Part shown: piece after piece, positions 1 through 64,000 of the stretch
Position numbering within the stretch: position 1 is the stretch's first letter
Layout: each line of letters starts with the position of its first letter
From: Anaerolineales bacterium
GTDB taxonomy: Bacteria; Chloroflexota; Anaerolineae; Aggregatilineales; UBA2796
Length of the DNA stretch: 64,000 nt
Direction of reading: 5' to 3'
Assembly: GCA_015075625.1 (NCBI GenBank)
Contig: JABTTZ010000001.1
Coordinates: 248,001-312,000 of the forward strand
Notes under the pieces: generated by a model
What the model saw: the letters and a program-made list of their open reading frames with translations, nothing else
Database searches by the model: none
Told to the model about the DNA's origin: nothing
Position numbers and translations under genes: made by a program

Positions 1-1311
1 CAACATCCGTACCCGAAACCCCTCCCACGAGAGACGATCCGCCGCCACTTGATCGTAGCCCTTGTAAGCTAACCCGGCGGCAATCTCCACAACGGGGCTT
101 TCGCCGCTCATGCGGTTGCGCGGCGGGAGAATCAAGTTTTGGATGATCGTGTGGATCGCCTCTTGGTTGGGAATCCACGCGAAGGAGCCTTCGCCTGTGG
201 TATACCATTCTGTCATATGGACATTCTGGACGAGGGAGAGGCGCTGCACGTTTGCCGGATCGATGGAGAGCGCCAAAGGGACAAGTCCGAGGATGTCGCC
301 AGCGGTCATATCCGTATCAAGGATGTTCAGCAGTTCGGGCAAGAGGACGGTTGCCTGTTCTACCAAGCCCGTTGTCCGCGCCTGCCGCCAGATCGCCCGC
401 AACACCTCCATCTGCCGCCGCCCTCGGTCAATATCGCTGCTGCTGCCCCGCGCCCGAACATACCACAGCGCCATGTAGGGATCAAGCGTGTGCATCCCGA
501 TATTGAGCGTATAGACCTCGTAGCTTTCGGGGAGGGTGTAATCGAGTTCGGGCGATTTCAGGCGGTTGCCCTGTACAGCACAATCGACGGAGATGTTCAG
601 CCCGCCGAGTTTGAAGATGAGCGCTTGAAACTTCACAAAGTCCACGCGGGCGTAAAAATCGATACGCAGCCCAAAGTTATAGCGCATCGTCTCTTTCATC
701 ATCTTGATTCCTTCGCCCGCCCCAAAGCGCCGGTTGCCCTCGTTGACAATCGTATTGATTTTGCGCATCGTGTCGTTGGGGGCATAGACAAAGAGATCAC
801 GGGGGAAATGGAGCATCGAAACCGTCCCCGTTGTGCGGTTGACCGAGACGACGATGATTACATCCGTCCGCGCCACCGCCCCATCGGTGATTGTGTCACT
901 CCCCAAAAGGAGGATGTTCAGCACATCGTCACCGCTGCCGACAGGCGTCGCTATCGGGTAGGGAATCGCCGTGACGGGCGTTAGGGCGGGGGTTTCATAC
1001 GTCCCCATGATCACCAACGTTGGTTCGGGCGTCTTGGAGGGTGTTGGCGTCCGAGAGGGGGTGAACGTTTGTGAGGGGGTGAAGGTTGCCGTTGGGGTGG
1101 GGGTCAGCGTTGCCGTTGGGGGCAGCGGCGTTGGGCTAGGGCGTTTTGTGTTTGTGGGCGGCGGTGGCGGCAGGGTGTTCGTCCCCCCCGCTTGGGCGGC
1201 GGCGGTGGAAAGCGCGTTTGGCGTTAGGTGCGCTATAAACAGAGCGCTGAAAGCGAGGCACAGGGTTAAGCACAGGCTCAGCCTGAGCGCGGAACGGCGT
1301 CGGATGATCAT
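1..1311 (-). CDS. LCP (LytR-CpsA-Psr) family cell-envelope protein, 3' end cut by window edge
   Basis: LCP proteins transfer lipid-linked glycopolymers to the cell wall or process them outside the membrane. Reading left from an ATG at 1311, the frame stays open for 437 codons to position 1, so the C-terminus is missing. Residues 1-40 look like a signal peptide or anchor. Residues 45-125 are a Pro/Thr-rich linker (many TPT/TPS units). The LCP core begins near residue 130 with LLLGSD (134-139), then RTD (148-150) and FPRD (169-172), which match the conserved Asp/Arg positions that bind the polyprenyl pyrophosphate substrate. It is transcribed divergently from the secreted protein at 1558. The family call is firm; the polymer handled is unknown. 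Confidence 0.85.
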   Translation of the reverse strand, partial: MIIRRRSALRLSLCLTLCLAFSALFIAHLTPNALSTAAAQAGGTNTLPPPPPTNTKRPSPTPLPPTATLTPTPTATFTPSQTFTPSRTPTPSKTPEPTLVIMGTYETPALTPVTAIPYPIATPVGSGDDVLNILLLGSDTITDGAVARTDVIIVVSVNRTTGTVSMLHFPRDLFVYAPNDTMRKINTIVNEGNRRFGAGEGIKMMKETMRYNFGLRIDFYARVDFVKFQALIFKLGGLNISVDCAVQGNRLKSPELDYTLPESYEVYTLNIGMHTLDPYMALWYVRARGSSSDIDRGRRQMEVLRAIWRQARTTGLVEQATVLLPELLNILDTDMTAGDILGLVPLALSIDPANVQRLSLVQNVHMTEWYTTGEGSFAWIPNQEAIHTIIQNLILPPRNRMSGESPVVEIAAGLAYKGYDQVAADRLSWEGFRVRML

Positions 1312-1557
1312 CGAATGGTGTACTCTATCATTGACACGGTGGGCAGCAAAACGCGCCAAGTATACCAGATGGCGCAGCGGGGCGATCAACGATTGCCCTA
1401 TGACGGACGCCTCCCTCCCCGCTCAAGATTAACATCCCCTCATTTGCCTGATCGTTCGTGCGCGGCTAAACTACAGACGTTCTCGTTGCGCGGACGACCC
1501 CCGGATAGCTCTCCGACTCGAATTTTCCCCGTGCAACCCATCAGGAGGAACAGAAAC

Positions 1558-3711
1558 GTGAGCCAACGCGACACGTTCATGAAACGCACACTTTATACAC
1601 TGCTTGCTAGTGTCCTCGTTGTGGGGGCGCTCCTCAGTGTCTCACCTAGTCAAGGACAAGGCGGTAATACGCGCAAGATTGCCATTGGCGATCAGGTGCG
1701 GGATACGCTGAACGCCCAAAATTTTGCCCGCATCTTCGCCTTTGATGGGCAGATCGGTCTCCCCGTGACGGTCACGGTGACGACAGATGCGGCGGGCTTG
1801 GGTCTGGCATTGATCCTGACCGACTCGGACGGAAACACCGTCGGACAGTCCGCGCCTGATACGGCGACGCCCGGCACGGTGAGCCTTTCCAACATCGTCC
1901 TCAACGATATACGTCCCTATTTCATCACCGTCTTACGGGCAAGCGGCGTAGAGGGGACGGCGGCGGGCGAATTTTTGCTCACCCTCAGCAGCGCTGCTGT
2001 CGATCCGGTGACGCCGACAACGGTTTCTTTGGCGCGGGGGCTGTCGATCACCCTTAGCTGGCAAACCACCGACGATCTCGATATTGAAGTGCGCGATCCG
2101 CTTGGCGGATCGGTCTATTTCAACAATACGAGTGTCCCCAGCGGCGGCACGCTGAGCGGCAATGCCAACAACGGCTGCACCCAGACGACGCGCAACCCCT
2201 CGGAAAGCGTCCGTTGGGCGGGGGGCAGTATTCCGGCGGGGAGCTATGAAGTCCTCGTCTACTTCAACCGCGCCTGCAACGAACCGGCGGCGCCCGCCAC
2301 CTTCAGCGCGGTGGTGAACGTCGATGGGACAGCACTCCCCGCCGTTACCGGAACGTTGAACTTAAACGAACAATACGTCTTTAGTTTTGTCATTAGCTCG
2401 GCGGAACAATTTGCCCTCCGCGAAGGTGGCGCAAACCCGCTGCTGCTGAACCTGACGCCCTTTGCCAGCCGCTTGGCGAACCCCGCTGCGTTGGGGACGC
2501 GCACGAATGTGAGCGGGCGGATTGGGAACAGCAATCCCGTTGATGTCTGGTCGTTCAACGGCACTGCCGGACAGATTGTCACCATTCAGATGGATGCCAT
2601 TCAGGGCGGCAGTTTGGATGCCCAGTTGATCCTTTTGGATGGGCAGGGGAATGTTGTCGCCTCCAACGATGACGCCTCCAACGTGACGCGCAACGCCGCC
2701 ATTGTGAACAAGGCGCTTCCATCGACGGGGCTGTATGTCATTGTCGCCACCCGCTTTGGAAAGATCATCGGGGGGACGGAAGGCAACTATCAACTGGCGA
2801 TCACGACGACAGGCGGCACGGTGGCAGGGGCAACCCCCGCTGTCTCGCCCACTCCGGGCGGGATCATCCTTCAGCCAACCCCAGTGGGCGGTGGGAGTGT
2901 TGGGCTGCCCGGCTTCCCAAGCGGCAGCATTACCGTCAGCCTGACGTGGAACAACCGCGCCGATGTGCGCCTCTTGATCCGCGATCCCTTGAATCGCTCC
3001 CTATTCTCTGATGTGCGCAACATCTCCGGGGGCGGTGTCTTGGAGCGAACGGATAACCTGAACTGCCAAAATTTGACGGCAGCGCCGACCACCTACGCCT
3101 ATTTCCCGATTGACCCGCCCCTGATTGGGACGTATGAAGTGCAGGTGTGGATGAACAACCTCTGCAACGAGCCGACGCCGCCCACCTACACGTTGGTCGT
3201 TTCGGTGCGCGGGCAGGAAGTGATCCGCGAGACGAACCGTCCCGATCTGAACCGCAACATCACCGTGAACACCTTCTCGGTGGATTCGGCGGGGACGGCA
3301 ACGGCGACGAAAGGCGGCATCTTTGCCCGCCAACTGGGGACGGACATTGGGGACATCAGCGGGCGCATTCCCGACGCACTAGCGTTAGTCTATGGTGGAA
3401 CGTCTACCGGCGTGATCGATGTGACCTCGCCCTATGTCGTCTACACCTTCCAAGCGCGGGCGGGCGATCGGGTGCGGATCGCCATGCGCAGCATCAGCGG
3501 GACGCTTGATCCGTTCCTCTACTTGTTGGACAGCACCGGACTGCAATTGGCGCAAAACGACGATGTGCAGCCCGGACAAGACGCTAACTCGCGCATTGAT
3601 GCGGTGATCCCCGCCGATGGTGGGTATATCGTTGTGGCATCGCGCTTTGGGGCTGTCTTTGGCGGCACAAGCGGGAGCTATGAAATCTCTCTATCACCAT
3701 TGGGACGGTAG
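1558..3711 (+). CDS. Secreted protein with two PPC-type (pre-peptidase C-terminal) domains
   Basis: An extracellular protein of 717 residues with no enzyme domain that I can recognise. I chose GTG 1558 because AGGAGG lies at 1543-1548, nine bases upstream, and a signal peptide follows (MKRTLYTLLASVLVV..., cleavage near SQGQ). The chain is an internal duplication. Beta-sandwich modules with a 'DL-EVRDPL' type strand and paired Cys residues start near residues 164 and 460. Each is followed by a PPC-like module ('VDVWSFNGTAGQ...', about 315-418, and 'YVVYTFQARAGDRV...', about 598-717) ending in the usual G-Y-x-I-x-x-S/T strands. PPC modules normally accompany secreted peptidases, but no protease domain is present, so adhesion or surface display is an inference. 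Confidence 0.8.
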   Translation: MSQRDTFMKRTLYTLLASVLVVGALLSVSPSQGQGGNTRKIAIGDQVRDTLNAQNFARIFAFDGQIGLPVTVTVTTDAAGLGLALILTDSDGNTVGQSAPDTATPGTVSLSNIVLNDIRPYFITVLRASGVEGTAAGEFLLTLSSAAVDPVTPTTVSLARGLSITLSWQTTDDLDIEVRDPLGGSVYFNNTSVPSGGTLSGNANNGCTQTTRNPSESVRWAGGSIPAGSYEVLVYFNRACNEPAAPATFSAVVNVDGTALPAVTGTLNLNEQYVFSFVISSAEQFALREGGANPLLLNLTPFASRLANPAALGTRTNVSGRIGNSNPVDVWSFNGTAGQIVTIQMDAIQGGSLDAQLILLDGQGNVVASNDDASNVTRNAAIVNKALPSTGLYVIVATRFGKIIGGTEGNYQLAITTTGGTVAGATPAVSPTPGGIILQPTPVGGGSVGLPGFPSGSITVSLTWNNRADVRLLIRDPLNRSLFSDVRNISGGGVLERTDNLNCQNLTAAPTTYAYFPIDPPLIGTYEVQVWMNNLCNEPTPPTYTLVVSVRGQEVIRETNRPDLNRNITVNTFSVDSAGTATATKGGIFARQLGTDIGDISGRIPDALALVYGGTSTGVIDVTSPYVVYTFQARAGDRVRIAMRSISGTLDPFLYLLDSTGLQLAQNDDVQPGQDANSRIDAVIPADGGYIVVASRFGAVFGGTSGSYEISLSPLGR

Positions 3712-3728
3712 CAAGTCATCTTTGTCTT

Positions 3729-3751
3729 GGGGGCGCATACCATGCGCCCCC
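3729..3751. terminator. Hairpin between convergent genes
   Basis: A 10-bp perfect stem, GGGGGCGCAT at 3729-3738 and ATGCGCCCCC at 3742-3751, with a 3-nt loop. It sits between the convergent genes ending at 3711 and 3768. There is no clear T-run, so factor-independent termination is not certain. The stem core resembles the hairpin at 22964. Confidence 0.5.
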
Positions 3752-3767
3752 CCTTCCATATCCTCGA

Positions 3768-4190
3768 CTAAGGGGCGCTTTCCTCGCTAGAAGGATCATC
3801 CGTTTCTGCGGCGTTTAGCATCGCCTCAACCACTGTGATGAGTTCCTTCATTGTGAACGGTTTCGGCAAGAACTGTGCCGCTCCAGAAGACACTGCCTCT
3901 CCAGTGAGGGCTGGATCGGCGTTGCCACTCATGAGGATCACAGGGGCATCGGGGTGGGCTTGGCGGGCAATTTGGATCACATCAAACCCTGTGCCATCTC
4001 CGATCTCTACATCGCTGAGGATCAGATCAAAATGGTGGCGAGTGAGTCGCTTGACGGCTTTTGTCAGGCTGCGTGCGCCGCGTGCTTTGTAGCCGAGGTC
4101 GCGGAGGAGTTCGCGCACCGTCTCGCGGAACGTCGAATCATCTTCGACAACAAGGATACGAGGGACGGGTTTGGATGGTGTTTTCGCCAT
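3768..4190 (-). CDS. Single-domain response regulator (CheY-like receiver)
   Basis: A 140-residue receiver domain with no output domain. VVEDD (about 14-18) gives the acidic pocket, LILSDVEIGDG holds the phospho-acceptor Asp, LMSGNAD carries the conserved Ser/Thr region, and FLPKPF carries the Lys-Pro. An acidic tail ends the protein. It lies 9 bp downstream of the FHA gene at 4200-4712 on the same strand, so the two probably form an operon. No histidine kinase is adjacent, so its partner is unknown. It could pass phosphate on or act by protein contact, as other stand-alone receivers do. Confidence 0.85.
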   Translation of the reverse strand: MAKTPSKPVPRILVVEDDSTFRETVRELLRDLGYKARGARSLTKAVKRLTRHHFDLILSDVEIGDGTGFDVIQIARQAHPDAPVILMSGNADPALTGEAVSSGAAQFLPKPFTMKELITVVEAMLNAAETDDPSSEESAP

Positions 4191-4199
4191 AGGGTGCGT

Positions 4200-4712
4200 T
4201 TAGACCTGCCCCTCCATGATGATCTTGATTGCTAAATTGCCAAGGATAATCTCATCGCCGTCTTTGATCAGGGTCGGCTCGCCCGGCGCAAGTTTTTGCA
4301 GGTTGACCATCGTCCCGTTGGCGCTGGCAAGGTCGGTGATCGTCAGCTTACCTTCGCCATAGCGCATCAGAGCGTGTTCGCGGGAGACGCCGCGCTCATG
4401 CCCGCCATAGGGGGTGAGATCAAAGCGCGAAAAATCAGGGTTAGAAAGGTCGATGCGCCCCATAACGACTTCTGTCCCCTCCTCAAACTCAAGGCGCACC
4501 ACCAAACCTCGAATTTGCATCCCAACAGCCGTGCCAAGCGCAAGCTGTCCGGTTTGGCGCTCTGCCTTGCGACGCAGTTTTAGAATGGCGGGGTCTACAC
4601 GCAAATGGACTGTACTTGCCTTTGGATCAAACAGTAGTGTGCCGCATTTATCGCACACTAAGCGATCCCCTCGGATAGCTGTCCCACATTTCGGGCATTC
4701 CTGTTGCGTCAT
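4200..4712 (-). CDS. Zinc-ribbon plus FHA-domain protein
   Basis: This 170-residue protein begins with a zinc ribbon (CPKCG...CDKCG, residues 6-24). A linker follows, then a C-terminal FHA domain, which binds phosphothreonine peptides. The FHA signature is clear: GRID (about 82-85), GVSREHA (around 107) and DLASANGTMVN (around 126). FHA proteins usually read out Ser/Thr kinase signalling. The window contains one such kinase at 34827, but a link is only inference. The receiver gene at 3768 follows immediately and is likely co-transcribed. Confidence 0.85.
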   Translation of the reverse strand: MTQQECPKCGTAIRGDRLVCDKCGTLLFDPKASTVHLRVDPAILKLRRKAERQTGQLALGTAVGMQIRGLVVRLEFEEGTEVVMGRIDLSNPDFSRFDLTPYGGHERGVSREHALMRYGEGKLTITDLASANGTMVNLQKLAPGEPTLIKDGDEIILGNLAIKIIMEGQV

Positions 4713-4914
4713 GCCGTGCTACCTAGTTTCTCTGAATCCAAAAGGACAAAATGAGTTCATCTCCCTATTTTACCATAGGCAGCAGAGAGGGGCGCTTAAC
4801 AAGTGCGCAACAGCAGCGATCCTCCCACAGAGGACGACTTGCAGCGAATTGGCAGCAACAGGGTACAATCGTACCATTGTGCCATTCGTTCGATAGGTTC
4901 ATCCCATAGTCACC

Positions 4915-5721
4915 ATGATCGCCCGCCTACGCTACTACCTCCCTACGATTCTGATCGCCGCTGGTGTCTTGGTGGTGTGGGAACTTGCCGTGCGGCTGCT
5001 GAATATCCAGCAGTTCTTGCTCCCCGCCCCTTCGGTGATCCTTCAGGCGATGTTGAACGAAATCCGCCTAGCGACCACCGCCGGAGAAGGGTCGATCCTC
5101 TTTGCAGCAAGCCTTGCTACGCTGTGGTCGGCGTTTGGAGGGCTGGTGTTGGGGTGCGCAGCAGGGGTGATCGCCGCCCTCCTCACGGCGCGATGGACAA
5201 TCCTCAGCGAGGCGGCAATGCCCTTCGCTATCGCCGCTAATTCCGTCCCGATCATCGCCTTTGCGCCGGTTATGAACAACTGGTTTGGGACGCAAAATCC
5301 AGCCTCGAAGATGGCGATTGTGGCGATCATCGTCTTTTTCCCGATGATGATCAACACGGTGCGCGGGCTGACCTTGATCGACACCCGCCAACTTGAACTG
5401 ATGCAGTCCTACGCGGCAACCCCCCGCCGCATCCTGCGCGATCTGCGTATTCCAAACGCCCTGCCCTATATGTTCAGTGCCTTGCGCGTTGCCAGCGCTC
5501 TCAGTACGATTGGGGCAGTGGTGGCAGAATTTTTCGGCGGGCAGCGCGTCATGTTGGGCGTGTTTATCACCCAAGAGGCGTCCAACTTCAATTTTGCGCG
5601 GGCGTGGACGGGGATTATCATGGCATCGATCATTGGGCTTTCCTTTTATGCGCTGGTGAACCTTGCCGAACGGTTGATCATGCCCTGGCATGTCTCCTTC
5701 CGCGCAGCGGAGCGGACGTGA
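4915..5721 (+). CDS. ABC transporter permease, NitT/TauT/ThiX-like
   Basis: A BPD_transp_1 permease of 268 residues with about six hydrophobic segments. It has the EAA-type loop that contacts the ATPase ('LELMQSYAATPRRILRDLRIPNALPYMF' region, about residues 158-185). It pairs with the NMT1/THI5-like binding protein at 5798, so the substrate is likely a pyrimidine, riboflavin or similar small organic molecule. No ATPase gene is adjacent. The ATPase at 25949 belongs to the same subfamily and could serve it. The region upstream (4713-4914) shows neither a TPP nor an FMN riboswitch motif. Confidence 0.85.
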   Translation: MIARLRYYLPTILIAAGVLVVWELAVRLLNIQQFLLPAPSVILQAMLNEIRLATTAGEGSILFAASLATLWSAFGGLVLGCAAGVIAALLTARWTILSEAAMPFAIAANSVPIIAFAPVMNNWFGTQNPASKMAIVAIIVFFPMMINTVRGLTLIDTRQLELMQSYAATPRRILRDLRIPNALPYMFSALRVASALSTIGAVVAEFFGGQRVMLGVFITQEASNFNFARAWTGIIMASIIGLSFYALVNLAERLIMPWHVSFRAAERT

Positions 5722-5797
5722 GCGGAGACGTATGTTGGAATTTTCGGGTGAGACTCCCGTGAATTCGGATCGAACACTGTGTTACGGAGAAAAAGCT

Positions 5798-6895
5798 ATG
5801 CTTAAGCGTCGTATGTTGACCTTGCTTGTTGTGTTATCCCTTGTGGGGGTGGGCGCGTTTGGACAAGCGAAGGCGCAAGACCCAATTAAAGTACGGTTGC
5901 AATTGCAATGGGTCGCCCAATCGCAGTTTGCCGGCTACTATGCCGCCGTCGCGAAGGGCTACTATGCCGAGGAAGGCTTGGAAGTGACCATCCTTGAAGG
6001 GGCAGTTGATATTGTCCCCCAGCAGGTGGTTGCGTCGGGCGGGGCAGAGTTCGGGATTGCCTGGGTGCCGAAAGTCCTTTCCTCCCGCGAGGGCGGCGCT
6101 GATCTAGTCAATATTGCCCAGATTTTCCAACGGAGCGGGACTCTCCAAGTCTCCTTTGTCGATGCGGGCATTGAGGGCGTGGCAGACCTAAAAGGGAAAA
6201 AGGTGGGGACGTGGGGCTTTGGCAACGAGCATGAGGTCTTTGCTGCCCTTCGCGCCGCCGGAATCGACCCCGACAAGGCGGATGATGTGACGATTGTCAA
6301 CCAATCGTTCGATATGTCGCAACTTCTCAATGGGGAAGTGGACGCGGCGCAGGCGATGACCTACAACGAATATGCGCAGGTTTTGGAGCAGGTAAACCCG
6401 GAGACGGGAAAACTTTACCAACCGGAAGAACTGAGCGTGATCGACTACAACGATGTTGGCACGGCGATGTTGCAGGATCATATCTTCGCCCTCGGCAGCT
6501 ACCTTGCCGAGAACGAGGAAACGGCAGTGAAGTTCATCCGCGCTTCGATTCGCGGGTGGGTGTTCTGTCGTGACAACTTTGAAGAATGTGTGGACATTGT
6601 GTTGGAAAATGGCCCCACACTTGGCAAGGGTCATATGACCTGGCAGTTGAACGAGATCAATAAGCTAATTTGGCCATCCTCAGCAGGTATCGGTGTCATG
6701 GATGAGGCGCTCTGGGCGCAAACAGTGAAGGTTGCCCTTGAGGGCAAGGTAATCACCAAAGAGCCAGAGAACGCCTACCGCACCGACTTGGTGACGAAGG
6801 CATTGGAAGGGCTGATGAAAGACATGCCCGACCTTGACTTGAAGGGTGAGAAATATGAGCCGCAAACGGTGGAAGTGACCCCGGGCGGGGAATAG
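5798..6895 (+). CDS. ABC transporter substrate-binding protein, NMT1/THI5-like
   Basis: Periplasmic-type binding protein of 365 residues. I chose ATG 5798 over earlier in-frame starts because a signal peptide begins there (MLKRRMLTLLVVLSL..., cleavage after AKAQ) and GGAGA lies at 5786-5790. The first mature strand has the family hallmark 'KVRLQLQWVAQSQFAGYYAA', followed by 'GYYAEEGLEVTI'. This pattern is shared by THI5/NMT1, RibY and ThiY proteins, which bind pyrimidine or flavin precursors. It follows the permease at 4915 by 76 bp. The exact substrate cannot be read from sequence alone. Confidence 0.85.
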   Translation: MLKRRMLTLLVVLSLVGVGAFGQAKAQDPIKVRLQLQWVAQSQFAGYYAAVAKGYYAEEGLEVTILEGAVDIVPQQVVASGGAEFGIAWVPKVLSSREGGADLVNIAQIFQRSGTLQVSFVDAGIEGVADLKGKKVGTWGFGNEHEVFAALRAAGIDPDKADDVTIVNQSFDMSQLLNGEVDAAQAMTYNEYAQVLEQVNPETGKLYQPEELSVIDYNDVGTAMLQDHIFALGSYLAENEETAVKFIRASIRGWVFCRDNFEECVDIVLENGPTLGKGHMTWQLNEINKLIWPSSAGIGVMDEALWAQTVKVALEGKVITKEPENAYRTDLVTKALEGLMKDMPDLDLKGEKYEPQTVEVTPGGE

Positions 6896-6907
6896 ACCGA
6901 CAGCCTA

Positions 6908-6935
6908 GCCCTCTCCCTCTTCAGTGGGAGAGGGC
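6908..6935 (+). terminator. Hairpin after the binding-protein gene
   Basis: A 10-bp perfect stem, GCCCTCTCCC at 6908-6917 with GGGAGAGGGC at 6926-6935, and an 8-nt loop, 13 bp past the stop codon. The T-run is weak (ATTCCCC). It is probably the transcript end of the permease/binding-protein unit. Confidence 0.5.
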
Positions 6936-6978
6936 ATTCCCCATGCATCTGCTTTGAAATGCGTTACAATAGCCCCTT

Positions 6979-7392
6979 ATGAGCGCAAAAAATACCTCTA
7001 CACCGATTGATCCCAACTTCATGGAACTCGTTCAATATCATGAACGGGTGTGGGGCATGGAGCAGTACCCCCAACGCCCCACGATGGCGGAGTTGTTCCA
7101 AAAACCGATTGTTATTATGTGGGCGGAGTCCTCGCCGACAAAGACCAACCCCGCCCGGACGACGCTGAGCGCCGCCCAAAAACTCGCCAGCGGCGAGATG
7201 GTTGACCGCTTCATGTTCTCTTGCCACGAGTCGGAAAACGATCTGAACAGCCTCCTTTTGGGGATGATCATGGCGAACGCGAAAACCTCCCCGCTGATGA
7301 GCAACCGACGCATCGCCAAGATTTATTGGAAACAAAAAGAGGTGAAGGTGCGCAATCTGCGCCTTGTCATTGACAAATTGGACAGCGAGTAG
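6979..7392 (+). CDS. Hypothetical protein, 137 aa
   Basis: I do not recognise this family. It is a soluble protein without signal peptide or membrane segment. Notable stretches are 'VQYHERVWGMEQYPQRPT' near the N-terminus and a basic C-terminal third ('RRIAKIYWKQKEVKVRNLRLVI'). Base use matches the neighbours and no other frame is better, so I consider it a real gene. It starts a rightward group with the small membrane protein at 7405 (12-bp gap) and the glycosyltransferase-like gene at 7614. Confidence 0.6.
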   Translation: MSAKNTSTPIDPNFMELVQYHERVWGMEQYPQRPTMAELFQKPIVIMWAESSPTKTNPARTTLSAAQKLASGEMVDRFMFSCHESENDLNSLLLGMIMANAKTSPLMSNRRIAKIYWKQKEVKVRNLRLVIDKLDSE

Positions 7393-7404
7393 GCACTCTC
7401 CCTC

Positions 7405-7617
7405 ATGCCGGCACCCGATTGGATCATTACGAAACGCCTCTTGGGGATTCTCTTTGTCCTCGGCGGGGGCGTCGGTTTAGGCGGCGTCTTGCTCTTGGAT
7501 CGGCTGCGCGGCGGGGCGGGTGATTTCGGTCCCACACAGCAGTTGGCAGTGATCGGCTGTGGGGCGGTGATCCTCGTTGGGCTTTCGCTGATTCCCTTTG
7601 GAAACCGCCCGGCATGA
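7405..7617 (+). CDS. Small membrane protein with two predicted TM helices
   Basis: A 70-residue protein with hydrophobic segments at about 10-30 and 45-65, joined by a short Gly/Arg-rich loop. Its TGA stop at 7615-7617 overlaps the ATG of the next gene (ATGA), so the two are probably translationally coupled. I recognise no family. A small accessory subunit of the membrane enzyme encoded at 7614 is a reasonable inference. Confidence 0.6.
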   Translation: MPAPDWIITKRLLGILFVLGGGVGLGGVLLLDRLRGGAGDFGPTQQLAVIGCGAVILVGLSLIPFGNRPA

Positions 7618-9266
7618 CGACGGAAAAGCGCTCGTTGTGGCGGCGGTGGGGGACGCGGATCGCGCTTGGGGCGGCGCTTCTGCTGATGATCGGGCATCTG
7701 ATCGTTTACCTTGTCTATGGCGTCTCGCTGCTGTCGTTCCCCTTCGACTACGATCAGGGCGAGGGCTTTGAACTGAACGACACCCTTCTGCTCAGTCAGG
7801 GGCAGAGTCCCTACCGCGATAACAACACCTTCCCCTTTTACGCCAGCAATTACCCGCCGCTCTACCACGTGATTTTGATTCCCTTTGCCAAGCTCTTTGG
7901 CGGGGCGTATTGGTACGGACGCTTGGCGGGCATCCTTGCCGGGCTGATCGCCGCCGCCGCCATCGCCTATGCCGTCCAGCGCGAGACGCGCCAGAAGGGG
8001 GTCGCCCTTCTGAGTGGGCTTGCCTTCCTTGCCTCGAATTACGTCTATCATATTGCGCCCCTCTTTCGGCAGCATTTGTTCATGGTCATGCTGGAAACCG
8101 TCGCCGTCATCCTCATCGGCGGAATCGCCGCCTACGAGGGAAATCCACGCCGCCAACGCCGCCTGATCCTGATCGCATTGGCGCTTTTGCTGGCGGCGGG
8201 CTACACGAAACAATTGGCAATCCTCACCTGCATTGCTGTCTTTGGCTGGCTATTGCTGCGCGGGGTGCGGCGGGCGGTTCTTTATGGGATCGGCTTTGCG
8301 GCGGTGGCAGGGGGCTTGTTTCTGCTCATTGACGCCAGCACGGGGCATCAGTGGTGGATCAACATCATCAGCGCCAATGTGAACGATTACCTGTTCAGCC
8401 AGTACACGGGCTTGCTGCGCCAATTTTGGGGGCTGCACGGGGCGCTCTTGATCCTTGCTGGCGTGTTCGTGGTGTACGAACTCTACCTAGAGCGGTTGTC
8501 CATTTACAGCGTGTGGTTTGTCGTCTCAGCGGCGGGAACGACGCTGGCGGGGAAGTGGGGCGCGGGGGATAGCTATTTTGCCACCTGCATTGCCGCCATG
8601 TGCATCCTCGCCGGACTGTTTACGGGGCGCTGTCTTGGGCGGGAGTGGCGCCTGCCGCCGGCATTCTCCGTGCGGGTGGCGCGGCTTTTGGGGCGGCTTG
8701 GGCTTGGTGGTTGGATCGGGCGTTTGGCGCAAATTTTCACGCCGCTGTTGGGAATTGCCGCGCTCAGTTTGTTCGTCCTCTACGGGCTTGCCGTCGTGAA
8801 ACTGCCGCTGAATGCGCCTATGGTGGGGGATATTGCCCGCGCCCTCAACATGAGCAGCAACACGAAATTTCCCCATTTCTACGATGGGGCGGGCTGGACG
8901 ATGGGCTATGCGACGATTGGGCAGATTCCGACGGCGGAGGATGTGGCGCACGGCGAGGAAATCCTCGCCCTGATCCGCGCCCAGAATGACCCACGCCCGA
9001 TACTGAGCGAGGAAGCGGCGTTCAGCTTTCACTTGGGCAAACCCGTTGTGACGAACCCGACGCAACTGCTGAATCTCTATGCGAACGGGCTGTACGATCC
9101 CGCCGAACTGGTGGGGATGATTGAGGCAAAGGCGTTTGCGGCGGTAATCTTTCGGGCGCAGTTTTACCCCCCGCCCATTTTGGCGGCGGTGGATCGCGCC
9201 TATGCGGTGCGGGCGGTGATCCCTATGAATGGCTACGAGTACACGGTGCTATTCCCCAAGCCGTGA
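7614..9266 (+). CDS. Polytopic membrane protein, GT39/ArnT-like glycosyltransferase
   Basis: A 550-residue membrane protein with about ten hydrophobic helices and a soluble C-terminal domain. The first outside loop after helix 1 has the acidic pattern 'DYDQGEGFELN' followed by 'SPYRDN' and 'NYPPLYH', as in GT-C fold mannosyl- or arabinosyl-transferases, where an acidic residue in this loop is catalytic. Such enzymes use polyprenyl-phosphate sugars at the outer face of the membrane. The donor and acceptor are not evident. The start overlaps the stop of the small membrane protein at 7405. Confidence 0.7.
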   Translation: MTTEKRSLWRRWGTRIALGAALLLMIGHLIVYLVYGVSLLSFPFDYDQGEGFELNDTLLLSQGQSPYRDNNTFPFYASNYPPLYHVILIPFAKLFGGAYWYGRLAGILAGLIAAAAIAYAVQRETRQKGVALLSGLAFLASNYVYHIAPLFRQHLFMVMLETVAVILIGGIAAYEGNPRRQRRLILIALALLLAAGYTKQLAILTCIAVFGWLLLRGVRRAVLYGIGFAAVAGGLFLLIDASTGHQWWINIISANVNDYLFSQYTGLLRQFWGLHGALLILAGVFVVYELYLERLSIYSVWFVVSAAGTTLAGKWGAGDSYFATCIAAMCILAGLFTGRCLGREWRLPPAFSVRVARLLGRLGLGGWIGRLAQIFTPLLGIAALSLFVLYGLAVVKLPLNAPMVGDIARALNMSSNTKFPHFYDGAGWTMGYATIGQIPTAEDVAHGEEILALIRAQNDPRPILSEEAAFSFHLGKPVVTNPTQLLNLYANGLYDPAELVGMIEAKAFAAVIFRAQFYPPPILAAVDRAYAVRAVIPMNGYEYTVLFPKP

Positions 9267-9276
9267 TGTTGGTGGG

Positions 9277-9305
9277 GCGGGCGGACGCCCAGGGGGCGCC
9301 CCTAC
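9277..9305. repeat. Dispersed palindromic intergenic element, copy A
   Basis: Read on the minus strand it is GTAGGGGCGCCCCCTGGGCG followed by TCCGCCC. It is one copy of a short imperfect palindrome also seen at 12270, 19792, 28293 and 50477. It lies between convergent genes (7614 rightward, 9416 leftward). The rest of 9267-9415 holds no gene that I can see. Confidence 0.5.
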
Positions 9306-9415
9306 GAAACCCCATTGGGGCGATTCGACGGCGTGCCGGCTAATATTCCCATGCCAACACGGCGTGCCGTGTCCCCTGCTGCCCTCCGTGTGCGAGAGGG
9401 GCGGGAGACCCGAGG

Positions 9416-10696
9416 TTACGCGCCGGCAATGCCAAGCACATAGGCGTTTGGGTTTAGGTAATGCCGCGCCGCCGCGCTGACCTCCTCTGGCGTGATCGCG
9501 TTCACCCGCTCGGCATAGCCATAGAGGTAATCCAAACCGAGGTTATGGCTCAGCATCGTCAGAATCATCGTCGCTACCCCTTCGTTGCCTTCCAACGCCA
9601 GTGGCAAACGCCCCGTGTAATTCGCCTGACTATCCGCCAATTCCTCGACACGGATCGGTTCATCACAGAAGCGGGCAACTTCCGCTTGCATCAGGCTAAC
9701 CGCCGCCCGGACGTTCTGCGGGGCAACCCCAGTGGTCACCACCCAGGGGGTCTGGACATGAGACGCCCCCAAGCGGCTGTTGGCATAATAGGCAAAGCCT
9801 TCCCGCTCCCGAATCACCTTCCCGATGCGCCCCATCATCCCGAACACGCCGAGGATGTTGTTTGCCAGACTTGCCGCCGTGTAATCCGGCGCGGCGCGTT
9901 CGGGACCGACCCACGCCATGACCACATCGGTCTGGGTTTTGCCCGGGAGCGCCGTCACGCGCTCTTGAATCGCCACTATCGGCTCGGCACGAGGGATGAG
10001 CGGAAGGGCGGGCTGGTCAGGATTCGCCCATGCCCCTAGCGCATCCTCCACAAAACGAACGGCATCCTCTCCCTTCACCGCACCGACGATCACAAGCTTC
10101 ATCGCCCGTGCGCCGTAATGCCGCGCATGGAACGCCCGTAGATCGTCAAGGCGCAGGGTGCGCACGGTTTCTGTTTCTTCGGCAAGACTAAAGGAATTGG
10201 GGTGTCCCGCCGGATAGAGAAAGCGCGTCGCATTTTCCGAGGCAACGAGGCGGCTGTTTTGTGCCGCCACTTTCAACCCAGTGAGCGATTCCCCACGCAG
10301 TCGCTCGGTCTGGTCGTCGGGAAAAGCGGGGTGCATGAGGACATCGGCGGCGATCTCCAAGAGGGTGGGCAGGTCTTCGGCAAGGCATTTCCCACTGAAA
10401 GAGAGGGTGTTGATCCCGCTGGAAAAGCCCAAACGGGCGGCTAAGCCATCGAGCGTCTCGTAAAGCTGATCGAAGGTGCGCCGCTGCGTCCCGCGCATCA
10501 GCGCCGAGGCAACGAAATCTGCTAAGCCGCTCTGTGCCGGGGGATCAAAGACACTCCCCGCCTCAAGATAGCCCGCCATAACGACGGACTCGGCGGCAAA
10601 ATTTTCCCGTACATAAACGGTGATCCCATTCGGCAGATCGCGGACGAAAATATCCCGTGAGCCGGGAAGGGCGTGTGTGGCGGTTTGGTCAGTCAT
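9416..10696 (-). CDS. M16 family peptidase-like protein lacking the zinc-binding motif
   Basis: A 426-residue M16-type protein (clam-shell zinc peptidase fold, with two homologous halves). I chose ATG 10696 because the fold begins there; an upstream extension to 10855 is non-conserved in character. The expected HXXEH motif, as in 'GLAHFLEHMLF-GT', is replaced by 'SGLADFVASALMRGT'. Both His and the Glu are gone, so it cannot bind zinc in the normal way. In M16B pairs one subunit often lacks the motif and works with an active partner. No partner is adjacent here, so a regulatory or scaffolding subunit is inferred. Confidence 0.8.
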   Translation of the reverse strand: MTDQTATHALPGSRDIFVRDLPNGITVYVRENFAAESVVMAGYLEAGSVFDPPAQSGLADFVASALMRGTQRRTFDQLYETLDGLAARLGFSSGINTLSFSGKCLAEDLPTLLEIAADVLMHPAFPDDQTERLRGESLTGLKVAAQNSRLVASENATRFLYPAGHPNSFSLAEETETVRTLRLDDLRAFHARHYGARAMKLVIVGAVKGEDAVRFVEDALGAWANPDQPALPLIPRAEPIVAIQERVTALPGKTQTDVVMAWVGPERAAPDYTAASLANNILGVFGMMGRIGKVIREREGFAYYANSRLGASHVQTPWVVTTGVAPQNVRAAVSLMQAEVARFCDEPIRVEELADSQANYTGRLPLALEGNEGVATMILTMLSHNLGLDYLYGYAERVNAITPEEVSAAARHYLNPNAYVLGIAGA

Positions 10697-10944
10697 TGTC
10701 AGTGTGTGTCTTTCGATCTCTAACATCACTTTATAGATGGGTCGCGGATGCGGAAGGGGGAGTCCCAAACAACAGGGACTCACCCTATCCCGCAAAACGC
10801 GGTATCGGCTATACTTAACTAAACCTTGTTTGCCGTAAGGTTGTCCCGAGGGCAAAGAGTTTATTTGCCATCTTTAACGTCGCACATGGTCTTTCAACAG
10901 ATCATCAGATAGTTCATCATACTTACTGACAGGAGTCCCCCTCA

Positions 10945-12240
10945 ATGGTTGCGAATGTTGTTTTATCGTCGGTTCATAAAACAGCCGACCCCACCTATCT
11001 TACCGCCTTACAGCAATATGATCGCGCTGTGTCGCATCTGAAGTTGGAAGACGGTCTGACCGAATTCATGAAATGGCCCCGTCGTGAACTCTCGGTAAAT
11101 TTCCCCGTTCGTATGGACGATGGGAGCATCCGCGTGTTTACGGGCTACCGCGTTCACCATTCTACCGTCCTCGGTCCCTCCAAAGGCGGTATTCGCTACA
11201 GTTCGCATGTCAACATTGACGAAGTACGCGCTCTTGCGATGTGGATGTCGTGGAAGTGCGCCCTTGTCAACCTACCCTACGGCGGGGCAAAGGGTGGCGT
11301 GATTGTTGAGCCGAAAGACCTCTCCACCCCTGAACTTGCCGGTCTCACACGGCGCTTCACCTCGGAAATTATCCTGCTCATCGGACCAAAAATTGACATT
11401 CCCGCCCCGGATATGGGGACGAATGCCCAAACAATGGCATGGATGATGGATACCTACAGCATGACCGTTGGCTATTCTGTGCCAGCGGTGGTCACGGGCA
11501 AGCCAATCAACATTGGCGGCTCGCTTGGGCGCGAGGAAGCCACCGGACGCGGGGTGATCGTCTGCATGTTAGAGGCGCTCCGCCACAAGAAAATCACCAG
11601 CAGCCCGAAAGATATTTCCGTCATCATTCAAGGCTTTGGGAATGTGGGGGCGAACGCCGCAAATCGCGCCTATGAATTAGGGTTCAAGGTGATAGCCGTC
11701 AGCGATGTATCAGGCGGCTATTACAATAGCAACGGCTTGAACATCCCCGCCATGCGCGAACACATCCGCCGCAGCACGCGTAAGACGCTTGATGGGTACA
11801 CGACGGATGTTGAACGCATCTCCAACACCGAACTGCTGGAACTTCCCTGCGATGTCTTGATTCCGGCGGCGATGGAAGGACAGATCACCGAGAAGAACGC
11901 CAACAACATCAAGGCAAAGCTGATTGTGGAAGGGGCGAACGGTCCAACGACACCCGAAGCGGACGACATTTTGACGGATCGCGGCGTGTTGATCGTCCCC
12001 GACATTTTGGCGAACGCTGGCGGGGTGACGGTCTCTTACTTTGAATGGGTGCAGGGGTTGCAAGAATACTTCTGGGACGAAGATGAGGTCTATCGCCGTC
12101 TAGAGCGCATCCTGATCAACGCCTATGAAGCGGTGGTTGCCACCCAAGAGGAATACCACGTAGACCTACGCACAGCAGCGCAGATCACAGCGATCAACCG
12201 TGTTGCACAGGCGACGATCACACGGGGGATTTACCCGTAG
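10945..12240 (+). CDS. Glu/Leu/Phe/Val dehydrogenase (glutamate dehydrogenase)
   Basis: A 431-residue hexameric-type amino-acid dehydrogenase, most like NAD(P)-glutamate dehydrogenase. It interconverts glutamate with 2-oxoglutarate and ammonia. Diagnostic stretches are 'GYRVHHSTVLGPSKGGIRYS' in the substrate-binding domain, 'CALVNLPYGGAKGGV' with the catalytic Lys, 'PAPDMGT' and the Rossmann motif 'IQGFGNVGANAA'. The length fits the family. ATG 10945 has AGGAG eight bases upstream (ACAGGAGTCC). It is transcribed away from the M16-like gene. Cofactor preference cannot be decided from what I see. Confidence 0.93.
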   Translation: MVANVVLSSVHKTADPTYLTALQQYDRAVSHLKLEDGLTEFMKWPRRELSVNFPVRMDDGSIRVFTGYRVHHSTVLGPSKGGIRYSSHVNIDEVRALAMWMSWKCALVNLPYGGAKGGVIVEPKDLSTPELAGLTRRFTSEIILLIGPKIDIPAPDMGTNAQTMAWMMDTYSMTVGYSVPAVVTGKPINIGGSLGREEATGRGVIVCMLEALRHKKITSSPKDISVIIQGFGNVGANAANRAYELGFKVIAVSDVSGGYYNSNGLNIPAMREHIRRSTRKTLDGYTTDVERISNTELLELPCDVLIPAAMEGQITEKNANNIKAKLIVEGANGPTTPEADDILTDRGVLIVPDILANAGGVTVSYFEWVQGLQEYFWDEDEVYRRLERILINAYEAVVATQEEYHVDLRTAAQITAINRVAQATITRGIYP

Positions 12241-12269
12241 TTAGGACCTGTTGAAGGGGTAAAGAAAGG

Positions 12270-12300
12270 GTAGGGGCGACCCCGTGTGGTCGCCCGTTGG
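12270..12300. repeat. Dispersed palindromic intergenic element, copy B
   Basis: GTAGGGGCGACCCCGTGTGG followed by TCGCCC; the arms GGGCGACC and GGTCGCCC pair around a short loop. It lies between the convergent ends of the glutamate dehydrogenase and pyrH genes and could act as a bidirectional terminator as well as being a repeat. Confidence 0.55.
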
Positions 12301-12385
12301 ACATCCCTTAGCACGCCCCCACAAGGTAGGGGAAATCCCCCCTTCGCTTGGGCAAGGGCAGCGTGCCGCTAACCATCGCCTCAGG

Positions 12386-13207
<822 letters not shown>

Positions 13208-13249
13208 CATCGCCAATGTTAGACTGCATCTCCCGCGTGGGGGGAGTGG

Positions 13250-13864
13250 CTATGCGCCATTGGATTCTTCTTCACCGAGGGCGAAGCGGGCAAAGCGCCG
13301 AATGACGATATTCTCTTTGATCTCAGCGATCAGGTCGGTGAGAACCTCTTTCACCTTCTTGTTGTCATCGTGCAGCCACACTTGATCCATGAGGGCGAGT
13401 TCTTCGTACCATTTTGCCATGCGCCCTTCGACGATCTTCTCAGCAACGTTTGCTGGCTTGCCTTCCTCGATGGTACGGGCAAGCAGCACCTCGCGCTCTT
13501 TCGCCGCCAATTCAGCAGGGATTTCTTCCCGCGTGATGTAACGGGGGGCAAGGTTGGCAATGTGCAGGGCAAGCTCTTTGGCAAATGCCTTGAAGGAGTC
13601 GTTGCGGGCAACAAAATCGGTCTCGCTGTTGACTTCGACAAGGACGCCCAAGCGCCCATTATGGTGCATATAGGTTTGGATGATCCCATCCTCTGCGCTG
13701 CGCCCCGCTTTTTTGGCGGCAGTGGCGATGCCTTTTTTACGCAGATAGTCCGCCGCTTTGTCCATATCGCCGCCCGTCTCTTGGAGGGCGGTGCGGCAGT
13801 CATTGAAGCCCGCGCCGGTCATTTCGCGGAGCGTCTTCACCATCGCGGCTGTGATGTCAGTCAC
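13250..13864 (-). CDS. tsf: Translation elongation factor EF-Ts
   Basis: Nucleotide exchange factor for EF-Tu. This 204-residue protein is a short bacterial form. 'VKTLREMTGAGFNDCRTALQE' is the N-terminal UBA-like domain signature, with Phe-Asn where Met-Met or Ile-Met is more common. 'DYLRKKGIATAAKKAGR' and 'VEVNSETDFVARND' are the core motifs. It lies 62 bp downstream of rpsB on the same strand, the conserved gene order. Confidence 0.96.
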   Translation of the reverse strand: MTDITAAMVKTLREMTGAGFNDCRTALQETGGDMDKAADYLRKKGIATAAKKAGRSAEDGIIQTYMHHNGRLGVLVEVNSETDFVARNDSFKAFAKELALHIANLAPRYITREEIPAELAAKEREVLLARTIEEGKPANVAEKIVEGRMAKWYEELALMDQVWLHDDNKKVKEVLTDLIAEIKENIVIRRFARFALGEEESNGA

Positions 13865-13926
13865 ACATAACTCCTTTGCTCATTGATTGGGTATATGCCC
13901 TTGTCTGTTGGCAAGGGCGTTGGAGG

Positions 13927-14766
13927 CTATTCGTCGTCGTCGCCAAACGAACTGGTTTGCAGTTTTGCCAGAGTCGATTTGCCGAGCAAACGCTCCTCGT
14001 TGTCATCTTCCTCTGTGAAGCCACGACGCCCATCACCCTGTTGGCTGGATGCGGTTTCGTCGCTGTCGTCGCCTTGCGCCTTGCGCATGGCAACCCCTTC
14101 AAGGCAGGCGTCGGCAATCTTGCCGGTCAGCAGTTTGATCGCCCGAATCGCGTCGTCATTCGCCGGAATCACGTAATCGACCTGTTCCGGGTTGCAGTTC
14201 GTATCAACGAGGGCAATGATCGGAATTTTCAGGGTATTCGCCTCTTCAAGGGCGGTATCTTCACGGCGCACATCAATAACGAAGATGAGATTTGGCAGGC
14301 GCTTCATGTAACGCAGCCCGCCGAGCCGAATTTGTAGTTTTTCGATCATGCGGTCACGAATGAAGCGTTCCTTCTTCGTGTACATGAGGGTTTCGCCCTT
14401 TTCGCGCTCTGTTTCAAAGCGCTTAAGCTGATCGATGCGGCTCTTGATCGTCCGCCAATTCGTCAGCGTGCCACCCAACCAGCGTTGGTTCACATAGGGC
14501 ATTTGCGCCCGTTCTGCCTCTTGCTGGATGGTTTCCTGAGCTTGGCGCTTTGTCCCCACGAACAACACGGTGCCGCCTTCCATCACAGTGGTGCGGACGA
14601 GTTCGTAGACTTCCTCAAGGTTGGAAAGGGTTTGCTGAAGGTCAAGAATATGGATGCCGTTGCGCTCCCCGAAGATGTACGGCTTCATGCGCGGGTCCCA
14701 CTTCTTGGCACGATGCCCAAAATGGACGCCCGTTTCGAGGAGTTGTTTCATAGAGACAACAGACAT
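13927..14766 (-). CDS. rpsB: 30S ribosomal protein S2
   Basis: Component of the small ribosomal subunit. This 279-residue protein contains 'MKQLLETGVHFGH', 'KWDPRMKPYIFGERNGIHI', 'VGTKRQAQ', 'NQRWLGGTLTNW' and 'PIIALVDTNCNPEQVDYVIPANDDA', all classic S2 blocks. The C-terminal 45 residues are an acidic, low-complexity extension beyond the core. It is the first gene of rpsB-tsf and is transcribed divergently from the response regulator at 15182. Confidence 0.97.
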   Translation of the reverse strand: MSVVSMKQLLETGVHFGHRAKKWDPRMKPYIFGERNGIHILDLQQTLSNLEEVYELVRTTVMEGGTVLFVGTKRQAQETIQQEAERAQMPYVNQRWLGGTLTNWRTIKSRIDQLKRFETEREKGETLMYTKKERFIRDRMIEKLQIRLGGLRYMKRLPNLIFVIDVRREDTALEEANTLKIPIIALVDTNCNPEQVDYVIPANDDAIRAIKLLTGKIADACLEGVAMRKAQGDDSDETASSQQGDGRRGFTEEDDNEERLLGKSTLAKLQTSSFGDDDE

Positions 14767-15090
14767 GGTGGTATAGTCCTTCGTGTTTTACGTTCACGCT
14801 CGTCATTCCCCGTGTTCATCCAGCAGGTGTGCCAGACACACGCACGGAGTCGGAGCGTGTGGATATGGATTGGGCGCAATGCCCAAACACCTAATCATAG
14901 CCGAAAAGAGGGGTGTCCTTCAAGGGGGAAAACATTCGCCTCCCCAAAGACGGGTTTCTTCTCTCTGGCTGTGCCGGAGAGGGGGAAAGAAGAGGTGGGC
15001 AAGGGGCTACCTTTTATGCTCTTTGGGGTTGCCTTTCTTTTCACCTTTGGGTATTGATTCGTAATCCCAATCAGTATCGTACAATACTTA

Positions 15091-15119
15091 TGGCAACCTA
15101 TTAATCCTTTTGCTATAAT
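15091..15119 (+). promoter_or_regulatory. Sigma-70-type promoter with extended -10, for the response regulator
   Basis: TATAAT at 15114-15119 is preceded by TGC (extended -10). TGGCAA lies at 15091-15096 with a 17-bp spacer. The predicted start point is about 55 bases before the gene. The rest of the 415-bp gap (14767-15181) must also hold the divergent rpsB promoter. I see no gene in it. Confidence 0.65.
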
Positions 15120-15181
15120 TGAGATTGATTATGCATCTTGGCAGCAGCTTAATGGTGTTTTTACGAATAAGTGATGGATAG

Positions 15182-16036
15182 GTGATAATGACAGATGGTG
15201 GTAGCACGCTTGATAGGCAGGATGCAACAATTCTTGTGGTGGATGATGATGGGGCGGCACGTTATGCCATTCGGCGCACGTTAGAACGCGCCGGCTATGA
15301 TGTGGAAGAAGCGGTGAATGGGGAACAGGCTTTGCTCGTCATGGAAGGGCGTCCTTATGATGTGGTGATCTCCGATATTCGGATGCCCGATATTTCTGGG
15401 GTGGAACTCTTGGCGCGAATCAAGGATCGCTCCCCGGAAGCGGTGGTCATTTTGATGACTGGGTTCAGCAGTTTGCCTAGTGCAGTGGAGGCGCTCCGGT
15501 TGGGGGCGCATGATTACCTGATGAAACCCGTCAGCAATTCCGATCTGCGGCAAAGCGTGGCACGGGGGGTAATGCGGGCGATGAACATTCGCCGCCGCCA
15601 AATGCTGTTGGAATCAATCAAACAGAATGTGGCGCTGCTGATCGATGTGGAACGAGCGGTAAAAGAGCGCCCCTCAAACGGCGTTCCCCCGCCCCCTATC
15701 ACCGTTCCGCCGCCAACGGTGGTCATTGGTCCGCTGACGCTTTTCCCCGGTCACTATCGGATACAAATTGGCGAGGAATCACTCAACCTGACGCCCACCG
15801 AATTTGATCTTTTCCTTTACCTTGCCGCCCATCGGGGGCGTGTTGTCCCCTGCCACGAGCTTGTCCGCGAAGTGCGCGGCTATTTGGTGGAGGAAAACGA
15901 GGCGCGGGAGGTAATCCGCCCCCATATCTCAAATCTGCGTCGTAAATTAGAAGATGCCGGGCAAGACCCCGACCTGATCGACAATGTGCGCGGGGTTGGC
16001 TATCGGCTGAACACTTCTAATGAGGAGACCGTATGA
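15182..16036 (+). CDS. Response regulator, receiver plus winged-helix (OmpR/PhoB-type) output
   Basis: Two-component transcription regulator of 284 residues. The receiver domain (about 15-125) has VVDDD, the phospho-acceptor in 'VVISDIRMPDISG', and 'YLMKPVS' with the conserved Lys. A Pro-rich linker (about 160-180) leads to a Trans_reg_C winged helix ('LNLTPTEFDLFLYLAAHRGRVV' and 'VIRPHISNLRRKLED'). The start is uncertain between GTG 15182 and ATG 15188. The stop overlaps the start of the GH3 gene (ATGA), so both are probably one transcript. No kinase is adjacent. Confidence 0.88.
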   Translation: MIMTDGGSTLDRQDATILVVDDDGAARYAIRRTLERAGYDVEEAVNGEQALLVMEGRPYDVVISDIRMPDISGVELLARIKDRSPEAVVILMTGFSSLPSAVEALRLGAHDYLMKPVSNSDLRQSVARGVMRAMNIRRRQMLLESIKQNVALLIDVERAVKERPSNGVPPPPITVPPPTVVIGPLTLFPGHYRIQIGEESLNLTPTEFDLFLYLAAHRGRVVPCHELVREVRGYLVEENEAREVIRPHISNLRRKLEDAGQDPDLIDNVRGVGYRLNTSNEETV

Positions 16037-17715
16037 AGCGTGCTGCCCGTCTTCTATGCCTAATCCTTAGCGTTGGGGTGCTTTGGAATGGCTTGGCACA
16101 TCCCCCCCTGAGCCGTGCCGATGATGGGACGGAGGAGGTTGCCCTTGCCGCCCGCGTGGAAGCCATTTTAGGACGGATGTCCCGCGAGGAAATTGTCGGG
16201 CAACTCTTTATGGTCAGCGTGCCGGGGACAACCCTGGCGCCGGATGTGGCAACTTTTCTGCACACCTTGACGCCCGGCGCTATTGTCATGTTTAGCGCCA
16301 ACGGACGCAGCCCGGAACTCGTCACAAATGTGATCAACGCTTGGCAGAGTGTCGCCCTCAAAAGCGGCGGGCGCGTCCCTTACCTGATAGCCAGCGATCA
16401 TGAGGGCGGGGCGGTCATGCGCCTCCGTGAAGGCTTCACCGCACTTCCCTATGGAGCGGCGTTGGGGGCGATGCCGCCGGAGATGGCGGCGGTGGTGGGG
16501 GGGATGGCTGCCGCCGAACTGCGGGCGGTAGGGGTGACCCTAAACCTCGCCCCTGTTGCCGATGTCCGCGCCGCCGCCGAACGCCCCTACTTTGTAGAGC
16601 CGCGCACCTTTGGCTATGAGCCAGAGCGGGTGGGCGGCGCGGTGGCTGGCTATGTGCGGGGGTTGCAAACAGGCGGCGTGATTGGCACGCTGAAACACTT
16701 CCCCGGTCATGGGGCGGCGGGCGATAGCCATAGTTTTTTGCCTGTCTTGAATCATTCGCGCAGTGATTTAGAGACGATTGATCTCGTCCCTTTTAAGGCA
16801 GGAATCGCGGCGGGGGCAGAGGTGATTATGGTGGGACATCTGAGCGTCCCAAGCCTTGACCCCACCCCCGGACTCCCCGCCACGCTCTCCAAACCAATCA
16901 CCACCGATCTGCTGCGGGGGGAATTAGGCTTTCAGGGGGTGATCCTCACTGATGCGATGGATATGGGGGCGGTGGTCGATAACTTCACCGCCACCCGTGC
17001 GGGCGTTTTAGCGCTCCAAGCCGGGGCGACGATGCTTGCCATTGGTCCAAAATTGGATATGAGCGCGCAATTGGCAATGAAACAGGCGATCCTTGATGCT
17101 ATTGCGCGGGGCGCTCTGAGCGACGCCCAAGTGACCGACTCGGCACGCCGCATTTTGCTGCTCAAAGGGCGCTATGGGCTGCTGGATTGGACGCCGCTTG
17201 ATCCTGAGACTGCCTCAGTGCGGGTGAACAGTGCCGATCACAGCGCCCGCTTGGAGGCACTTTATGAGCAGACCGTCGCCTTTGCCTATGATGATTTTGG
17301 GGTGCTGCCCCTGACGCCTGAAAAGCGCGTCGCGTGGCTTTACCCCGTCCCCTATGGGGATGTGCGCACGGCGTGCCTTGCTTATGGATCGCCGGTTGCC
17401 AATGTCGCCTATGCCCTTGACCCTAGCGAAGGGCAAATCAGCGCGGCGGCACAGATCGCCGCCCAAGCTGATCTGACCATCGTTTTTACTGCCGATATGG
17501 AGCGCCATCCGCGACAGGCTGATTTGGTGAACGCCCTCCCGCCGGAGAAAACGATAGTCATTGCCCTCGCAAACCCCTATGATTTTGAGCGGGGGATTGC
17601 ACCGGGCGCCTATGGGGCGGTCTTTAACCCGACCCCGCCTGCCTACCGTGCCATATGCGGGGCGCTCTATGGGCGTTGGAAAGCAGGCGGAACGTTCGAG
17701 GTTGTCCCTGGGTAA
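16033..17715 (+). CDS. Glycoside hydrolase family 3, beta-N-acetylhexosaminidase (NagZ-like), exported
   Basis: A 560-residue protein with an N-terminal signal peptide (MKRAARLLCLILSVGVLW..., about 1-30), so it acts outside the cytoplasm, unlike typical NagZ. The GH3 barrel contains 'LIASDHEGGAVMRL', 'TLNLAPVADV', 'GTLKHFPGHGAAGDSH' (the KHFPGHG motif, whose His in the GD-S-H loop is the general acid of NagZ-type enzymes) and 'VILTDAMDMGAVVDNF' with the nucleophile Asp. It probably trims peptidoglycan fragments or other GlcNAc glycans. It is translationally coupled to the response regulator before it. Confidence 0.87.
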   Translation: MKRAARLLCLILSVGVLWNGLAHPPLSRADDGTEEVALAARVEAILGRMSREEIVGQLFMVSVPGTTLAPDVATFLHTLTPGAIVMFSANGRSPELVTNVINAWQSVALKSGGRVPYLIASDHEGGAVMRLREGFTALPYGAALGAMPPEMAAVVGGMAAAELRAVGVTLNLAPVADVRAAAERPYFVEPRTFGYEPERVGGAVAGYVRGLQTGGVIGTLKHFPGHGAAGDSHSFLPVLNHSRSDLETIDLVPFKAGIAAGAEVIMVGHLSVPSLDPTPGLPATLSKPITTDLLRGELGFQGVILTDAMDMGAVVDNFTATRAGVLALQAGATMLAIGPKLDMSAQLAMKQAILDAIARGALSDAQVTDSARRILLLKGRYGLLDWTPLDPETASVRVNSADHSARLEALYEQTVAFAYDDFGVLPLTPEKRVAWLYPVPYGDVRTACLAYGSPVANVAYALDPSEGQISAAAQIAAQADLTIVFTADMERHPRQADLVNALPPEKTIVIALANPYDFERGIAPGAYGAVFNPTPPAYRAICGALYGRWKAGGTFEVVPG

Positions 17716-17730
17716 TTTGCAGTACCCTCA

Positions 17731-17765
17731 CTGGTTGGACTGCAACCAGCCTTCTTACAAGAAGG
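17731..17765 (+). terminator. Two adjacent hairpins after the GH3 gene
   Basis: Stem CTGGTTG/CAACCAG (17731-17737 and 17743-17749) is followed directly by CCTTCTT/AAGAAGG (17750-17756 and 17759-17765). They lie 16 bp past the GH3 stop. There is no T-run, so termination is inferred. Confidence 0.4.
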
Positions 17766-17888
17766 ACGGGCGTCGTTCGTTTTCTCTTGATCGCCACCGT
17801 CTGCCCATTGGCAAGTATATGGTGATAAGCGGGGGTGTCAACCACTGAGGGGTCAATCTCGTTGAAAAATGCTGTAAGAGGGGGCGTT

Positions 17889-18755
17889 ATGACCTTTTCC
17901 ATCGTGGCGCACAGCGCCGATGAACAGATGTGGGGCGTTGCTGTTGCCAGTAAATTTCTGGCGGCGGCGGCTGTGGTCAATTGGGCGCGGGCGGGCGCGG
18001 GGGGCATTGCGACACAAGCGTTTGCCCGTGTCAGTTTTGGTCCAAACGGGCTTGATCTTCTGGCAACAGGGCTAAGCGCTGAGGAAACCCTTGCCAAACT
18101 GCTCAGCACAGACAAAGACGCCGAACATCGCCAAGTAGGGATTGTCGATCAGCGCGGCGGGGCAGCCGCGCATACCGGATCGGAATGCTTTGACTATGCC
18201 GGGCATTATGTGGGCGAGGGGTTCACCTGTCAGGGAAACATCCTTGCCGGGCGCGGGGTGATCGAGGCGATGACCCACGCCTATATCGCCAGCAGTGGGT
18301 CGCTGCCAGATCGTCTCTATGCGGCGCTTCTCGCCGGAGATCGGGCAGGCGGCGATAAGCGCGGGCGGCAATCCGCGGGGATTCTCGTCGTGAAAGCGGG
18401 CGGCGGGTATGGCGGCGATAATGATCGGTTCTTTGATCTGCGCGTCGATGATCATACCGACCCTGTACCCCGCTTGCGTGAACTGATGGACTTGCGAACG
18501 CTTTACTTCGATAAAACGCCGCCGGAAAACCATTTGCCTATCGACGCCGCGCTTGCCACCGAACTGCAAACGATCCTCGCCGCACAAGGGCATTACACCG
18601 GCGCACTTCATGGGCAGTGGGACGAGCCAAGCCGAGAGGCGTTTTGGGCGTTTGTCGGCGTGGAAAACCTTGAGGAACGTTGGACGCCCGATGATCACCC
18701 TGAACGGCTTGATCCGGTTGTGCTGAACTTTATTCGGACGCGCTTCCGTGCCTGA
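17889..18755 (+). CDS. DUF1028 family protein with C-terminal peptidoglycan-binding-like region
   Basis: A 288-residue protein. I chose ATG 17889 because the domain starts there ('MTFSIVAHSADEQMWGVAVASKF') and a GAGGGGG ribosome site precedes it. DUF1028 is an Ntn-hydrolase-like domain of unknown function, often linked to peptidases. Residues 1-205 form it ('TQAFARVSFGPNGLDLLATG', 'QGNILAG'). The C-terminal segment (about 235-288) resembles a short peptidoglycan-binding helix bundle. There is no signal peptide. The last 8 bases overlap the HAD gene at 18748, suggesting one transcript. Confidence 0.8.
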   Translation: MTFSIVAHSADEQMWGVAVASKFLAAAAVVNWARAGAGGIATQAFARVSFGPNGLDLLATGLSAEETLAKLLSTDKDAEHRQVGIVDQRGGAAAHTGSECFDYAGHYVGEGFTCQGNILAGRGVIEAMTHAYIASSGSLPDRLYAALLAGDRAGGDKRGRQSAGILVVKAGGGYGGDNDRFFDLRVDDHTDPVPRLRELMDLRTLYFDKTPPENHLPIDAALATELQTILAAQGHYTGALHGQWDEPSREAFWAFVGVENLEERWTPDDHPERLDPVVLNFIRTRFRA

Positions 18756-19563
18756 TTTCATACCTGAAACGCCGTTCGATTTCAGCACAATCCGCGCCGT
18801 CGCCCTTGATTTGGATGGCGTTGTCTGGCGGGGCGAGATAGCGCTTCCAGGTACCCCGTCGTTTTTTCACGCCCTTGCCAAAGAGGGGATTCCCTACCTT
18901 TTTTTGACGAACAATGCCATGCGCAACCCAGACGACCACGCGGCAAAGATCGCCACCTTTGGGATTCCCGTCACCCCTTCGCAAGTGATTAACTCTGGGT
19001 TTGTTGCCGCTGAGTCGTTAGCGAAGCAGTATCCGATTGGAACAGCGATCCACGTCTTAGGGAGCGAGAACCTCAGCCGCCTGCTTACGGAGCGGGGATT
19101 TGTCCTCAATCCGGCGGAGGCGGCGGTTGTCGTCGTCGGGTTGGATGTGCAGGTGACCTATGAGAAACTGAAAATTGCCGGACGGTGCATCCTAAACGGA
19201 GCGGTGTTCATCGGCACAAATGGCGATGTCACCTATCCGGCAGCGGATGGCGTCGCCCCCGGCGCAGGGAGTCTGATCGCCGCACTTAGCGCTATGACCG
19301 GATGTGCGCCGCTGCTGATGGGCAAGCCCGCCCCCGCTATGTTTGAGATCGCCCTTCAGCGTTTGGGAACAGCCCCCCAAGAGACACTCATGATTGGGGA
19401 TCGGCTAGACACCGATATTTTGGGGGCGGCACAGGTTGGAATGCGGACGGCGTTGGTCTTAAGCGGGATCAGCACACGCGCCGAAGCGGAAGCCAGCCAG
19501 CCTCCGCCGGATTGGATCGGGGACGATTTGATTGCGGTGGGGCGGGCATGGGGGATAGGGTAA
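18748..19563 (+). CDS. HAD-superfamily phosphatase, NagD/class IIA type
   Basis: A 271-residue phosphatase using a GTG start that overlaps the previous gene. HAD motifs in order: 'ALDLDGVVWRG' (nucleophile Asp and acid/base Asp), 'LFLTNNAMRN' (motif II Thr, class IIA), the Lys in 'LLMGKPAPAMFE', and 'MIGDRLDTDILGA' (motif IV). The large C2 cap fits NagD, phosphoglycolate or 4-nitrophenyl phosphatases. The physiological substrate is unknown. Confidence 0.88.
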   Translation: MPDFIPETPFDFSTIRAVALDLDGVVWRGEIALPGTPSFFHALAKEGIPYLFLTNNAMRNPDDHAAKIATFGIPVTPSQVINSGFVAAESLAKQYPIGTAIHVLGSENLSRLLTERGFVLNPAEAAVVVVGLDVQVTYEKLKIAGRCILNGAVFIGTNGDVTYPAADGVAPGAGSLIAALSAMTGCAPLLMGKPAPAMFEIALQRLGTAPQETLMIGDRLDTDILGAAQVGMRTALVLSGISTRAEAEASQPPPDWIGDDLIAVGRAWGIG

Positions 19564-19915
19564 CGAACATACCTTGCGCCATTGGGTTCGTTTCCCCTAT
19601 GGTTGGGCGTAGGGGCAGCGTTAGGGCGCTATGGTTAAGCCCCCTTGAGGTGATTATCCTTAGCGCGAGGGCTTGCCCCGCGCCGCCCTCCACCCCGTAT
19701 GTCGCCCGCCGCTACAAGGCTTGTCCGCAATGAGGTGAGCCTAAGAGAGTAGCCACGAGGGGTCTAAGCTCTGTTGGCAATGTCATTCTCGTAGGGGCGT
19801 CATGCCTTGCGCCCATCGCCGCCCGTGATCACCCACCGCTAAAGCAGCGGGCTAGGAGTAACCACCCCTTTGGGGCTTGCCCCCACCTCACCAAATCGTT
19901 TTGATGGTGCTTCGC
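19564..19915. other. Gene-free gap with short palindromic repeats
   Basis: I find no convincing gene in this 352-bp gap between convergent genes. It holds a GTAGGGGCG element (around 19792-19816) and, near 19840-19885, a mosaic with CACCGCTAAAGCAGCGGGCT and ACCCCTTTGGGGCTTG. Similar mosaics occur at 25786-25850 and 43957-44070. Confidence 0.5.
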
Positions 19916-22396
19916 CTACTTTGCACACTCTGCAACGTCCCACAGTTCAACTGTGCCAATCCTTTCGGCGCTTGCCGCCGCAAAGGTTTTCCGTGCCGCC
20001 GCCCATGCCAGATGGCTATAGCGTTCGGCAGGCAGCGTGCCGAGACGCTCTTTTGTATCAGTTTGCCATAGCCGCAGAACACCATCATCCCCTGTGGAGA
20101 CAAAACAGGGTTCGGTGGCACTCGCCGCAATGCGCAGATTCGTGATCGCGCTGAACAGGGAGGTATCGCGTATATCGATAAAGGTGAGAAATTCCCCGCG
20201 ATTTGACCAAATTTCAACGCGATCTTGGTAGGTCTCTACAACACTACGCTGTCCATCATGAACATAGGTGACACCGGTATAAGCAGGGGCAAGGTTGAAG
20301 GAAATATCTGCCTTAAGCAAGGCGTTTGTGCTGCCATCAAGCACCAAGAGTTTCGTTGCACCGGTGATCTGCGCCCCGCGTGCCACCGTCAGGGCGTAGC
20401 TATCCCACCCCCACGCGGCGCCCGTCACCGGATGGGTCGTTGAAATGCGCGTGAAACTGAGATCGCCTGTCTGCATATCCCATAGGTAGCGGCGGGCGCT
20501 GTCATCACCCACCAGCAGAAGGGGTTTTGTGGGGTGGGTAGCAAGCGCCGTCACACAGCCCAACCCTCGCTCTGTCAATGTACGCAGGGGGACTGCCGTC
20601 GCCGGATCAATGATCTGAATCGCCCCGCACAAACCGACGATTAAATAGCCGCGCCGATCCCACACCAGCGCACCCACTTTTGCATCAAAGGAGAGCGGAG
20701 AGCCGTGCAAAACTGCCGCTGCTGACCAGAGAGCGACCTCGCTTTCACTGGCTGTTGCCAGCCACTCTCCGGTTCGATCCCATGCCAAGGCGGAAATGGG
20801 GCTACGGTGTGCCTGAAAGATGTCCGTTTTTACCATCTGTGCGGTGGGCGTTAGGGGCGGGCGCCAAAACAACGTTGCGCCGTCTTGCGCCCCACCAACC
20901 AAAAGCGTCCCCGTCTGATCCCATGACAGCGAACGTAAATTGCGGGCGGCTGCCCCTAGCGAAAGCTGCCCAACAAGGAGCATCCGCTCCATCTCATAGA
21001 CATGAATCGTCTCTTGGCGTAAGACGGCAAGATATGTCCCAGTGGCGTTGAATTGCGCGAAACGGGCGGTGGGTAAATTCTCCGCCACAACAATAATTTC
21101 CTGCCCGCGTCCCACGTTGGCAACGTACACGTTTCCCGCGTTATTCGCTTCGCCAATCCACATGATCTGATTGCGGGCTGACCAACTGACGGCTGCAATG
21201 GCATCGCCCGTTGCCACGCCAATCGGGACGGCTTGGGGTCTCGCTTGGGAAACATCCCACGTGACAATCTGCTGGCGGGTTGGCCCCAACCGTAAGACTC
21301 CGGCAAGGGCGCTGCTCTGCGGATTCCACGAAAGATGGGTGACCTGATTTGTGCTGATCTCTTTGACCACTTTCCATGAGTTACCATCCGCCTCCCAAAG
21401 GTGAATGTTGCCCCGATCCCCCCCACTGGTGGCAAACCCTTGCCCATCGGGGCGCCACGCCACCGCCGCAAAACTGCCCATATCAAAGATGATGCGCGTT
21501 GTGTCCAGCATTTCCTCATGGGCGGCGGTCACATTCAGAATCAAGATATAGGGAGCATTAAAAACACCGACCAAGACATCCTCACTTGCCCCCGGACGCC
21601 ACGCCAGCCCGTTGATCGTTTCGGTGGACGTCAGAGGGCGGCGGGTGAGGATAACCGTCCCGGTTTCCGCCTCCATGATTGTTAGCAGCCCTTTGCGAGA
21701 GGCAAGGGCAAGGTGCTTTCCGCTAGGACTCCACAAAATATGGTCAATCGACTCGCTCGTTTGCCCGCTGAGTGTCTTAAAGGGAGTCAGGGAAGGGGCT
21801 GTTTCGGTGGGGGCAGCCGTCGCTGTTGGGGATTCTGTGGGAAATGCTGTGGGAATCGCCGTTGAGGGAGGGATATCTGTCGGTGCGACGGTGGGGGGCG
21901 GAGTCAGTTCGTAGGTGATGTCGCAAGTAAGATTGTTCCCACAGATGGCGCTAAAGCCAGTCTCGCTGTTGCGAATCTCCATCGTTGGCAGGACGGCGTT
22001 GTTTGCCACCCAAAATGCGCCGCTTGGGGGCAGCGGGATCGGGATGGTATTCCCCGCCGTGCATCTGTTTGGCAAAGGTGGCTGCGAGAGTCCTGTTTCA
22101 AAGCGAAAGCAGACGTTTGCCGGAAGTTGGCTGACATTTAAGGGGCGAATGTAGGCTTGCAAGGCTACATCGCCCTGAGGGGTGACGAAGGTTAAGCCAG
22201 CAAGAGAGACAATTCCGGTGGGGGAAGCGGGGAGAATCAGGACAAAGACATCCTGATCAGCGCGAATCTGTAACAGCACACTGGATGAATCGCCTTGCCC
22301 TTGTACAGGCTGTGAACCACGCCATGTCAACATAAGAACCATGTTGATGATGAGGAAGGTAATCCAACGTATCGTACGGCGCTGTGAAAATGACAT
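19916..22396 (-). CDS. Secreted or anchored WD40-type beta-propeller protein
   Basis: An 826-residue protein with an N-terminal membrane segment or signal peptide (about 8-32). A beta-sandwich-like region follows (35-165), then a Thr/Pro-rich linker (about 166-205), then WD40-like blades to the end. Repeated blade strands read 'VTHLSWNPQSSALAGV', 'ISALAWDRTGEWLATASES' and 'VTALATHPTKPLLLVGDD', each about 40-45 residues apart, enough for two propellers. Such proteins usually serve as binding platforms. No enzyme motif is visible. It is transcribed leftward, alone. Confidence 0.8.
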   Translation of the reverse strand: MSFSQRRTIRWITFLIINMVLMLTWRGSQPVQGQGDSSSVLLQIRADQDVFVLILPASPTGIVSLAGLTFVTPQGDVALQAYIRPLNVSQLPANVCFRFETGLSQPPLPNRCTAGNTIPIPLPPSGAFWVANNAVLPTMEIRNSETGFSAICGNNLTCDITYELTPPPTVAPTDIPPSTAIPTAFPTESPTATAAPTETAPSLTPFKTLSGQTSESIDHILWSPSGKHLALASRKGLLTIMEAETGTVILTRRPLTSTETINGLAWRPGASEDVLVGVFNAPYILILNVTAAHEEMLDTTRIIFDMGSFAAVAWRPDGQGFATSGGDRGNIHLWEADGNSWKVVKEISTNQVTHLSWNPQSSALAGVLRLGPTRQQIVTWDVSQARPQAVPIGVATGDAIAAVSWSARNQIMWIGEANNAGNVYVANVGRGQEIIVVAENLPTARFAQFNATGTYLAVLRQETIHVYEMERMLLVGQLSLGAAARNLRSLSWDQTGTLLVGGAQDGATLFWRPPLTPTAQMVKTDIFQAHRSPISALAWDRTGEWLATASESEVALWSAAAVLHGSPLSFDAKVGALVWDRRGYLIVGLCGAIQIIDPATAVPLRTLTERGLGCVTALATHPTKPLLLVGDDSARRYLWDMQTGDLSFTRISTTHPVTGAAWGWDSYALTVARGAQITGATKLLVLDGSTNALLKADISFNLAPAYTGVTYVHDGQRSVVETYQDRVEIWSNRGEFLTFIDIRDTSLFSAITNLRIAASATEPCFVSTGDDGVLRLWQTDTKERLGTLPAERYSHLAWAAARKTFAAASAERIGTVELWDVAECAK

Positions 22397-22601
22397 GGCG
22401 CAAACAGCTTTCTCTATACATCACCACGCAAAAGCATACCCAACAGCCGAGATAACAAGCAAGAACTGCGCCGTCTTGTGGCAAGCATTCCCCCTCTGAT
22501 GAGAGAATAATTAGACCATTTGAGTTATTGTCTTAGATTTTCCGTTCTATGTTAAACTGAGGGCGGTCAGCCACACAAACGAACCCAATAAAGGGGGCAG
22601 C

Positions 22602-22952
22602 ATGACTATGAATCAGGGTATCCAAACGATCATTTATCCGGTCAAGGATATTGCCCAAGCAAAGGCGCTCTACCGCGCCCTGTTAGGGGTAGCGCCCTAC
22701 ATGGACGAGCCGTATTACGTTGGGTTTACCGTTGGTGACCAAGATGTAGGCTTAGACCCCAATGGTCACAAGGCAGGGATAACCGCCCCGCTTGGGTACT
22801 ACCAGGTGAAGGATATTCAAGCGAGTTTGCAAGCACTTTTAGATGCAGGCGCCCAGTTGCAGCAAGGGATCAAGGATGTTGGTGGGGGGAAACTGACCGC
22901 CTCCGTGAAGGATTCTGATAACAACCTGATCGGGCTGATTCAAGTTCCCTAG
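22602..22952 (+). CDS. VOC (glyoxalase/bleomycin-resistance fold) family protein
   Basis: A 116-residue single-module VOC protein. Two beta-alpha-beta-beta-beta units can be seen: 'IQTIIYPVKDIAQAKALYRALLGV' at the N-terminus and 'YYQVKDIQASLQALLDAGAQL' in the second half, ending 'VKDSDNNLIGLIQVP'. The second-half Asp-Asp-Asn replaces the usual metal-binding Glu region, so catalysis is uncertain. ATG 22602 or 22608 could be the start. The substrate is unknown. Confidence 0.8.
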   Translation: MTMNQGIQTIIYPVKDIAQAKALYRALLGVAPYMDEPYYVGFTVGDQDVGLDPNGHKAGITAPLGYYQVKDIQASLQALLDAGAQLQQGIKDVGGGKLTASVKDSDNNLIGLIQVP

Positions 22953-22963
22953 TGGAAGGAATT

Positions 22964-22998
22964 GAAGGGGCGCATGGGATGCGCGGATGCGCCCCTTC
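22964..22998 (+). terminator. 12-bp hairpin downstream of the VOC gene
   Basis: A perfect stem GAAGGGGCGCAT (22964-22975) with ATGCGCCCCTTC (22987-22998) and an 11-nt loop, 12 bp past the stop. It has no T-run. The core GGGGCGCAT is shared with the hairpin at 3729. Confidence 0.5.
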
Positions 22999-23230
22999 GT
23001 GCATCGATGTTGCGACGCACGACAATGCTCCCGCCTGAAAGGGCATGATCCCAACGGCACGTCCCCTCAAAAACCTGTTCCCATTCACATCCTTTTTGGC
23101 ATCCCCATTGACACGCTTTTCAATTTGTTCTATCCTGTAAACAGAATGAAACAAAAATCTAACGCTGTGATGATCATGATAGCCGTGATCCAAACGACGG
23201 GATAAAGTCATCCCACCCTGTTCAAAGTAT

Positions 23231-23319
23231 GCCCGTGCCATATTCGGCAGGGCAATGAACCGCGTGGGCTGTTAAGCTGCCCTCGCCCCATCGCTTGGGC
23301 GGGGGCTTTTTGTTGTTTT
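23231..23319 (+). promoter_or_regulatory. Structured leader with attenuator-type terminator before the thrS operon
   Basis: A rho-independent terminator lies 38 bp upstream of the first gene of the thrS operon. Its stem pairs 23279-23288 with 23297-23306 (10 bp, one G-U), with an 8-nt loop, then TTTTTGTTGTTTT. An earlier hairpin (GGGC 23266-23269 with GCCC 23279-23282) uses the same bases as the 5' arm of the terminator, so the two cannot form together. A third stem (GCCC 23231-23234, GCC 23237-23239, with GGC and GGGC to 23253) lies upstream. This is the layout of an attenuator or riboswitch. The canonical T-box sequence is not present. The rest of 22999-23230 shows a GGGAT/ATCCC hairpin and no gene. 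Confidence 0.6.
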
Positions 23320-23356
23320 CAGACATCGTTGGTTAAGTAAAGGAGTATTGTGACGA

Positions 23357-23710
23357 ATGATTAACCGAATTTGGATTGAGCGCGAATATCGGACGGAAGG
23401 GGCTTCTGACCCTTACAACGGCATCACCGCTGTCGTGGTAGGGTTGGAGGAGAGCGGCTTATGGTCAGCCTCGTTTGCCACGCTGGATTACATCCGTCAG
23501 CAAATGACGTTGAACCGCGAGCTTGTCGCTGAGTCCCCGCTGATGGCGCCGGTGCGTTTTATGACGCTGGAGACACCCCATGTCATTGTGGATGATCTCC
23601 ACCCCGACACGATTGAAGATACGATTGATAACCTGATCACGATGGGGACGTTCGAGGGGATTTTCGTCCGCTGCGAGGATGTTTACTTCCTTCATGCGGT
23701 AAAGGGTTAA
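23357..23710 (+). CDS. Hypothetical protein, 117 aa, first gene of the thrS transcript
   Basis: I do not recognise the family. It is a soluble, acidic protein beginning 'MINRIWIEREYRTEGASDPYNG', with 'LETPHVIVDDLHPDTIEDTIDNLITMG' in the second half. Translation looks sound: AGGAG precedes the ATG. It lies between the attenuator-like leader and thrS, with the Thr-rich short reading frame 18 bp after its stop, so co-expression with thrS is likely. Confidence 0.6.
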   Translation: MINRIWIEREYRTEGASDPYNGITAVVVGLEESGLWSASFATLDYIRQQMTLNRELVAESPLMAPVRFMTLETPHVIVDDLHPDTIEDTIDNLITMGTFEGIFVRCEDVYFLHAVKG

Positions 23711-23728
23711 ATTCGGATAGGAGTAATC

Positions 23729-23794
23729 ATGACCGAACCTGATACGGATGGCACGGGTACGGGGACGCCCCTCCTTACTCGTCAGGGTGCGTGA
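23729..23794 (+). CDS. Thr-rich 21-residue reading frame, candidate leader peptide for thrS
   Basis: ATG 23729 has AGGAG at 23719-23723 (5-nt spacer). The predicted peptide is MTEPDTDGTGTGTPLLTRQG plus Ala: six threonines in 21 residues, by ACC, ACG (four times) and ACT codons. It ends 140 bp before the threonyl-tRNA synthetase start. Leader peptides rich in the cognate amino acid control amino-acid operons by attenuation, as in the E. coli thr operon. Whether this one is translated and regulatory is inference. A GC-rich imperfect hairpin follows at 23860-23882. Confidence 0.45.
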   Translation: MTEPDTDGTGTGTPLLTRQGA

Positions 23795-23934
23795 CGCTGA
23801 GCAGAGACGGAACGGCACAGCGCACCCCTCCACGCACGCCATTTCTGTCTCAAACAGCTTGCGGTGCGGTACACTCCCCGCCGCTTCGTCACCTATTTGC
23901 GAGTCACCATCAGACAGGACGGTCACGAGACCTC

Positions 23935-25722
23935 ATGCCCGAATTCAACCAACTCTATAAAATTCGCCATTCGCTAGCGCACATCATGGCGCAAGCTGTT
24001 CTTGAGATATTCCCCGACGGGCGCGTTGCCATTGGTCCGCCCATTGAGGACGGTTTCTACTACGATTTCAGTCTCCCCCGCGCACTGACAGAAGACGACC
24101 TCGCGGATATTGAGGCGCGGATGCGGAAGATCATCAAGGGCAAGTTCGATTTCATCCGCCGCGAGGTGAGCGCGGACGAGGCGAAACGCCTATTTGCCAA
24201 CCAACCCTTCAAAATCGAATTGATCGAGGGGCTGGAAAAAGGCGGCGTGGATGAGTATGGCGAGAAGTCGAACGACGCTCCGGTGATCAGCACCTACCGC
24301 CAAGATTCGTTTGAAGATTTGTGTCGCGGACCGCACGTCGCTAACAGCGGCGAGATTGCCCCCGACGCTTTCAAACTGATGAGCATTGCCGGGGCGTATT
24401 GGCGGGGCGATTCAGACCGCGAGCAACTTCAGCGCATTTACGGCACAGCGTGGGAATCGAAAGCGCAGCTTGAGGAATACCTCCGCCTTTTGGAGGAAGC
24501 ACGCCAGCGCGACCACCGCAAGATCGGCGTTGAGCTTGGCTTGTTCGCCTTCAGCCCATTGGTGGGGAAGGGCTTACCGCTCTGGAAACCACGCGGGGCG
24601 ATCCTGCGCGATACCCTTGAACGCTTCCTGCGCGAGAAACAAATCGAGGCGGGCTATTTGCCGGTTGTCACACCGCACATCGGCAAGATCGATCTCTACA
24701 AGACATCGGGGCATTACGTCACCTATCGGGACAGTATGTACAAACCCATTGATGTGGACGGCGAGGAGTTCATGCTCAAGCCGATGAACTGCCCGCACCA
24801 CATCGAAATCTTCAAGAGCGAACCGCGCAGTTTCCGTGATTTGCCCATTCGTTATGCCGAGTTCGGTGCAGTCTATCGCTATGAGCAGAGCGGCGAACTG
24901 ACAGGCTTAACACGGGTGCGCGGCTTCACTGTGGACGATGCCCACCTGTTCGTTCGCGAAGACCAAATCGAGCAGGAGTTCATCGGCGTTGTTGAACTGA
25001 TCCAATACGTGTTCAATGTCATGGGCTTTGCCGATTTCAAAGCGCGGATTGGCACACGCGACCCGAACAGCGATAAATATGTGGGCGATCCGGCGCTTTG
25101 GGAAAAGGCAACCAACGCGATCATCGCCGCTGCCGAAAAGGTTGGGCTTGCCTATTTCGTTGCCGAAGGCGAGGCTGCCTTCTACGGTCCGAAACTCGAT
25201 TTCATCTTCCGCGATGTGCTGAAACGGGAGTGGCAGTTGGGGACTGTACAGGTCGATTACCAGCTACCGCAGCGATTTGATCTGGACTATGTTGGCAGTG
25301 ATAACCAGATGCACCGTCCGGTGATGATTCACCGCGCCCCCTTTGGCAGCATGGAGCGCTTCGTTGGGATTCTGATCGAACACTTTGCCGGCGCGTTTCC
25401 GGTGTGGTTAGCGCCCATCCAAGCGGCGTTGATCCCCGTTGCCGATCGCCATATCGACTATCTTAACGGGGTGGCGAAAACCTTGCGTCAGGCGGGCATC
25501 CGCACCGAGGTGGACGGCGGCAAAGAGCGCATGAGCAACAAGATTCGCCAATGGCAAGGGCAAAAAGTCCCCTACATGCTCGTTGCTGGCGATAAGGATC
25601 AAGAGGCGGGGGGTATCTCCCTCCGGTTGCGAACAGGCGAAGACCTCGGCGCGATGTCCGTTGCCGACTTTGTGGCGTTGGCGTCCGGCGTGATCGAATC
25701 GAAATCGTTGGCGCTGCGCTAG
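23935..25722 (+). CDS. thrS: Threonine--tRNA ligase, without TGS domain
   Basis: Charges tRNA-Thr. This 595-residue protein starts at ATG 23935, directly with the second editing (SAD) domain: 'IRHSLAHIMAQAV', with the HxxxH and C-x-G-P-H ('LCRGPHV') editing residues. The N-terminal TGS domain of about 60 residues is missing. The class II core has motif 1-type 'GLPLWKPRGAILRDTLERF', motif 2 'YRYEQSGELTGLTRVRGFTVDDAH' and motif 3 'RAPFGSMERF', plus zinc ligands in 'MNCPHH'. The C-terminal anticodon-binding domain is complete. A longer in-frame extension to 23791 shows no TGS features, so I reject it. Confidence 0.95.
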   Translation: MPEFNQLYKIRHSLAHIMAQAVLEIFPDGRVAIGPPIEDGFYYDFSLPRALTEDDLADIEARMRKIIKGKFDFIRREVSADEAKRLFANQPFKIELIEGLEKGGVDEYGEKSNDAPVISTYRQDSFEDLCRGPHVANSGEIAPDAFKLMSIAGAYWRGDSDREQLQRIYGTAWESKAQLEEYLRLLEEARQRDHRKIGVELGLFAFSPLVGKGLPLWKPRGAILRDTLERFLREKQIEAGYLPVVTPHIGKIDLYKTSGHYVTYRDSMYKPIDVDGEEFMLKPMNCPHHIEIFKSEPRSFRDLPIRYAEFGAVYRYEQSGELTGLTRVRGFTVDDAHLFVREDQIEQEFIGVVELIQYVFNVMGFADFKARIGTRDPNSDKYVGDPALWEKATNAIIAAAEKVGLAYFVAEGEAAFYGPKLDFIFRDVLKREWQLGTVQVDYQLPQRFDLDYVGSDNQMHRPVMIHRAPFGSMERFVGILIEHFAGAFPVWLAPIQAALIPVADRHIDYLNGVAKTLRQAGIRTEVDGGKERMSNKIRQWQGQKVPYMLVAGDKDQEAGGISLRLRTGEDLGAMSVADFVALASGVIESKSLALR

Positions 25723-25741
25723 CCCTCATCCCCCTAACCCT

Positions 25742-25850
25742 CTTCTCCTGCAAGGAGAAGGGGGCATCAGAGCGTTATGCAAGCAGGGGTTTACAAGCCC
25801 CGCAGGGGTGGTTACCCTTAGCCGGACGCTTTAGCATCCGGCGTGATGGG
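25742..25850. repeat. Intergenic hairpin and palindromic mosaic after thrS
   Basis: CTTCTCCT (25742-25749) pairs with AGGAGAAG (25753-25760) and may end the thrS transcript. It is followed by AAGCCCCGCAGGGGTGG-type sequence and a GCCGGACGCTTTAGCATCCGGC hairpin around 25818-25839. This is the same style of mosaic as at 19840 and 43995. I see no gene before 25949. Confidence 0.45.
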
Positions 25851-25948
25851 GCGAATGACGCTATGGCGAATAACCCTATGCGGGGTAACCATTCTGAAAC
25901 AAAATAACCTCACAACTTACAAAGACTCTCTGCAAAAGGAACGGTACT

Positions 25949-26743
25949 GTGGTCGGGAGCGCCTTGCCCCATCTGACACTACACGATGTGACAAAAGCCT
26001 TCCCCAACCCCGTAGGCGGCGAGCAGCCCCTGTTGGCGTTGGCGGGAGTCACCTTCAACGCTGAACGGGGGCAGTTTTGCTGTCTGGTGGGGACAAGCGG
26101 CTGCGGAAAATCGACCCTTTTACGCCTGATTGCGGGGTTGATCCACGCCGATCAGGGTGAGATTCGGATCAACAATAGGCCCATCACCGCCCCCGGCGCA
26201 GATCGGGGAATGGTATTTCAGAGCTTCAACCTGCTCCCCTGGCGAACTGTGATTGGGAACATTGAGTACGGGATGGAAATGCTTGGCATTCCCCGCCCCG
26301 AACGCCGCGCCCGCGCCCAAACCTACCTTGAACGGGCGGGGTTGGCAGGCTTTGAGCGCTACCTCCCCGCCCAACTCTCCGGCGGGATGCAGCAGCGCGT
26401 TGGCTTGGCACGCGCCCTCGCCATAGAGCCGCAGATGCTCCTGATGGATGAGCCATTTGGGGCGCTGGATGCCCTGACGCGGGAGGCAATGCAAAGCGAT
26501 CTGATGCGCCTTTGGACGGCGACAGCGACGACGATGATCTTCGTCACCCACGATATTGAGGAAGCGGTCTTTTTAGCGGATACGGTTTTTGTCATGAGCG
26601 GGCGCCCCGGCGCAATAGCAGAGGCGATCCCCGTCCCTTTTCCGCGCCCGCGCCCCGATAATCTCCGGCACACCGCCGCCTTTGCCGCCCTGCGTGGGGA
26701 GGTAAGCCACGCCCTCCGCGCCGCAAACGAGGCAGTCTCGTGA
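25949..26743 (+). CDS. ABC transporter ATP-binding protein, NitT/TauT/ThiZ-like
   Basis: A 264-residue ATPase. Walker A is 'GTSGCGKST' (about 50-58), the Q-loop is in 'MVFQSFNLLPWRTV', the signature is 'LSGGMQQRVGLARAL', Walker B is 'MLLMDEPFGALD' and the H-loop is in 'FVTHDIEEA'. The nitrate/taurine/pyrimidine subfamily assignment comes from this signature and from the two partner permeases. GTG 25949 is the start, preceded by AAAAGGAAC. It overlaps the next permease by 4 bp (ATGA-type junction, 26740-26743). Confidence 0.9.
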   Translation: MVGSALPHLTLHDVTKAFPNPVGGEQPLLALAGVTFNAERGQFCCLVGTSGCGKSTLLRLIAGLIHADQGEIRINNRPITAPGADRGMVFQSFNLLPWRTVIGNIEYGMEMLGIPRPERRARAQTYLERAGLAGFERYLPAQLSGGMQQRVGLARALAIEPQMLLMDEPFGALDALTREAMQSDLMRLWTATATTMIFVTHDIEEAVFLADTVFVMSGRPGAIAEAIPVPFPRPRPDNLRHTAAFAALRGEVSHALRAANEAVS

Positions 26744-27525
26744 GCTATAGCGGGCTGATGAGTCCGGTACTGCGGGCGCGGCTGATCGTCTGGGGGGGGC
26801 TGCTCGTCCTTTGGGAAGTGGTCGCCCTTCAGCTAGGGGCATTTTTCCTCCCCCGTCCGGGCGAGGTTCTCATCGCCAGCGCCACCATCCTCTTTAATGG
26901 TGATATTCTGACCCTGGTGACAACCCTTCGTCAGATGGCGGGCGGCTTTGCCCTCGCCTGTTTTGTGGGCATTGGGCTTGGTGTGCTGATAGGCAGTTCT
27001 CGCTTGGCAGATGGCGTCCTCGGTATGTATGCGCGGGCGCTGTTTGTCATTCCCCTAGAGGCAATTTTGCCCTTTCTCATCCTGCTGGTGGGGACGGGGC
27101 TCCCCTACCGTGTCACTGTTGTGTTCCTGTTCGCCTTGTTCAGCATTCTCTTTAACACAGCGGCGGGTGTACGCAGTGTGAATCCCGCCCTGATCGAGAC
27201 CGCCGCCGCTTTCTGCGCCCCACGCCTTGCCGTGATTCGCACGGTGATCCTTCCGGCGGCGCTGCCCTATCTGCTCTCTGGGATGCGCATCGGCTTAGCG
27301 AACGCCTTCAAGGGGGCAATCATTGCCGAACTGTGGGTGATCGTGGGGACGGGGCGAAAACTGGTCGAATTGGGGACATCGCACCACCTCTCTGAGTATT
27401 TTGCCTTTATCGTGTGGATCGTCGGCATTGGCATCTTCTGCTACGAGGGGATGCGTCTCGTGGAGCGGCGGCTGACCTGCTGGAACAGGGTTGGAATGGC
27501 GCCTCGTCGGCGCGGTGTACAATGA
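26740..27525 (+). CDS. ABC transporter permease (1 of 2), NitT/TauT-like
   Basis: A 261-residue integral membrane protein using a GTG start overlapping the ATPase stop. Six hydrophobic helices are visible. The coupling loop ('LIETAAAFCAPRLAVIRTVILPAALPYLLSGMR', about residues 150-180) matches the EAA motif that docks on the ATPase. Its ATGA overlap with the next permease shows a tightly coupled operon. A binding protein is not encoded here; the one at 5798 belongs to the right family. Confidence 0.87.
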   Translation: MSYSGLMSPVLRARLIVWGGLLVLWEVVALQLGAFFLPRPGEVLIASATILFNGDILTLVTTLRQMAGGFALACFVGIGLGVLIGSSRLADGVLGMYARALFVIPLEAILPFLILLVGTGLPYRVTVVFLFALFSILFNTAAGVRSVNPALIETAAAFCAPRLAVIRTVILPAALPYLLSGMRIGLANAFKGAIIAELWVIVGTGRKLVELGTSHHLSEYFAFIVWIVGIGIFCYEGMRLVERRLTCWNRVGMAPRRRGVQ

Positions 27526-28271
27526 GCCGCTGGGTAATTTGGGCATTTCGCGCCCTCTCGGTGATCCTTCTCATCCTCGTTTGGGAATGGCAAGCGGCAC
27601 AGCCCCGTGCTTTTGCCTTCGCCTCGTTAGGAAAGGTCGTTTCGGCGTTGGTGAGCGGCATCACCTCTGGAGAGTTCTTCCGGGCGGCGGGCGGCACCCT
27701 GGGGACAATGCTGATCGGCTATCTGCTGGCGATTGTCATCGGCATCGTGCTTGGTTGTGCAGTCACCTTCTGGCGGTGGGGGGAATGGACGCTCCGCCCG
27801 CTGATCGACGCCCTGAATATCGCCCCCATTTCCATGTTCCTCCCGCTGATCGCACTCTATTTGGGGACAGGTGAGGTGGGGCGTGTGTTTGTCGTCTTTA
27901 TGTGGGCGGTGTTCACCATCTATGAGACGACCAGTGCCGGAATCAGCCAGACGCCGCCGACCCTTTTGGAAATGTCCCGTGCTTTTGGGGCGCGTCCCCT
28001 TCAGCGGTGGTGGACGGTGATCCTTCCAGCGGCGTTTCCCTCGCTGGCGGTGGGGCTGCGTTTGGCATTAGGACGCGCCTTTCGGGGGGCGCTCACAGCG
28101 GAACTACTCCTTTCGACGGCAAACTTAGGGAGCATCCTCACCGGGGCGAACACGCTCTACAACATCCCTCGGTTGTTGGCGGGGGTGCTGTTCATCACGA
28201 CGTTGGGGGTGCTTTTGCTGCGTGGGGCAGAGGGGCTGGAAAGGCGTGCGCTGCGGCGCTTTCGGGGGTGA
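27522..28271 (+). CDS. ABC transporter permease (2 of 2), NitT/TauT-like
   Basis: A 249-residue membrane protein. ATG 27522 overlaps the previous stop (ATGA), which I prefer to an earlier in-frame start at 27414. It has six helices and an EAA-type loop ('PPTLLEMSRAFGARPLQRWWTVILPAAFPSLAVGLR', about 145-180). Together with 26740 it would form the heterodimeric channel of one importer driven by the ATPase at 25949. Confidence 0.87.
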   Translation: MSRWVIWAFRALSVILLILVWEWQAAQPRAFAFASLGKVVSALVSGITSGEFFRAAGGTLGTMLIGYLLAIVIGIVLGCAVTFWRWGEWTLRPLIDALNIAPISMFLPLIALYLGTGEVGRVFVVFMWAVFTIYETTSAGISQTPPTLLEMSRAFGARPLQRWWTVILPAAFPSLAVGLRLALGRAFRGALTAELLLSTANLGSILTGANTLYNIPRLLAGVLFITTLGVLLLRGAEGLERRALRRFRG

Positions 28272-28292
28272 GAGAGAAATCATCCGAATGAA

Positions 28293-28322
28293 GGGCGGGC
28301 GTCCCCTAGTACGTCCCTACAA
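28293..28322. repeat. Dispersed palindromic intergenic element, copy D
   Basis: Read on the minus strand: TGTAGGGACGTACTAGGGGA followed by CGCCCGCCC. It is a diverged copy of the GTAGGG(G/A)CG element and lies between convergent genes. Confidence 0.4.
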
Positions 28323-28370
28323 CAAACGGGTCGGGATTGCGCAATAACTCCTCAACCCATACCTCCTCTG

Positions 28371-28901
28371 TCACACCAGCTTGTAGTAAATCACCGTGTC
28401 AATGAGGGCGGTGCCGGTGCTGTTTTGAGCATACTGAGGAATCACCCCCGAACGGACAAACCCCCACCGTTCGTAAAGCCCGTCGGCTGTGCTGCCCGAT
28501 TCGGTATCCAGAACCAAGAGGGATTTTCCCAGACCCCGCGCCGCGTCCTCTATTGCTGTCATCAAGGCAGTGGCAATCCCTTTTTGACGGTGGAGGCTGT
28601 GGACGAGGAGTTTCTGAACCTCGGCGCGGTGTGTTCCATTCAGGGGTGCAGCAAGGGCAAGATGGACACAGCCAACGATGTGCTGGTTGTCGCTATCGCC
28701 TTCAATGGCAGCCAAGACAAGGCGTTTGCCCGCGTCAACCTCTGCGCCGATTTTGCCCCAAAAGGCATCGGCTGTTTCTTCTGAAAGTGGGGCGATAAAG
28801 CCCACAGACGATCCCCCCTCAACGACGTTAATCAACAGCGCCGCGAGATCGGCGTGATGGTGGGTGAGTTCCGCTGCGCCGAGGCGCTCAATGGTAAACA
28901 C
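28371..28901 (-). CDS. GNAT family N-acetyltransferase
   Basis: A 176-residue acetyl-CoA-dependent acyltransferase. The GNAT core is clear: 'VQKLLVHSLHRQKGIATALMTAIEDAAR' contains motif A with the Q/R-x-x-G-x-G/A acetyl-CoA loop (here RQKGIA). 'LLVLDTESGSTADGLYERWGFVRSGVIPQYA' is the motif B region with the late Tyr. It resembles the PITA/aminoglycoside-type group, but the acceptor is unknown. A leftward single gene or unit with 28929. Confidence 0.87.
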   Translation of the reverse strand: MFTIERLGAAELTHHHADLAALLINVVEGGSSVGFIAPLSEETADAFWGKIGAEVDAGKRLVLAAIEGDSDNQHIVGCVHLALAAPLNGTHRAEVQKLLVHSLHRQKGIATALMTAIEDAARGLGKSLLVLDTESGSTADGLYERWGFVRSGVIPQYAQNSTGTALIDTVIYYKLV

Positions 28902-28928
28902 GGTATCGCCCCTTATGGCAGACAGCGC

Positions 28929-29462
28929 TTAGACCGGATATTCCTCAATCTCATCAATCTCGTCGGGGACAATGCCGCCGTCGATCACTTCTTCCCCAAA
29001 CAAGAGGGATGTTTTCGACTCCAGCAGGTGATCCCGCCAGAGGAACGACCCCCCCCGCGAGAACAAGACGCGATCTCCGGGTGGGGCGTCTAGGCGCTCG
29101 TTGGCGGCAAGAAGGGCATCGGCTTGGCGGAGGTGGGGAAACAAGCGGTAAAGATGATTCAGCGCATCGTAGGTGACGATCACTTGTGCCGTTGGGTCAT
29201 GTAACATGACATGGAGAATGGCGCGGGCAAGGACGCTGTGTTCGGTGTCATAATTCAGCCGGACAATCGTTTCTGGGACAGATTCAACGGCAAAATCAAT
29301 GGTGCCGTTTCGCCACACCTCAATGATGGGCGCTTCGGGAAGAAGGTTGGGAAAATGGGATGAGTCTTCAACGAAGAACACAGAGCGCCGTTTGCCATCG
29401 CGGTTTTGGATCAACGCCCTGTCACGTTCTATTGTGCGCCAACCAGAGATGAAGGTGAGCAT
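28929..29462 (-). CDS. Hypothetical protein, 177 aa
   Basis: I do not recognise the family. It is a soluble protein beginning 'MLTFISGWRTIERDRALIQNRDG', with a central 'ETIVRLNYDTEHSVLARAILHVMLHDPTAQVIVTYDALNHLYRLFPHL' helix-strand region and an acidic tail (DEIDEIEEYPV). It has no signal peptide or membrane helix. It lies 27 bp upstream of the GNAT gene on the same strand, so the two may be co-transcribed. Confidence 0.6.
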   Translation of the reverse strand: MLTFISGWRTIERDRALIQNRDGKRRSVFFVEDSSHFPNLLPEAPIIEVWRNGTIDFAVESVPETIVRLNYDTEHSVLARAILHVMLHDPTAQVIVTYDALNHLYRLFPHLRQADALLAANERLDAPPGDRVLFSRGGSFLWRDHLLESKTSLLFGEEVIDGGIVPDEIDEIEEYPV

Positions 29463-29594
29463 AGTGATCCTGTCAAACCTGTTTCAATGATGCGTTTTCG
29501 GATGCTGCGTTTGGTTACTCTTTCTATTCTTGCACGGAAATCCGGCAAATGCCGCAATAAATCCGTAAAACTTATGAAAAATTTCTGAATAGTT

Positions 29595-30542
29595 CTAGAG
29601 TGTTACCTCATACAGGTCTTGACGATACCCCGTTGGCTGCGCCTCGCTACCGATTAATGCTAACTCGCTTTCCATTAAGAAGGTCAAAATCGTCTTGTAT
29701 CCTGTGCGAAATGCCCAATCCCGAAGGGCGGCGACAAGCTGACCGGTCAGTGGACGCGCCGACCAACAGGCAAGATGCACATCGCCCGCTTCGCAATCGA
29801 TCTCGTCTGCCTCGCGGCTGTAAAGAACTGCCGCCTGCCCGCCGGCTGCCGTCAATTTCACATGATGGGATTGGGCGTTCAGCAGTTCGGGCATTCCCGC
29901 CGCCCAATCTTGGGGAAATAGTTTATCCCATTCTTGGCGGCTGGATCGGTAGCGCCCCAGAGGGAGCGCCCACCCGCGCACTGCCTCATAGGAGCGCTCG
30001 CCCCATTCCGCCGCTTGGTAAAAGACGCGCCCGCCCACTGTAGGAAGGCGGACACTCTGCCCACGCAGGGTTTGGCGAAAGTCCATGCGGGTGTAAAAGG
30101 GTGCTGCCTCGCCGTGCGCCACAATTACTTTTGCGCAGCGCATCAGCCGCCCCATCTGGAGGATGTAGCGCATCAGTGCCGATCCCACCCCCCGCCGCTG
30201 ATGGTCGGCATGAACGGCAAGCACGGAGAGTTCAAGGTGGGATCCGAAGGGGGGTGGCTCCACACTCTCATAAAGTTCCGCCATGCCCACTACGACGCCG
30301 TTTTCTTCGGCAACAAGGGGAATACCGGAACCGGCAAGGAGGCGGTTTAGGTGGACGGCACACGTTTCGATGCTCATCCACGCGCCGCCGTGCTGCCAGC
30401 GCTCAAAGAGTGTGAGCGACTCATAAGACATTGGTAGGCGCGTTCCCTCCGCCGTGATGCGCTCCCATTGGGGGGTGAGCGAACGGTGAATGGCGGTGAT
30501 CGCCGCCGTATCTTGGAGTGTTGCCAAGCGAACGGTGGTCAT
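29595..30542 (-). CDS. GNAT family acetyltransferase with C-terminal extension
   Basis: A 315-residue protein. Residues 1-160 form the GNAT domain: 'LELSVLAVHADHQRRGVGSALMRYIL' carries the acetyl-CoA loop QRRGVG, and 'VIVAHGEAAPFYTRMDFRQT' is motif B. Residues 165-315 are a second, GNAT-like or unrelated lobe without a clear acetyl-CoA motif, ending 'ESELALIGSEAQPTGYRQDLYEV'. It lies 3 bp downstream of the small membrane protein at 30546 on the same strand. Confidence 0.82.
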   Translation of the reverse strand: MTTVRLATLQDTAAITAIHRSLTPQWERITAEGTRLPMSYESLTLFERWQHGGAWMSIETCAVHLNRLLAGSGIPLVAEENGVVVGMAELYESVEPPPFGSHLELSVLAVHADHQRRGVGSALMRYILQMGRLMRCAKVIVAHGEAAPFYTRMDFRQTLRGQSVRLPTVGGRVFYQAAEWGERSYEAVRGWALPLGRYRSSRQEWDKLFPQDWAAGMPELLNAQSHHVKLTAAGGQAAVLYSREADEIDCEAGDVHLACWSARPLTGQLVAALRDWAFRTGYKTILTFLMESELALIGSEAQPTGYRQDLYEVTL

Positions 30543-30545
30543 CGG

Positions 30546-30791
30546 CTACTCGTCGTCGTCGCCATCGGTGGCGCGGTTAGCGTTATTTTGTGCCAGGTAA
30601 TAAACGCCCACAGCGGCGATTGCCGCCAACCCCAACATCAAAATCAAGACAGTGACCCCTTGCGGAGGCGTGGCGCTATCAACGCGCTCACCACCCTCTT
30701 GTGCCAGCGCGGGCGTGGCGAAAAACAACCCCACAAGGGCAACAGCGATCAGGACAAAACGACGGGTGGTGGGTATGATCATCGGAAACAT
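30546..30791 (-). CDS. Small exported or membrane protein, 81 aa
   Basis: The N-terminus (about 8-30) is a signal peptide or membrane anchor ('RRFVLIAVALVGLFFATPALAQ'). A second hydrophobic helix lies at about 46-66, followed by an acidic tail (TDGDDDE). The start may be ATG 30782 rather than 30791. I recognise no family. It probably shares a transcript with the GNAT gene at 29595. Confidence 0.55.
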   Translation of the reverse strand: MFPMIIPTTRRFVLIAVALVGLFFATPALAQEGGERVDSATPPQGVTVLILMLGLAAIAAVGVYYLAQNNANRATDGDDDE

Positions 30792-30877
30792 TCCTTCGGG
30801 AATCTACGTATGAAAGCATGAACAGCGATCTTGTGCTGATTATAGCGAATCGCTGCAAAGTAAGGAGTCGTTACGCA

Positions 30878-31949
30878 ATGGCACGCCTTCTCCCCCCCGG
30901 ACCGAAAGGACACCCTTTGCTTGGGATGCTGCCTCAAATGCGCAGCCACCGCCTGCAACTGGTGAGCGATCTCTACCACACCTTTGGCGAGATAAGCAGT
31001 TTTCGTTTGGCGACGAAGCGTACCTTCTTTTTTATAAATCCTGACGATGTGCGGGCGGTGTTTTGGTTGAACACGCCGACAAAATGCACAAAGGCACATT
31101 TCTCAAGCGGAATGTTGGACCGATTATCGGACAAGGGCTGTTGCTGAGCGAGGGGGATTTCCACCGCCACCAACGGAGGTTGATTCAACCTGTGTTCAAC
31201 CATGCCAAAATCGCCGGATTTGGCGAATCGATGGTTCATTACACCCATCAGCGGTGGTTGAGGTGGCGTGACGAGGAGCAGATTGATCTGGCGCATGAGA
31301 TGTCGGCGCTCACCCTTCAGATTGTGGCAAAGACCCTCTTTGATGCCGATGTGGACTCAGACACCGATCATGTCAGCATGACCGTCACCGCCGGAATGCG
31401 TTTGGTCAACAATGCCTTCGGTCCCCGCCCCCCATGTGGCTGCCAACCCCGAACAACCGCCGCCCTCGGGCAATCCGCGAGAATTTGGATCAAGTCTTGA
31501 TGGCGATTATCAATGAACGGCGGCAGTCCGGTGAGGATCGCGGCGATCTGCTTTCGATGCTGCTTGCCGCCCGCGATGAGGACACCGATCAGGGGATGGA
31601 TGATGACCAACTTCACGATGAAGCGATGACCTTGTTCCTTGCCGGACATGAGACAACGGCGAATGCACTCAGTTTTGCCTTTTACCTCTTGGCAAAACAT
31701 CCCGAAGTGGAACAGCGTTTGCTTGCCAAATTGAAGGATATTGTGGGCGAACGGCTGCCCACCGCAAAGGATGTCTCCAAGCTGCCTTACTTGGATCACG
31801 TTTTGAAAGAGACGATGCGCCTTTACCCGCCGGCGGAGACGCCACCCGCCCTTGAACCGATGATCACTTTGCGCCCCCGCGATGGAATCCCGATGCGGGT
31901 GCGCCTGCGGCAAGAGGCACAGCTTAGCGCTGGCGACGTGGCGGGGTGA
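30878..31949 (+). pseudogene. Decayed cytochrome P450 (two frameshifts and loss of the heme-binding region)
   Basis: Three frames together give a bacterial P450. Frame one runs from ATG 30878 ('ARLLPPGPKGHPLLG') to about 31055. Frame two runs to about 31425 ('GQGLLLSEGDFHRHQRRLIQPVFNH'). Frame three runs to 31949 and includes the I-helix 'LFLAGHETTANAL' and the K-helix 'KETMRLYPPAE'. Both shifts fall in homopolymers (TTTT near 31055, CCCCCC near 31424), each fitting the loss of one base. The K-helix then runs directly into the last strand ('LEPMITLRPRDGIPMRVRLR'), so about 90-100 residues including the FxxGxRxC heme Cys are deleted in frame. The protein cannot bind heme normally. Confidence 0.85.
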
Positions 31950-31956
31950 CAGGCGC

Positions 31957-32754
31957 TCAGGCGAGGATGATCACTTCGTCCCCGACCCGCACCGTTCCGG
32001 GCGCGGCGTGGATCAGGTTTTGCCCAAACAGCACCCCCCGCTCGGAATCACGGTAGGTTGCCAGCGTGCGCAAAGGTTCTTTGCCGCGCTTCGCCGTTTC
32101 CTGATCCGTCGTCGTAATGGTGCAGCGGGCGCACGCTTTCACCACATCAAAGATCATCGCGCCAATCCGAATCTGTTTCCAGCCATCCTCGGCATAGGCA
32201 TCTACGCCGCGCACGACTAGATTAGGGCGAAACCGATTCATGGGAAGCGGTGTGTCAAGGCGGGTGTTCAGATCGGCAAGGGATTCCTCGCTGATCAAGA
32301 GGAAGGGGTAGCCATCGGCAAAACCGACCTGATCGCTCGTCCGTTTGGCATAGCGTTGATCAACCTGACGGATATGATCGTCCGCCATCCGCACAAGGCG
32401 GAGCGGCGATTCTAGCGTATCGCTCAGCCACTGGGCAGCATCGTCGCCCTGATCAAACGCCTCACATTCGCTATCCCACACGGTGACACTCATCCGCCGC
32501 CCATCCATCCCCAGCGGAAGGGACAAGGGCGACATCGCCGGGGCGTTTATGGTGAGCATCCCACTGTGGATCGTCGGATGGATCAACGCCAGGCGAGGCA
32601 GTTCGCGCTGCGTCACAAAATCACCGTGCGGGTCAACAATCAGCCAATGGCGGTCATAGCGAAAGCCACGCCAATCCGCCTCCCCAACCTCAAGCGTTAC
32701 ACCGCCACACGATTTGATCGGATAATAGTGAAGCGCCGTCACAATAGGGGGCAT
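31957..32754 (-). CDS. MOSC domain protein (YcbX-like)
   Basis: A 265-residue protein with an N-terminal MOSC beta-barrel ('MPPIVTALHYYPIKSCGGVTLEVGEADWRGFRYDRHWLIVD') and a C-terminal MOSC domain. The conserved Cys that binds the molybdenum cofactor or transferred sulfur is in 'FDVVKACARCTITTTDQETAKRG'. YcbX-type proteins reduce N-hydroxylated compounds using Moco and an electron donor. ATG 32754 has AGGAG upstream and matches the domain start. The ferredoxin domain of E. coli YcbX is absent, so electrons must come from another protein. Confidence 0.88.
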   Translation of the reverse strand: MPPIVTALHYYPIKSCGGVTLEVGEADWRGFRYDRHWLIVDPHGDFVTQRELPRLALIHPTIHSGMLTINAPAMSPLSLPLGMDGRRMSVTVWDSECEAFDQGDDAAQWLSDTLESPLRLVRMADDHIRQVDQRYAKRTSDQVGFADGYPFLLISEESLADLNTRLDTPLPMNRFRPNLVVRGVDAYAEDGWKQIRIGAMIFDVVKACARCTITTTDQETAKRGKEPLRTLATYRDSERGVLFGQNLIHAAPGTVRVGDEVIILA

Positions 32755-32862
32755 AAGAGGACTCCTGTTTTGGGGTAAAGGGGTGCAGCGCAGCCTGCAC
32801 CCCACTATGAAAAAAACTATCCATGTGGGCTATGTGACATGCCCTCTGGTAAAGGTGCAATC

Positions 32863-34656
32863 CTACTCGCCCACCGTCAGTGTGAGACGGAGCAGCGCAT
32901 CGCCCTTCGCGGTGGAGGCGGTGCTAATCGTCCCCAACTGGATAACTTCTGCCAACGCCTTAAAGGTGACTTTGGCAGCTTCAAACTGTGCTTTTTCTGC
33001 CGCCAACTCCGGGTCAGCGCCAGCTTGCGGGGTGGGCGTTTGCTGTATGCTCATCGCGATATTACGGAAAATTCGTCCGGTGGCAATGATGATCGCCGTA
33101 TAGCCTTCGCCAAGCATCTGCAGTCCCGTGCCATCCATAAACCAGAACGAGGTAGCGTCAGGGAGGATCAGCGCCTCAGCCTGCTCAAAGAGAACATCAT
33201 CCCCGCCCGATGCGATCACGAGGTTGTTCATGGTTGCAAAGAAGAAGGTGTCCTGAATGTAATCCAAGACAAAGGTCACCGGCGCGTCAAGGGTGGGCGA
33301 TTCAAAGCTCACCGTGTTAAAGGTCATTCCGCCCATCGACTCCGTACCGAAGGTGATCGGCTGCCCTTGCGCCGCCCCTGCTTCAAGAAGTTTACGGAGA
33401 TTCGCTGCCAGCGCCTTCCCTTTTTCGGCGTCCTTGATATTTGCCGCGACCCCAAAAGCAACCCCCGTGAGCGATCCCTTCAGGCTTGGATCAACGCTGG
33501 TATCGAAAATGCTTATCCCACTGGCGTCAGGGACATAGTTCACCCAAAGGGCGTAATCGGCATCACTCAGGTTATCAAGAATATCCGCTTGGAGATCAAG
33601 CCCGGTGGCTTGCTTAAAGGCTGCCATGACCTGCGCTTCTTGGGCTGCTCCTTCTGTGGCGGCGGCAAAAAGCCCTTTGAGCAAGGCGGGAAAATCGGCA
33701 CTAACGAGAAAGAGCGAGGACCGTGGGATGCCGCGCTTCCAACCCTCCTGGAGTGGGCGAGTCCCCGTAAAGCCAAGCGCGGCTACCTTTTCGGGGTCAA
33801 CGGCTACCGCTATATCCAAAACAAGCGTCTTGTCGGCGTCGGCAAAGCTGCCGGCAATTCCCAATTTCCCGATTCCGGCAATTGCCAACTGCCGTTGAAG
33901 ATCAGCCGTTGGGGTAATGCTGTTTCGCGTCAGAATGTCTTGGGTAATGCTCACATACTGAGGCAGATCAACGTAAAGGAACAGGTTGTTCTCTCCGGGA
34001 AGCAGCGACGCCACCTCTTTGAACGAGTCCGTCAAATCCAGCTTGGTATCGAGCAGCAGGGTTTGGGCAACTCCCGAATTCGTCCCGATCAGTAAGATGT
34101 CATCGTGAAGTTCGACGGTGAGTGGGGATTGTTCGCCCTTCCAACGAAGGATGTCCGTCCCCTCCTTCGCTACTGGCAGACTGAGCATTTTCACTACTTT
34201 ATCGACAAACGTTTCGGCGGCGGCTTTGTCTTTCACCTGAAGAATCAAAAGCCCTTCACTTTGCAAGGGGTTGGCGTTATCCATCATAATTTCGCGTACC
34301 TTCGCAATGCAAAAGGCAGCGCGATCCCCAAGCCAGGGGCGCACCTCGCGCTGGTAATCGACCCCGGTGTTGGCGAGTCCCAATTGGATCAGTGCCGCCG
34401 CTGAGGGCAGCGCCCGTCCGGTCATTTTTTGCGAGATGGTTGAAGCAATGCCAATCAGCGTCTCAAAATAGGCTTCGTCGGTGCGCAGGCTGAGGTAAAC
34501 AATCGAATCATTAGGGCAGAACCGTGCCAAGCCCGTCGGGTAGGTTTCGGCGGGAGTGCTTGCACGCTCGATGGGTAGTGAGTCGGCGCGCACGCTGATC
34601 GCCCCAAGGGGCAGGATTAGCACCGCCATAATGATGAGAAGAACTCGTTTTAACAT
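32863..34656 (-). CDS. Secreted DUF3352 domain protein
   Basis: A 597-residue exported protein with a signal peptide (MLKRVLLIIMAVLILPLG..., cleavage near VRAD). The DUF3352 body starts 'YPTGLARFCPNDSIVYLSLRTD', with repeated alpha/beta units such as 'LILQVKDKAAAETFVDKVVKML' and 'DDILLIGTNSGVAQTLL'. The family function is not known. Long DUF3352 proteins are frequent in Chloroflexota and Cyanobacteria. A large opposite-strand open frame across this gene is a composition artefact. It is divergent from the kinase at 34827. Confidence 0.8.
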   Translation of the reverse strand: MLKRVLLIIMAVLILPLGAISVRADSLPIERASTPAETYPTGLARFCPNDSIVYLSLRTDEAYFETLIGIASTISQKMTGRALPSAAALIQLGLANTGVDYQREVRPWLGDRAAFCIAKVREIMMDNANPLQSEGLLILQVKDKAAAETFVDKVVKMLSLPVAKEGTDILRWKGEQSPLTVELHDDILLIGTNSGVAQTLLLDTKLDLTDSFKEVASLLPGENNLFLYVDLPQYVSITQDILTRNSITPTADLQRQLAIAGIGKLGIAGSFADADKTLVLDIAVAVDPEKVAALGFTGTRPLQEGWKRGIPRSSLFLVSADFPALLKGLFAAATEGAAQEAQVMAAFKQATGLDLQADILDNLSDADYALWVNYVPDASGISIFDTSVDPSLKGSLTGVAFGVAANIKDAEKGKALAANLRKLLEAGAAQGQPITFGTESMGGMTFNTVSFESPTLDAPVTFVLDYIQDTFFFATMNNLVIASGGDDVLFEQAEALILPDATSFWFMDGTGLQMLGEGYTAIIIATGRIFRNIAMSIQQTPTPQAGADPELAAEKAQFEAAKVTFKALAEVIQLGTISTASTAKGDALLRLTLTVGE

Positions 34657-34826
34657 ACGCTATGCTCCTTTGAATATGCAAGGCTATCGCGCTATCTCAA
34701 GCGACTACTACCATTATATGCCGATCTGATCCCAAATAACGGCGATTCAACCGATCAGGGAGTAAACTACGGGGGTCAGCCCGTGTCATGGGAGAAATCA
34801 GGCGAGGGGGAGAAGAAGGACACTCT

Positions 34827-37205
34827 ATGGGGCAATCAGACGCCAGAACAACCTCTACAACGGCTGCCTTACCAGAATTGACGGATCGTCGCTACGTCTT
34901 GCTGGAAAAACTTGGCGAAGGCGGGATGGGCATTGTCTATAAGGCGTATGACCGCCTGATGGGACAAATGGTCGCCCTTAAATGGGTGCGCGTGGCAGCC
35001 GATCAGATTGTCTACACAACGCAGATCGTCTCCTCTCCAAGTTCAACGAGTACCTTCCTTTCGCTGGCGCATGAGTTCCGCGTGTTGGCGTCCATTCGCC
35101 ACCCGAACATCATCAATGAATACACCTATGGCTTTGATAAGGCACGCCGCCCATACCTAACGATGGAATACCTTGAAGGGGCGCAGCCAATCACTCGCTA
35201 TGCCTTCGGACGCTCCACCCAAGAAAAGATCGATCTTGCCCTTCAGATGCTCCATGCGCTGGCATACCTTCACCGGCGCGGCATCATTCACCGCGACTTG
35301 AAACCCGCCAATGTCTTGATTTGGCAAGGGCAGGCGCGGGTCTTGGATTTTGGCATTGCCCTTGCCCAGGGTGACCCTGAATCGCCCGCTGGCACGGTTG
35401 CTTACATGTCGCCAGAACAATTGGAAGGCTTGCCCGCCTCTGAAGCATCCGATCTGTACGCCGTTGGGGTCATGCTCTATGAGATGTTCGCTGGCGGACA
35501 CCCCTTCCCCACAGAGCCTCTCGCCGTTTTACTGAACGGAATTCTGTTTACTGATCCCGATCTGGATCGGTTGCGTATTGATCCGATTCAGGTTCAGCCC
35601 ACCGCCGAAACACCCACCGCCGATTCCCCGCCGCCCACCTCTCCCCCAGAGACACGAGACGACCCAACCACCTACGGCGACTATAAGGAGATCAACAGCC
35701 CACATACGACGGACACGGCACGGGGGCTTCCCGACGACGAACGAACGATCACCGCTGATGGCAACGCCGTACCCTTTCCGCTGCCGCAAGCGCCACGCCC
35801 AAGCCCAACGCCGACCCCTCGGCGCGATGAGACAGAGGGCAGCGGTCTACGGATGATCATCGGGCGGCTGCTGCAAAAATCGCCCGCAGATCGCTACCAT
35901 TCGGCAGAGACGTTGATCCGCGATCTGTGCCTTGTGGCAGGGTTTCCGCTCCCTAGCGAGGGTGACGAACTGCGCGAGGGATTTCTACAACCCGCCCACT
36001 TTGCCGGACGAGACGAGCCGCTGTTGGTGATGCAAAATGCCTTGAAAACACTGATCCGAACAGGGCAGGGCGGCATGTGGCTGATCGGCGGGGAAAGCGG
36101 GGTGGGCAAATCACGGTTTTTGGATGAGATCGTCGTTAACGCCCACGTTGCTGGCGTCCATGTGCTGCGTGCCACCTACAGCGGGATAGGGGAGACGCCC
36201 TACCACTTGTGGGGGTCAATCCTCCACCAGATTCTGCTCCGGTTGGATGTTTCCGATCATGAGGCGGGCGTTGTAAAACCGCTGATTCCCAATATAGAGC
36301 AACTGCTGGATCGCCCTGTGGCTGACCTCCCTCCCTTAGAGGGAAAGGCAAATTACGAGCGGTTTGTAACAACTTTTTTAGGGCTGTTTAGGCGTATCAA
36401 AAACCCTAAAGTGGTTATCTTTGAGGATGTTCACCAGCGTAAAAATCTGGATGCGCTGAATCGTTTAGCGGCGCTGACGACTCTTGTCCCGCTGGTGATC
36501 ATTGGCAGCTACCGTGACGATGAACGCCCGGCGCTGCCCCATGCGCTGCCGGCTGCCGAAGTGATCACCTTAGGGCGCTTCACATCCGATGCGGTGGGGG
36601 AGATTGTTGAATCGATGATTGGCAAAACCCCCCCCGCCGTTGTCAAGGCGCTTTACCAAGAGACCGAGGGCAACGCCTTTGCCCTTGTCGAAAGCGTGCG
36701 GGCGCTGGCAGAAGATTCCGGCGGGTTGCTCAATATCGGCGGGACACGCCGCCCAGAAGATGTGCCAACGGGCGGGTTGGGGCGGCTGATCCGGCGGCGC
36801 TTGGGGCGCGTCTCGGCGGCGGATTACGCCCGCTTGGAATATGCCGCGCTGATTGGGCGCGATCTTGATCTGGCGGTCTTGAAATCCCTCGGCGGGAGCG
36901 TCGATCTCCTCGATGATTGGTTGACGCGCTGCGCGATTGCCGCGATCCTTGATTCCCCCAACAACATCTGGCGCTTTAGTCACGATTACCTGCGGGCGGG
37001 TATCCTCGCCGCATTGGACGATGCCCGCCGTCCGCCACTTCATGCCGAGATTGCCGAGTCGATGGGGCGTGTTTACGGGGAACAACCCATGCACGCGGCT
37101 ACCATCGCCCATCATTACACCGAGGCGGGCGATCCAGTGCGGGCGGCGTCTTATGGGGCGGTTGCCCGCGCCTATGCCGCCTTGTGGGGCGAGGAGAACA
37201 CCTGA
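34827..37205 (+). CDS. Ser/Thr protein kinase fused to an AAA ATPase domain
   Basis: A 792-residue fusion. I chose ATG 34827 for the GAAGGA site six bases upstream. The kinase domain (about 20-265) has the Gly loop 'LGEGGMGIVYKAYD', Lys in 'VALKWVRV', catalytic 'HRDLKPANVL' and 'DFGIALAQ'. A Pro/Thr-rich insert follows (about 265-330) within the C-lobe region. The AAA module (about 400-640) has Walker A 'GGESGVGKS' and 'IFEDVH' in place of a classic Walker B. It ends soon after a winged-helix-like segment and has none of the long TPR array seen in PknK-type relatives. It probably couples phosphorylation to signalling. The PseG-PseH gene starts next to its stop. Confidence 0.85.
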   Translation: MGQSDARTTSTTAALPELTDRRYVLLEKLGEGGMGIVYKAYDRLMGQMVALKWVRVAADQIVYTTQIVSSPSSTSTFLSLAHEFRVLASIRHPNIINEYTYGFDKARRPYLTMEYLEGAQPITRYAFGRSTQEKIDLALQMLHALAYLHRRGIIHRDLKPANVLIWQGQARVLDFGIALAQGDPESPAGTVAYMSPEQLEGLPASEASDLYAVGVMLYEMFAGGHPFPTEPLAVLLNGILFTDPDLDRLRIDPIQVQPTAETPTADSPPPTSPPETRDDPTTYGDYKEINSPHTTDTARGLPDDERTITADGNAVPFPLPQAPRPSPTPTPRRDETEGSGLRMIIGRLLQKSPADRYHSAETLIRDLCLVAGFPLPSEGDELREGFLQPAHFAGRDEPLLVMQNALKTLIRTGQGGMWLIGGESGVGKSRFLDEIVVNAHVAGVHVLRATYSGIGETPYHLWGSILHQILLRLDVSDHEAGVVKPLIPNIEQLLDRPVADLPPLEGKANYERFVTTFLGLFRRIKNPKVVIFEDVHQRKNLDALNRLAALTTLVPLVIIGSYRDDERPALPHALPAAEVITLGRFTSDAVGEIVESMIGKTPPAVVKALYQETEGNAFALVESVRALAEDSGGLLNIGGTRRPEDVPTGGLGRLIRRRLGRVSAADYARLEYAALIGRDLDLAVLKSLGGSVDLLDDWLTRCAIAAILDSPNNIWRFSHDYLRAGILAALDDARRPPLHAEIAESMGRVYGEQPMHAATIAHHYTEAGDPVRAASYGAVARAYAALWGEENT

Positions 37206-38762
37206 GTGATGAGCGAGTCCTTCCTTACCCTACCCCTTGCCCCGCTGCTGATTCGCGCCGATGCGAATCCGCAGATGGGGATAGGACACGTCATGCGCTG
37301 TCTTGCCCTTGCCCAAGTTTGGCGGCGGCGCGGTGGGCGGGTGGTCTTTGCTGCTGCCGATAGCCTGCCCCCGGCACTCGATGACCGGTTGGTGAGGGAG
37401 GGGATGACCGTTCACACCATCAGCGCAGCAGTGGGCAGCCTCGAAGATGCCACCGAGGTGCTTACCCTATCCGTGACACTTGGGGCGAGGGCGGTCATTC
37501 TCGATGGCTATGCCTTTGGGGAGGCGTACCAAGCGGCGCTCACACATGGGCTGAAAGAGGCGGGTGGGCGGGTGCTTGTCCTTGATGATTACGGGCAGGC
37601 GGCACACTATACCGCGCAGATCGTCCTTAACCAGAACGTTTATGCCGATGCCCGCGCCTACCCCCACCATGATCCCGACACGCGCTTTCTTCTCGGCACA
37701 CCTTTTGCCCTCGTGCGGGGCGAATTTCAGGCATGGACAAATTATGGGCGAGAGACGTCCGCACAGGCGCGAAAACTTCTCGTCACCCTCGGCGGTAGCG
37801 ATCCAGCAAATCTGACGGGGATGGTTCTTCGGGCGCTGGCGTTACTTCCCCCGACCATCCAGTTCGAGGTAGTTGTCGTCATTGGCGGCGGACACCCCTC
37901 TCGCCCAGACCTTGAGGCAGCGGTGCGGCACTCTCGCCACAGTATCCGTCTTGAGGTGAACAGCCGCCACATGCCGGAACATATGGCATGGGCAGAGGTT
38001 GCCATTTCCGCCAGCGGTAGCACGGTGTGGGAACTCGCCTTTATGGGTGTTCCCTCAATCCTGATCGCCGTTGCGGAGAATCAACACCCCATTGCCCGAA
38101 CGATGGCAGCGCTAGGGGCTGCTATTGGCTTTGAAACACCCCCCGCCGAGGGGGACTTAGCGGCGGCACTGGCGGCGCTAAGCGAGGACGGCGAGCAGTT
38201 GCGTGCCTTTGCCCAAGGGAGCGCCACGCTGGTCGATGGTCTTGGCGCAGAGCGGGTGATTCGCGCCCTGACGCAGACCCCGCCCTTGCTCACCGTGCGC
38301 CCCGTTGACGAGGGAGATCGCCGCCTGCTTTGGCGTTGGGCAAACGATCCAACGGTGCGGGCAAATTCCTTCAACCCCGCGCCGATCTCATGGGAGGCAC
38401 ACTGCGCATGGTTTGCCCGTCAGATGGGGGCAGCCGATGTGCGCTTTTGGCTTTTGGCGGCGGATGGTGTTCCTGTCGGGCATATCCGGTATGATCGTGA
38501 GGGCGATAGCGCCATTCTCAGTTACACGGTTGCCCCCGGAGAGCGTGGGCAAGGCTTTGGGACGGAACTCCTTCGGCGAACAGCGGCGCGTGCCTGCCGC
38601 GAGCTTGGGGTCAGGCGCGTCAGCGGCGTCACCTTCACGGCAAACCACGCCTCTATCCGTGCTTTTCAGAAGGCGGGTTTTCAACAGGCACAGCCCCGCG
38701 TGAGAGAGGATCGCCCTTCCCTTGAATTTGTTTGGGATTACATAGAAGAATCAGGACAGTGA
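37206..38762 (+). CDS. PseG-PseH fusion: UDP-sugar hydrolase plus N-acetyltransferase (pseudaminic acid pathway)
   Basis: A 518-residue bifunctional protein. The N-terminal part (about 10-355) is a PseG-like GT-B hydrolase that removes UDP from 2,4-diacetamido-trideoxy sugars: 'IRADANPQMGIGHVMRCLALAQ' with the catalytic His, 'VLDDYGQAAHY', 'LVTLGGSDPANLTG', 'ISASGSTVWELAFMGVPSILI'. The C-terminal 160 residues are a PseH-type GNAT: 'VRPVDEGDRRLLWRWANDPTVR' and 'YTVAPGERGQGFGTELLRR'. Start GTG 37206 or ATG 37209. It lies directly before PseI. Specificity for pseudaminic acid rather than a related nonulosonate is inferred. Confidence 0.87.
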   Translation: MMSESFLTLPLAPLLIRADANPQMGIGHVMRCLALAQVWRRRGGRVVFAAADSLPPALDDRLVREGMTVHTISAAVGSLEDATEVLTLSVTLGARAVILDGYAFGEAYQAALTHGLKEAGGRVLVLDDYGQAAHYTAQIVLNQNVYADARAYPHHDPDTRFLLGTPFALVRGEFQAWTNYGRETSAQARKLLVTLGGSDPANLTGMVLRALALLPPTIQFEVVVVIGGGHPSRPDLEAAVRHSRHSIRLEVNSRHMPEHMAWAEVAISASGSTVWELAFMGVPSILIAVAENQHPIARTMAALGAAIGFETPPAEGDLAAALAALSEDGEQLRAFAQGSATLVDGLGAERVIRALTQTPPLLTVRPVDEGDRRLLWRWANDPTVRANSFNPAPISWEAHCAWFARQMGAADVRFWLLAADGVPVGHIRYDREGDSAILSYTVAPGERGQGFGTELLRRTAARACRELGVRRVSGVTFTANHASIRAFQKAGFQQAQPRVREDRPSLEFVWDYIEESGQ

Positions 38763-38764
38763 CG

Positions 38765-39817
38765 ATGACTTCTTTTCGGATCAACGAGCGCCGCATCGCC
38801 CCCGGACAGCCAACCTATATCATTGCCGAGCTGTCGGCAAATCATGGGCAAGACTTTGATCAAGCCGTTCGCCTCATTGATGCAGCAAAAGCGGCGGGAG
38901 CCGATGCCATTAAATTGCAAACCTATACACCCGACACAATCACCATCCAGAGCGATAACGACTATTTCCGCATCAAAGGGACGCTGTGGGAAGGGCGCAC
39001 TCTGTACGATCTCTATGGCGAGGCATACACCCCCTGGGAATGGCAGCCGCGCCTGATGGAGATTGCCAACGAGCGCGGGCTTGATCTATTTTCCTCTCCC
39101 TTTGATGACAGCGCCGTTGATTTTTTAGAGGCGATGAACGTCCCCGCCTACAAAATCGCCTCGTTCGAGAATGTCGATATGGGGCTGCTGCGCAAGGTGA
39201 CGGCGACGGGGAAGCCAATCATCATGTCTACGGGGATGGCGACTCTGGCGGAGATTGATGAGGCGGTGCAGATGATCCGCGCCACAGGCGGGGCAGAAAC
39301 ACCACTGGCGCTGTTGAAATGTACCAGCGCCTACCCCGCCCCACCGGAAGAAGCAAACCTTGCCACAATTCCCCACATGGCAGCCGCCTTTGGCGTTCCG
39401 GTAGGGCTTTCCGACCACACCTTAGGCATTGCTGTGCCAGTGGCGGCGGTGGCACTCGGCGCGTGCCTCGTCGAAAAACACCTCACCATCTCACGGGCGG
39501 CGGGGGGGCCCGATAGCGCCTTCTCTCTTGAGCCGGATGAATTCAAGCAGATGGTGGACGCGGTGCGGGTGACGGAACGGGCAGTGGGGCGGGTAAATTA
39601 TGGGGTGAACCCCAGCGAGGCGAAAAGCCGTGTGTTCCGCCGCTCGTTGTTCGTCGTGCGGGCGATGAAGGCGGGCGAGGCGTTTACAGCGGAAACCGTC
39701 CGTTCAATCCGTCCGGGGCATGGGCTGCATACCCGCCATTTGGGAGAGGTGTTGGGGCGGGTGGCGCGGCGCGATATTGTCAAAGGGACTCCGCTCAGTT
39801 GGGATTTGGTGGAGTAA
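38765..39817 (+). CDS. Pseudaminic acid synthase-like (NeuB/PseI family)
   Basis: A 350-residue enzyme condensing phosphoenolpyruvate with a hexose to form a nine-carbon sugar acid. The TIM-barrel has 'YIIAELSANHGQDFDQAV', 'ADAIKLQTYTPDTIT', 'LFSSPFDDSAVDFLE', 'KPIIMSTGMAT' and 'LLKCTSAYPAP'. The C-terminal SAF (antifreeze-like) domain, about 290-350, has 'RSLFVVRAMKAGEAFT'. ATG 38765 is 2 bp after the PseG-PseH stop. PseB, PseC and PseF homologues are not in the window. Confidence 0.9.
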   Translation: MTSFRINERRIAPGQPTYIIAELSANHGQDFDQAVRLIDAAKAAGADAIKLQTYTPDTITIQSDNDYFRIKGTLWEGRTLYDLYGEAYTPWEWQPRLMEIANERGLDLFSSPFDDSAVDFLEAMNVPAYKIASFENVDMGLLRKVTATGKPIIMSTGMATLAEIDEAVQMIRATGGAETPLALLKCTSAYPAPPEEANLATIPHMAAAFGVPVGLSDHTLGIAVPVAAVALGACLVEKHLTISRAAGGPDSAFSLEPDEFKQMVDAVRVTERAVGRVNYGVNPSEAKSRVFRRSLFVVRAMKAGEAFTAETVRSIRPGHGLHTRHLGEVLGRVARRDIVKGTPLSWDLVE

Positions 39818-39844
39818 GGCAGAAGGAACCAGACAGCACCCCTT

Positions 39845-40708
39845 ATGACCTACGTCTACACTTGGCAGTTCCGCGTCCGTTCCAACGAAACCGATCCCGA
39901 CCTGCGCGTTCGCCCCGCCGTGCTGCAAACCTATCTTGAAGAAACCGCCATTCAGGGGAGCGCCTCACTCGGTTATGATTATGCCTGGTATCGCGCCAAC
40001 CAGCGCGTATGGGTTGCCCGCCATATTCATGTGCGTTATTACACCCTTCCCGTCTATGGCGACGATCTGACGATGCATACATGGGTTTCCGACGCCAAAC
40101 ACGTTCAATCCCACCGTGAGTACGATCTGCGCCGCACCGTTGATGATGCACCCATGCTGCGCGGGCGCTGCAATTGGGTCTACCTAGATACACAGACGAT
40201 GCGCCCGACGAAACTGATCCCCGAATTTCACGAACGCTTTGACCCTTCCGGTCACCTTGAATCGCTCAATCTGGACTTGCCTGATGCCGTCCCGCTGCTC
40301 AGCCGCGCTACCTACAGCGAAACCCGCCGCGTCGCCTACCACGAGGTGGACGGGGCGCACCATGTGAACAACACCGTCTATGCGGGCTGGTCGGAAGCGA
40401 CGATCACCAATGCCTTACGGGAGATGGGCTGGACGCCGCAAACCCTCCGTCAGAAGGGGTTGTGGTGGCAGCCCTATTCGCGCCGGATTGATTTCCAGCG
40501 CAGCGCCCAAGATGGCGATTTCCTTCGCCTAACCGTGCAGCCTGTGGCGCTCTCCCCAACGGGGATCGACTGGCGGACGACGATCCAACACGCCGAACGG
40601 GGCGATACTTTCGTCGTCGATCATCTGGCGCTCACCTTGATGGAGGGGAATACGCCTGTCTCCCTCCCTGAATCACTTCGCAGCGCGGTACAATCTGACC
40701 ATACTTAA
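39845..40708 (+). CDS. Acyl-ACP thioesterase-like double hotdog protein
   Basis: A 287-residue protein with two hotdog folds in tandem: 'QFRVRSNETDPDLRVRPAVLQTYLEE' in the first half and 'RRVAYHEVDGAHHVNNTVYAGWSEATI' in the second. The second carries the 'D-x-x-x-HVNN-x-Y' motif of thioesterases. This layout is that of FatA-like acyl-ACP thioesterases, which release free fatty acids. The ADP-forming acyl-CoA synthetase 14 bp downstream could convert acyl-CoA or acids in either direction, so a joint role in acyl turnover is plausible. Confidence 0.83.
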   Translation: MTYVYTWQFRVRSNETDPDLRVRPAVLQTYLEETAIQGSASLGYDYAWYRANQRVWVARHIHVRYYTLPVYGDDLTMHTWVSDAKHVQSHREYDLRRTVDDAPMLRGRCNWVYLDTQTMRPTKLIPEFHERFDPSGHLESLNLDLPDAVPLLSRATYSETRRVAYHEVDGAHHVNNTVYAGWSEATITNALREMGWTPQTLRQKGLWWQPYSRRIDFQRSAQDGDFLRLTVQPVALSPTGIDWRTTIQHAERGDTFVVDHLALTLMEGNTPVSLPESLRSAVQSDHT

Positions 40709-40722
40709 CAGGAGTCGCGTGG

Positions 40723-42837
40723 ATGCTGGAAACCTTTTTTCAACCGCGATCCGTCGCCGTGATCGGGGCGAGCGCCAACCCCGATAAACTGGGCTACGCT
40801 GTCCTCAAAAATGCTATTGACAGCGGCTACACAGGGACGCTTTACCCAATCAACCCCAAAGCTGGCGCTATTTTGGGGCAGCAGGCATACCCCGCTGTGG
40901 CGTCGCTGCCCGAAACACCCGATCTCGCCGTCGTCGTGATTCCCTACCCGCACGTCCCCGCCGCTATGAAAGAGTGTGGCGAAAAGGGTATTCCCGCTGT
41001 CGTCGTCATTAGTGCGGGCTTTCGCGAAGCCGGCTATGAGGGGATGAAGCGCGAGACGGAGATGATCCAGATTGCCCGCCAGTACAACATCCGGGTGATC
41101 GGACCGAACTGCTTGGGGATCATCGATTGTTTCACCCCTCTCAATGTGACCTTTGCCGCTGGCACGCCGCCAGCGGGTCCGATTGCCTTCATGTCTCAAT
41201 CCGGTGCGCTTGGCACGGCGATCCTCGATTGGTCGCTGGCGGGGTCGCGGATCGGCTTCAGCAAATTTGTCAGCCTCGGCAACAAGGCAGACATCAGCGA
41301 AATTGAACTCATGGAAGCGTGGGCGGAAGACTCCCATACCCGCGTGATTCTTGCCTATAGCGAGGGACTCCCCAACGGGCAGGCGTTCATGAAAACGGCG
41401 CGGCGTGTCAGCCGCCAAAAACCCGTCATTCTTGTCAAAAGTGGGGTCACACAGGCGGGGTCGCGGGCAGTATCCAGCCACACGGGATCGCTTGCCGGTT
41501 CGGAACAGGCGTATGCCGCCGCCTTCCGGCAGTCCGGCGTTCTTCGGGCGGAGACGATGCAAGATTTGTTCGACTACGCCCTCGGTTTTGCCTACCAACC
41601 GCTCTTAAAAGGGGATCGCATCGCCATTGTGACCAACGCGGGCGGACCGGGCATTCTCTGTACGGACGCCCTTGAACGAGGCGGTTTGATGCTTGCCCGC
41701 ATGGAGAACGCCACGACGCAGGCGCTCCAAGCCTTTCTGCCCGATTCCGCCAGTGCTGCCAACCCTGTCGATGTGTTGGGCGATGCCCTCGCAGATCGCT
41801 ACCGCTTTGCCCTCGAAAAAGTAGCAAACGATCCGAACGTTGATGGGATTATCGTCATCGTGACGCCGCAGGCAATGACGGAAATTGAGCAGACAGCCGC
41901 TGCCATTGGCGAAACCGCAAAGACGGTTGGCGCGGCGCGGGGGATTCCGATCTTGAGCTGCATCATGGGCGAACACCGCGTCAGCGCAGCGATTGATTCC
42001 CTCGCGGCAGCCTACAGTGTGCCCAATTTTTCCTTCCCCGAACGGGCAGCGAACGCCTTTTCCGCCATGCGCGATTACCGCACCCTGCGCGATGCGCCTG
42101 ATCAGACGCTCAGCCGCTTTCCCGCCGATGATCTACACATTCGCGGCGTGATCCAGCAGGTACGCCAAGAGGGACGAGTGACCATTGGCGACGCCGAGAG
42201 CCGCGAAATTTTGACGGCGTGTGGCTTGCGCATCCCACAGGCAAAACTCGCCAAAAGCGCCGATGAAGCCGTCGCTCTCGCCAGCGAGATCGGCTATCCC
42301 GTCGTCTTGAAGATCGCCAGCCCGGATATTCTTCACAAGACGGATGTCGGCGGAGTGAAGGTGAACCTGAGCAACGCCAACGATGTCCGCGATGCCTTCG
42401 ATCTGATTGTCTATCGGGCGGGGCGCTATGTGCCGGGGGCGGTCATTTGGGGCTGCTTGGTGCAAGAAATGATCCCGAAGGGGATGGAAATCCTCGTGGG
42501 GATGAACCGCGATCCGCAGTTTGGTCCGCTGGTTACTTTTGGCTTGGGCGGGATTTATGTGGAAGTGTTGAAAGATGTCACCTTCCGCGTCGCCCCCTTT
42601 GATCGCGCAGCGGCAGCGGAGATGCTCGGTGAAATTCGCGCTCACCACTTATTAGATGGCGTGCGCGGGGCGCCGCCCGTCGATAAAGAGGCGATCATCG
42701 AAACACTGCTCAAAATCAGCCAGCTTGTGACGGATTTTCCAGAGATTGTGGAACTGGATATTAACCCGCTTATGGTTTATGAGGCGGGGCAGGGCGCAAT
42801 CTCGCTTGACATGCGCTTGGTTTTGGCGGCACAGTAG
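40723..42837 (+). CDS. Acetate/acyl--CoA ligase (ADP-forming), fused alpha-beta
   Basis: A 704-residue nucleoside-diphosphate-forming acyl-CoA synthetase. It interconverts acyl-CoA with acid while making ATP from ADP. Order: CoA-binding domain ('SVAVIGASANPDKLGYAVLKN', 1-130), CoA ligase domains ('IGPNCLGIID', 'SQSGALGTAILDW', and the phospho-His in 'VSSHTGSLAGSEQAY'), then a C-terminal ATP-grasp domain (about 480-704: 'GYPVVLKIASPDILHKTDVGGVKV', 'MIPKGMEILVGMNRDPQFGPLV'). No GNAT domain is present, which argues against a Pat-type protein acetyltransferase. Confidence 0.92.
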   Translation: MLETFFQPRSVAVIGASANPDKLGYAVLKNAIDSGYTGTLYPINPKAGAILGQQAYPAVASLPETPDLAVVVIPYPHVPAAMKECGEKGIPAVVVISAGFREAGYEGMKRETEMIQIARQYNIRVIGPNCLGIIDCFTPLNVTFAAGTPPAGPIAFMSQSGALGTAILDWSLAGSRIGFSKFVSLGNKADISEIELMEAWAEDSHTRVILAYSEGLPNGQAFMKTARRVSRQKPVILVKSGVTQAGSRAVSSHTGSLAGSEQAYAAAFRQSGVLRAETMQDLFDYALGFAYQPLLKGDRIAIVTNAGGPGILCTDALERGGLMLARMENATTQALQAFLPDSASAANPVDVLGDALADRYRFALEKVANDPNVDGIIVIVTPQAMTEIEQTAAAIGETAKTVGAARGIPILSCIMGEHRVSAAIDSLAAAYSVPNFSFPERAANAFSAMRDYRTLRDAPDQTLSRFPADDLHIRGVIQQVRQEGRVTIGDAESREILTACGLRIPQAKLAKSADEAVALASEIGYPVVLKIASPDILHKTDVGGVKVNLSNANDVRDAFDLIVYRAGRYVPGAVIWGCLVQEMIPKGMEILVGMNRDPQFGPLVTFGLGGIYVEVLKDVTFRVAPFDRAAAAEMLGEIRAHHLLDGVRGAPPVDKEAIIETLLKISQLVTDFPEIVELDINPLMVYEAGQGAISLDMRLVLAAQ

Positions 42838-42877
42838 CGGCACAGTAACAAAAGATATCCCCTGAAAGGTACAGATC

Positions 42878-43954
42878 ATGAAACCTTTGTATATTACGGC
42901 GGTGGTCACCTTTTCCGGCAAGACCGCCCTCGCCCTTGGGATTGGCTTAAAATTGCAAGGGGCGGGGCGGAAGGTTGGCTACTTCAAGCCGCTCAGCACA
43001 CAGCCCTTCATCAGCAATGGGAAGGTGGTGGATGAGGATGCCGATTTCGTCACCCGCACGCTCGGTCTCACCACACCTGCCTCTGCCGTCGCACCCATCG
43101 TCATAGATGATGCCCTGTTCGATACGATGCTTTCTGGCGGGGTGAAGCGCGATTTTCTTGCCGAGGTGAAAGCCGCCTACACCACCCTAGCGGCGGGGAA
43201 TGATGTGGTCTTGGTAGAGGGGGCGGCAACCCTTCGGGAAGGGTACGCTGTCGGGGTAAGTCCTGTCGCTCTTGTGAACGAACTCGATCTACCGACGCTT
43301 GGGGTGATCCGTTATCGCGGCTCGTTGGCGCTGGTCGATGATGCGCTGGCACTGCGCGAACGGGTTGGCACAGCGGGGAAAGATACCCTGCTTGGGGTGG
43401 TCATTAACAGCGTCCCTGCCGAGGCAATGGCGGCTGTTCGGGAGAAAATCACCCCTTACCTAGAGCGTCAAGGCGTCGCCGTGTTGGGAACACTCCCCCA
43501 ACAGCAAGCACTCATGTCGCTGACGGTGGAGGAACTGCGCGAGACACTGAATGCCCATGTGCTTGTCCCCGGCAAGGGAGATGGCTTGATCGAGACAATC
43601 AGCGTTGGGGCAATGAGCGTCGAAAGCGCCATGTCCCACTTCCGGCGAACACAGCGGAAGGTGGTGATCACGGGCGGGGATCGGGCGGATATTCAGGCGG
43701 CGGCACTAGAAACCAGTACAACGGCACTCGTCCTGACGGGCAACCTGACACCCAGTTCAACGATCCTCCAACATGCCGAGGAACGCGGCGTCGCCGTCCT
43801 GATCGTCCCCTTCAATACGATTGAGGCAGTGGAGCGTGTGGAAAAGGTGTTTGGGAAAACGCGCATTGCGCATCCCGAAAAGCTGAACCGTTTCCGCGAG
43901 GTGTTAGACGCACACTTTGATTTTGGGCGCTTGTTCAAACTGTTGGGGGTATAA
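42878..43954 (+). CDS. BioD-like P-loop plus DRTGG domain protein (Pta N-terminal type, no catalytic domain)
   Basis: This 358-residue protein matches the N-terminal half of long phosphotransacetylases: a BioD/AAA_26 domain (about 1-200) and a DRTGG domain (about 215-325). The acetyltransferase domain itself is absent. The P-loop is altered ('TAVVTFSGKTALALGIG'), with the Lys-Thr kept. 'LLGVVINSVP' and 'VVITGGDRADIQAAALETSTTALVLTGNLTP' are typical. It lies 40 bp after the ADP-forming CoA ligase, so a regulatory role in acetyl-CoA/acetate conversion is plausible. Confidence 0.82.
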   Translation: MKPLYITAVVTFSGKTALALGIGLKLQGAGRKVGYFKPLSTQPFISNGKVVDEDADFVTRTLGLTTPASAVAPIVIDDALFDTMLSGGVKRDFLAEVKAAYTTLAAGNDVVLVEGAATLREGYAVGVSPVALVNELDLPTLGVIRYRGSLALVDDALALRERVGTAGKDTLLGVVINSVPAEAMAAVREKITPYLERQGVAVLGTLPQQQALMSLTVEELRETLNAHVLVPGKGDGLIETISVGAMSVESAMSHFRRTQRKVVITGGDRADIQAAALETSTTALVLTGNLTPSSTILQHAEERGVAVLIVPFNTIEAVERVEKVFGKTRIAHPEKLNRFREVLDAHFDFGRLFKLLGV

Positions 43955-43956
43955 CG

Positions 43957-44070
43957 CTTCGCCCGACGTGAACCCGTTGGGCGAAGTAGGTCATAGCGCG
44001 GGGCTAAAGCCCTCGCGCTCACAGTACCCACCCCGTTGGGGCTTAAAGACAGCCATAAGGCTGCCCTCTT
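43957..44070. repeat. Cluster of small intergenic palindromes
   Basis: CTTCGCCC (43957-43964) pairs with GGGCGAAG (43979-43986) and probably ends the DRTGG transcript. Next comes AGCGCGGGG with CCCTCGCGCT around 43995-44019, then CCCCGTTGGGG and AAGGCTGCCCT units. The gap between the convergent genes (43955-44142) has no gene. Confidence 0.5.
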
Positions 44071-44142
44071 TTGTTTTTAAGTTCTGTAAGGGGCGGTCAA
44101 CCTTAGCCCGATAGGCTCATGTCGGGTGAAATTGGTAGGCGT

Positions 44143-45090
44143 TTAGTCTTGCGCCCCGATGCGTTCCTCGGCAAAGACGGGGTGATTCCATTCCCGATAG
44201 GTGGGGTTGTTACCCCGCACCACATCGAAGAACAACGTCCGCAGGTTTGCCACCACCTCGCCCATAACACCCGTCCCAATCTTGCGATGATCGACGCTGG
44301 TGACCGCCGCCACTTGAACGCCCGTCCCCGTGAAGAACATTTCCTCGGCGTTGTAGACTTCAGTACGGTCAATCTCGCGCTCGACAACCTCCATGCCCAT
44401 CTCGTTACGAAGCAGGGTGATCACCGTCGCCCGCGTAATTCCCTCAAGGATATTCGCGCTGATCGGCGGGGTAATGACCTGTCCGCGACGGACGATGAAG
44501 ATATTCGCCGCGCTTGCCTCGGAGACATGCCCATCCTGATTCAGGACGAGTGCCTCGTCAAAGCCGTTCAGGATCGCCTCGGATTTCACCAGCGCCGAAT
44601 TCGCATATGAGCCAGCGATCTTGCCGCGAGCCGGAATCGAGGTATCATCCACCCGCCGCCAAGAGGATGTGCCAATAGAAAGCCCTTCCTCCTTGCTCAC
44701 GTAGCGGTCAAAGGGCATTGCCCACATGGTGAATGCCGTCGGCACATCGTGCAGACGGACGCCAATGCCTTCTTCTGCGGCATAGACCAGCGGACGGATA
44801 TAGGTATCCTGCCGGTAATCTTCTTTACGCAGCAGCGCCACCAGAAGATCGCGCAGTTCTTCTGGGCTTTGGGGGATGGTCATCATCAACAGGTTTGCCG
44901 ATTGTTTGATACGGGCGAAATGGTCAAGCGGGCGGAAAATAAAGAGTTGTTCTTCCGCCGCATTCCAATAGGCGCGAATCCCGCCAAACGCCGCCGTGCC
45001 ATAGTTCAGGGCGTGAGTCATGACGCTGACTGTCGCCTGTTCCATAGGGACAATCTGCCCGTTGAAGTACGCGAACTTAGGTTTCTGCAT
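44143..45090 (-). CDS. ilvE: Branched-chain amino acid aminotransferase
   Basis: A PLP fold-type IV transaminase of 315 residues for Leu, Ile and Val. I chose ATG 45090 (AGGATCA upstream) over an in-frame start at 45111. Signature pieces: 'FAYFNGQIVPMEQATVSVMTHALNYGTAAFGGIRAY', the PLP Lys in 'SYANSALVKSEAILNGFDEALVLN', 'VSEASAANIFIVRRGQVITPP' and 'ILEGITRATVI'. It is leftward, downstream of the sigma-factor gene at 45202, with a terminator between them. Confidence 0.93.
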   Translation of the reverse strand: MQKPKFAYFNGQIVPMEQATVSVMTHALNYGTAAFGGIRAYWNAAEEQLFIFRPLDHFARIKQSANLLMMTIPQSPEELRDLLVALLRKEDYRQDTYIRPLVYAAEEGIGVRLHDVPTAFTMWAMPFDRYVSKEEGLSIGTSSWRRVDDTSIPARGKIAGSYANSALVKSEAILNGFDEALVLNQDGHVSEASAANIFIVRRGQVITPPISANILEGITRATVITLLRNEMGMEVVEREIDRTEVYNAEEMFFTGTGVQVAAVTSVDHRKIGTGVMGEVVANLRTLFFDVVRGNNPTYREWNHPVFAEERIGAQD

Positions 45091-45148
45091 GAGTGATCCT
45101 TTCAAACACAATCATAAAACCCAGAACACAACGACCTAGAAACAGCAA

Positions 45149-45171
45149 CGGGCGGGGTGTTCGCCCGCCCG
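45149..45171 (-). terminator. Terminator hairpin after the second sigma gene
   Basis: CGGGCGGG (45149-45156) pairs with CCCGCCCG (45164-45171) around a 7-nt loop. On the minus strand it lies 31 bp past the sigma gene stop, followed by TTGCTGTTTC. It separates that gene from ilvE. Confidence 0.6.
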
Positions 45172-45201
45172 CCCGTAAGAATTCCTAAAATGAGACGTCT
45201 C

Positions 45202-46356
45202 TCAGCTTAGGTAATCTCGTAAGGTAAGGGCAAGGCGCGGGTGACGCAAACGACGCAGCGCCTCTTTTTCCAATTGGCGAATGCGTTCGCGGCTGAGACC
45301 AAATTTGTTGGCAATTTCTTCTAAGGTATGCGGGTCGCCACCGCCCAAGCCAAAGCGCAATCTCAAAATATGGCTTTGGCGGGGGGTCAGTTCACTCAGC
45401 ACTTCTTCAATGGTTTCTTGGAGCAAATGCTGCGTGGCGGCTTCCACAGGGCTAGGTGAATCTTGGTCTTCAATAAAATCGCCAAACTCGCTGTCGCCGT
45501 CATCCCCAACGGGGCGCTCTAGGGCAATGGCGTGCTGGCTGGCGTCCATCATCCCGCGCACATTTTCGGAGGGAATGTCCATTTCAAGGGCAATTTCTTC
45601 CGGTGTGGGGCGGCGTCCGAGGCTTTGCTCTAAAAGCTGCGCCGTGCGGTACATCTGCCGAATCCGTTCCGTCATATGGAGCGGAATACGGATCGTCCGC
45701 GTCTTTTGCGCCAGCGCCCGCGTAATCGCTTGGCGAATCCACCATGTGGCATAAGTGCTAAAACGGTTGCCACGTTGGTAATCGTATTTATCTACCGCCC
45801 GCATCAAACCGACATTGCCCTCTTGAATCAGATCGGGGAAGGGCAACCCCTGCCCCATATAGCGTTTGGCAATGCTGACGACAAGGCGTGTGTTCGCCCG
45901 TCCGAGGTGTTCGCGGGCAGCCTGCCCATCGCGCATGAACGCCTCGTGTTTTGTCCGTTCTTGCCATTCCATTTTACGCTTTGTGGCGAGGATGTCACCA
46001 GACAGTTTGCCCAATTCAATGCGTTTCGCCAGTTCGATTTCTTCTTGGGCGGTCAGCAGTGGCTCTTGTGCCATCTGCCGAAAGTAGAGTCCTACGGGGT
46101 CGTCTGCGGAAACGGCGTTAATATCGCCAATATGATCGTGGTGTTCTTCGGCATCGATCTCAAAATCGTCATCTACTTCATCTACTTCATCGCGCCCGCC
46201 ATCATCCTGTCGAAATTCCACACCAAGTTCATCAAGTTCATCAAGGATCGTCTCAAAGGGAATTACTTCGTCGCCCTCATCTTCCATCACCTCCATAACA
46301 TCTTCAAAGGTGATGAACCCGCGTTTATCCGCTCGGTTCAAGAGTTCCTGTATCAC
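45202..46356 (-). CDS. Sigma-70 family RNA polymerase sigma factor, second RpoD-like copy
   Basis: A 384-residue sigma factor without the large insertion of the neighbouring rpoD. Region 1.1-like 'LLNRADKRGFITFEDVMEVMEDEGDEVIP' is at the start. Region 1.2/2 has 'DPVGLYFRQMAQEPLLTAQEE', '[43 protein letters not shown]', and region 4 has 'LEEIANKFGLSRERIRQLEKEALRRLRHP'. GTG 46356 has GGGAGGT five bases upstream. Conserved regions 2.4 and 4.2 suggest recognition of ordinary -10/-35 promoters, as in group 2 or alternative primary sigma factors. Confidence 0.9.
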   Translation of the reverse strand: MIQELLNRADKRGFITFEDVMEVMEDEGDEVIPFETILDELDELGVEFRQDDGGRDEVDEVDDDFEIDAEEHHDHIGDINAVSADDPVGLYFRQMAQEPLLTAQEEIELAKRIELGKLSGDILATKRKMEWQERTKHEAFMRDGQAAREHLGRANTRLVVSIAKRYMGQGLPFPDLIQEGNVGLMRAVDKYDYQRGNRFSTYATWWIRQAITRALAQKTRTIRIPLHMTERIRQMYRTAQLLEQSLGRRPTPEEIALEMDIPSENVRGMMDASQHAIALERPVGDDGDSEFGDFIEDQDSPSPVEAATQHLLQETIEEVLSELTPRQSHILRLRFGLGGGDPHTLEEIANKFGLSRERIRQLEKEALRRLRHPRLALTLRDYLS

Positions 46357-46588
46357 TAGTTACCTCCCAAGACGATTGATTTTCGGTGTCCTACCAAGTG
46401 CCATACGGCACGGAACAACCTCCGAGCCGTGTACTTTTCTCGCTCAGACACAGCGCTGAGATGCGCGTGAAACATCTCACAACATGAAGTATATGTGAAA
46501 TCACTTTCGGATCAAGTGGGGAATTTTATGAGTTTTTTGCAACTTTGCCGGATAAATTGCCGAAAACCAACGCCCCTGATAAGCGAAA

Positions 46589-46608
46589 CGGGGGTAAGTG
46601 AACCCCCG
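46589..46608 (-). terminator. Hairpin downstream of rpoD
   Basis: CGGGGGT (46589-46595) pairs with ACCCCCG (46602-46608) around a 6-nt loop. It is 23 bp past the rpoD stop on the minus strand, followed by TTTCGCTT. The remaining gap to 46357 should hold the promoter of the second sigma gene. I see no gene there. Confidence 0.5.
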
Positions 46609-46631
46609 CCCCGCCTTTGCTACACACCACA

Positions 46632-48305
46632 TCAAGTCAAATAGTCACGCAGAGAGCGGCTGCGGTTGGGGTGGCGCAATTTTCGCAGCGCCTTCGCCTC
46701 AATCTGGCGAATCCGCTCACGGGTGACGCCAAAGTGCCGCCCAACTTCTTCAAGAGTGTGTTCCTGACCATCCTTCAAGCCAAAGCGCATCTCGACAACT
46801 TCCCGCTCCCGTTCATTGAGAACGGCAAGGGCGCTGCGCACTTGCTCCTTGAGCAGTTGGCGGGCAGCGGCATCGACGGGACCGATCACCTTGTCATCTT
46901 CGATGAAATCGCTCAACTGGCTGGAATCTTCATCGCCCACTGGCATTTCCAGTGACATCGGCTCTTGCGAGATGCGCTGAATACGGCGGACTTTGTTGGC
47001 AGCGCGGCGCAGTTTGCGGGCGGTGGCGGGGTCAAGCCGTTCTTTGCGTGCCTCCAATGTGCGGATGTGGGCGATCTCCTCTTTCGTGAGAAACTCCATC
47101 TCAATGGCAAGCTGTTCTGTCGTTGGCTCTGCGCCTAGTTTTTGCACCAGATCGCGCTGCATTCGCGTTAGGCGGTTGATCGTTTCGACCATATGAACGG
47201 GGATGCGGATCGTCCGTGCCTGATCGGCAATGGCGCGGCTGATCGCTTGGCGAATCCACCATGTAGCATAGGTGCTGAACTTGAAGCCCTTCGTATGGTC
47301 AAATTTTTCCACCGCCCGCAGCAAGCCAATGTTTCCCTCTTGGATTAGATCGAGGAAACTGATGCCGCGCATCATAAAGCGCTTGGCGACGCTGACGACT
47401 AGGCGCAGGTTGGCGCGAGTGAGCGCCTCGGCAGCGCTGTTGGCACAGCGGCGGACTTCGGCAATATCTTCGGCGGCACTCGCCTCAAGCTCGGCAGCAT
47501 GATCGGTCAGCCATGCCGCTACTGTCTCCACCGGCGGAAGCTCCCCGTGACTTTTGAGATGGTCACGAAGGGCGGTTTGGAGCAACACAGGCATGAGATA
47601 GGCGGCTTGGAACGCCTCGTACAGACTGCGGGCGAGTGCCGTCCAGCCTTCATCGCGCCCCCATTCGCCTTGCTCAAGATAGAGCCGAATGTAGGATGTC
47701 GGTTGAATCTCGTGTGATTCACGGCGGAGGGCGGTTGCCTCCCCGATGAGTGTGATCAGATTCGGCTGCTCGATACCATAGGTCTTCGCATGGTGCTGCA
47801 CGGCTGCCCAATAACCAACCAAACGCTCATAAAGCAGATGGAGCAGCGAGAGATAGGAATTCCCATCGCCCGCCTGTGTTTTTGCTTCTTCAAGAATCTG
47901 ATTCAGAAGGGTAACTGCCGCCATTTGGGAGGAAAGGCGCGTCTCTCGGTCTGGCTCTAACAAGCCAACCTGCCCAATCTCTTTGAGGTACATCCGCACC
48001 GGATCATCGGAGAGGATACCGCTGTCTACCGCCGCTTCTTCAAGATCGTCCTCATCAAGGTCGTCGTCTAGTTCGGCAAGCAGCGCGGCGGGTTCGCCAA
48101 GTTCCCCGGTGACGCTGATCCCCATTTCCTCCAACTGTTGGAGCATCGACTGCCGCTCGTCCGTTTCATCTTCAAAATAGGAGAGGATGGGCGGTGGAGC
48201 GGCGGCGTCCTCATCGCCATGTGCGCTGGCGGCATCAAGTGCTGCTGCCATTTCTTGCGTATCCAGCGGTTGATCCTCAACTGGCTTACTGGTGCGTTTG
48301 GTCAT
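46632..48305 (-). CDS. rpoD: RNA polymerase primary sigma factor RpoD/SigA
   Basis: A 557-residue housekeeping sigma factor. I chose ATG 48305, behind a GGGGAGGGC site, over a TTG at 48335. An acidic N-terminal region precedes region 1.2 ('[18 protein letters not shown]', about 110-127). A non-conserved insertion of about 170 residues separates it from region 2 ('[40 protein letters not shown]'). Region 3 holds an extra basic stretch ('[22 protein letters not shown]'). Region 4 ends '[30 protein letters not shown]'. It follows dnaG by 26 bp, the macromolecular-synthesis operon order. Confidence 0.93.
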
Positions 48306-48331
48306 CCCTGCGCCCTCCCCTCGCCCATCGG

Positions 48332-50356
48332 TCAATGTCTCATCGCCCGTTCAATGCGTGCCAAAACGCTGGCATTTACGGCAATCTGCCCTTCAAATGT
48401 ACCCGTCTGAGGGGTGTCTGTTGGTGTCGCTTGCTGCCCATCACGTTGAAGGTCTTGCTGTAAATACTGTAACTCAGTGTTTTGACGACGCAAATGGAGG
48501 CGGCGTAATTCCAAAATATGCTGCCCTAACGACGTTTTAAGTGCCTCAACATCGTTGAGTGTTGCTACGACGCGGGTTTCTTTGTTCAGCACTGCCACCC
48601 AATCGCCATGCAAACCGCGCTCCAAGCGGCGTTGAAGGTGGGCAAGATTTGTTTCGCGCAGATCTTCAATGAGTTCACGCAAATCGGGCAAACGGGCGGC
48701 AAGAAATTCGCTAATGGAGACATCATCTTGGTCAACACCTTCCCGCAGGGTGAGGTAGATTGCCCGATAATCGCCCTGCGTGAAGTCCTCGGCGTCAAGG
48801 GGGGCTGCCTCTGCCTCGCGCAGGCGGCGGTTGGCAAGGGCAAGGCGTTCCGGCGCTTGGAGCAAGGCGGCAATGCAGTAGCGCTCTCGTTCTGCCGCCC
48901 TGTTCACATTGAAGGTACTTTTCGCCTGTCCTTCTCCGCCAGCCGCCACCTCGGTGGGGGCGCTGAACGCAGCGGGGGAGCGTTGAGGCTGTGCCTTGAC
49001 CCGCTCGTTAGGGACGTTTTGGAGCGCCCACTCAAGGAGCGCTCGCCCGCTCCCCAACCGAAGTTTATACGCCAACTGTTGGACATTCGCTTGGCGCTGC
49101 AAGTCGTTCTCGGTGGCAATCAGAATGGGGAGCAGTTCGCGGGCAGCCTGTTCGCGTTCGGGGAGCGGGGCATCGTGGCGGAGGTGCGCTGTCCCCACCT
49201 GAATCAGATATTCTGCCACGGGCTGTGCCATCTCGATGAGCGTCTGCCAGGTGGCGGGGTCTTTGCGGATCACCTCGTCAGGGTCTTTCCCTTCGGGGAT
49301 GGTGATCACCTCAATGGCGAGGTCAAAGTGACTCGCCTGACGCAAGGTGGCGGTGGGGTCAAAAAAGACCTGTTTCGTCTCCGATGCCTCTTGCATCACG
49401 TTCAAGCCGCGCATCGTCGCCCGGACGCCCGCTGCATCTGCATCCAACGCCAAGATAAGCCGTTTCGCATATTGGCTGAGCAGTTTTAACTGTGGTTTTG
49501 TCAGCGCCGTCCCCATTTGGGCGACAACATTCGTGAACTTCGCTTGGTGGGCGGTAATCGCGTCCATATAGCCTTCCACGATCACGGCAACCTCGCTCTC
49601 GCGGATGGTGGGGCGGGCATGGTGAAGGGCAAAGAGCGTCCGCGACTTATCAAAAAGTCCTTCACTCTGTGGAGAGTTCAAGTATTTCGGTGTGTCTTCA
49701 GGGTTCAGCGCCCGCGCCCCAAAGCCAATCGCTCGCCCGCGCTCATCGTGAATGGGGATCATCAGCCGATCCCGAAAGCGATCATAAACGCGCCCTTCAT
49801 CGTTTTGACTGGCACAGCCGGCATCCATGACATCTTGCGCCGTATAGCCAAGCATTTTTAAGTGGTTGAGGGTGGCTGCCCAATCGCGGGGGGCATAGCC
49901 CAATTTAAATTGGGCGATAGTCGCTTCGCTCAAGCCGCGCTTGAGGACGTAATCGCGGGCGTGGGCAGCCTCCGGCGCATCCCACAATAGCTGATGGTAG
50001 AAGACAGCCGTCTGATCGACCACCCCGCGCAGGCGTTCGATGCGCTCATCGATGCGACGTTGGTCGTCACTGCGAGGCTTGATCTCGACTCCGGCACGTT
50101 CGGCAAGGCTGATCAGCGCCGCCGGAAAATCGATATTTTCGTGCTTCATGACAAAGGTGAAAATATCGCCGCCGGTGGCACACGCGCCAAAACAATGCCA
50201 GCTTTGTCGTTCGGGAAAAACAACGAACGAGGGCGTTTTTTCGTGATGAAAAGGGCAGCAGGCAGTGAGATTTCGCCCCGCTTTTTTCAGGGGGACGATT
50301 TGGGAGATGTATTGAACAATGTCGAGTCGGGATTTGATGTCGTCCGTGACGGACAT
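48332..50356 (-). CDS. dnaG: DNA primase
   Basis: Makes RNA primers for replication. This 674-residue protein uses ATG 50356, where the family begins ('[29 protein letters not shown]'). The CHC2 zinc finger is '[11 protein letters not shown]...[12 protein letters not shown]' (about 40-70). The Toprim domain has '[16 protein letters not shown]' and 'LALDADAAG'. The C-terminal helicase-binding region is present ('[19 protein letters not shown]...'). It is the first gene of the dnaG-rpoD unit. Confidence 0.95.
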
Positions 50357-50476
50357 GATATACCCACCCCTGACATGGTATCGTGGAGATAGATCAATTA
50401 TATACGTATACACGCCTAATGTGGAATGACTAGGGTGTGTGTGACATTCTAAACCCACCATCCCGCCCGCACCCCC

Positions 50477-50508
50477 GTAGGGACGCCCCCCTGGTCGTCC
50501 GCGCCCTA
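50477..50508. repeat. Dispersed palindromic intergenic element, copy E
   Basis: GTAGGGACGCCCCCCTGGTC followed by GTCCGCGCCCTAC. It lies in the divergent gap between dnaG and comM and is the copy closest to the integrated element. The gap also has TATAAT at 50615-50620, a likely -10 for comM. Confidence 0.5.
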
Positions 50509-50673
50509 CCTTTCCTTCCCTTGCTTACCGGCTGAGAGCGCAGGGGTTCTTCTAGAAATCTCTAAGGTGAGGTATTAGGTAGTGGAATTTGGGGGGTTGA
50601 ACTGACTTGTAGAGTATAATTCCTAACCAGTGTCGCCGTAAAATTTGCGGTAGTGTGGGATTAGGGATGATTC

Positions 50674-50862
50674 ATGCTGGCAACCGTTCAGTCTGGGGCG
50701 CTGATTGGGCTAGAGGCAATAGGTATTCAGGTTGAAATTGATTACAACCCTCGCGGCATGACTGGGTTTACCATTGTCGGGCTGCCCGATACGGCTGTTC
50801 AAGAGAGCCGGGAGCGCGTGCGGAGCGCCATACGCAACCGGAATTTAGACTTCCCGAACTAG
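50674..50862 (+). pseudogene. comM: comM/yifB (Mg-chelatase-like AAA ATPase), N-terminal fragment cut by the mobile element
   Basis: The first 61 codons of the ComM/YifB family: 'MLATVQSGALIGLEAIGIQVEIDYNPRGM', then 'FTIVGLPDTAVQESRERVRSAIRN' and 'LDFP', followed at once by a stop. Normal family members continue for about 450 more residues, starting with an 'RITVNLAPADL' block. The remainder is presumably beyond the right end of the element. ComM is a helicase that aids branch migration in natural transformation in Gram-negative bacteria. Its loss would be expected to reduce uptake of foreign DNA, if this host is transformable. Confidence 0.88.
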
Positions 50863-53029
50863 CATCCGAATCTGAGGCTTTCATTTGCGCTGCGTATTGG
50901 TCGTAGCTGATGTGCTGTCCCACACCAGACATGGGCACTCGTATTCCCTTTCCGAGCAGAAGTTTGATGCGGTGCTTAATCTGAATCCATCGCCGGAACG
51001 GGAAAGCTTTCATGATTTCCAGTTGCTCAACTTTGTCTTTGACCATCTGGCATAACCGCTCATCTTCGTAGGGCTGCCATTTTGAGCAAGTGTGTTTACC
51101 CTTGCGCCCCCCTGACGCAACATAATCATTGTACGTTTCGTTTTTCCCAAGTCTGGAGGGCGAAAAACGGACTAATCCACGGTGCTTTTTCACTTCATTG
51201 AATATTTGGTGCCATCTCAGTTCGGGAAACGCTGCCGCGAGCTGTAGCTGATCCGCACCACCATCGAATAGGGCAAGCAACCGTTCACTGGACTCGATGT
51301 CCCAATGGGCTGAGTGGGATTTATGCCAAAGGCGAATCTCATCTGTACTTCCGTCACGCCACAGGATGATAAGTCGCATATTCCCAGCCCGATTATAGTC
51401 CGATGCCTCAATTCGTTCGATGAACAGCGTCAGCACGTTGCGTCGTTCTTCTTGAGACATGGAATCCCAACCTGACAGCGTTTGCTCAAATACCTCGTAT
51501 GCCTGTTCAGTAGATAGATATTTGTTGCGTTGTTGATCGAGGCTGGCAATTTCCGCAAGCAGGCGATCCCGTTCTGCTTCCATCTGGCGATAGCGTTCCT
51601 CAACTTCTTGGATCAAGTATGGGTGAGTAAGTCTGCCAATGCTGACGACCACATTCTGCATCTCCTCGAGAAGCGAAGATAGCTGGAGCTTCTTGATTTT
51701 TCGATCACGCTCTACAAGCTGTTCGCTCTCATGAATAGCTTGAGTCCAGGTGTCCAAATTGAATGTGGCCTGCAATTTCTGCTTAAAACGTGAAATGACA
51801 GCGTTATCAATCCATTCTGCCCGCCGTGCCCATTCCATATGAGTACCGTCATATTCGACACGATGGATGGCATACAAATAGCAGTGGTTTCGCTTTTCGA
51901 ACTGGACACCATTGTAGTACCAGCGGTCTCCGACCTTTGAATAGATCATTCCGCCAAGTAGGGGGCGCTCAACATCGCGTTCTTCTTGGAGTTTTGGACG
52001 CCCGTACTTATCCGCATTTTGATAGTCAGGGTTGTCCTCACCAGTCAGCGTGTACTTGGAAATGTAGTTGAATGCGCGCATAAAGGTGTCGGGATCAATC
52101 AATGGTTGATGGTTGTTCCAATGGATGATTACGCCCTTGAAATGCCAATGCCCTATGTAGGCAGGATTCGTGATCAGCAACCGGAAGCACGTGCTTGCGA
52201 TATAGCAACCATCTTCCTTGTATGTCAGCTGATAGCGTATGCGAAATCCTTCAGGAGGCTGACAATCTGGAAAGGAGATACGCTGCTGGCGAATCTGCCT
52301 TATTGTCTTGCGAATCGCTCCACCATTCTCAAGAAACAAGCGGAAGTATTCCCGAACAACCTGGGCAAATGGCTCGAAAGGGACATATTTGCGGTAGGCG
52401 GGGTTTTCCGTCCCATCAGGCAGTCGTTTTCGCATATCCACCATGAATCCGACTGGCATTTTCGACCCACCCCATTTTCCTTCTTTCATTATGCGCTGAC
52501 GTGCTGGCGTGAGTCGCCCCATGATATAGATTTTGAGATATTCTGCCGCCATGTCACACTTGAACCGAAATTGCCGTGCATGAAATTCCCCATGCAAAGG
52601 ATGCGCAAAATCATAAGTGATATATGGCGTGATGACTTTGACTCGTGATTTGCGGCAAGTGTCGATGAAAATGTTGACTTGAATCTGGGTCATATCACGA
52701 AACAGACGATCTTCATCTTGACACGCCACTGCGCCAATCTTTTTCTCGGCAATTAGCTCAAATAGGTAGCTCATCCCCTCACGTTCATCAATTCGCTTGG
52801 TACCGCTTACGCCCTCATCATCGTCAATCAGATAGATTTGTTCACGCTTCCATCCCCGACGGACAAGTTCATCTACCATATCCACCGTCTGGATGGTAGT
52901 CGATACATTCCCGACTTGAGCCGTTGTAGACTGGCGATAATAGACCGCCACAGGTTGACTCAAGAGGTCGGCCTCTGAGCTTTCTGGGCTGTCAAGATCA
53001 CTTTTCTGTGGTCGGAACGTTCTGGGCAT
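50768..53029 (-). CDS. Large serine recombinase (integrase of the element)
   Basis: A 753-residue site-specific recombinase. The resolvase domain (about 25-175) has the catalytic Ser in 'VAVYYRQSTTAQVGN' and Arg in 'CQDEDRLFRDM'. A Recombinase domain follows ('MKEGKWGGSKMPVGFMVD', to about 320). The usual zinc-ribbon Cys pairs are absent: 'LLGGMIYSKVGDRWYYNGVQF' stands in their place. Next is a coiled coil (about 430-510) and a C-terminal part with two similar helical units, 'SSERLLALFDGGADQLQLAA' and 'EDERLCQMVKDKVEQLEIMK', each followed by a W/I-rich helix, which resemble SANT/Myb-type DNA-binding repeats. The last 30 or so codons are antisense comM. Confidence 0.9.
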   Translation of the reverse strand: MPRTFRPQKSDLDSPESSEADLLSQPVAVYYRQSTTAQVGNVSTTIQTVDMVDELVRRGWKREQIYLIDDDEGVSGTKRIDEREGMSYLFELIAEKKIGAVACQDEDRLFRDMTQIQVNIFIDTCRKSRVKVITPYITYDFAHPLHGEFHARQFRFKCDMAAEYLKIYIMGRLTPARQRIMKEGKWGGSKMPVGFMVDMRKRLPDGTENPAYRKYVPFEPFAQVVREYFRLFLENGGAIRKTIRQIRQQRISFPDCQPPEGFRIRYQLTYKEDGCYIASTCFRLLITNPAYIGHWHFKGVIIHWNNHQPLIDPDTFMRAFNYISKYTLTGEDNPDYQNADKYGRPKLQEERDVERPLLGGMIYSKVGDRWYYNGVQFEKRNHCYLYAIHRVEYDGTHMEWARRAEWIDNAVISRFKQKLQATFNLDTWTQAIHESEQLVERDRKIKKLQLSSLLEEMQNVVVSIGRLTHPYLIQEVEERYRQMEAERDRLLAEIASLDQQRNKYLSTEQAYEVFEQTLSGWDSMSQEERRNVLTLFIERIEASDYNRAGNMRLIILWRDGSTDEIRLWHKSHSAHWDIESSERLLALFDGGADQLQLAAAFPELRWHQIFNEVKKHRGLVRFSPSRLGKNETYNDYVASGGRKGKHTCSKWQPYEDERLCQMVKDKVEQLEIMKAFPFRRWIQIKHRIKLLLGKGIRVPMSGVGQHISYDQYAAQMKASDSDASSGSLNSGCVWRSARAPGSLEQPYRAARQW
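50855..50870. other. Left attachment junction (attL) of the integrated element
   Basis: Similarity to ComM ends at 'LDFP' (codons ending near 50857), and sequence beyond belongs to the element. The exact crossover dinucleotide cannot be fixed because attR lies outside the window. TTCCCGAACTAGC is the junction sequence. Confidence 0.6.
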
Positions 53030-53246
53030 GGGGCGGCTCCTTTAGCTTGATAGTATTTGTACACGTCGATTGCTGATACAGATTTTCTATTGCGATTATA
53101 CACTATAATTCATTCGTGTAAACACAATAGGTGAGATACCGTTGCAATAATCGTGAACGGTTTTGCTGTCACGAGCCAATTGCGTAGGATTGAGGATCGG
53201 GGAAGCCTACGGGAACTCGGCTTCATCAACGGATGGAGAGGGCAGA

Positions 53247-53588
53247 CTACTCAGTGTGCGAGTGTTTTTTGAGCGTTTCAGACAGAATGCGAATTAACTG
53301 AAGTGCAGCCTCTCTCGCCTCTGTAGTAGGGAGAGTTTGAATCTCCTGCAAAATCATCTGGTCGAGCGCGTCTGTCTGAAAATCTCCATCGTAGAAGTAT
53401 GACACCGGAATTCCGAGCACTCTGGCGAAGGTGGAAAGTTCTACCGCAGGAACTTTCCGTTTCCCCGTTTCATACTCGGATATTGCGGTTTGATCCTTTC
53501 CTACCGCATCTGCAAATTCCTTTTGGGACATGCCAATTCGCTCACGAGCCTGGCGCATTCGCTGTCCAATATCTGCTTGGCTTGCCAC
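53247..53588 (-). CDS. XRE/Cro-CI family transcriptional regulator
   Basis: A 113-residue protein with an N-terminal HTH: 'IGQRMRQARERIGMSQKEFADAVGKDQTAISEYETGKRKVPAVELSTFARVLGIPVSYFY' (about 7-66). The C-terminal part is helical ('REAALQLIRILSETLKK'). It lies between the integrase and the replication operon, the usual place for an immunity or excision repressor. The targets may be its own promoter or that of the integrase. It lacks a peptidase domain, so it would not self-cleave after DNA damage. Confidence 0.87.
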   Translation of the reverse strand: MASQADIGQRMRQARERIGMSQKEFADAVGKDQTAISEYETGKRKVPAVELSTFARVLGIPVSYFYDGDFQTDALDQMILQEIQTLPTTEAREAALQLIRILSETLKKHSHTE

Positions 53589-53631
53589 TTTGCTCTTGAC
53601 CTGTAAAAATCGACTCGATACAGTCCATAGT

Positions 53632-53841
53632 TTACCTCTTCAAATGTCCTACATCTTCAGGCTTAAGACTGGCCTCTGTTGCGATGGTTGCAGAAATCGG
53701 GGTCTCTGCGATCTGCTGACCTGTTTCACTCGGGTGGTTACGGACATACGCGCCGAACAGCGTTCGATACACAGTCAGTAAATCGATCTGCTTTGGCCGC
53801 ACCTGCTGGTGGTTTTCACCGTTCTTGTGCATTGAACTCAT
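53632..53841 (-). CDS. Small protein of unknown function, 69 aa
   Basis: Starts at ATG 53841, which overlaps the primase stop (ATGA); ATG 53859 (75 residues, MAKRIDMSS...) is an alternative in the same frame. The sequence 'KNGENHQQVRPKQIDLLTVYRTLFGAYVRNHPSETGQQIAETPI' is hydrophilic, with one helix. I recognise no family. Its position at the end of the replication operon suggests an accessory replication or control role. Confidence 0.5.
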   Translation of the reverse strand: MSSMHKNGENHQQVRPKQIDLLTVYRTLFGAYVRNHPSETGQQIAETPISATIATEASLKPEDVGHLKR

Positions 53842-54815
53842 GTCAATTCGCTTAGCCATTCCCGCACACTCCCATCCTTCAGCACAAATTCGGTGATGTC
53901 CTTGCCCCACGGCACTTGCACAACACGCGCTCGTTTGGTGAGCGCCTGCAAGCGTGCTGCGCCCTTCATGCCTGCTTGGTCCGCATCGTAGGCCACAAGA
54001 ATTGTCTTGCAGTGAAGCAGCAGTGGCATCCAACGCGGATTGAGCATTCCAGAGGCACTGCCGAGCGTCGCCACACCGACCAGCCCACCACATTCCTGCT
54101 CGGCCAGCAGCGCGTCAAATTCCCCCTCGACAAACAACACGGTCTCATGCCCTTCCAGGTTGGCTGCGTTGTACAGCCCGTGCGCGCTGCCGCCCGCAAT
54201 CTGGGTGTATTTCGGCAAGCCAGCGGCGCGCCGCACCTTGACCGCCCAGAGTTCTTTCCCCACAGCCCAAGGAATGACGATGCCGCATGGAACCGTCAGT
54301 TTGCCAATCCGCAGCCATTCCCACGGTGGGCCGGGGATGTAGCCCAGACGCGCCCGTAAAATGGTTTCGTCGGTCAAGCCGCGTGTCTTGAGATATATCA
54401 GCGCACGTCCACCCTGTTCGCTCCACAAGACCTCTTCCGCGCTATCCACCACTCCCCATGCCTCGCGTTGCCAGTCTTCTGCGGGCGGCGCTTCGGACGC
54501 GGCAGATCGCTCACGCGGGACGTGGCAGATTGGCTGCTTGCGCCTGTCTTCCGCACCGAGGTAAGTACATGCTTCTTCAAAAGACATTCCACGGTACTTC
54601 TGCAACCAATCCAACGCATCGCCACTCACACTGCAAGCGCCAAAACAGCGCCACCCGTTATCCCATACCGCCAAGCTGAACCCCTTATGTTCGTTATGAA
54701 AGGGACAGCGCCATAACAACGCTTTCCCGCCGCGACTGTGGGCGGGACCCAAATCGGCTTCCACCAGCAGACGCACATCGCAGCGCGTTTTGAGCGCTTG
54801 AATATCGGTCATCAT
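53838..54815 (-). CDS. CHC2 zinc-finger/Toprim primase-like protein
   Basis: A 325-residue mini-primase. The CHC2 finger is 'WRCPFHNEHKGFSLAVWDNG' followed by 'WRCFGACSVSGDALDW' (about 30-66). The Toprim domain has Glu in 'VLFVEGEFDALLAEQ' (about 215) and Asp-x-Asp in 'ILVAYDADQAGMKGA' (about 265). The helicase-binding C-terminus of chromosomal DnaG is absent. It probably primes replication of the excised or transferred element. It is downstream of the DUF3987 gene, and its stop overlaps the next start. Confidence 0.88.
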   Translation of the reverse strand: MMTDIQALKTRCDVRLLVEADLGPAHSRGGKALLWRCPFHNEHKGFSLAVWDNGWRCFGACSVSGDALDWLQKYRGMSFEEACTYLGAEDRRKQPICHVPRERSAASEAPPAEDWQREAWGVVDSAEEVLWSEQGGRALIYLKTRGLTDETILRARLGYIPGPPWEWLRIGKLTVPCGIVIPWAVGKELWAVKVRRAAGLPKYTQIAGGSAHGLYNAANLEGHETVLFVEGEFDALLAEQECGGLVGVATLGSASGMLNPRWMPLLLHCKTILVAYDADQAGMKGAARLQALTKRARVVQVPWGKDITEFVLKDGSVREWLSELT

Positions 54816-54912
54816 GACTCCACTAACCCTCCCGCGATCTTGTCACCCACATGGAGACAAGTTGTCAGGTTGCCAGGATCGAGAATGTGTCCCCCGACAG
54901 GTACAAGATCGG

Positions 54913-56508
54913 CTATTCCACCAAGATATACAGTTCAGGCTTTGGCCCAGGGCGACCATCCGCAGGCGGCGCTACTTTTTTGACCTGCCCATCTTGCTCT
55001 AGCGCGTTGAGCATCTCGACCACGGGCTTGCGTGCGGATTTCAGGATGCGATACAGATGGCGCACACTCAGCCCTTCGGGATGCGCTCGCAGCAACCGTA
55101 TCGCCCGCACTTCCAACCGTGACTCCTCGGTTTCGCCCAATTCATGCAGTAAGCGATGGGCGGAAGCCCGCCACTGCTCGGTAATCTGCTGGGCACGAAA
55201 CCAGTGGGCGGCACTGACTGCTGGATGCCCATCCGCATTGGCGTCTGACCAATCCAGCGCCGACAAGACAATGGCGACTTTGAGGGCTTGCACATGCAGC
55301 CGCCCGTACACGGCTCGTAATCGGTCGTCCAACGCGCTGTCTGGCGCGGTCATGCGCCGCAACGCCTGTTCATAGGCATGACAGAGATCCCATACGGGCG
55401 CAACCAAGGACCAGGCTTCCGCCTGCGGCTTGTCGCCCAGCGCGCCAGAGGACGGGGGTGGGGGCAGGCGCTCATGCAGGCGCTTCAGCCGCGCCACCAG
55501 CGAGTCAGGCGTAACGCTTTGCCTCTGGGCAGGGCGCTCTACGTAGTCAGGTTCAGGCGTCAACAGCGCGAAGCGCGCCAGGTTGCCGTTGTACCAGTCG
55601 TTGACGGTCAGGGCGCAGGCCAGTTCAGCAGGCGTGGCCGCGCCCAAAATGCTCAGGGCGGTGTCATGAATCACCACCAGCCCGCGATTGTTCGTATTCG
55701 AGTCCAGATAGGCAGGGCAGTCGTAGAGCTGCATGATCAGTTCTTTCAGCCCAGCCATATAATCGCGTCCCATCGACTTGAACAGCGCGGATAGCTCATC
55801 GCGCAGGATGCCCCGCTGGGCGGCGAAGGTGTTGCCTTTCGTCAGCCGCGCCTGATCGGGCTGCGGGATTTCGTTGAAGTTCGGCGGCAGCACCCCGCCG
55901 AGCATGTTCATGAAGTTTTCCGGGCTGCCCGGCTGAGGCAGAATCATGTGTGGCATGGCGGCGCGAGCGACCTCTGCGGCCAAACTCAATCCCGCCGACT
56001 TACGATAGTAGGTCGAGACGGCGACGGTCATCGCATACAGGTTGGGGAAGACTTGTTGTCGCCAGGGCGTGCTGATGTAGAGCCTTCGCCCGATAGCGAC
56101 AGCCGCTAGATACAGACCCGCGCCCTGATGAAACAGGAGCGGCGTTTCGTTGGCTGACGCGCCCGCCCATGTCACATAATCCGTCAACCAACCGCCCACC
56201 TCCGCCGCTTCCGCTTCCTGCGCTGCTGTCAGGCGTGCAGCGGCGGGAAGCGGTGGCACAGATTGCACATCATCGTTCTTGAGATCGGGTAGATCCGCAT
56301 TGGGGTCTTGTGCCAGAACTTGACGGATCAGATCAGGCTGAAGAATGCGCCGCAAAACCTGCATCTCCGCAGGCGTGTTGAGGTCCAATCCTGCCAGCAG
56401 CGCGCCAGCCAACGGCGAAAGCGGCACGTGCTGCCAGGGCAGTCCGACTAAGGCTCGCGCAAGCGCATAGGCATCGTAACGCGACAAGGCGTTCGCGGAA
56501 GAAGGCAT
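54913..56508 (-). CDS. DUF3987-type replicative helicase-like protein
   Basis: A 531-residue protein of the DUF3987/YfjI type found on plasmids, phages and integrative elements beside primases. The body has 'LYLAAVAIGRRLYISTPWRQQVFPNLYAMTVAVSTYYRKSAGLSLAAEVA' (P-loop-like position, but degenerate: STYYRKSAG), 'QRGILRDELSALFKSM' and 'ILGAATPAELACAL'. The C-terminal 70 residues form a winged helix ('LRAHPEGLSVRHLYRILKSARKPVVEMLNALEQDGQV'). A role as helicase or initiator for the element is inferred from the family and the neighbours. Confidence 0.78.
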   Translation of the reverse strand: MPSSANALSRYDAYALARALVGLPWQHVPLSPLAGALLAGLDLNTPAEMQVLRRILQPDLIRQVLAQDPNADLPDLKNDDVQSVPPLPAAARLTAAQEAEAAEVGGWLTDYVTWAGASANETPLLFHQGAGLYLAAVAIGRRLYISTPWRQQVFPNLYAMTVAVSTYYRKSAGLSLAAEVARAAMPHMILPQPGSPENFMNMLGGVLPPNFNEIPQPDQARLTKGNTFAAQRGILRDELSALFKSMGRDYMAGLKELIMQLYDCPAYLDSNTNNRGLVVIHDTALSILGAATPAELACALTVNDWYNGNLARFALLTPEPDYVERPAQRQSVTPDSLVARLKRLHERLPPPPSSGALGDKPQAEAWSLVAPVWDLCHAYEQALRRMTAPDSALDDRLRAVYGRLHVQALKVAIVLSALDWSDANADGHPAVSAAHWFRAQQITEQWRASAHRLLHELGETEESRLEVRAIRLLRAHPEGLSVRHLYRILKSARKPVVEMLNALEQDGQVKKVAPPADGRPGPKPELYILVE

Positions 56509-56515
56509 GGTCGCC

Positions 56516-56716
56516 TCAGCTTTCCTGCTGTCGCGTCACGCTGTCTGGGCGGGGAATCTGCCGGGCATATCGTTGCAGACCCTCAACCACGAGGATGTAC
56601 ACCATATCGGCCAGCTTGCGGCGCTCGCCCCGCGCCACTTTCACCAGTAGGGCATAGTCTTCTTCGGTAAGGCGGAAGCCCATCGTGCGGGTACGAGAAG
56701 GTATTTTCATCTGCAT
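56516..56716 (-). CDS. Small ribbon-helix-helix-like protein
   Basis: A 66-residue basic protein: 'RTRTMGFRLTEEDYALLVKVARGERRKLADMVYILVVEGLQRYARQ'. One strand followed by two helices fits the RHH DNA-binding fold of plasmid copy-control and mobilisation proteins. It is first in the leftward replication operon, 7 bp before the DUF3987 gene, so it may control that operon. Confidence 0.68.
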   Translation of the reverse strand: MQMKIPSRTRTMGFRLTEEDYALLVKVARGERRKLADMVYILVVEGLQRYARQIPRPDSVTRQQES

Positions 56717-56930
56717 GGCGGCTCCTGTCGTGAACTGTTTTCATCCGTAGTTGCAGGGTAGCAGATACCGCGCATTCGTTCTGGATAATTTCATCCATCG
56801 GCAGGGACAAAATTGTCCAAAGGCATGAGCAATTTTCGGACAAAGGGAACGAATTCTTCCGGTTTGTTGCCAAACGTTATTGAACCGCTTCAACACACCG
56901 AAACTTAACCAGACTCTGACGCTCCTTGTA

Positions 56931-56984
56931 TTTACATTGAGGAGATTCTCTGCGAGAATAGCGCTGCCAGAACATTCGTTCTGG
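56931..56984 (+). promoter_or_regulatory. Promoter with a GAAC-N4-GTTC (SOS-box-like) operator
   Basis: TTTACA (56931-56936), a 17-bp spacer and GAGAAT (56954-56959) form a sigma-70-type promoter. Just past the predicted start point lies CCAGAACATTCGTTCTGG (56967-56984), a 7-bp palindrome with a GAAC-N4-GTTC core, the form of LexA boxes in Gram-positive bacteria. ATTCTC/GAGAAT (56945-56959) is a second small palindrome overlapping the -10. A half copy CATTCGTTCTGG recurs at 56773-56784, exactly 200 bp upstream. The whole 56717-57019 gap serves both the leftward and rightward operons. Confidence 0.6.
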
Positions 56985-57019
56985 TTATTGTTGTTTATCA
57001 GGGTGAGGTGATCTATTGA

Positions 57020-57682
57020 ATGGCTTCTATTCACGTTGCGGTACTGGAAGACCGTGAACTGACCCAACTTGGCTTGCATACCTTCTTGAAGGGCAAGCCA
57101 GAGTACCAGTTGGTGGGCATGTTTACGGACTTATCCAGCCTTATCAGTAAGTTGGAGGAGCGACCGGCACAGGTGCTTATCCTGGATAACACCCTGCCGG
57201 GAATGGATACCTGTATGGTCATTCGCAAGCTGGCCCAACGGTTTGCCATGCTCCATATCCTCGTCTACGGCAGTGAATTGACTGCTGCCTCTATCCATGA
57301 TGTGATTGATGCGGGCGCTTCCGGGTGTATCAGCAAAGCGGAGTTGCTGAAGTACCTTGAAGACGGCATCCATCACGTGCTGAGTGATATGCCCTACTTC
57401 TCGCCGCAGGTCGCTGCGCTGGTATGCACCGATGATGAGCTTCAAACCCTCAGCAAGCGCAGTCGGCAGGTGCTCCAACTCCTTGCGAAGGGACTCATGG
57501 TGCCGGAGATCGCCCGGCAATTGGCGATCTCGGAACAGGCGGTCTACCATGCGCGGCGACGGTTGCGCAAAGTGCTGAATGTGCGCGCCAACGAGGAGAT
57601 CGTGCCACGCGCGCAACGGTTGGGGCTTATCAAATCGTCGTCTGGGCTGACAGATGCCAAGAGCGAGCCGGAGTCGCAGTAG
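57020..57682 (+). CDS. NarL/LuxR-type response regulator, element-encoded (1)
   Basis: A 220-residue protein with receiver and LuxR HTH. The receiver has 'VLEDRE' (acidic pair), 'VLILDNTLPGMD' with the phospho-acceptor Asp, and 'GCISKAELLKYL' with the conserved Lys, so phosphorylation is possible. The HTH (about 145-205) is 'LSKRSRQVLQLLAKGLMVPEIARQLAISEQAVYHARRRLRKVLNV'. An AGGTGAT site lies nine bases before ATG 57020. A terminator follows the gene. No histidine kinase is adjacent. It probably controls element genes in response to a host signal. Confidence 0.87.
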   Translation: MASIHVAVLEDRELTQLGLHTFLKGKPEYQLVGMFTDLSSLISKLEERPAQVLILDNTLPGMDTCMVIRKLAQRFAMLHILVYGSELTAASIHDVIDAGASGCISKAELLKYLEDGIHHVLSDMPYFSPQVAALVCTDDELQTLSKRSRQVLQLLAKGLMVPEIARQLAISEQAVYHARRRLRKVLNVRANEEIVPRAQRLGLIKSSSGLTDAKSEPESQ

Positions 57683-57725
57683 AATCATAGGTGCCGGAAA
57701 TTGTGCGACAACTGCATACCCAAAT

Positions 57726-57760
57726 GCCCCACCCTGAAAACGCGCTGTGGGGCTTTTTTT
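57726..57760 (+). terminator. Rho-independent terminator
   Basis: GCCCCAC (57726-57732) pairs with GTGGGGC (57747-57753) around a 14-nt loop, followed by seven T (57754-57760). It ends the regulator transcript and separates it from the segregation pair. Confidence 0.85.
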
Positions 57761-57769
57761 GTCCTCCAC

Positions 57770-57798
57770 TGGACAATACTACCAATCCATGCTAGAAT
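57770..57798 (+). promoter_or_regulatory. Sigma-70 promoter of the ParM/ParR-like genes
   Basis: TGGACA (57770-57775), a 17-bp spacer and TAGAAT (57793-57798), each one mismatch from consensus. The predicted transcript has an AT-rich leader of about 60 bases before GTG 57867. Confidence 0.75.
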
Positions 57799-57841
57799 AA
57801 GTAATTAATTTATTTATATACAAGTAACAACAAATAAGTAC
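57797..57841. repeat. AAGTA direct repeats, candidate centromere/operator
   Basis: ATAAGTAA (57797-57804), ACAAGTAA (57820-57827) and ATAAGTAC (57834-57841) lie in an AT-rich stretch between the promoter and the ParM-like gene. ParMRC systems place iterons at the same spot, where ParR binds to form the centromere and repress the operon. The copies are few and short, so this is tentative. Confidence 0.4.
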
Positions 57842-57866
57842 GAACGATAACGATGGAGGCGGTGCA

Positions 57867-58901
57867 GTGCGGCAACCAGAAATTCTCACCCTTGGTCTGG
57901 ATATTGGCTATGGTGCGGTGAAGGCGGTCACGGAAGCAACGTCGTTGGTGTTTCCATCCGTATGCGGCCATGCCAGAGACATCAAGTTTCAGCAGGATGA
58001 AATCGCGGCGCGGCATCCCGGCGATCAACTCCGCGATGAGATGGGAACGTGGTTCATCGGCGATCTGGCGCTCACCCAACTTCCGCCAGGGGAACTGCTC
58101 CGGCTGCGGGGGCGCACCGCTGATGAAGTGACGATGGGCAATGTTTTCCGGGTGCGGTTAGCAAAAGCCGCTATTGGCAAACTGTGGCCGGGCCGCGCCG
58201 GAGGTGACATTCTCCATCTGCGGGTGGCGACGGGCTTGCCGGTGGATCACATGCCCGACGCGCCAGAACTGAAGGCGGCGCTGCTTGGGCAACATGTCAT
58301 CAAAACGGATGCCACCGACTTCATCGCCAACATCACCGAAGTCATGGTCATGCCGCAGCCTTACGGCACTATCTATGCCCAGACGCTCACCGAAAGCGGC
58401 GAGGTCAACCCAGCGCACAGCTACATGCGAACGGGCGTGTGCGATGTAGGGACGTTCACTGTTGACCTAGCGCTGGACGACGACGGCGAGTTTGTAGACG
58501 CGGAGAGTGGCAGTGTGGAAGGCGGCGTGTCCGGCGTGTTGGAGCGCATCGCAGCCCTTTTGGAGCGAGAACACCGTCAGAAGATTTCGCCCAAGCTGAT
58601 CGAGACGGTGCTGCGGACGGGCAAGTTTCGGGCGAAGGGGGAGATGATCGATTATAGCGAGGCCGTCGAGAGCGCCCTCGAACCCCTGCGCAGCGCCACA
58701 CTCAACCTCATGAGCGAAAAGTGGAAAGCCGGTACGACGGTAGACGTAATTTACCTCTCTGGCGGCGGAGCGGAACTGGTTCACGAGGCGGTAGCGGCGG
58801 CCTATGCGCAAATGCAGTTGGTGGCGCAAGCGCAGTTGGCAAACGCGCAAGGCTACCTGCATTATGCGCTGTTCGCGGCACGCGTTCCTGAGCAATCCTG
58901 A
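57867..58901 (+). CDS. ParM/StbA-like actin-family segregation ATPase
   Basis: A 344-residue actin-like protein. GTG 57867 has GGAGG seven bases upstream. Phosphate-1 motif 'LTLGLDIGYGAVKAVTEA' (about 5-22), connecting helix region 'GDILHLRVATGLPVDHM', phosphate-2 'GVCDVGTFTVDLALDDDG' (about 190-207) and adenosine motif 'VIYLSGGGAELVHEAV' (about 295-310). ParM filaments push plasmid copies apart during division. The ParR-like gene follows by 9 bp, and promoter and repeats precede it, so the three form a plausible parMRC cassette. Confidence 0.82.
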   Translation: MRQPEILTLGLDIGYGAVKAVTEATSLVFPSVCGHARDIKFQQDEIAARHPGDQLRDEMGTWFIGDLALTQLPPGELLRLRGRTADEVTMGNVFRVRLAKAAIGKLWPGRAGGDILHLRVATGLPVDHMPDAPELKAALLGQHVIKTDATDFIANITEVMVMPQPYGTIYAQTLTESGEVNPAHSYMRTGVCDVGTFTVDLALDDDGEFVDAESGSVEGGVSGVLERIAALLEREHRQKISPKLIETVLRTGKFRAKGEMIDYSEAVESALEPLRSATLNLMSEKWKAGTTVDVIYLSGGGAELVHEAVAAAYAQMQLVAQAQLANAQGYLHYALFAARVPEQS

Positions 58902-58910
58902 AGCGCCGCC

Positions 58911-59261
58911 ATGAGCCGCCAGAAGCGTGTGACCATTACCTTGAAGCTGCTGCCCGGCAAGGATGACGACCTTATCGATTGGTGGTTGTCGATTCCTGCG
59001 GGGGGTCGCCAAAGTTTGGTGAAAGGCGTACTGCGGGCGTATGCGCAACAGGCTTTAGGGCTGCCGCCTAAAGATGATGCGACCTGGATCAGGGAGACGC
59101 TATCCGCGCTGCCCGGCTATCTGGAACAAGTTGTCGCTCGGGTTGCCGCTGCGCCGCCAATCTTGACGCACAAAGGCACGCTGTCGAACCCATCCCATAC
59201 GGGGCTGACAGGGGACGAGGTAGAGCGACGGGGACGGAAAATCGCCCGCACTCGCTGGTAA
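58911..59261 (+). CDS. ParR/StbB-like ribbon-helix-helix adaptor
   Basis: A 116-residue basic protein. The N-terminus fits the RHH fold of ParR: strand 'RVTITLKLLPGKDDDLIDWWLSIPAGGRQSLVKGVLRAYAQQALG', in which 'D-LI-W--S-P-G-R--LVK--LRAY' is the characteristic pattern. The C-terminal 50 residues ('SHTGLTGDEVERRGRKIARTRW') would contact the ParM filament or DNA. Its place directly behind the ParM-like gene supports the call. A similarity search would test it. Confidence 0.68.
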   Translation: MSRQKRVTITLKLLPGKDDDLIDWWLSIPAGGRQSLVKGVLRAYAQQALGLPPKDDATWIRETLSALPGYLEQVVARVAAAPPILTHKGTLSNPSHTGLTGDEVERRGRKIARTRW

Positions 59262-59278
59262 GGGGCAGGGGAAAAGCG

Positions 59279-59968
59279 ATGGAGCAATACGGAAAGACGA
59301 CACTTCAGACAGGAAAGGCGATGTTAAGCTCAAATCGAAAGATGCGCGTTGTCGCGGCGGACGATGTGGATTTGGTCTTGACCGGGATAAAAGCCATTCT
59401 GACCGCATGGAACGAATGCGATTTGTTAGGGGTGTATGCGTCGCTCCCTGATCTGCTGACTGGACTTCGATCCGCTGCGCCAGACATCATCATTGTGGGA
59501 GATCGGCTCGATATGGATTGCGCTCCGCTCAAGCTGATCGATACCCTCAAAACAATCACGCCTCGCGCACGCTTAGCCCTCCTCGGCAACATGGTCGATG
59601 GCTTCGCGGTGCAGGAGTTGTTCAACCGGGGAATTCACGCCTATCTCTACAAAAGCGATCCCTTGACCGAGACGCTGATCCCGGCGCTGCGGGCGATTCA
59701 CCTCGGCAGGCCCTATCTTTCGCCAACCGCCAGCGCGGAATACTTGCTTTCAACCCAGCGTGGATCTGCACGCTTCCGCCTTGATTCGGAAGCGCTGAGA
59801 ATCCTGCAACTGCTGGCGGAGGGCTGCACCGTCCATGAGATCGCCGCGCAGCTCAAGGTCACGGTGCGGCATGTCTACTGGGTACGTGAGAAACTGCGCC
59901 GTCGGTTTGGCGCGGCGACCAACGAGGTGATCATCAGCCGAGCGAGGTTGGAGGGGTTCATTCCCTAA
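59279..59968 (+). CDS. NarL/LuxR-type regulator with degenerate receiver, element-encoded (2)
   Basis: A 229-residue protein related in layout to the regulator at 57020. The receiver starts 'MRVVAADDVDLVLTG'. Where the phospho-acceptor Asp should stand the sequence is 'PDIIIVGDRLDMD', that is Gly at the expected site and Asp one position later, so phosphorylation is doubtful. The HTH is 'LDSEALRILQLLAEGCTVHEIAAQLKVTVRHVYWVREKLRRRFGA' (about 165-215). It starts 17 bp after the ParR-like gene, perhaps in the same transcript. ATG 59321 is a possible later start. Confidence 0.83.
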   Translation: MEQYGKTTLQTGKAMLSSNRKMRVVAADDVDLVLTGIKAILTAWNECDLLGVYASLPDLLTGLRSAAPDIIIVGDRLDMDCAPLKLIDTLKTITPRARLALLGNMVDGFAVQELFNRGIHAYLYKSDPLTETLIPALRAIHLGRPYLSPTASAEYLLSTQRGSARFRLDSEALRILQLLAEGCTVHEIAAQLKVTVRHVYWVREKLRRRFGAATNEVIISRARLEGFIP

Positions 59969-60095
59969 CGCCTGTAAAATCGCCGCCATCTCCTGAAATC
60001 TTCCCCACACATCCCCGGTAAAACTTCGCGCCTTGCCGCTCTCGTTTCTGTAGGATGGGACAGATGCCTATCCGGGTCGAAAGACGGGAGCCTGC

Positions 60096-61316
60096 ATGAA
60101 AAAACTGCTGCTCATCGGCGGCGCAATGGGCCTCCTGTGCCTTATCGCCGCCCTCTACTTTTGGGGTGTGGGGCGCAGCTCACCGCCGCTGCCGACGCTG
60201 GCTGCGCTGCCTTCCGATACGGCAACGGTCGCGCCAACAGCCGCTTCGACCAGCACGCTGACATCAACGCCGACGGTGACGCCTACCCACACGGCTGCCG
60301 CTACGCTCACCGCCACCCTGACTGCCACAGCAACACCCACCCTCGCCACGCGGGTACTTCAGGTGACAGCAGTGAATGCGGGCGTCACGCTGTGGCCGCC
60401 GCCTACCGTCACGGCGTTTGCTTCGCCAACTGTGCCCCCCACAGTGGATGTACCGCCCCCCGGCGCAGACATGCCGATTGCCGGATTGGATGCGCCAGAG
60501 ACTGGGTGGCGACGCTACGAGACCGCCGATCCTGCCTATCAGTACGTGGCGGGGCGTTGGTTCGCCTATCGCGCTAACCGCGCCACCGCACGGGGCTATT
60601 CTTACTCCGCCGACCCGGAGGCGCGGGTCACGTTGACCTTTATTGGGGCGGGATTGCGGGTGCGGTATGTGGCCTACTCCCTGTATGGCATCTTCCAGAT
60701 TCGCATTGATGGGAGGGTTGCAGCCGAAATTGATTCGTACAGCCCAAGCGCGGCATTTCTCATCTCAGATATCTTCATGCTCACGCATGGGCAGCATACC
60801 GTCGAGATCGTCAACACCGGGCGCAAGAATCCGGCCAGTACGGGCTACATGGTGGCCCTGGACAGCATTGAGGTCTATCGTGGCCTGCCGCCTACTCCCG
60901 CGCCCACGCTCACGCCCGGCCCTACCCTGACCTTCACGCTCTCACCTGCTGCCATTGAGGCGCGTCTGGTGGCTGGCCCGCCGACCGTCCAACCGACGGC
61001 CACACCACTGCCGCCAGGCGTGGTCACGGTGTCGCTGGTCATCGCCTATGACGAAAACGGCAATCGCTCCGTCGAGCCTGCGGAAGGCGTGCAGGGCATT
61101 TCGGTGCGGTTAGTCACGGTGGGCACCAACCAGGTCATCGCGTCCGGCTTCACCAACGCCGAAGGTTTTGTGCGGCTGGAAACGCTCACCGATACGCCAG
61201 TGCGCCTCGTTGTGCCGTATTTTGGCAAGTTCTGGAACATTGCTGGCAGTCGGGCGGGCGAACAAGCCTTCTCACTGCTGCTGCCGCCAGGTAATCAGCC
61301 GGGGTTGATTCCATGA
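60096..61316 (+). CDS. Anchored surface protein: Thr/Pro linker, beta-sandwich, SdrB-like domain
   Basis: A 406-residue exported protein. Membrane anchor 'KKLLLIGGAMGLLCLIAALYFW' (2-23), then a Thr/Pro/Ala-rich stalk (about 30-125). A galactose-binding-like beta-sandwich (about 130-270) has 'VTLTFIGAGLRVRYVAYSLYG', 'FQIRIDGRVAAEIDSYSP' and 'GQHTVEIVNTG'. A second linker leads to an SdrB/CNA-B-like module (about 305-400: 'IAYDENGNRSVEPAEGVQGI', 'SGFTNAEGFVRLETL'). It is coupled by ATGA overlap to the next gene. It may be a cell-contact protein of the transfer machinery; that is inference. Confidence 0.75.
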   Translation: MKKLLLIGGAMGLLCLIAALYFWGVGRSSPPLPTLAALPSDTATVAPTAASTSTLTSTPTVTPTHTAAATLTATLTATATPTLATRVLQVTAVNAGVTLWPPPTVTAFASPTVPPTVDVPPPGADMPIAGLDAPETGWRRYETADPAYQYVAGRWFAYRANRATARGYSYSADPEARVTLTFIGAGLRVRYVAYSLYGIFQIRIDGRVAAEIDSYSPSAAFLISDIFMLTHGQHTVEIVNTGRKNPASTGYMVALDSIEVYRGLPPTPAPTLTPGPTLTFTLSPAAIEARLVAGPPTVQPTATPLPPGVVTVSLVIAYDENGNRSVEPAEGVQGISVRLVTVGTNQVIASGFTNAEGFVRLETLTDTPVRLVVPYFGKFWNIAGSRAGEQAFSLLLPPGNQPGLIP

Positions 61317-62377
61317 AACGACCTATCGTCTTCGCCCTACTGCTTGTGATCGGGATGCTGATCGTCTCCATGCTGGCCTGCGCAGGCACGCCCGATAATC
61401 TGCGCGTGACGCAGCTTCCGCAGTATATCTGCCCGTCGGCCACACCACGCCCGACCGATACGCCGCGTCCCACCAGCCCGCCAACCTATCCGATGACGTT
61501 CCAAGCGAATCTCAACTACAACTACGTGGATGTGACGCGGGGCATCGTCACGGTCCAGTATCTGGCGCAGAGCGTCGGCAACATCCAACTGAACTATTCG
61601 GGGATGACCACGACCGGGCAGGTCTGGTCGGGCAGCTTCAGCATCGGTTATGTACCCTACGGCGTGCCGGGCGTGATTGGCGGTTATCCGTTGAGCATCC
61701 CATCGAACGTGAACACCGCGACGCTGACTGTCGTGGGCGGTTACGCTTACACGTTCACAGTCACACGTTACCCCTATCCATTCTTCACCAGCCCCAATCC
61801 GCCGCCGTGCTGCCTGCCATCGCCGATATACCCGACGCCCGTGCCGACCTACACGCCCTATCCCACGCCGACGCTCTACGTGCGCACCAACGACTATTTC
61901 GTCGGCGATCCCGTGTACGCCATCACCGCGACGCTGCGCCTCAAGTTCCGGGTGACGGCGGTGCAAAGCCTCCCTGCGCCACCGGATGCGCATGGCAATC
62001 CGCGCAGTGTTTACGTCTGGCGCTTGGAAGTCAAAAACATCGGGACGCTGGAGTACAACCTGTATCCGGCGGCGCAGATGTACGTGAGCGAGGTGATCAC
62101 GCCTATGGGCGGCACGATGCAAGGCGTGTGGGGACCCAGCCTCGACGCGGCACGGGCAGCGGGCATCAGCCCGACCTACGATCCGGCAGCGCTCATGCCC
62201 GGACAAACCATGCTATTCGCCCTCGCCGCCTTTGGGCCACAGGGCACTGCCTATCGGATCAGCTATGCGCTGGACCTGACCACGCGCGGCGGCCCGACTC
62301 AAGTGCCGGGCGCAAATATCGTATCGTGGCTGAACCGCCCCAACACCGACTGCATCGGCGAGATACAGGAGCCGTAA
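61313..62377 (+). CDS. Putative lipoprotein with Pro/Tyr-rich linkers
   Basis: A 354-residue protein. The N-terminus 'MKRPIVFALLLVIGMLIVSMLACAG' ends in a lipobox-like LAC (Cys 23). A short Pro/Thr linker (about 40-60) precedes a beta-rich domain (65-165). A second linker of repeated PTP/YPTP units (about 168-195) precedes another beta-rich domain (about 200-345: 'YFVGDPVYAITATLRLKFRVTAV', 'YVWRLEVKNIGTLEYNL'). I recognise no family. ATG 61313 overlaps the previous stop, and the membrane protein starts 3 bp after its stop, so all three belong together. Confidence 0.65.
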   Translation: MKRPIVFALLLVIGMLIVSMLACAGTPDNLRVTQLPQYICPSATPRPTDTPRPTSPPTYPMTFQANLNYNYVDVTRGIVTVQYLAQSVGNIQLNYSGMTTTGQVWSGSFSIGYVPYGVPGVIGGYPLSIPSNVNTATLTVVGGYAYTFTVTRYPYPFFTSPNPPPCCLPSPIYPTPVPTYTPYPTPTLYVRTNDYFVGDPVYAITATLRLKFRVTAVQSLPAPPDAHGNPRSVYVWRLEVKNIGTLEYNLYPAAQMYVSEVITPMGGTMQGVWGPSLDAARAAGISPTYDPAALMPGQTMLFALAAFGPQGTAYRISYALDLTTRGGPTQVPGANIVSWLNRPNTDCIGEIQEP

Positions 62378-62380
62378 ACG

Positions 62381-64000
62381 ATGCCCATTATTGGTGATAT
62401 TGTTCGACAGATCCAACTTGCCATTGATTCCTTCTGGTATCAACTGCTGATGATGCTGGCCGCCTTCCAATGGAGCCTGCTGCGCGGCGCGTTTATGATG
62501 GGCTACACTATCCAACTGCTCACCAACTGGCTGGTGTCGGAAGCGTTCGCGCCACTTATCCAGCAAACGGGCGACAGCCTGCAAATTGCCACCAGTTGGG
62601 CGTTCGTCATTGCCCTGTTCGTCTTGGGCATGACCTATATGCTGGCCTCGATTGTCCGGCTGGATGTGGTCAGTCCTCGCAACGCGATTTTGTGGTTCGT
62701 GGCGGGCCTGATCTTCTTTCAGGTCGGCCCAGCGCTCTATCGGGGCATGGCCGACTTCCGCCGCACGGTGAGTTCAGCGTTTTACCTGAGCGTGTTATCC
62801 ACCATGCAGAGCCAGTCGGGGGCGGCCTTGTCGTCGCTGAGCAGCGTAGCAACCAGCGATCTGGGTATCCTCACGCCCTGCGATAACTTCGGGCCGTATT
62901 TGGGGCGTTCGGGCGGGCATGGCGCGCCCATCCTCATCAACGGGCTGGATGTCGCGTTGGCCTATCTGCGCGCCGACGGCATCGACGTGATGGGTTATCC
63001 CTACCCGACCTCGGACAACTGCCAGGCGCACGTGCCGCCACAGTCGTTCGCTATTCCCTGGGAATGGCAGCGGCCCGGCAGTTTCTTCGACAACACCAAA
63101 CAGCCCGTCTTTTTCCCGACCATGACCGACGAGCAGCGCGCCGCATCGATCAGCATGGCGAGTACCGCCCAGTGGCGGCTCGTTTCGGCGTGGCCGCTCG
63201 TTTTGTTCGGGATCACAGAACAGATCGTCGCGCTGTGCCTGACCATCGCCCAAGGTCTGACCTTCATCTCGTTCGCGTGCGCGATCCTGTTCGCCTTCTT
63301 CAAACGCACCGAAGGTATCGCTTGGTCGGTTGTCGATCAGTGGATTGAAACCATCGTCCAGACCGTCATCATTGCGATGGTGCAAGCGTTGGTCGTTTCG
63401 TTCTTTCTCGCCGCTGCCGGGACAAACAACGGACTCGTCGTGCTTGGCGTGGGCCTGATCTGCCTGCTGCTCATGCTGATCCTGCTCTGGTCGGGCGTGA
63501 AGGCCATCTGGCGCAGTTTCAACCGCTTGTTTGACGCTTTCGGCAAAGCAACGGGCGGCAGCGTGGTATCGGTTGGCGCGGCGGCACAAACAGCGGTCAC
63601 GGCAGGCGCAGCCGTCGCCACGGGCGGCATGTCATTGGTCGGCAATACGCTGGGCGGCGCAAGCGCATTGATGAACGGCGCGTCGTGGTCGCAGGCGGCA
63701 GGCGTGGCCTTCGGCGGCTCACAGATGCTCACCGGGGCTGCGCGCACGCTCACTCGTTTGCCGGGGCTGCGCGATACCGAATTGGCGGAGGCGGCGGATC
63801 ACTTCGTGGAGGGTGCAGTCACGCGGCAGGTAGCGCGAGGCGTACCCATTGTAGGCAGGATAACCGGGCCAACCGTCGGCGCAGCGCTGCTGACGGATCG
63901 TAATCCCGACAGTGCCTACGAGGATGAGGACGGACGGTGGAAGCAGCCAATGCTCGTGCCTGCGGTGGGCAAAGCGCTGGCCGGATTAACACGCGGCCCA
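62381..64000 (+). CDS. Polytopic membrane protein, TrbL/VirB6-like, incomplete
   Basis: Open from ATG 62381 to the window edge (540 codons, no stop). Hydrophobic helices lie at about 20-45, 72-92 and 103-120. A soluble segment with four Cys follows (about 120-265), then helices at about 268-305, 328-350 and 355-375. The region after residue 385 is Ala/Gly/Ser-rich ('VSVGAAAQTAVTAGAAVATGG'). This order (helix cluster, then a low-complexity Ala/Gly tail) is that of TrbL/VirB6 channel proteins of type IV secretion systems. I cannot confirm the family without a profile search. It supports conjugation as the element's transfer mode. Confidence 0.62.
   Translation, partial: MPIIGDIVRQIQLAIDSFWYQLLMMLAAFQWSLLRGAFMMGYTIQLLTNWLVSEAFAPLIQQTGDSLQIATSWAFVIALFVLGMTYMLASIVRLDVVSPRNAILWFVAGLIFFQVGPALYRGMADFRRTVSSAFYLSVLSTMQSQSGAALSSLSSVATSDLGILTPCDNFGPYLGRSGGHGAPILINGLDVALAYLRADGIDVMGYPYPTSDNCQAHVPPQSFAIPWEWQRPGSFFDNTKQPVFFPTMTDEQRAASISMASTAQWRLVSAWPLVLFGITEQIVALCLTIAQGLTFISFACAILFAFFKRTEGIAWSVVDQWIETIVQTVIIAMVQALVVSFFLAAAGTNNGLVVLGVGLICLLLMLILLWSGVKAIWRSFNRLFDAFGKATGGSVVSVGAAAQTAVTAGAAVATGGMSLVGNTLGGASALMNGASWSQAAGVAFGGSQMLTGAARTLTRLPGLRDTELAEAADHFVEGAVTRQVARGVPIVGRITGPTVGAALLTDRNPDSAYEDEDGRWKQPMLVPAVGKALAGLTRGP

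Follow-up and report, generated by a model that had tools for sequence, protein, structure and literature searches.

The best-known DNA-damage-responsive integrative conjugative elements (ICEs) respond by means of repressors or proteases that they encode themselves. For example, ICEBs1 is an ICE of Bacillus subtilis, where the LexA box is GAAC-N4-GTTC, and it is governed by a repressor (ImmR) and a protease (ImmA) of its own, unlike the element described here. It also stimulates the host SOS response (PMC11841131). The SXT/R391 ICEs are likewise tied to the host SOS response, through a RecA-responsive self-cleaving repressor of their own, SetR (PMC9578287). Direct control of mobile elements by LexA is already known as well, in the Bacillus thuringiensis phage GIL01 (PMC4551915; PMC6182141) and in integrons and some phages (PMC9578287). 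The box GAAC-N4-GTTC has been described for Bacillus and Mycobacterium and, by extension, for Gram-positive bacteria (PMC3323433).

How does a mobile element of the Chloroflexota compare with these systems? The DNA analysed here, called the window, is a 64-kb stretch of Anaerolineales bacterium (GCA_015075625.1, contig JABTTZ010000001.1, positions 248,001-312,000). A paper is said to have shown the same box in Dehalococcoides, another genus of this phylum. In the window, the box stands at the start of a NarL-type response regulator gene, and the control proposed for it is direct LexA control like that of GIL01, a kind already known. In both elements, sites of the Gram-positive type for the host LexA lie, or in the window are predicted to lie, downstream of an element promoter start, and a full site is accompanied by a half-site (PMC4551915); the half-site adjoins the full site in GIL01, whereas it lies 200 bp away in the window. 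GIL01 is a phage with the LexA partners gp7 and gp6 (PMC4551915, PMC6182141), while the window element is conjugative-looking. As for a LexA homologue or partner encoded by the element, a profile search with LexA_DNA_bind (PF01726) matched only the host lexA in the window's genome and none in the element, which may still encode a partner like gp7; LexA homologues exist in related elements. Control of the SXT type calls for an element repressor that combines a helix-turn-helix domain with an S24-type peptidase, whereas the XRE-type protein of the window element has HTH_3 only, and its operator matches the host LexA. LexA-controlled integron integrases resemble the present case in having the SOS box directly in the element promoter (PMC9578287); the integron box controls a recombinase, while the window box is predicted to control a response regulator.

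Probable operator, predicted promoter and genes of the element

The LexA-type operator CCAGAACATTCGTTCTGG occupies positions 56967-56984, with the halves CCAGAAC and GTTCTGG separated by ATTC and the core GAACATTCGTTC at 56970-56981. It abuts a predicted promoter on the forward strand (56931-56959), which consists of a -35 element TTTACA (56931-56936), a 17-bp spacer and an extended -10 element GAGAAT (56954-56959) preceded by TG at 56951-56952 (TGC-GAGAAT). The two elements together match the consensus at 9 of 12 positions, plus the TG; the -10 alone matches at 4 of 6, which was counted against a LexA operator. The palindrome starts 7 bp downstream of the -10, and 35 bases separate its end from the start codon (ATG, 57020) of the regulator gene. 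Thus an earlier note on this DNA was right in the sequence and coordinates of a GAAC-N4-GTTC box over the start of the regulator, and in placing it just downstream of a -35/-10 pair and 35 bp before the gene. The order of promoter parts and box is that of the host recA promoter.

Two further copies in the same intergenic region had been overlooked. One is the 12-bp stretch CATTCGTTCTGG at 56773-56784, an exact repeat of the right half of the main box 200 bp upstream of it. With a degenerate left half it forms a probable second, weak operator, predicted at 56767-56784, which faces the divergent genes for the ribbon-helix-helix-like, DUF3987 and primase proteins. Ranking seventh in the window with 8.6 bits on a matrix of host boxes, this site is not significant alone, and the presence of only a half-site at this position was counted against LexA. 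The other is a third GAACGAAT octamer at 56847-56854 on the forward strand.

Downstream of the box, the regulator (57020-57682, forward strand) is a NarL/LuxR-type protein of 220 aa with Response_reg (1.7e-12) and GerE (2.9e-11) domains. It is followed by a probable intrinsic terminator at 57726-57760 on the same strand (7-pair outer stem, -13.7 kcal/mol, then a T run), a structure absent from the list given by the terminator scan of the region. Further right on the forward strand come a ParM-like actin homologue of 344 aa (57867-58901; ALP_N 2.4e-16; ParM model 2.1e-30, below its cut-off) and a second NarL-type regulator of 229 aa (59279-59968), which is kept in related elements; the right arm beyond it carries genes common to them. 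On the reverse strand, divergent from the regulator, lies a 66-aa ORF (56516-56716), which is ribbon-helix-helix-like by eye only and had no match in a Pfam search; a homologue 52% identical to it stands in the same place in the related locus L183. The replication module follows, with a DUF3987 protein of 531 aa (54913-56508, reverse; 3e-15) and a primase-like protein of 325 aa with zinc ribbon and Toprim domains (53838-54815, reverse). Next on this strand are the XRE-type protein of 113 aa (53247-53588), for which the domain search bears out the earlier claim that it has no peptidase, while the host LexA has S24, and a large serine recombinase of 753 aa (50768-53029; Resolvase 3.9e-10, Recombinase 1.5e-6).

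Beyond the window, the element encodes topoisomerase I, a VirD4-type coupling protein (L182:4123-6159; T4SS-DNA_transf 1.3e-35) and a VirB4-like candidate (L181:6631-8769), whose match to the NCBIfam VirB4-like model, 2.5e-5, is far below the cut-off. With the serine recombinase as integrase and VirD4 as coupling protein, the element looks conjugative from its gene content. The same part of the element carries a defence-like island (L181:13171-20000 and L182:14-3726) encoding an SNF2 helicase close to HmaA/BrxHI, a methylase close to HmaB, and PglZ-like and DUF499 proteins. L182 also encodes a 1078-aa reverse transcriptase (8493-11729) that matches the UG35 (DRT) model at 1.3e-195.

SOS boxes of the host

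Is the box of the host's own form? The product of the host lexA gene (L001) has S24 and LexA_DNA_bind domains. Its promoter carries a one-mismatch box, TTCGACCATACGTTCGCC, in the -35/-10 spacer (CGACCATACGTTCG, between TTGACT and TATAAT), and two additional GAACGAATG half-sites. The host recA (L017) has the exact box CTAGAACTTTAGTTCTGA just after its -10 (AGAACTTTAGTTCT, directly after TATTCT); no box was found at a second recA copy (L018). The conserved letters of the operator thus match the boxes of the host lexA and recA, and the finding that the earlier note had named as refuting its proposal, host boxes of a different sequence, is absent.

The same form prevails in related hosts. When 4+4 palindromes were counted without supervision upstream of 79 Anaerolineae lexA genes (one of 80 loci lacked upstream sequence and was left out), GAAC-N4-GTTC came first, in 42 of 79, and the next two palindromes (21 and 20) are shifted readings of it. 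The nearest LexA relatives have mostly one-mismatch boxes, and most of them pair a box in the promoter spacer with another behind the -10. In 17 genomes chosen as holders of related elements, a box at 0-1 mismatch precedes all 17 lexA genes (12 exact) and 14 of 20 recA loci (3 exact, none of them outside the family of the window), or 14 of the 15 genomes with a recA match at the threshold used.

What is more, exact sites in the host genome lie in promoter positions more often than random positions do. Among the 41 exact GAACN4GTTC sites, 13 lie outside called ORFs, and 8 of the 41, the regulator site among them, lie outside ORFs with a gene of no fewer than 130 aa starting no more than 120 bp downstream. 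Of random positions, 5.4% are placed in this way (binomial P 0.0013); the test missed recA, whose ORF is truncated in that locus, and the reversed control pattern gave no promoter-like site among the 15 of its 99 sites that were taken in. The genes behind exact sites include an SSB-like gene, a gyrA/parC-type gene, a tyrosine recombinase, an ABC transporter and a carbon-nitrogen hydrolase, and one-mismatch 14-mers precede RecG and DnaX genes. These sites fit what an SOS regulon would give, together with some unrelated genes.

Some other sites were observed in passing. Three promoter-like sites have TAGAACTTTTGTGCTA boxes (L312, reverse of 1501; L315, reverse of 3881; L316, 1501), with a near-identical hairpin, GAAACRCTGCGCAGYGTTGTTTC, behind at least two of the boxes (L315 and L316) and a similar stretch at L312; they are possibly an SOS-controlled repeat or small RNA. 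A phage-capsid-like protein (L313:1671-2543; Phage_capsid_4, 2.2e-16) is encoded 170 bp after a AGAACTTATGTGCT box in a TTGACA promoter. A near-box, AGAACGATAGTTTT, precedes an XRE gene by 27 bp and lies about 42.6 kb past the right end of the window (L322:1501; G000:C1:354597).

Related elements and their LexA homologues

Related elements were found with the DUF3987 protein, and relatives were counted at E <= 1e-100. Of 154 genomes from the order, 37 contain such relatives, while a genome of the same genus (G001) has none, a patchy spread as expected for a mobile element. Searches with the same protein found nothing in viral contigs and nothing in plasmids. In 26 loci, the window's included, the sequence before the DUF3987 gene was read for up to 1500 bp: 14 have an exact box, 7 only one-mismatch boxes and 5 none, one of these five offering just 240 bp. 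The 12 loci lacking an exact box were counted against LexA. A further stretch, L191, with the DUF3987 gene outside it, holds no exact box.

For a shuffle test, 17 of the 26 loci, forming 11 clusters, were picked for having an ORF where the regulator should stand, irrespective of their boxes. Left out were L188, L189 and L190, with the regulator 2.2-3.2 kb away, and L251, L252, L263, L267, L268 and L270, which have no intact regulator ORF near or end with the contig. An exact box lies between the divergent genes in 9 of 11 clusters, against a mean of 0.11 and a maximum of 3 in 1000 shuffles; two boxes at 0-1 mismatch are present in 7 of 11 (mean 0.28, maximum 3). The top palindrome in these regions is again GAAC-N4-GTTC (9 versus 4). 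Regulator homologues make up 16 of the 17 ORFs; the neighbour in L265 is not a NarL homologue, and without this locus the count of exact boxes is 8 of 10 clusters. The placement is also kept: 8 of 11 clusters have a box (0-1 mismatch) 50-90 bp before the regulator (the exceptions being L187, L249 and L265), and 7 of these 8 have a second box about 100-245 bp beyond the first, on the side of the replication module. This upstream part thus holds a better box in related elements than the half-site of the window. Between clusters the N4 differs while GAAC and GTTC stay constant, as expected for LexA. Some f2-family elements have the variant GAAC-N4-GTGC, and the same variant is found in most f2 and f4 recA genes.

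Some relatives carry LexA homologues of their own. In an element of genome G068, a gene between the two NarL-type genes encodes a 147-aa protein that has a LexA DNA-binding domain and no peptidase. Similar proteins of 133-155 aa, which show the helix-turn-helix of LexA and what looks like a coiled coil, were seen in five more of ten extra LexA-domain loci examined, and 5 of the 10 (G068 counted) adjoin homologues of the element's primase or DUF3987 gene. In another element type (G046, G033), a serine recombinase gene stands beside a NarL-type gene followed by a gene for a LexA homologue of 215-219 aa (L184:9870-10529; L185:10654-11301); G046 has two exact boxes before the NarL-like gene, and G033 one exact box and one with one mismatch. 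Aligned with host LexA, these homologues have leucine at the position of the S24 catalytic serine and arginine at that of the lysine, and the AAG cleavage site is replaced. These proteins are apparently inactivated. It is conceivable, though we put it at slightly less than an even chance, that a family of conjugative-looking elements in the Anaerolineae placed its central divergent control region under host LexA, one box serving the regulator and the other the replication module, and that several branches later acquired LexA homologues unresponsive to RecA. This would give a graded series from host LexA alone, as in the window, to a two-LexA switch, independent of GIL01.

Weighing the readings

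Could the palindrome be a chance occurrence with no regulatory role? The window holds one exact GAACN4GTTC against 0.88 expected, and 60 of 100 shuffles contain at least one. With about one core per 64 kb expected by chance, the motif by itself proves nothing, and the 4.68-Mb host genome has only 41 copies against 99 of the reversed control pattern. The longer form AGAACN4GTTCT occurs exactly three times in the 4.68 Mb, at the regulator, before recA and before the gyrA/parC-type gene. When the window was scanned with a matrix built from 46 host lexA/recA boxes (training mean 15.4 bits), CCAGAACATTCGTTCTGG ranked first at 16.5 bits, the next site scoring 10.6, and it kept rank 1 at 16.3 bits after the window genome's own boxes had been removed. 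Equally good sites are present in 10 and 13 of 100 simulated windows (10-13%), so that this rank is supportive and no proof. Pure chance is nevertheless set aside as highly improbable, because the rank and the conservation in related elements, as well as the promoter position, argue against it although the motif count fits it. We give next to no credence to an RNA hairpin at the transcript start, acting as attenuator or 5' stabiliser: the terminator scan does flag GCCAGAACATTCGTTCTGGT followed by a T-rich tail, but in relatives the symmetry is mostly limited to GAAC and GTTC, which makes for weak hairpins as judged from the sequences.

Another explanation is that the palindrome serves a regulator of the element itself, be it the XRE protein, the ribbon-helix-helix-like protein or the NarL protein by autoregulation, and that its likeness to a LexA box is coincidental or convergent. 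Mobile elements often have divergent regions under their own control, and three GAACGAAT copies in one intergenic region, two of them sharing 12 bp exactly, would suit such an operator. Against this, the flanks as well as the N4 change among relatives, the letters that stay are those of the hosts' own lexA and recA boxes, and the GTGC variant is common to some f2-family elements and to most f2/f4 recA genes. Thus we regard an operator for the element's own regulator as unlikely.

We therefore consider it probable that the palindrome is an operator of the host LexA, which would directly repress the NarL-type regulator until the SOS response lifts the repression. The regulator carries the operator type of the host recA, kept in relatives, so the DNA-damage alarm of the host probably controls it. 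From the sequence we infer LexA binding, SOS induction and the regulator's effect on the element, as follows. In an undamaged cell, a host LexA dimer on the box just past the start region would block RNA polymerase. RecA filaments on single-stranded DNA would then bring about self-cleavage of LexA, so that the regulator is made and may act on promoters of the element. The weaker half-site 200 bp upstream would probably tune the divergent DUF3987/primase replication module. Note that the probable terminator, which was counted against a LexA switch, implies that the box probably controls the regulator alone on that side; any wider effect must then run through the regulator. The earlier note had proposed that DNA damage could switch the element on directly through host LexA rather than a self-cleaving repressor. 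This is partly supported: an operator of the host's form and an XRE protein lacking a peptidase speak for the direct control, while the switching on of the element by the regulator is a presumption.

In the literature searched (titles and the starts of abstracts, with few subscription papers), no description of such Anaerolineae elements was recognised, nor one of an ICE regulator that host LexA represses directly. The operator is kept in many related elements of the Chloroflexota, a phylum with almost no SOS work in that literature. The apparently inactive LexA homologues borne by some elements may make it possible to test how the timing of such a switch changes when a second LexA is present. 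If true, direct control of an ICE-type regulator by host LexA would tie gene transfer in the Chloroflexota to DNA damage.
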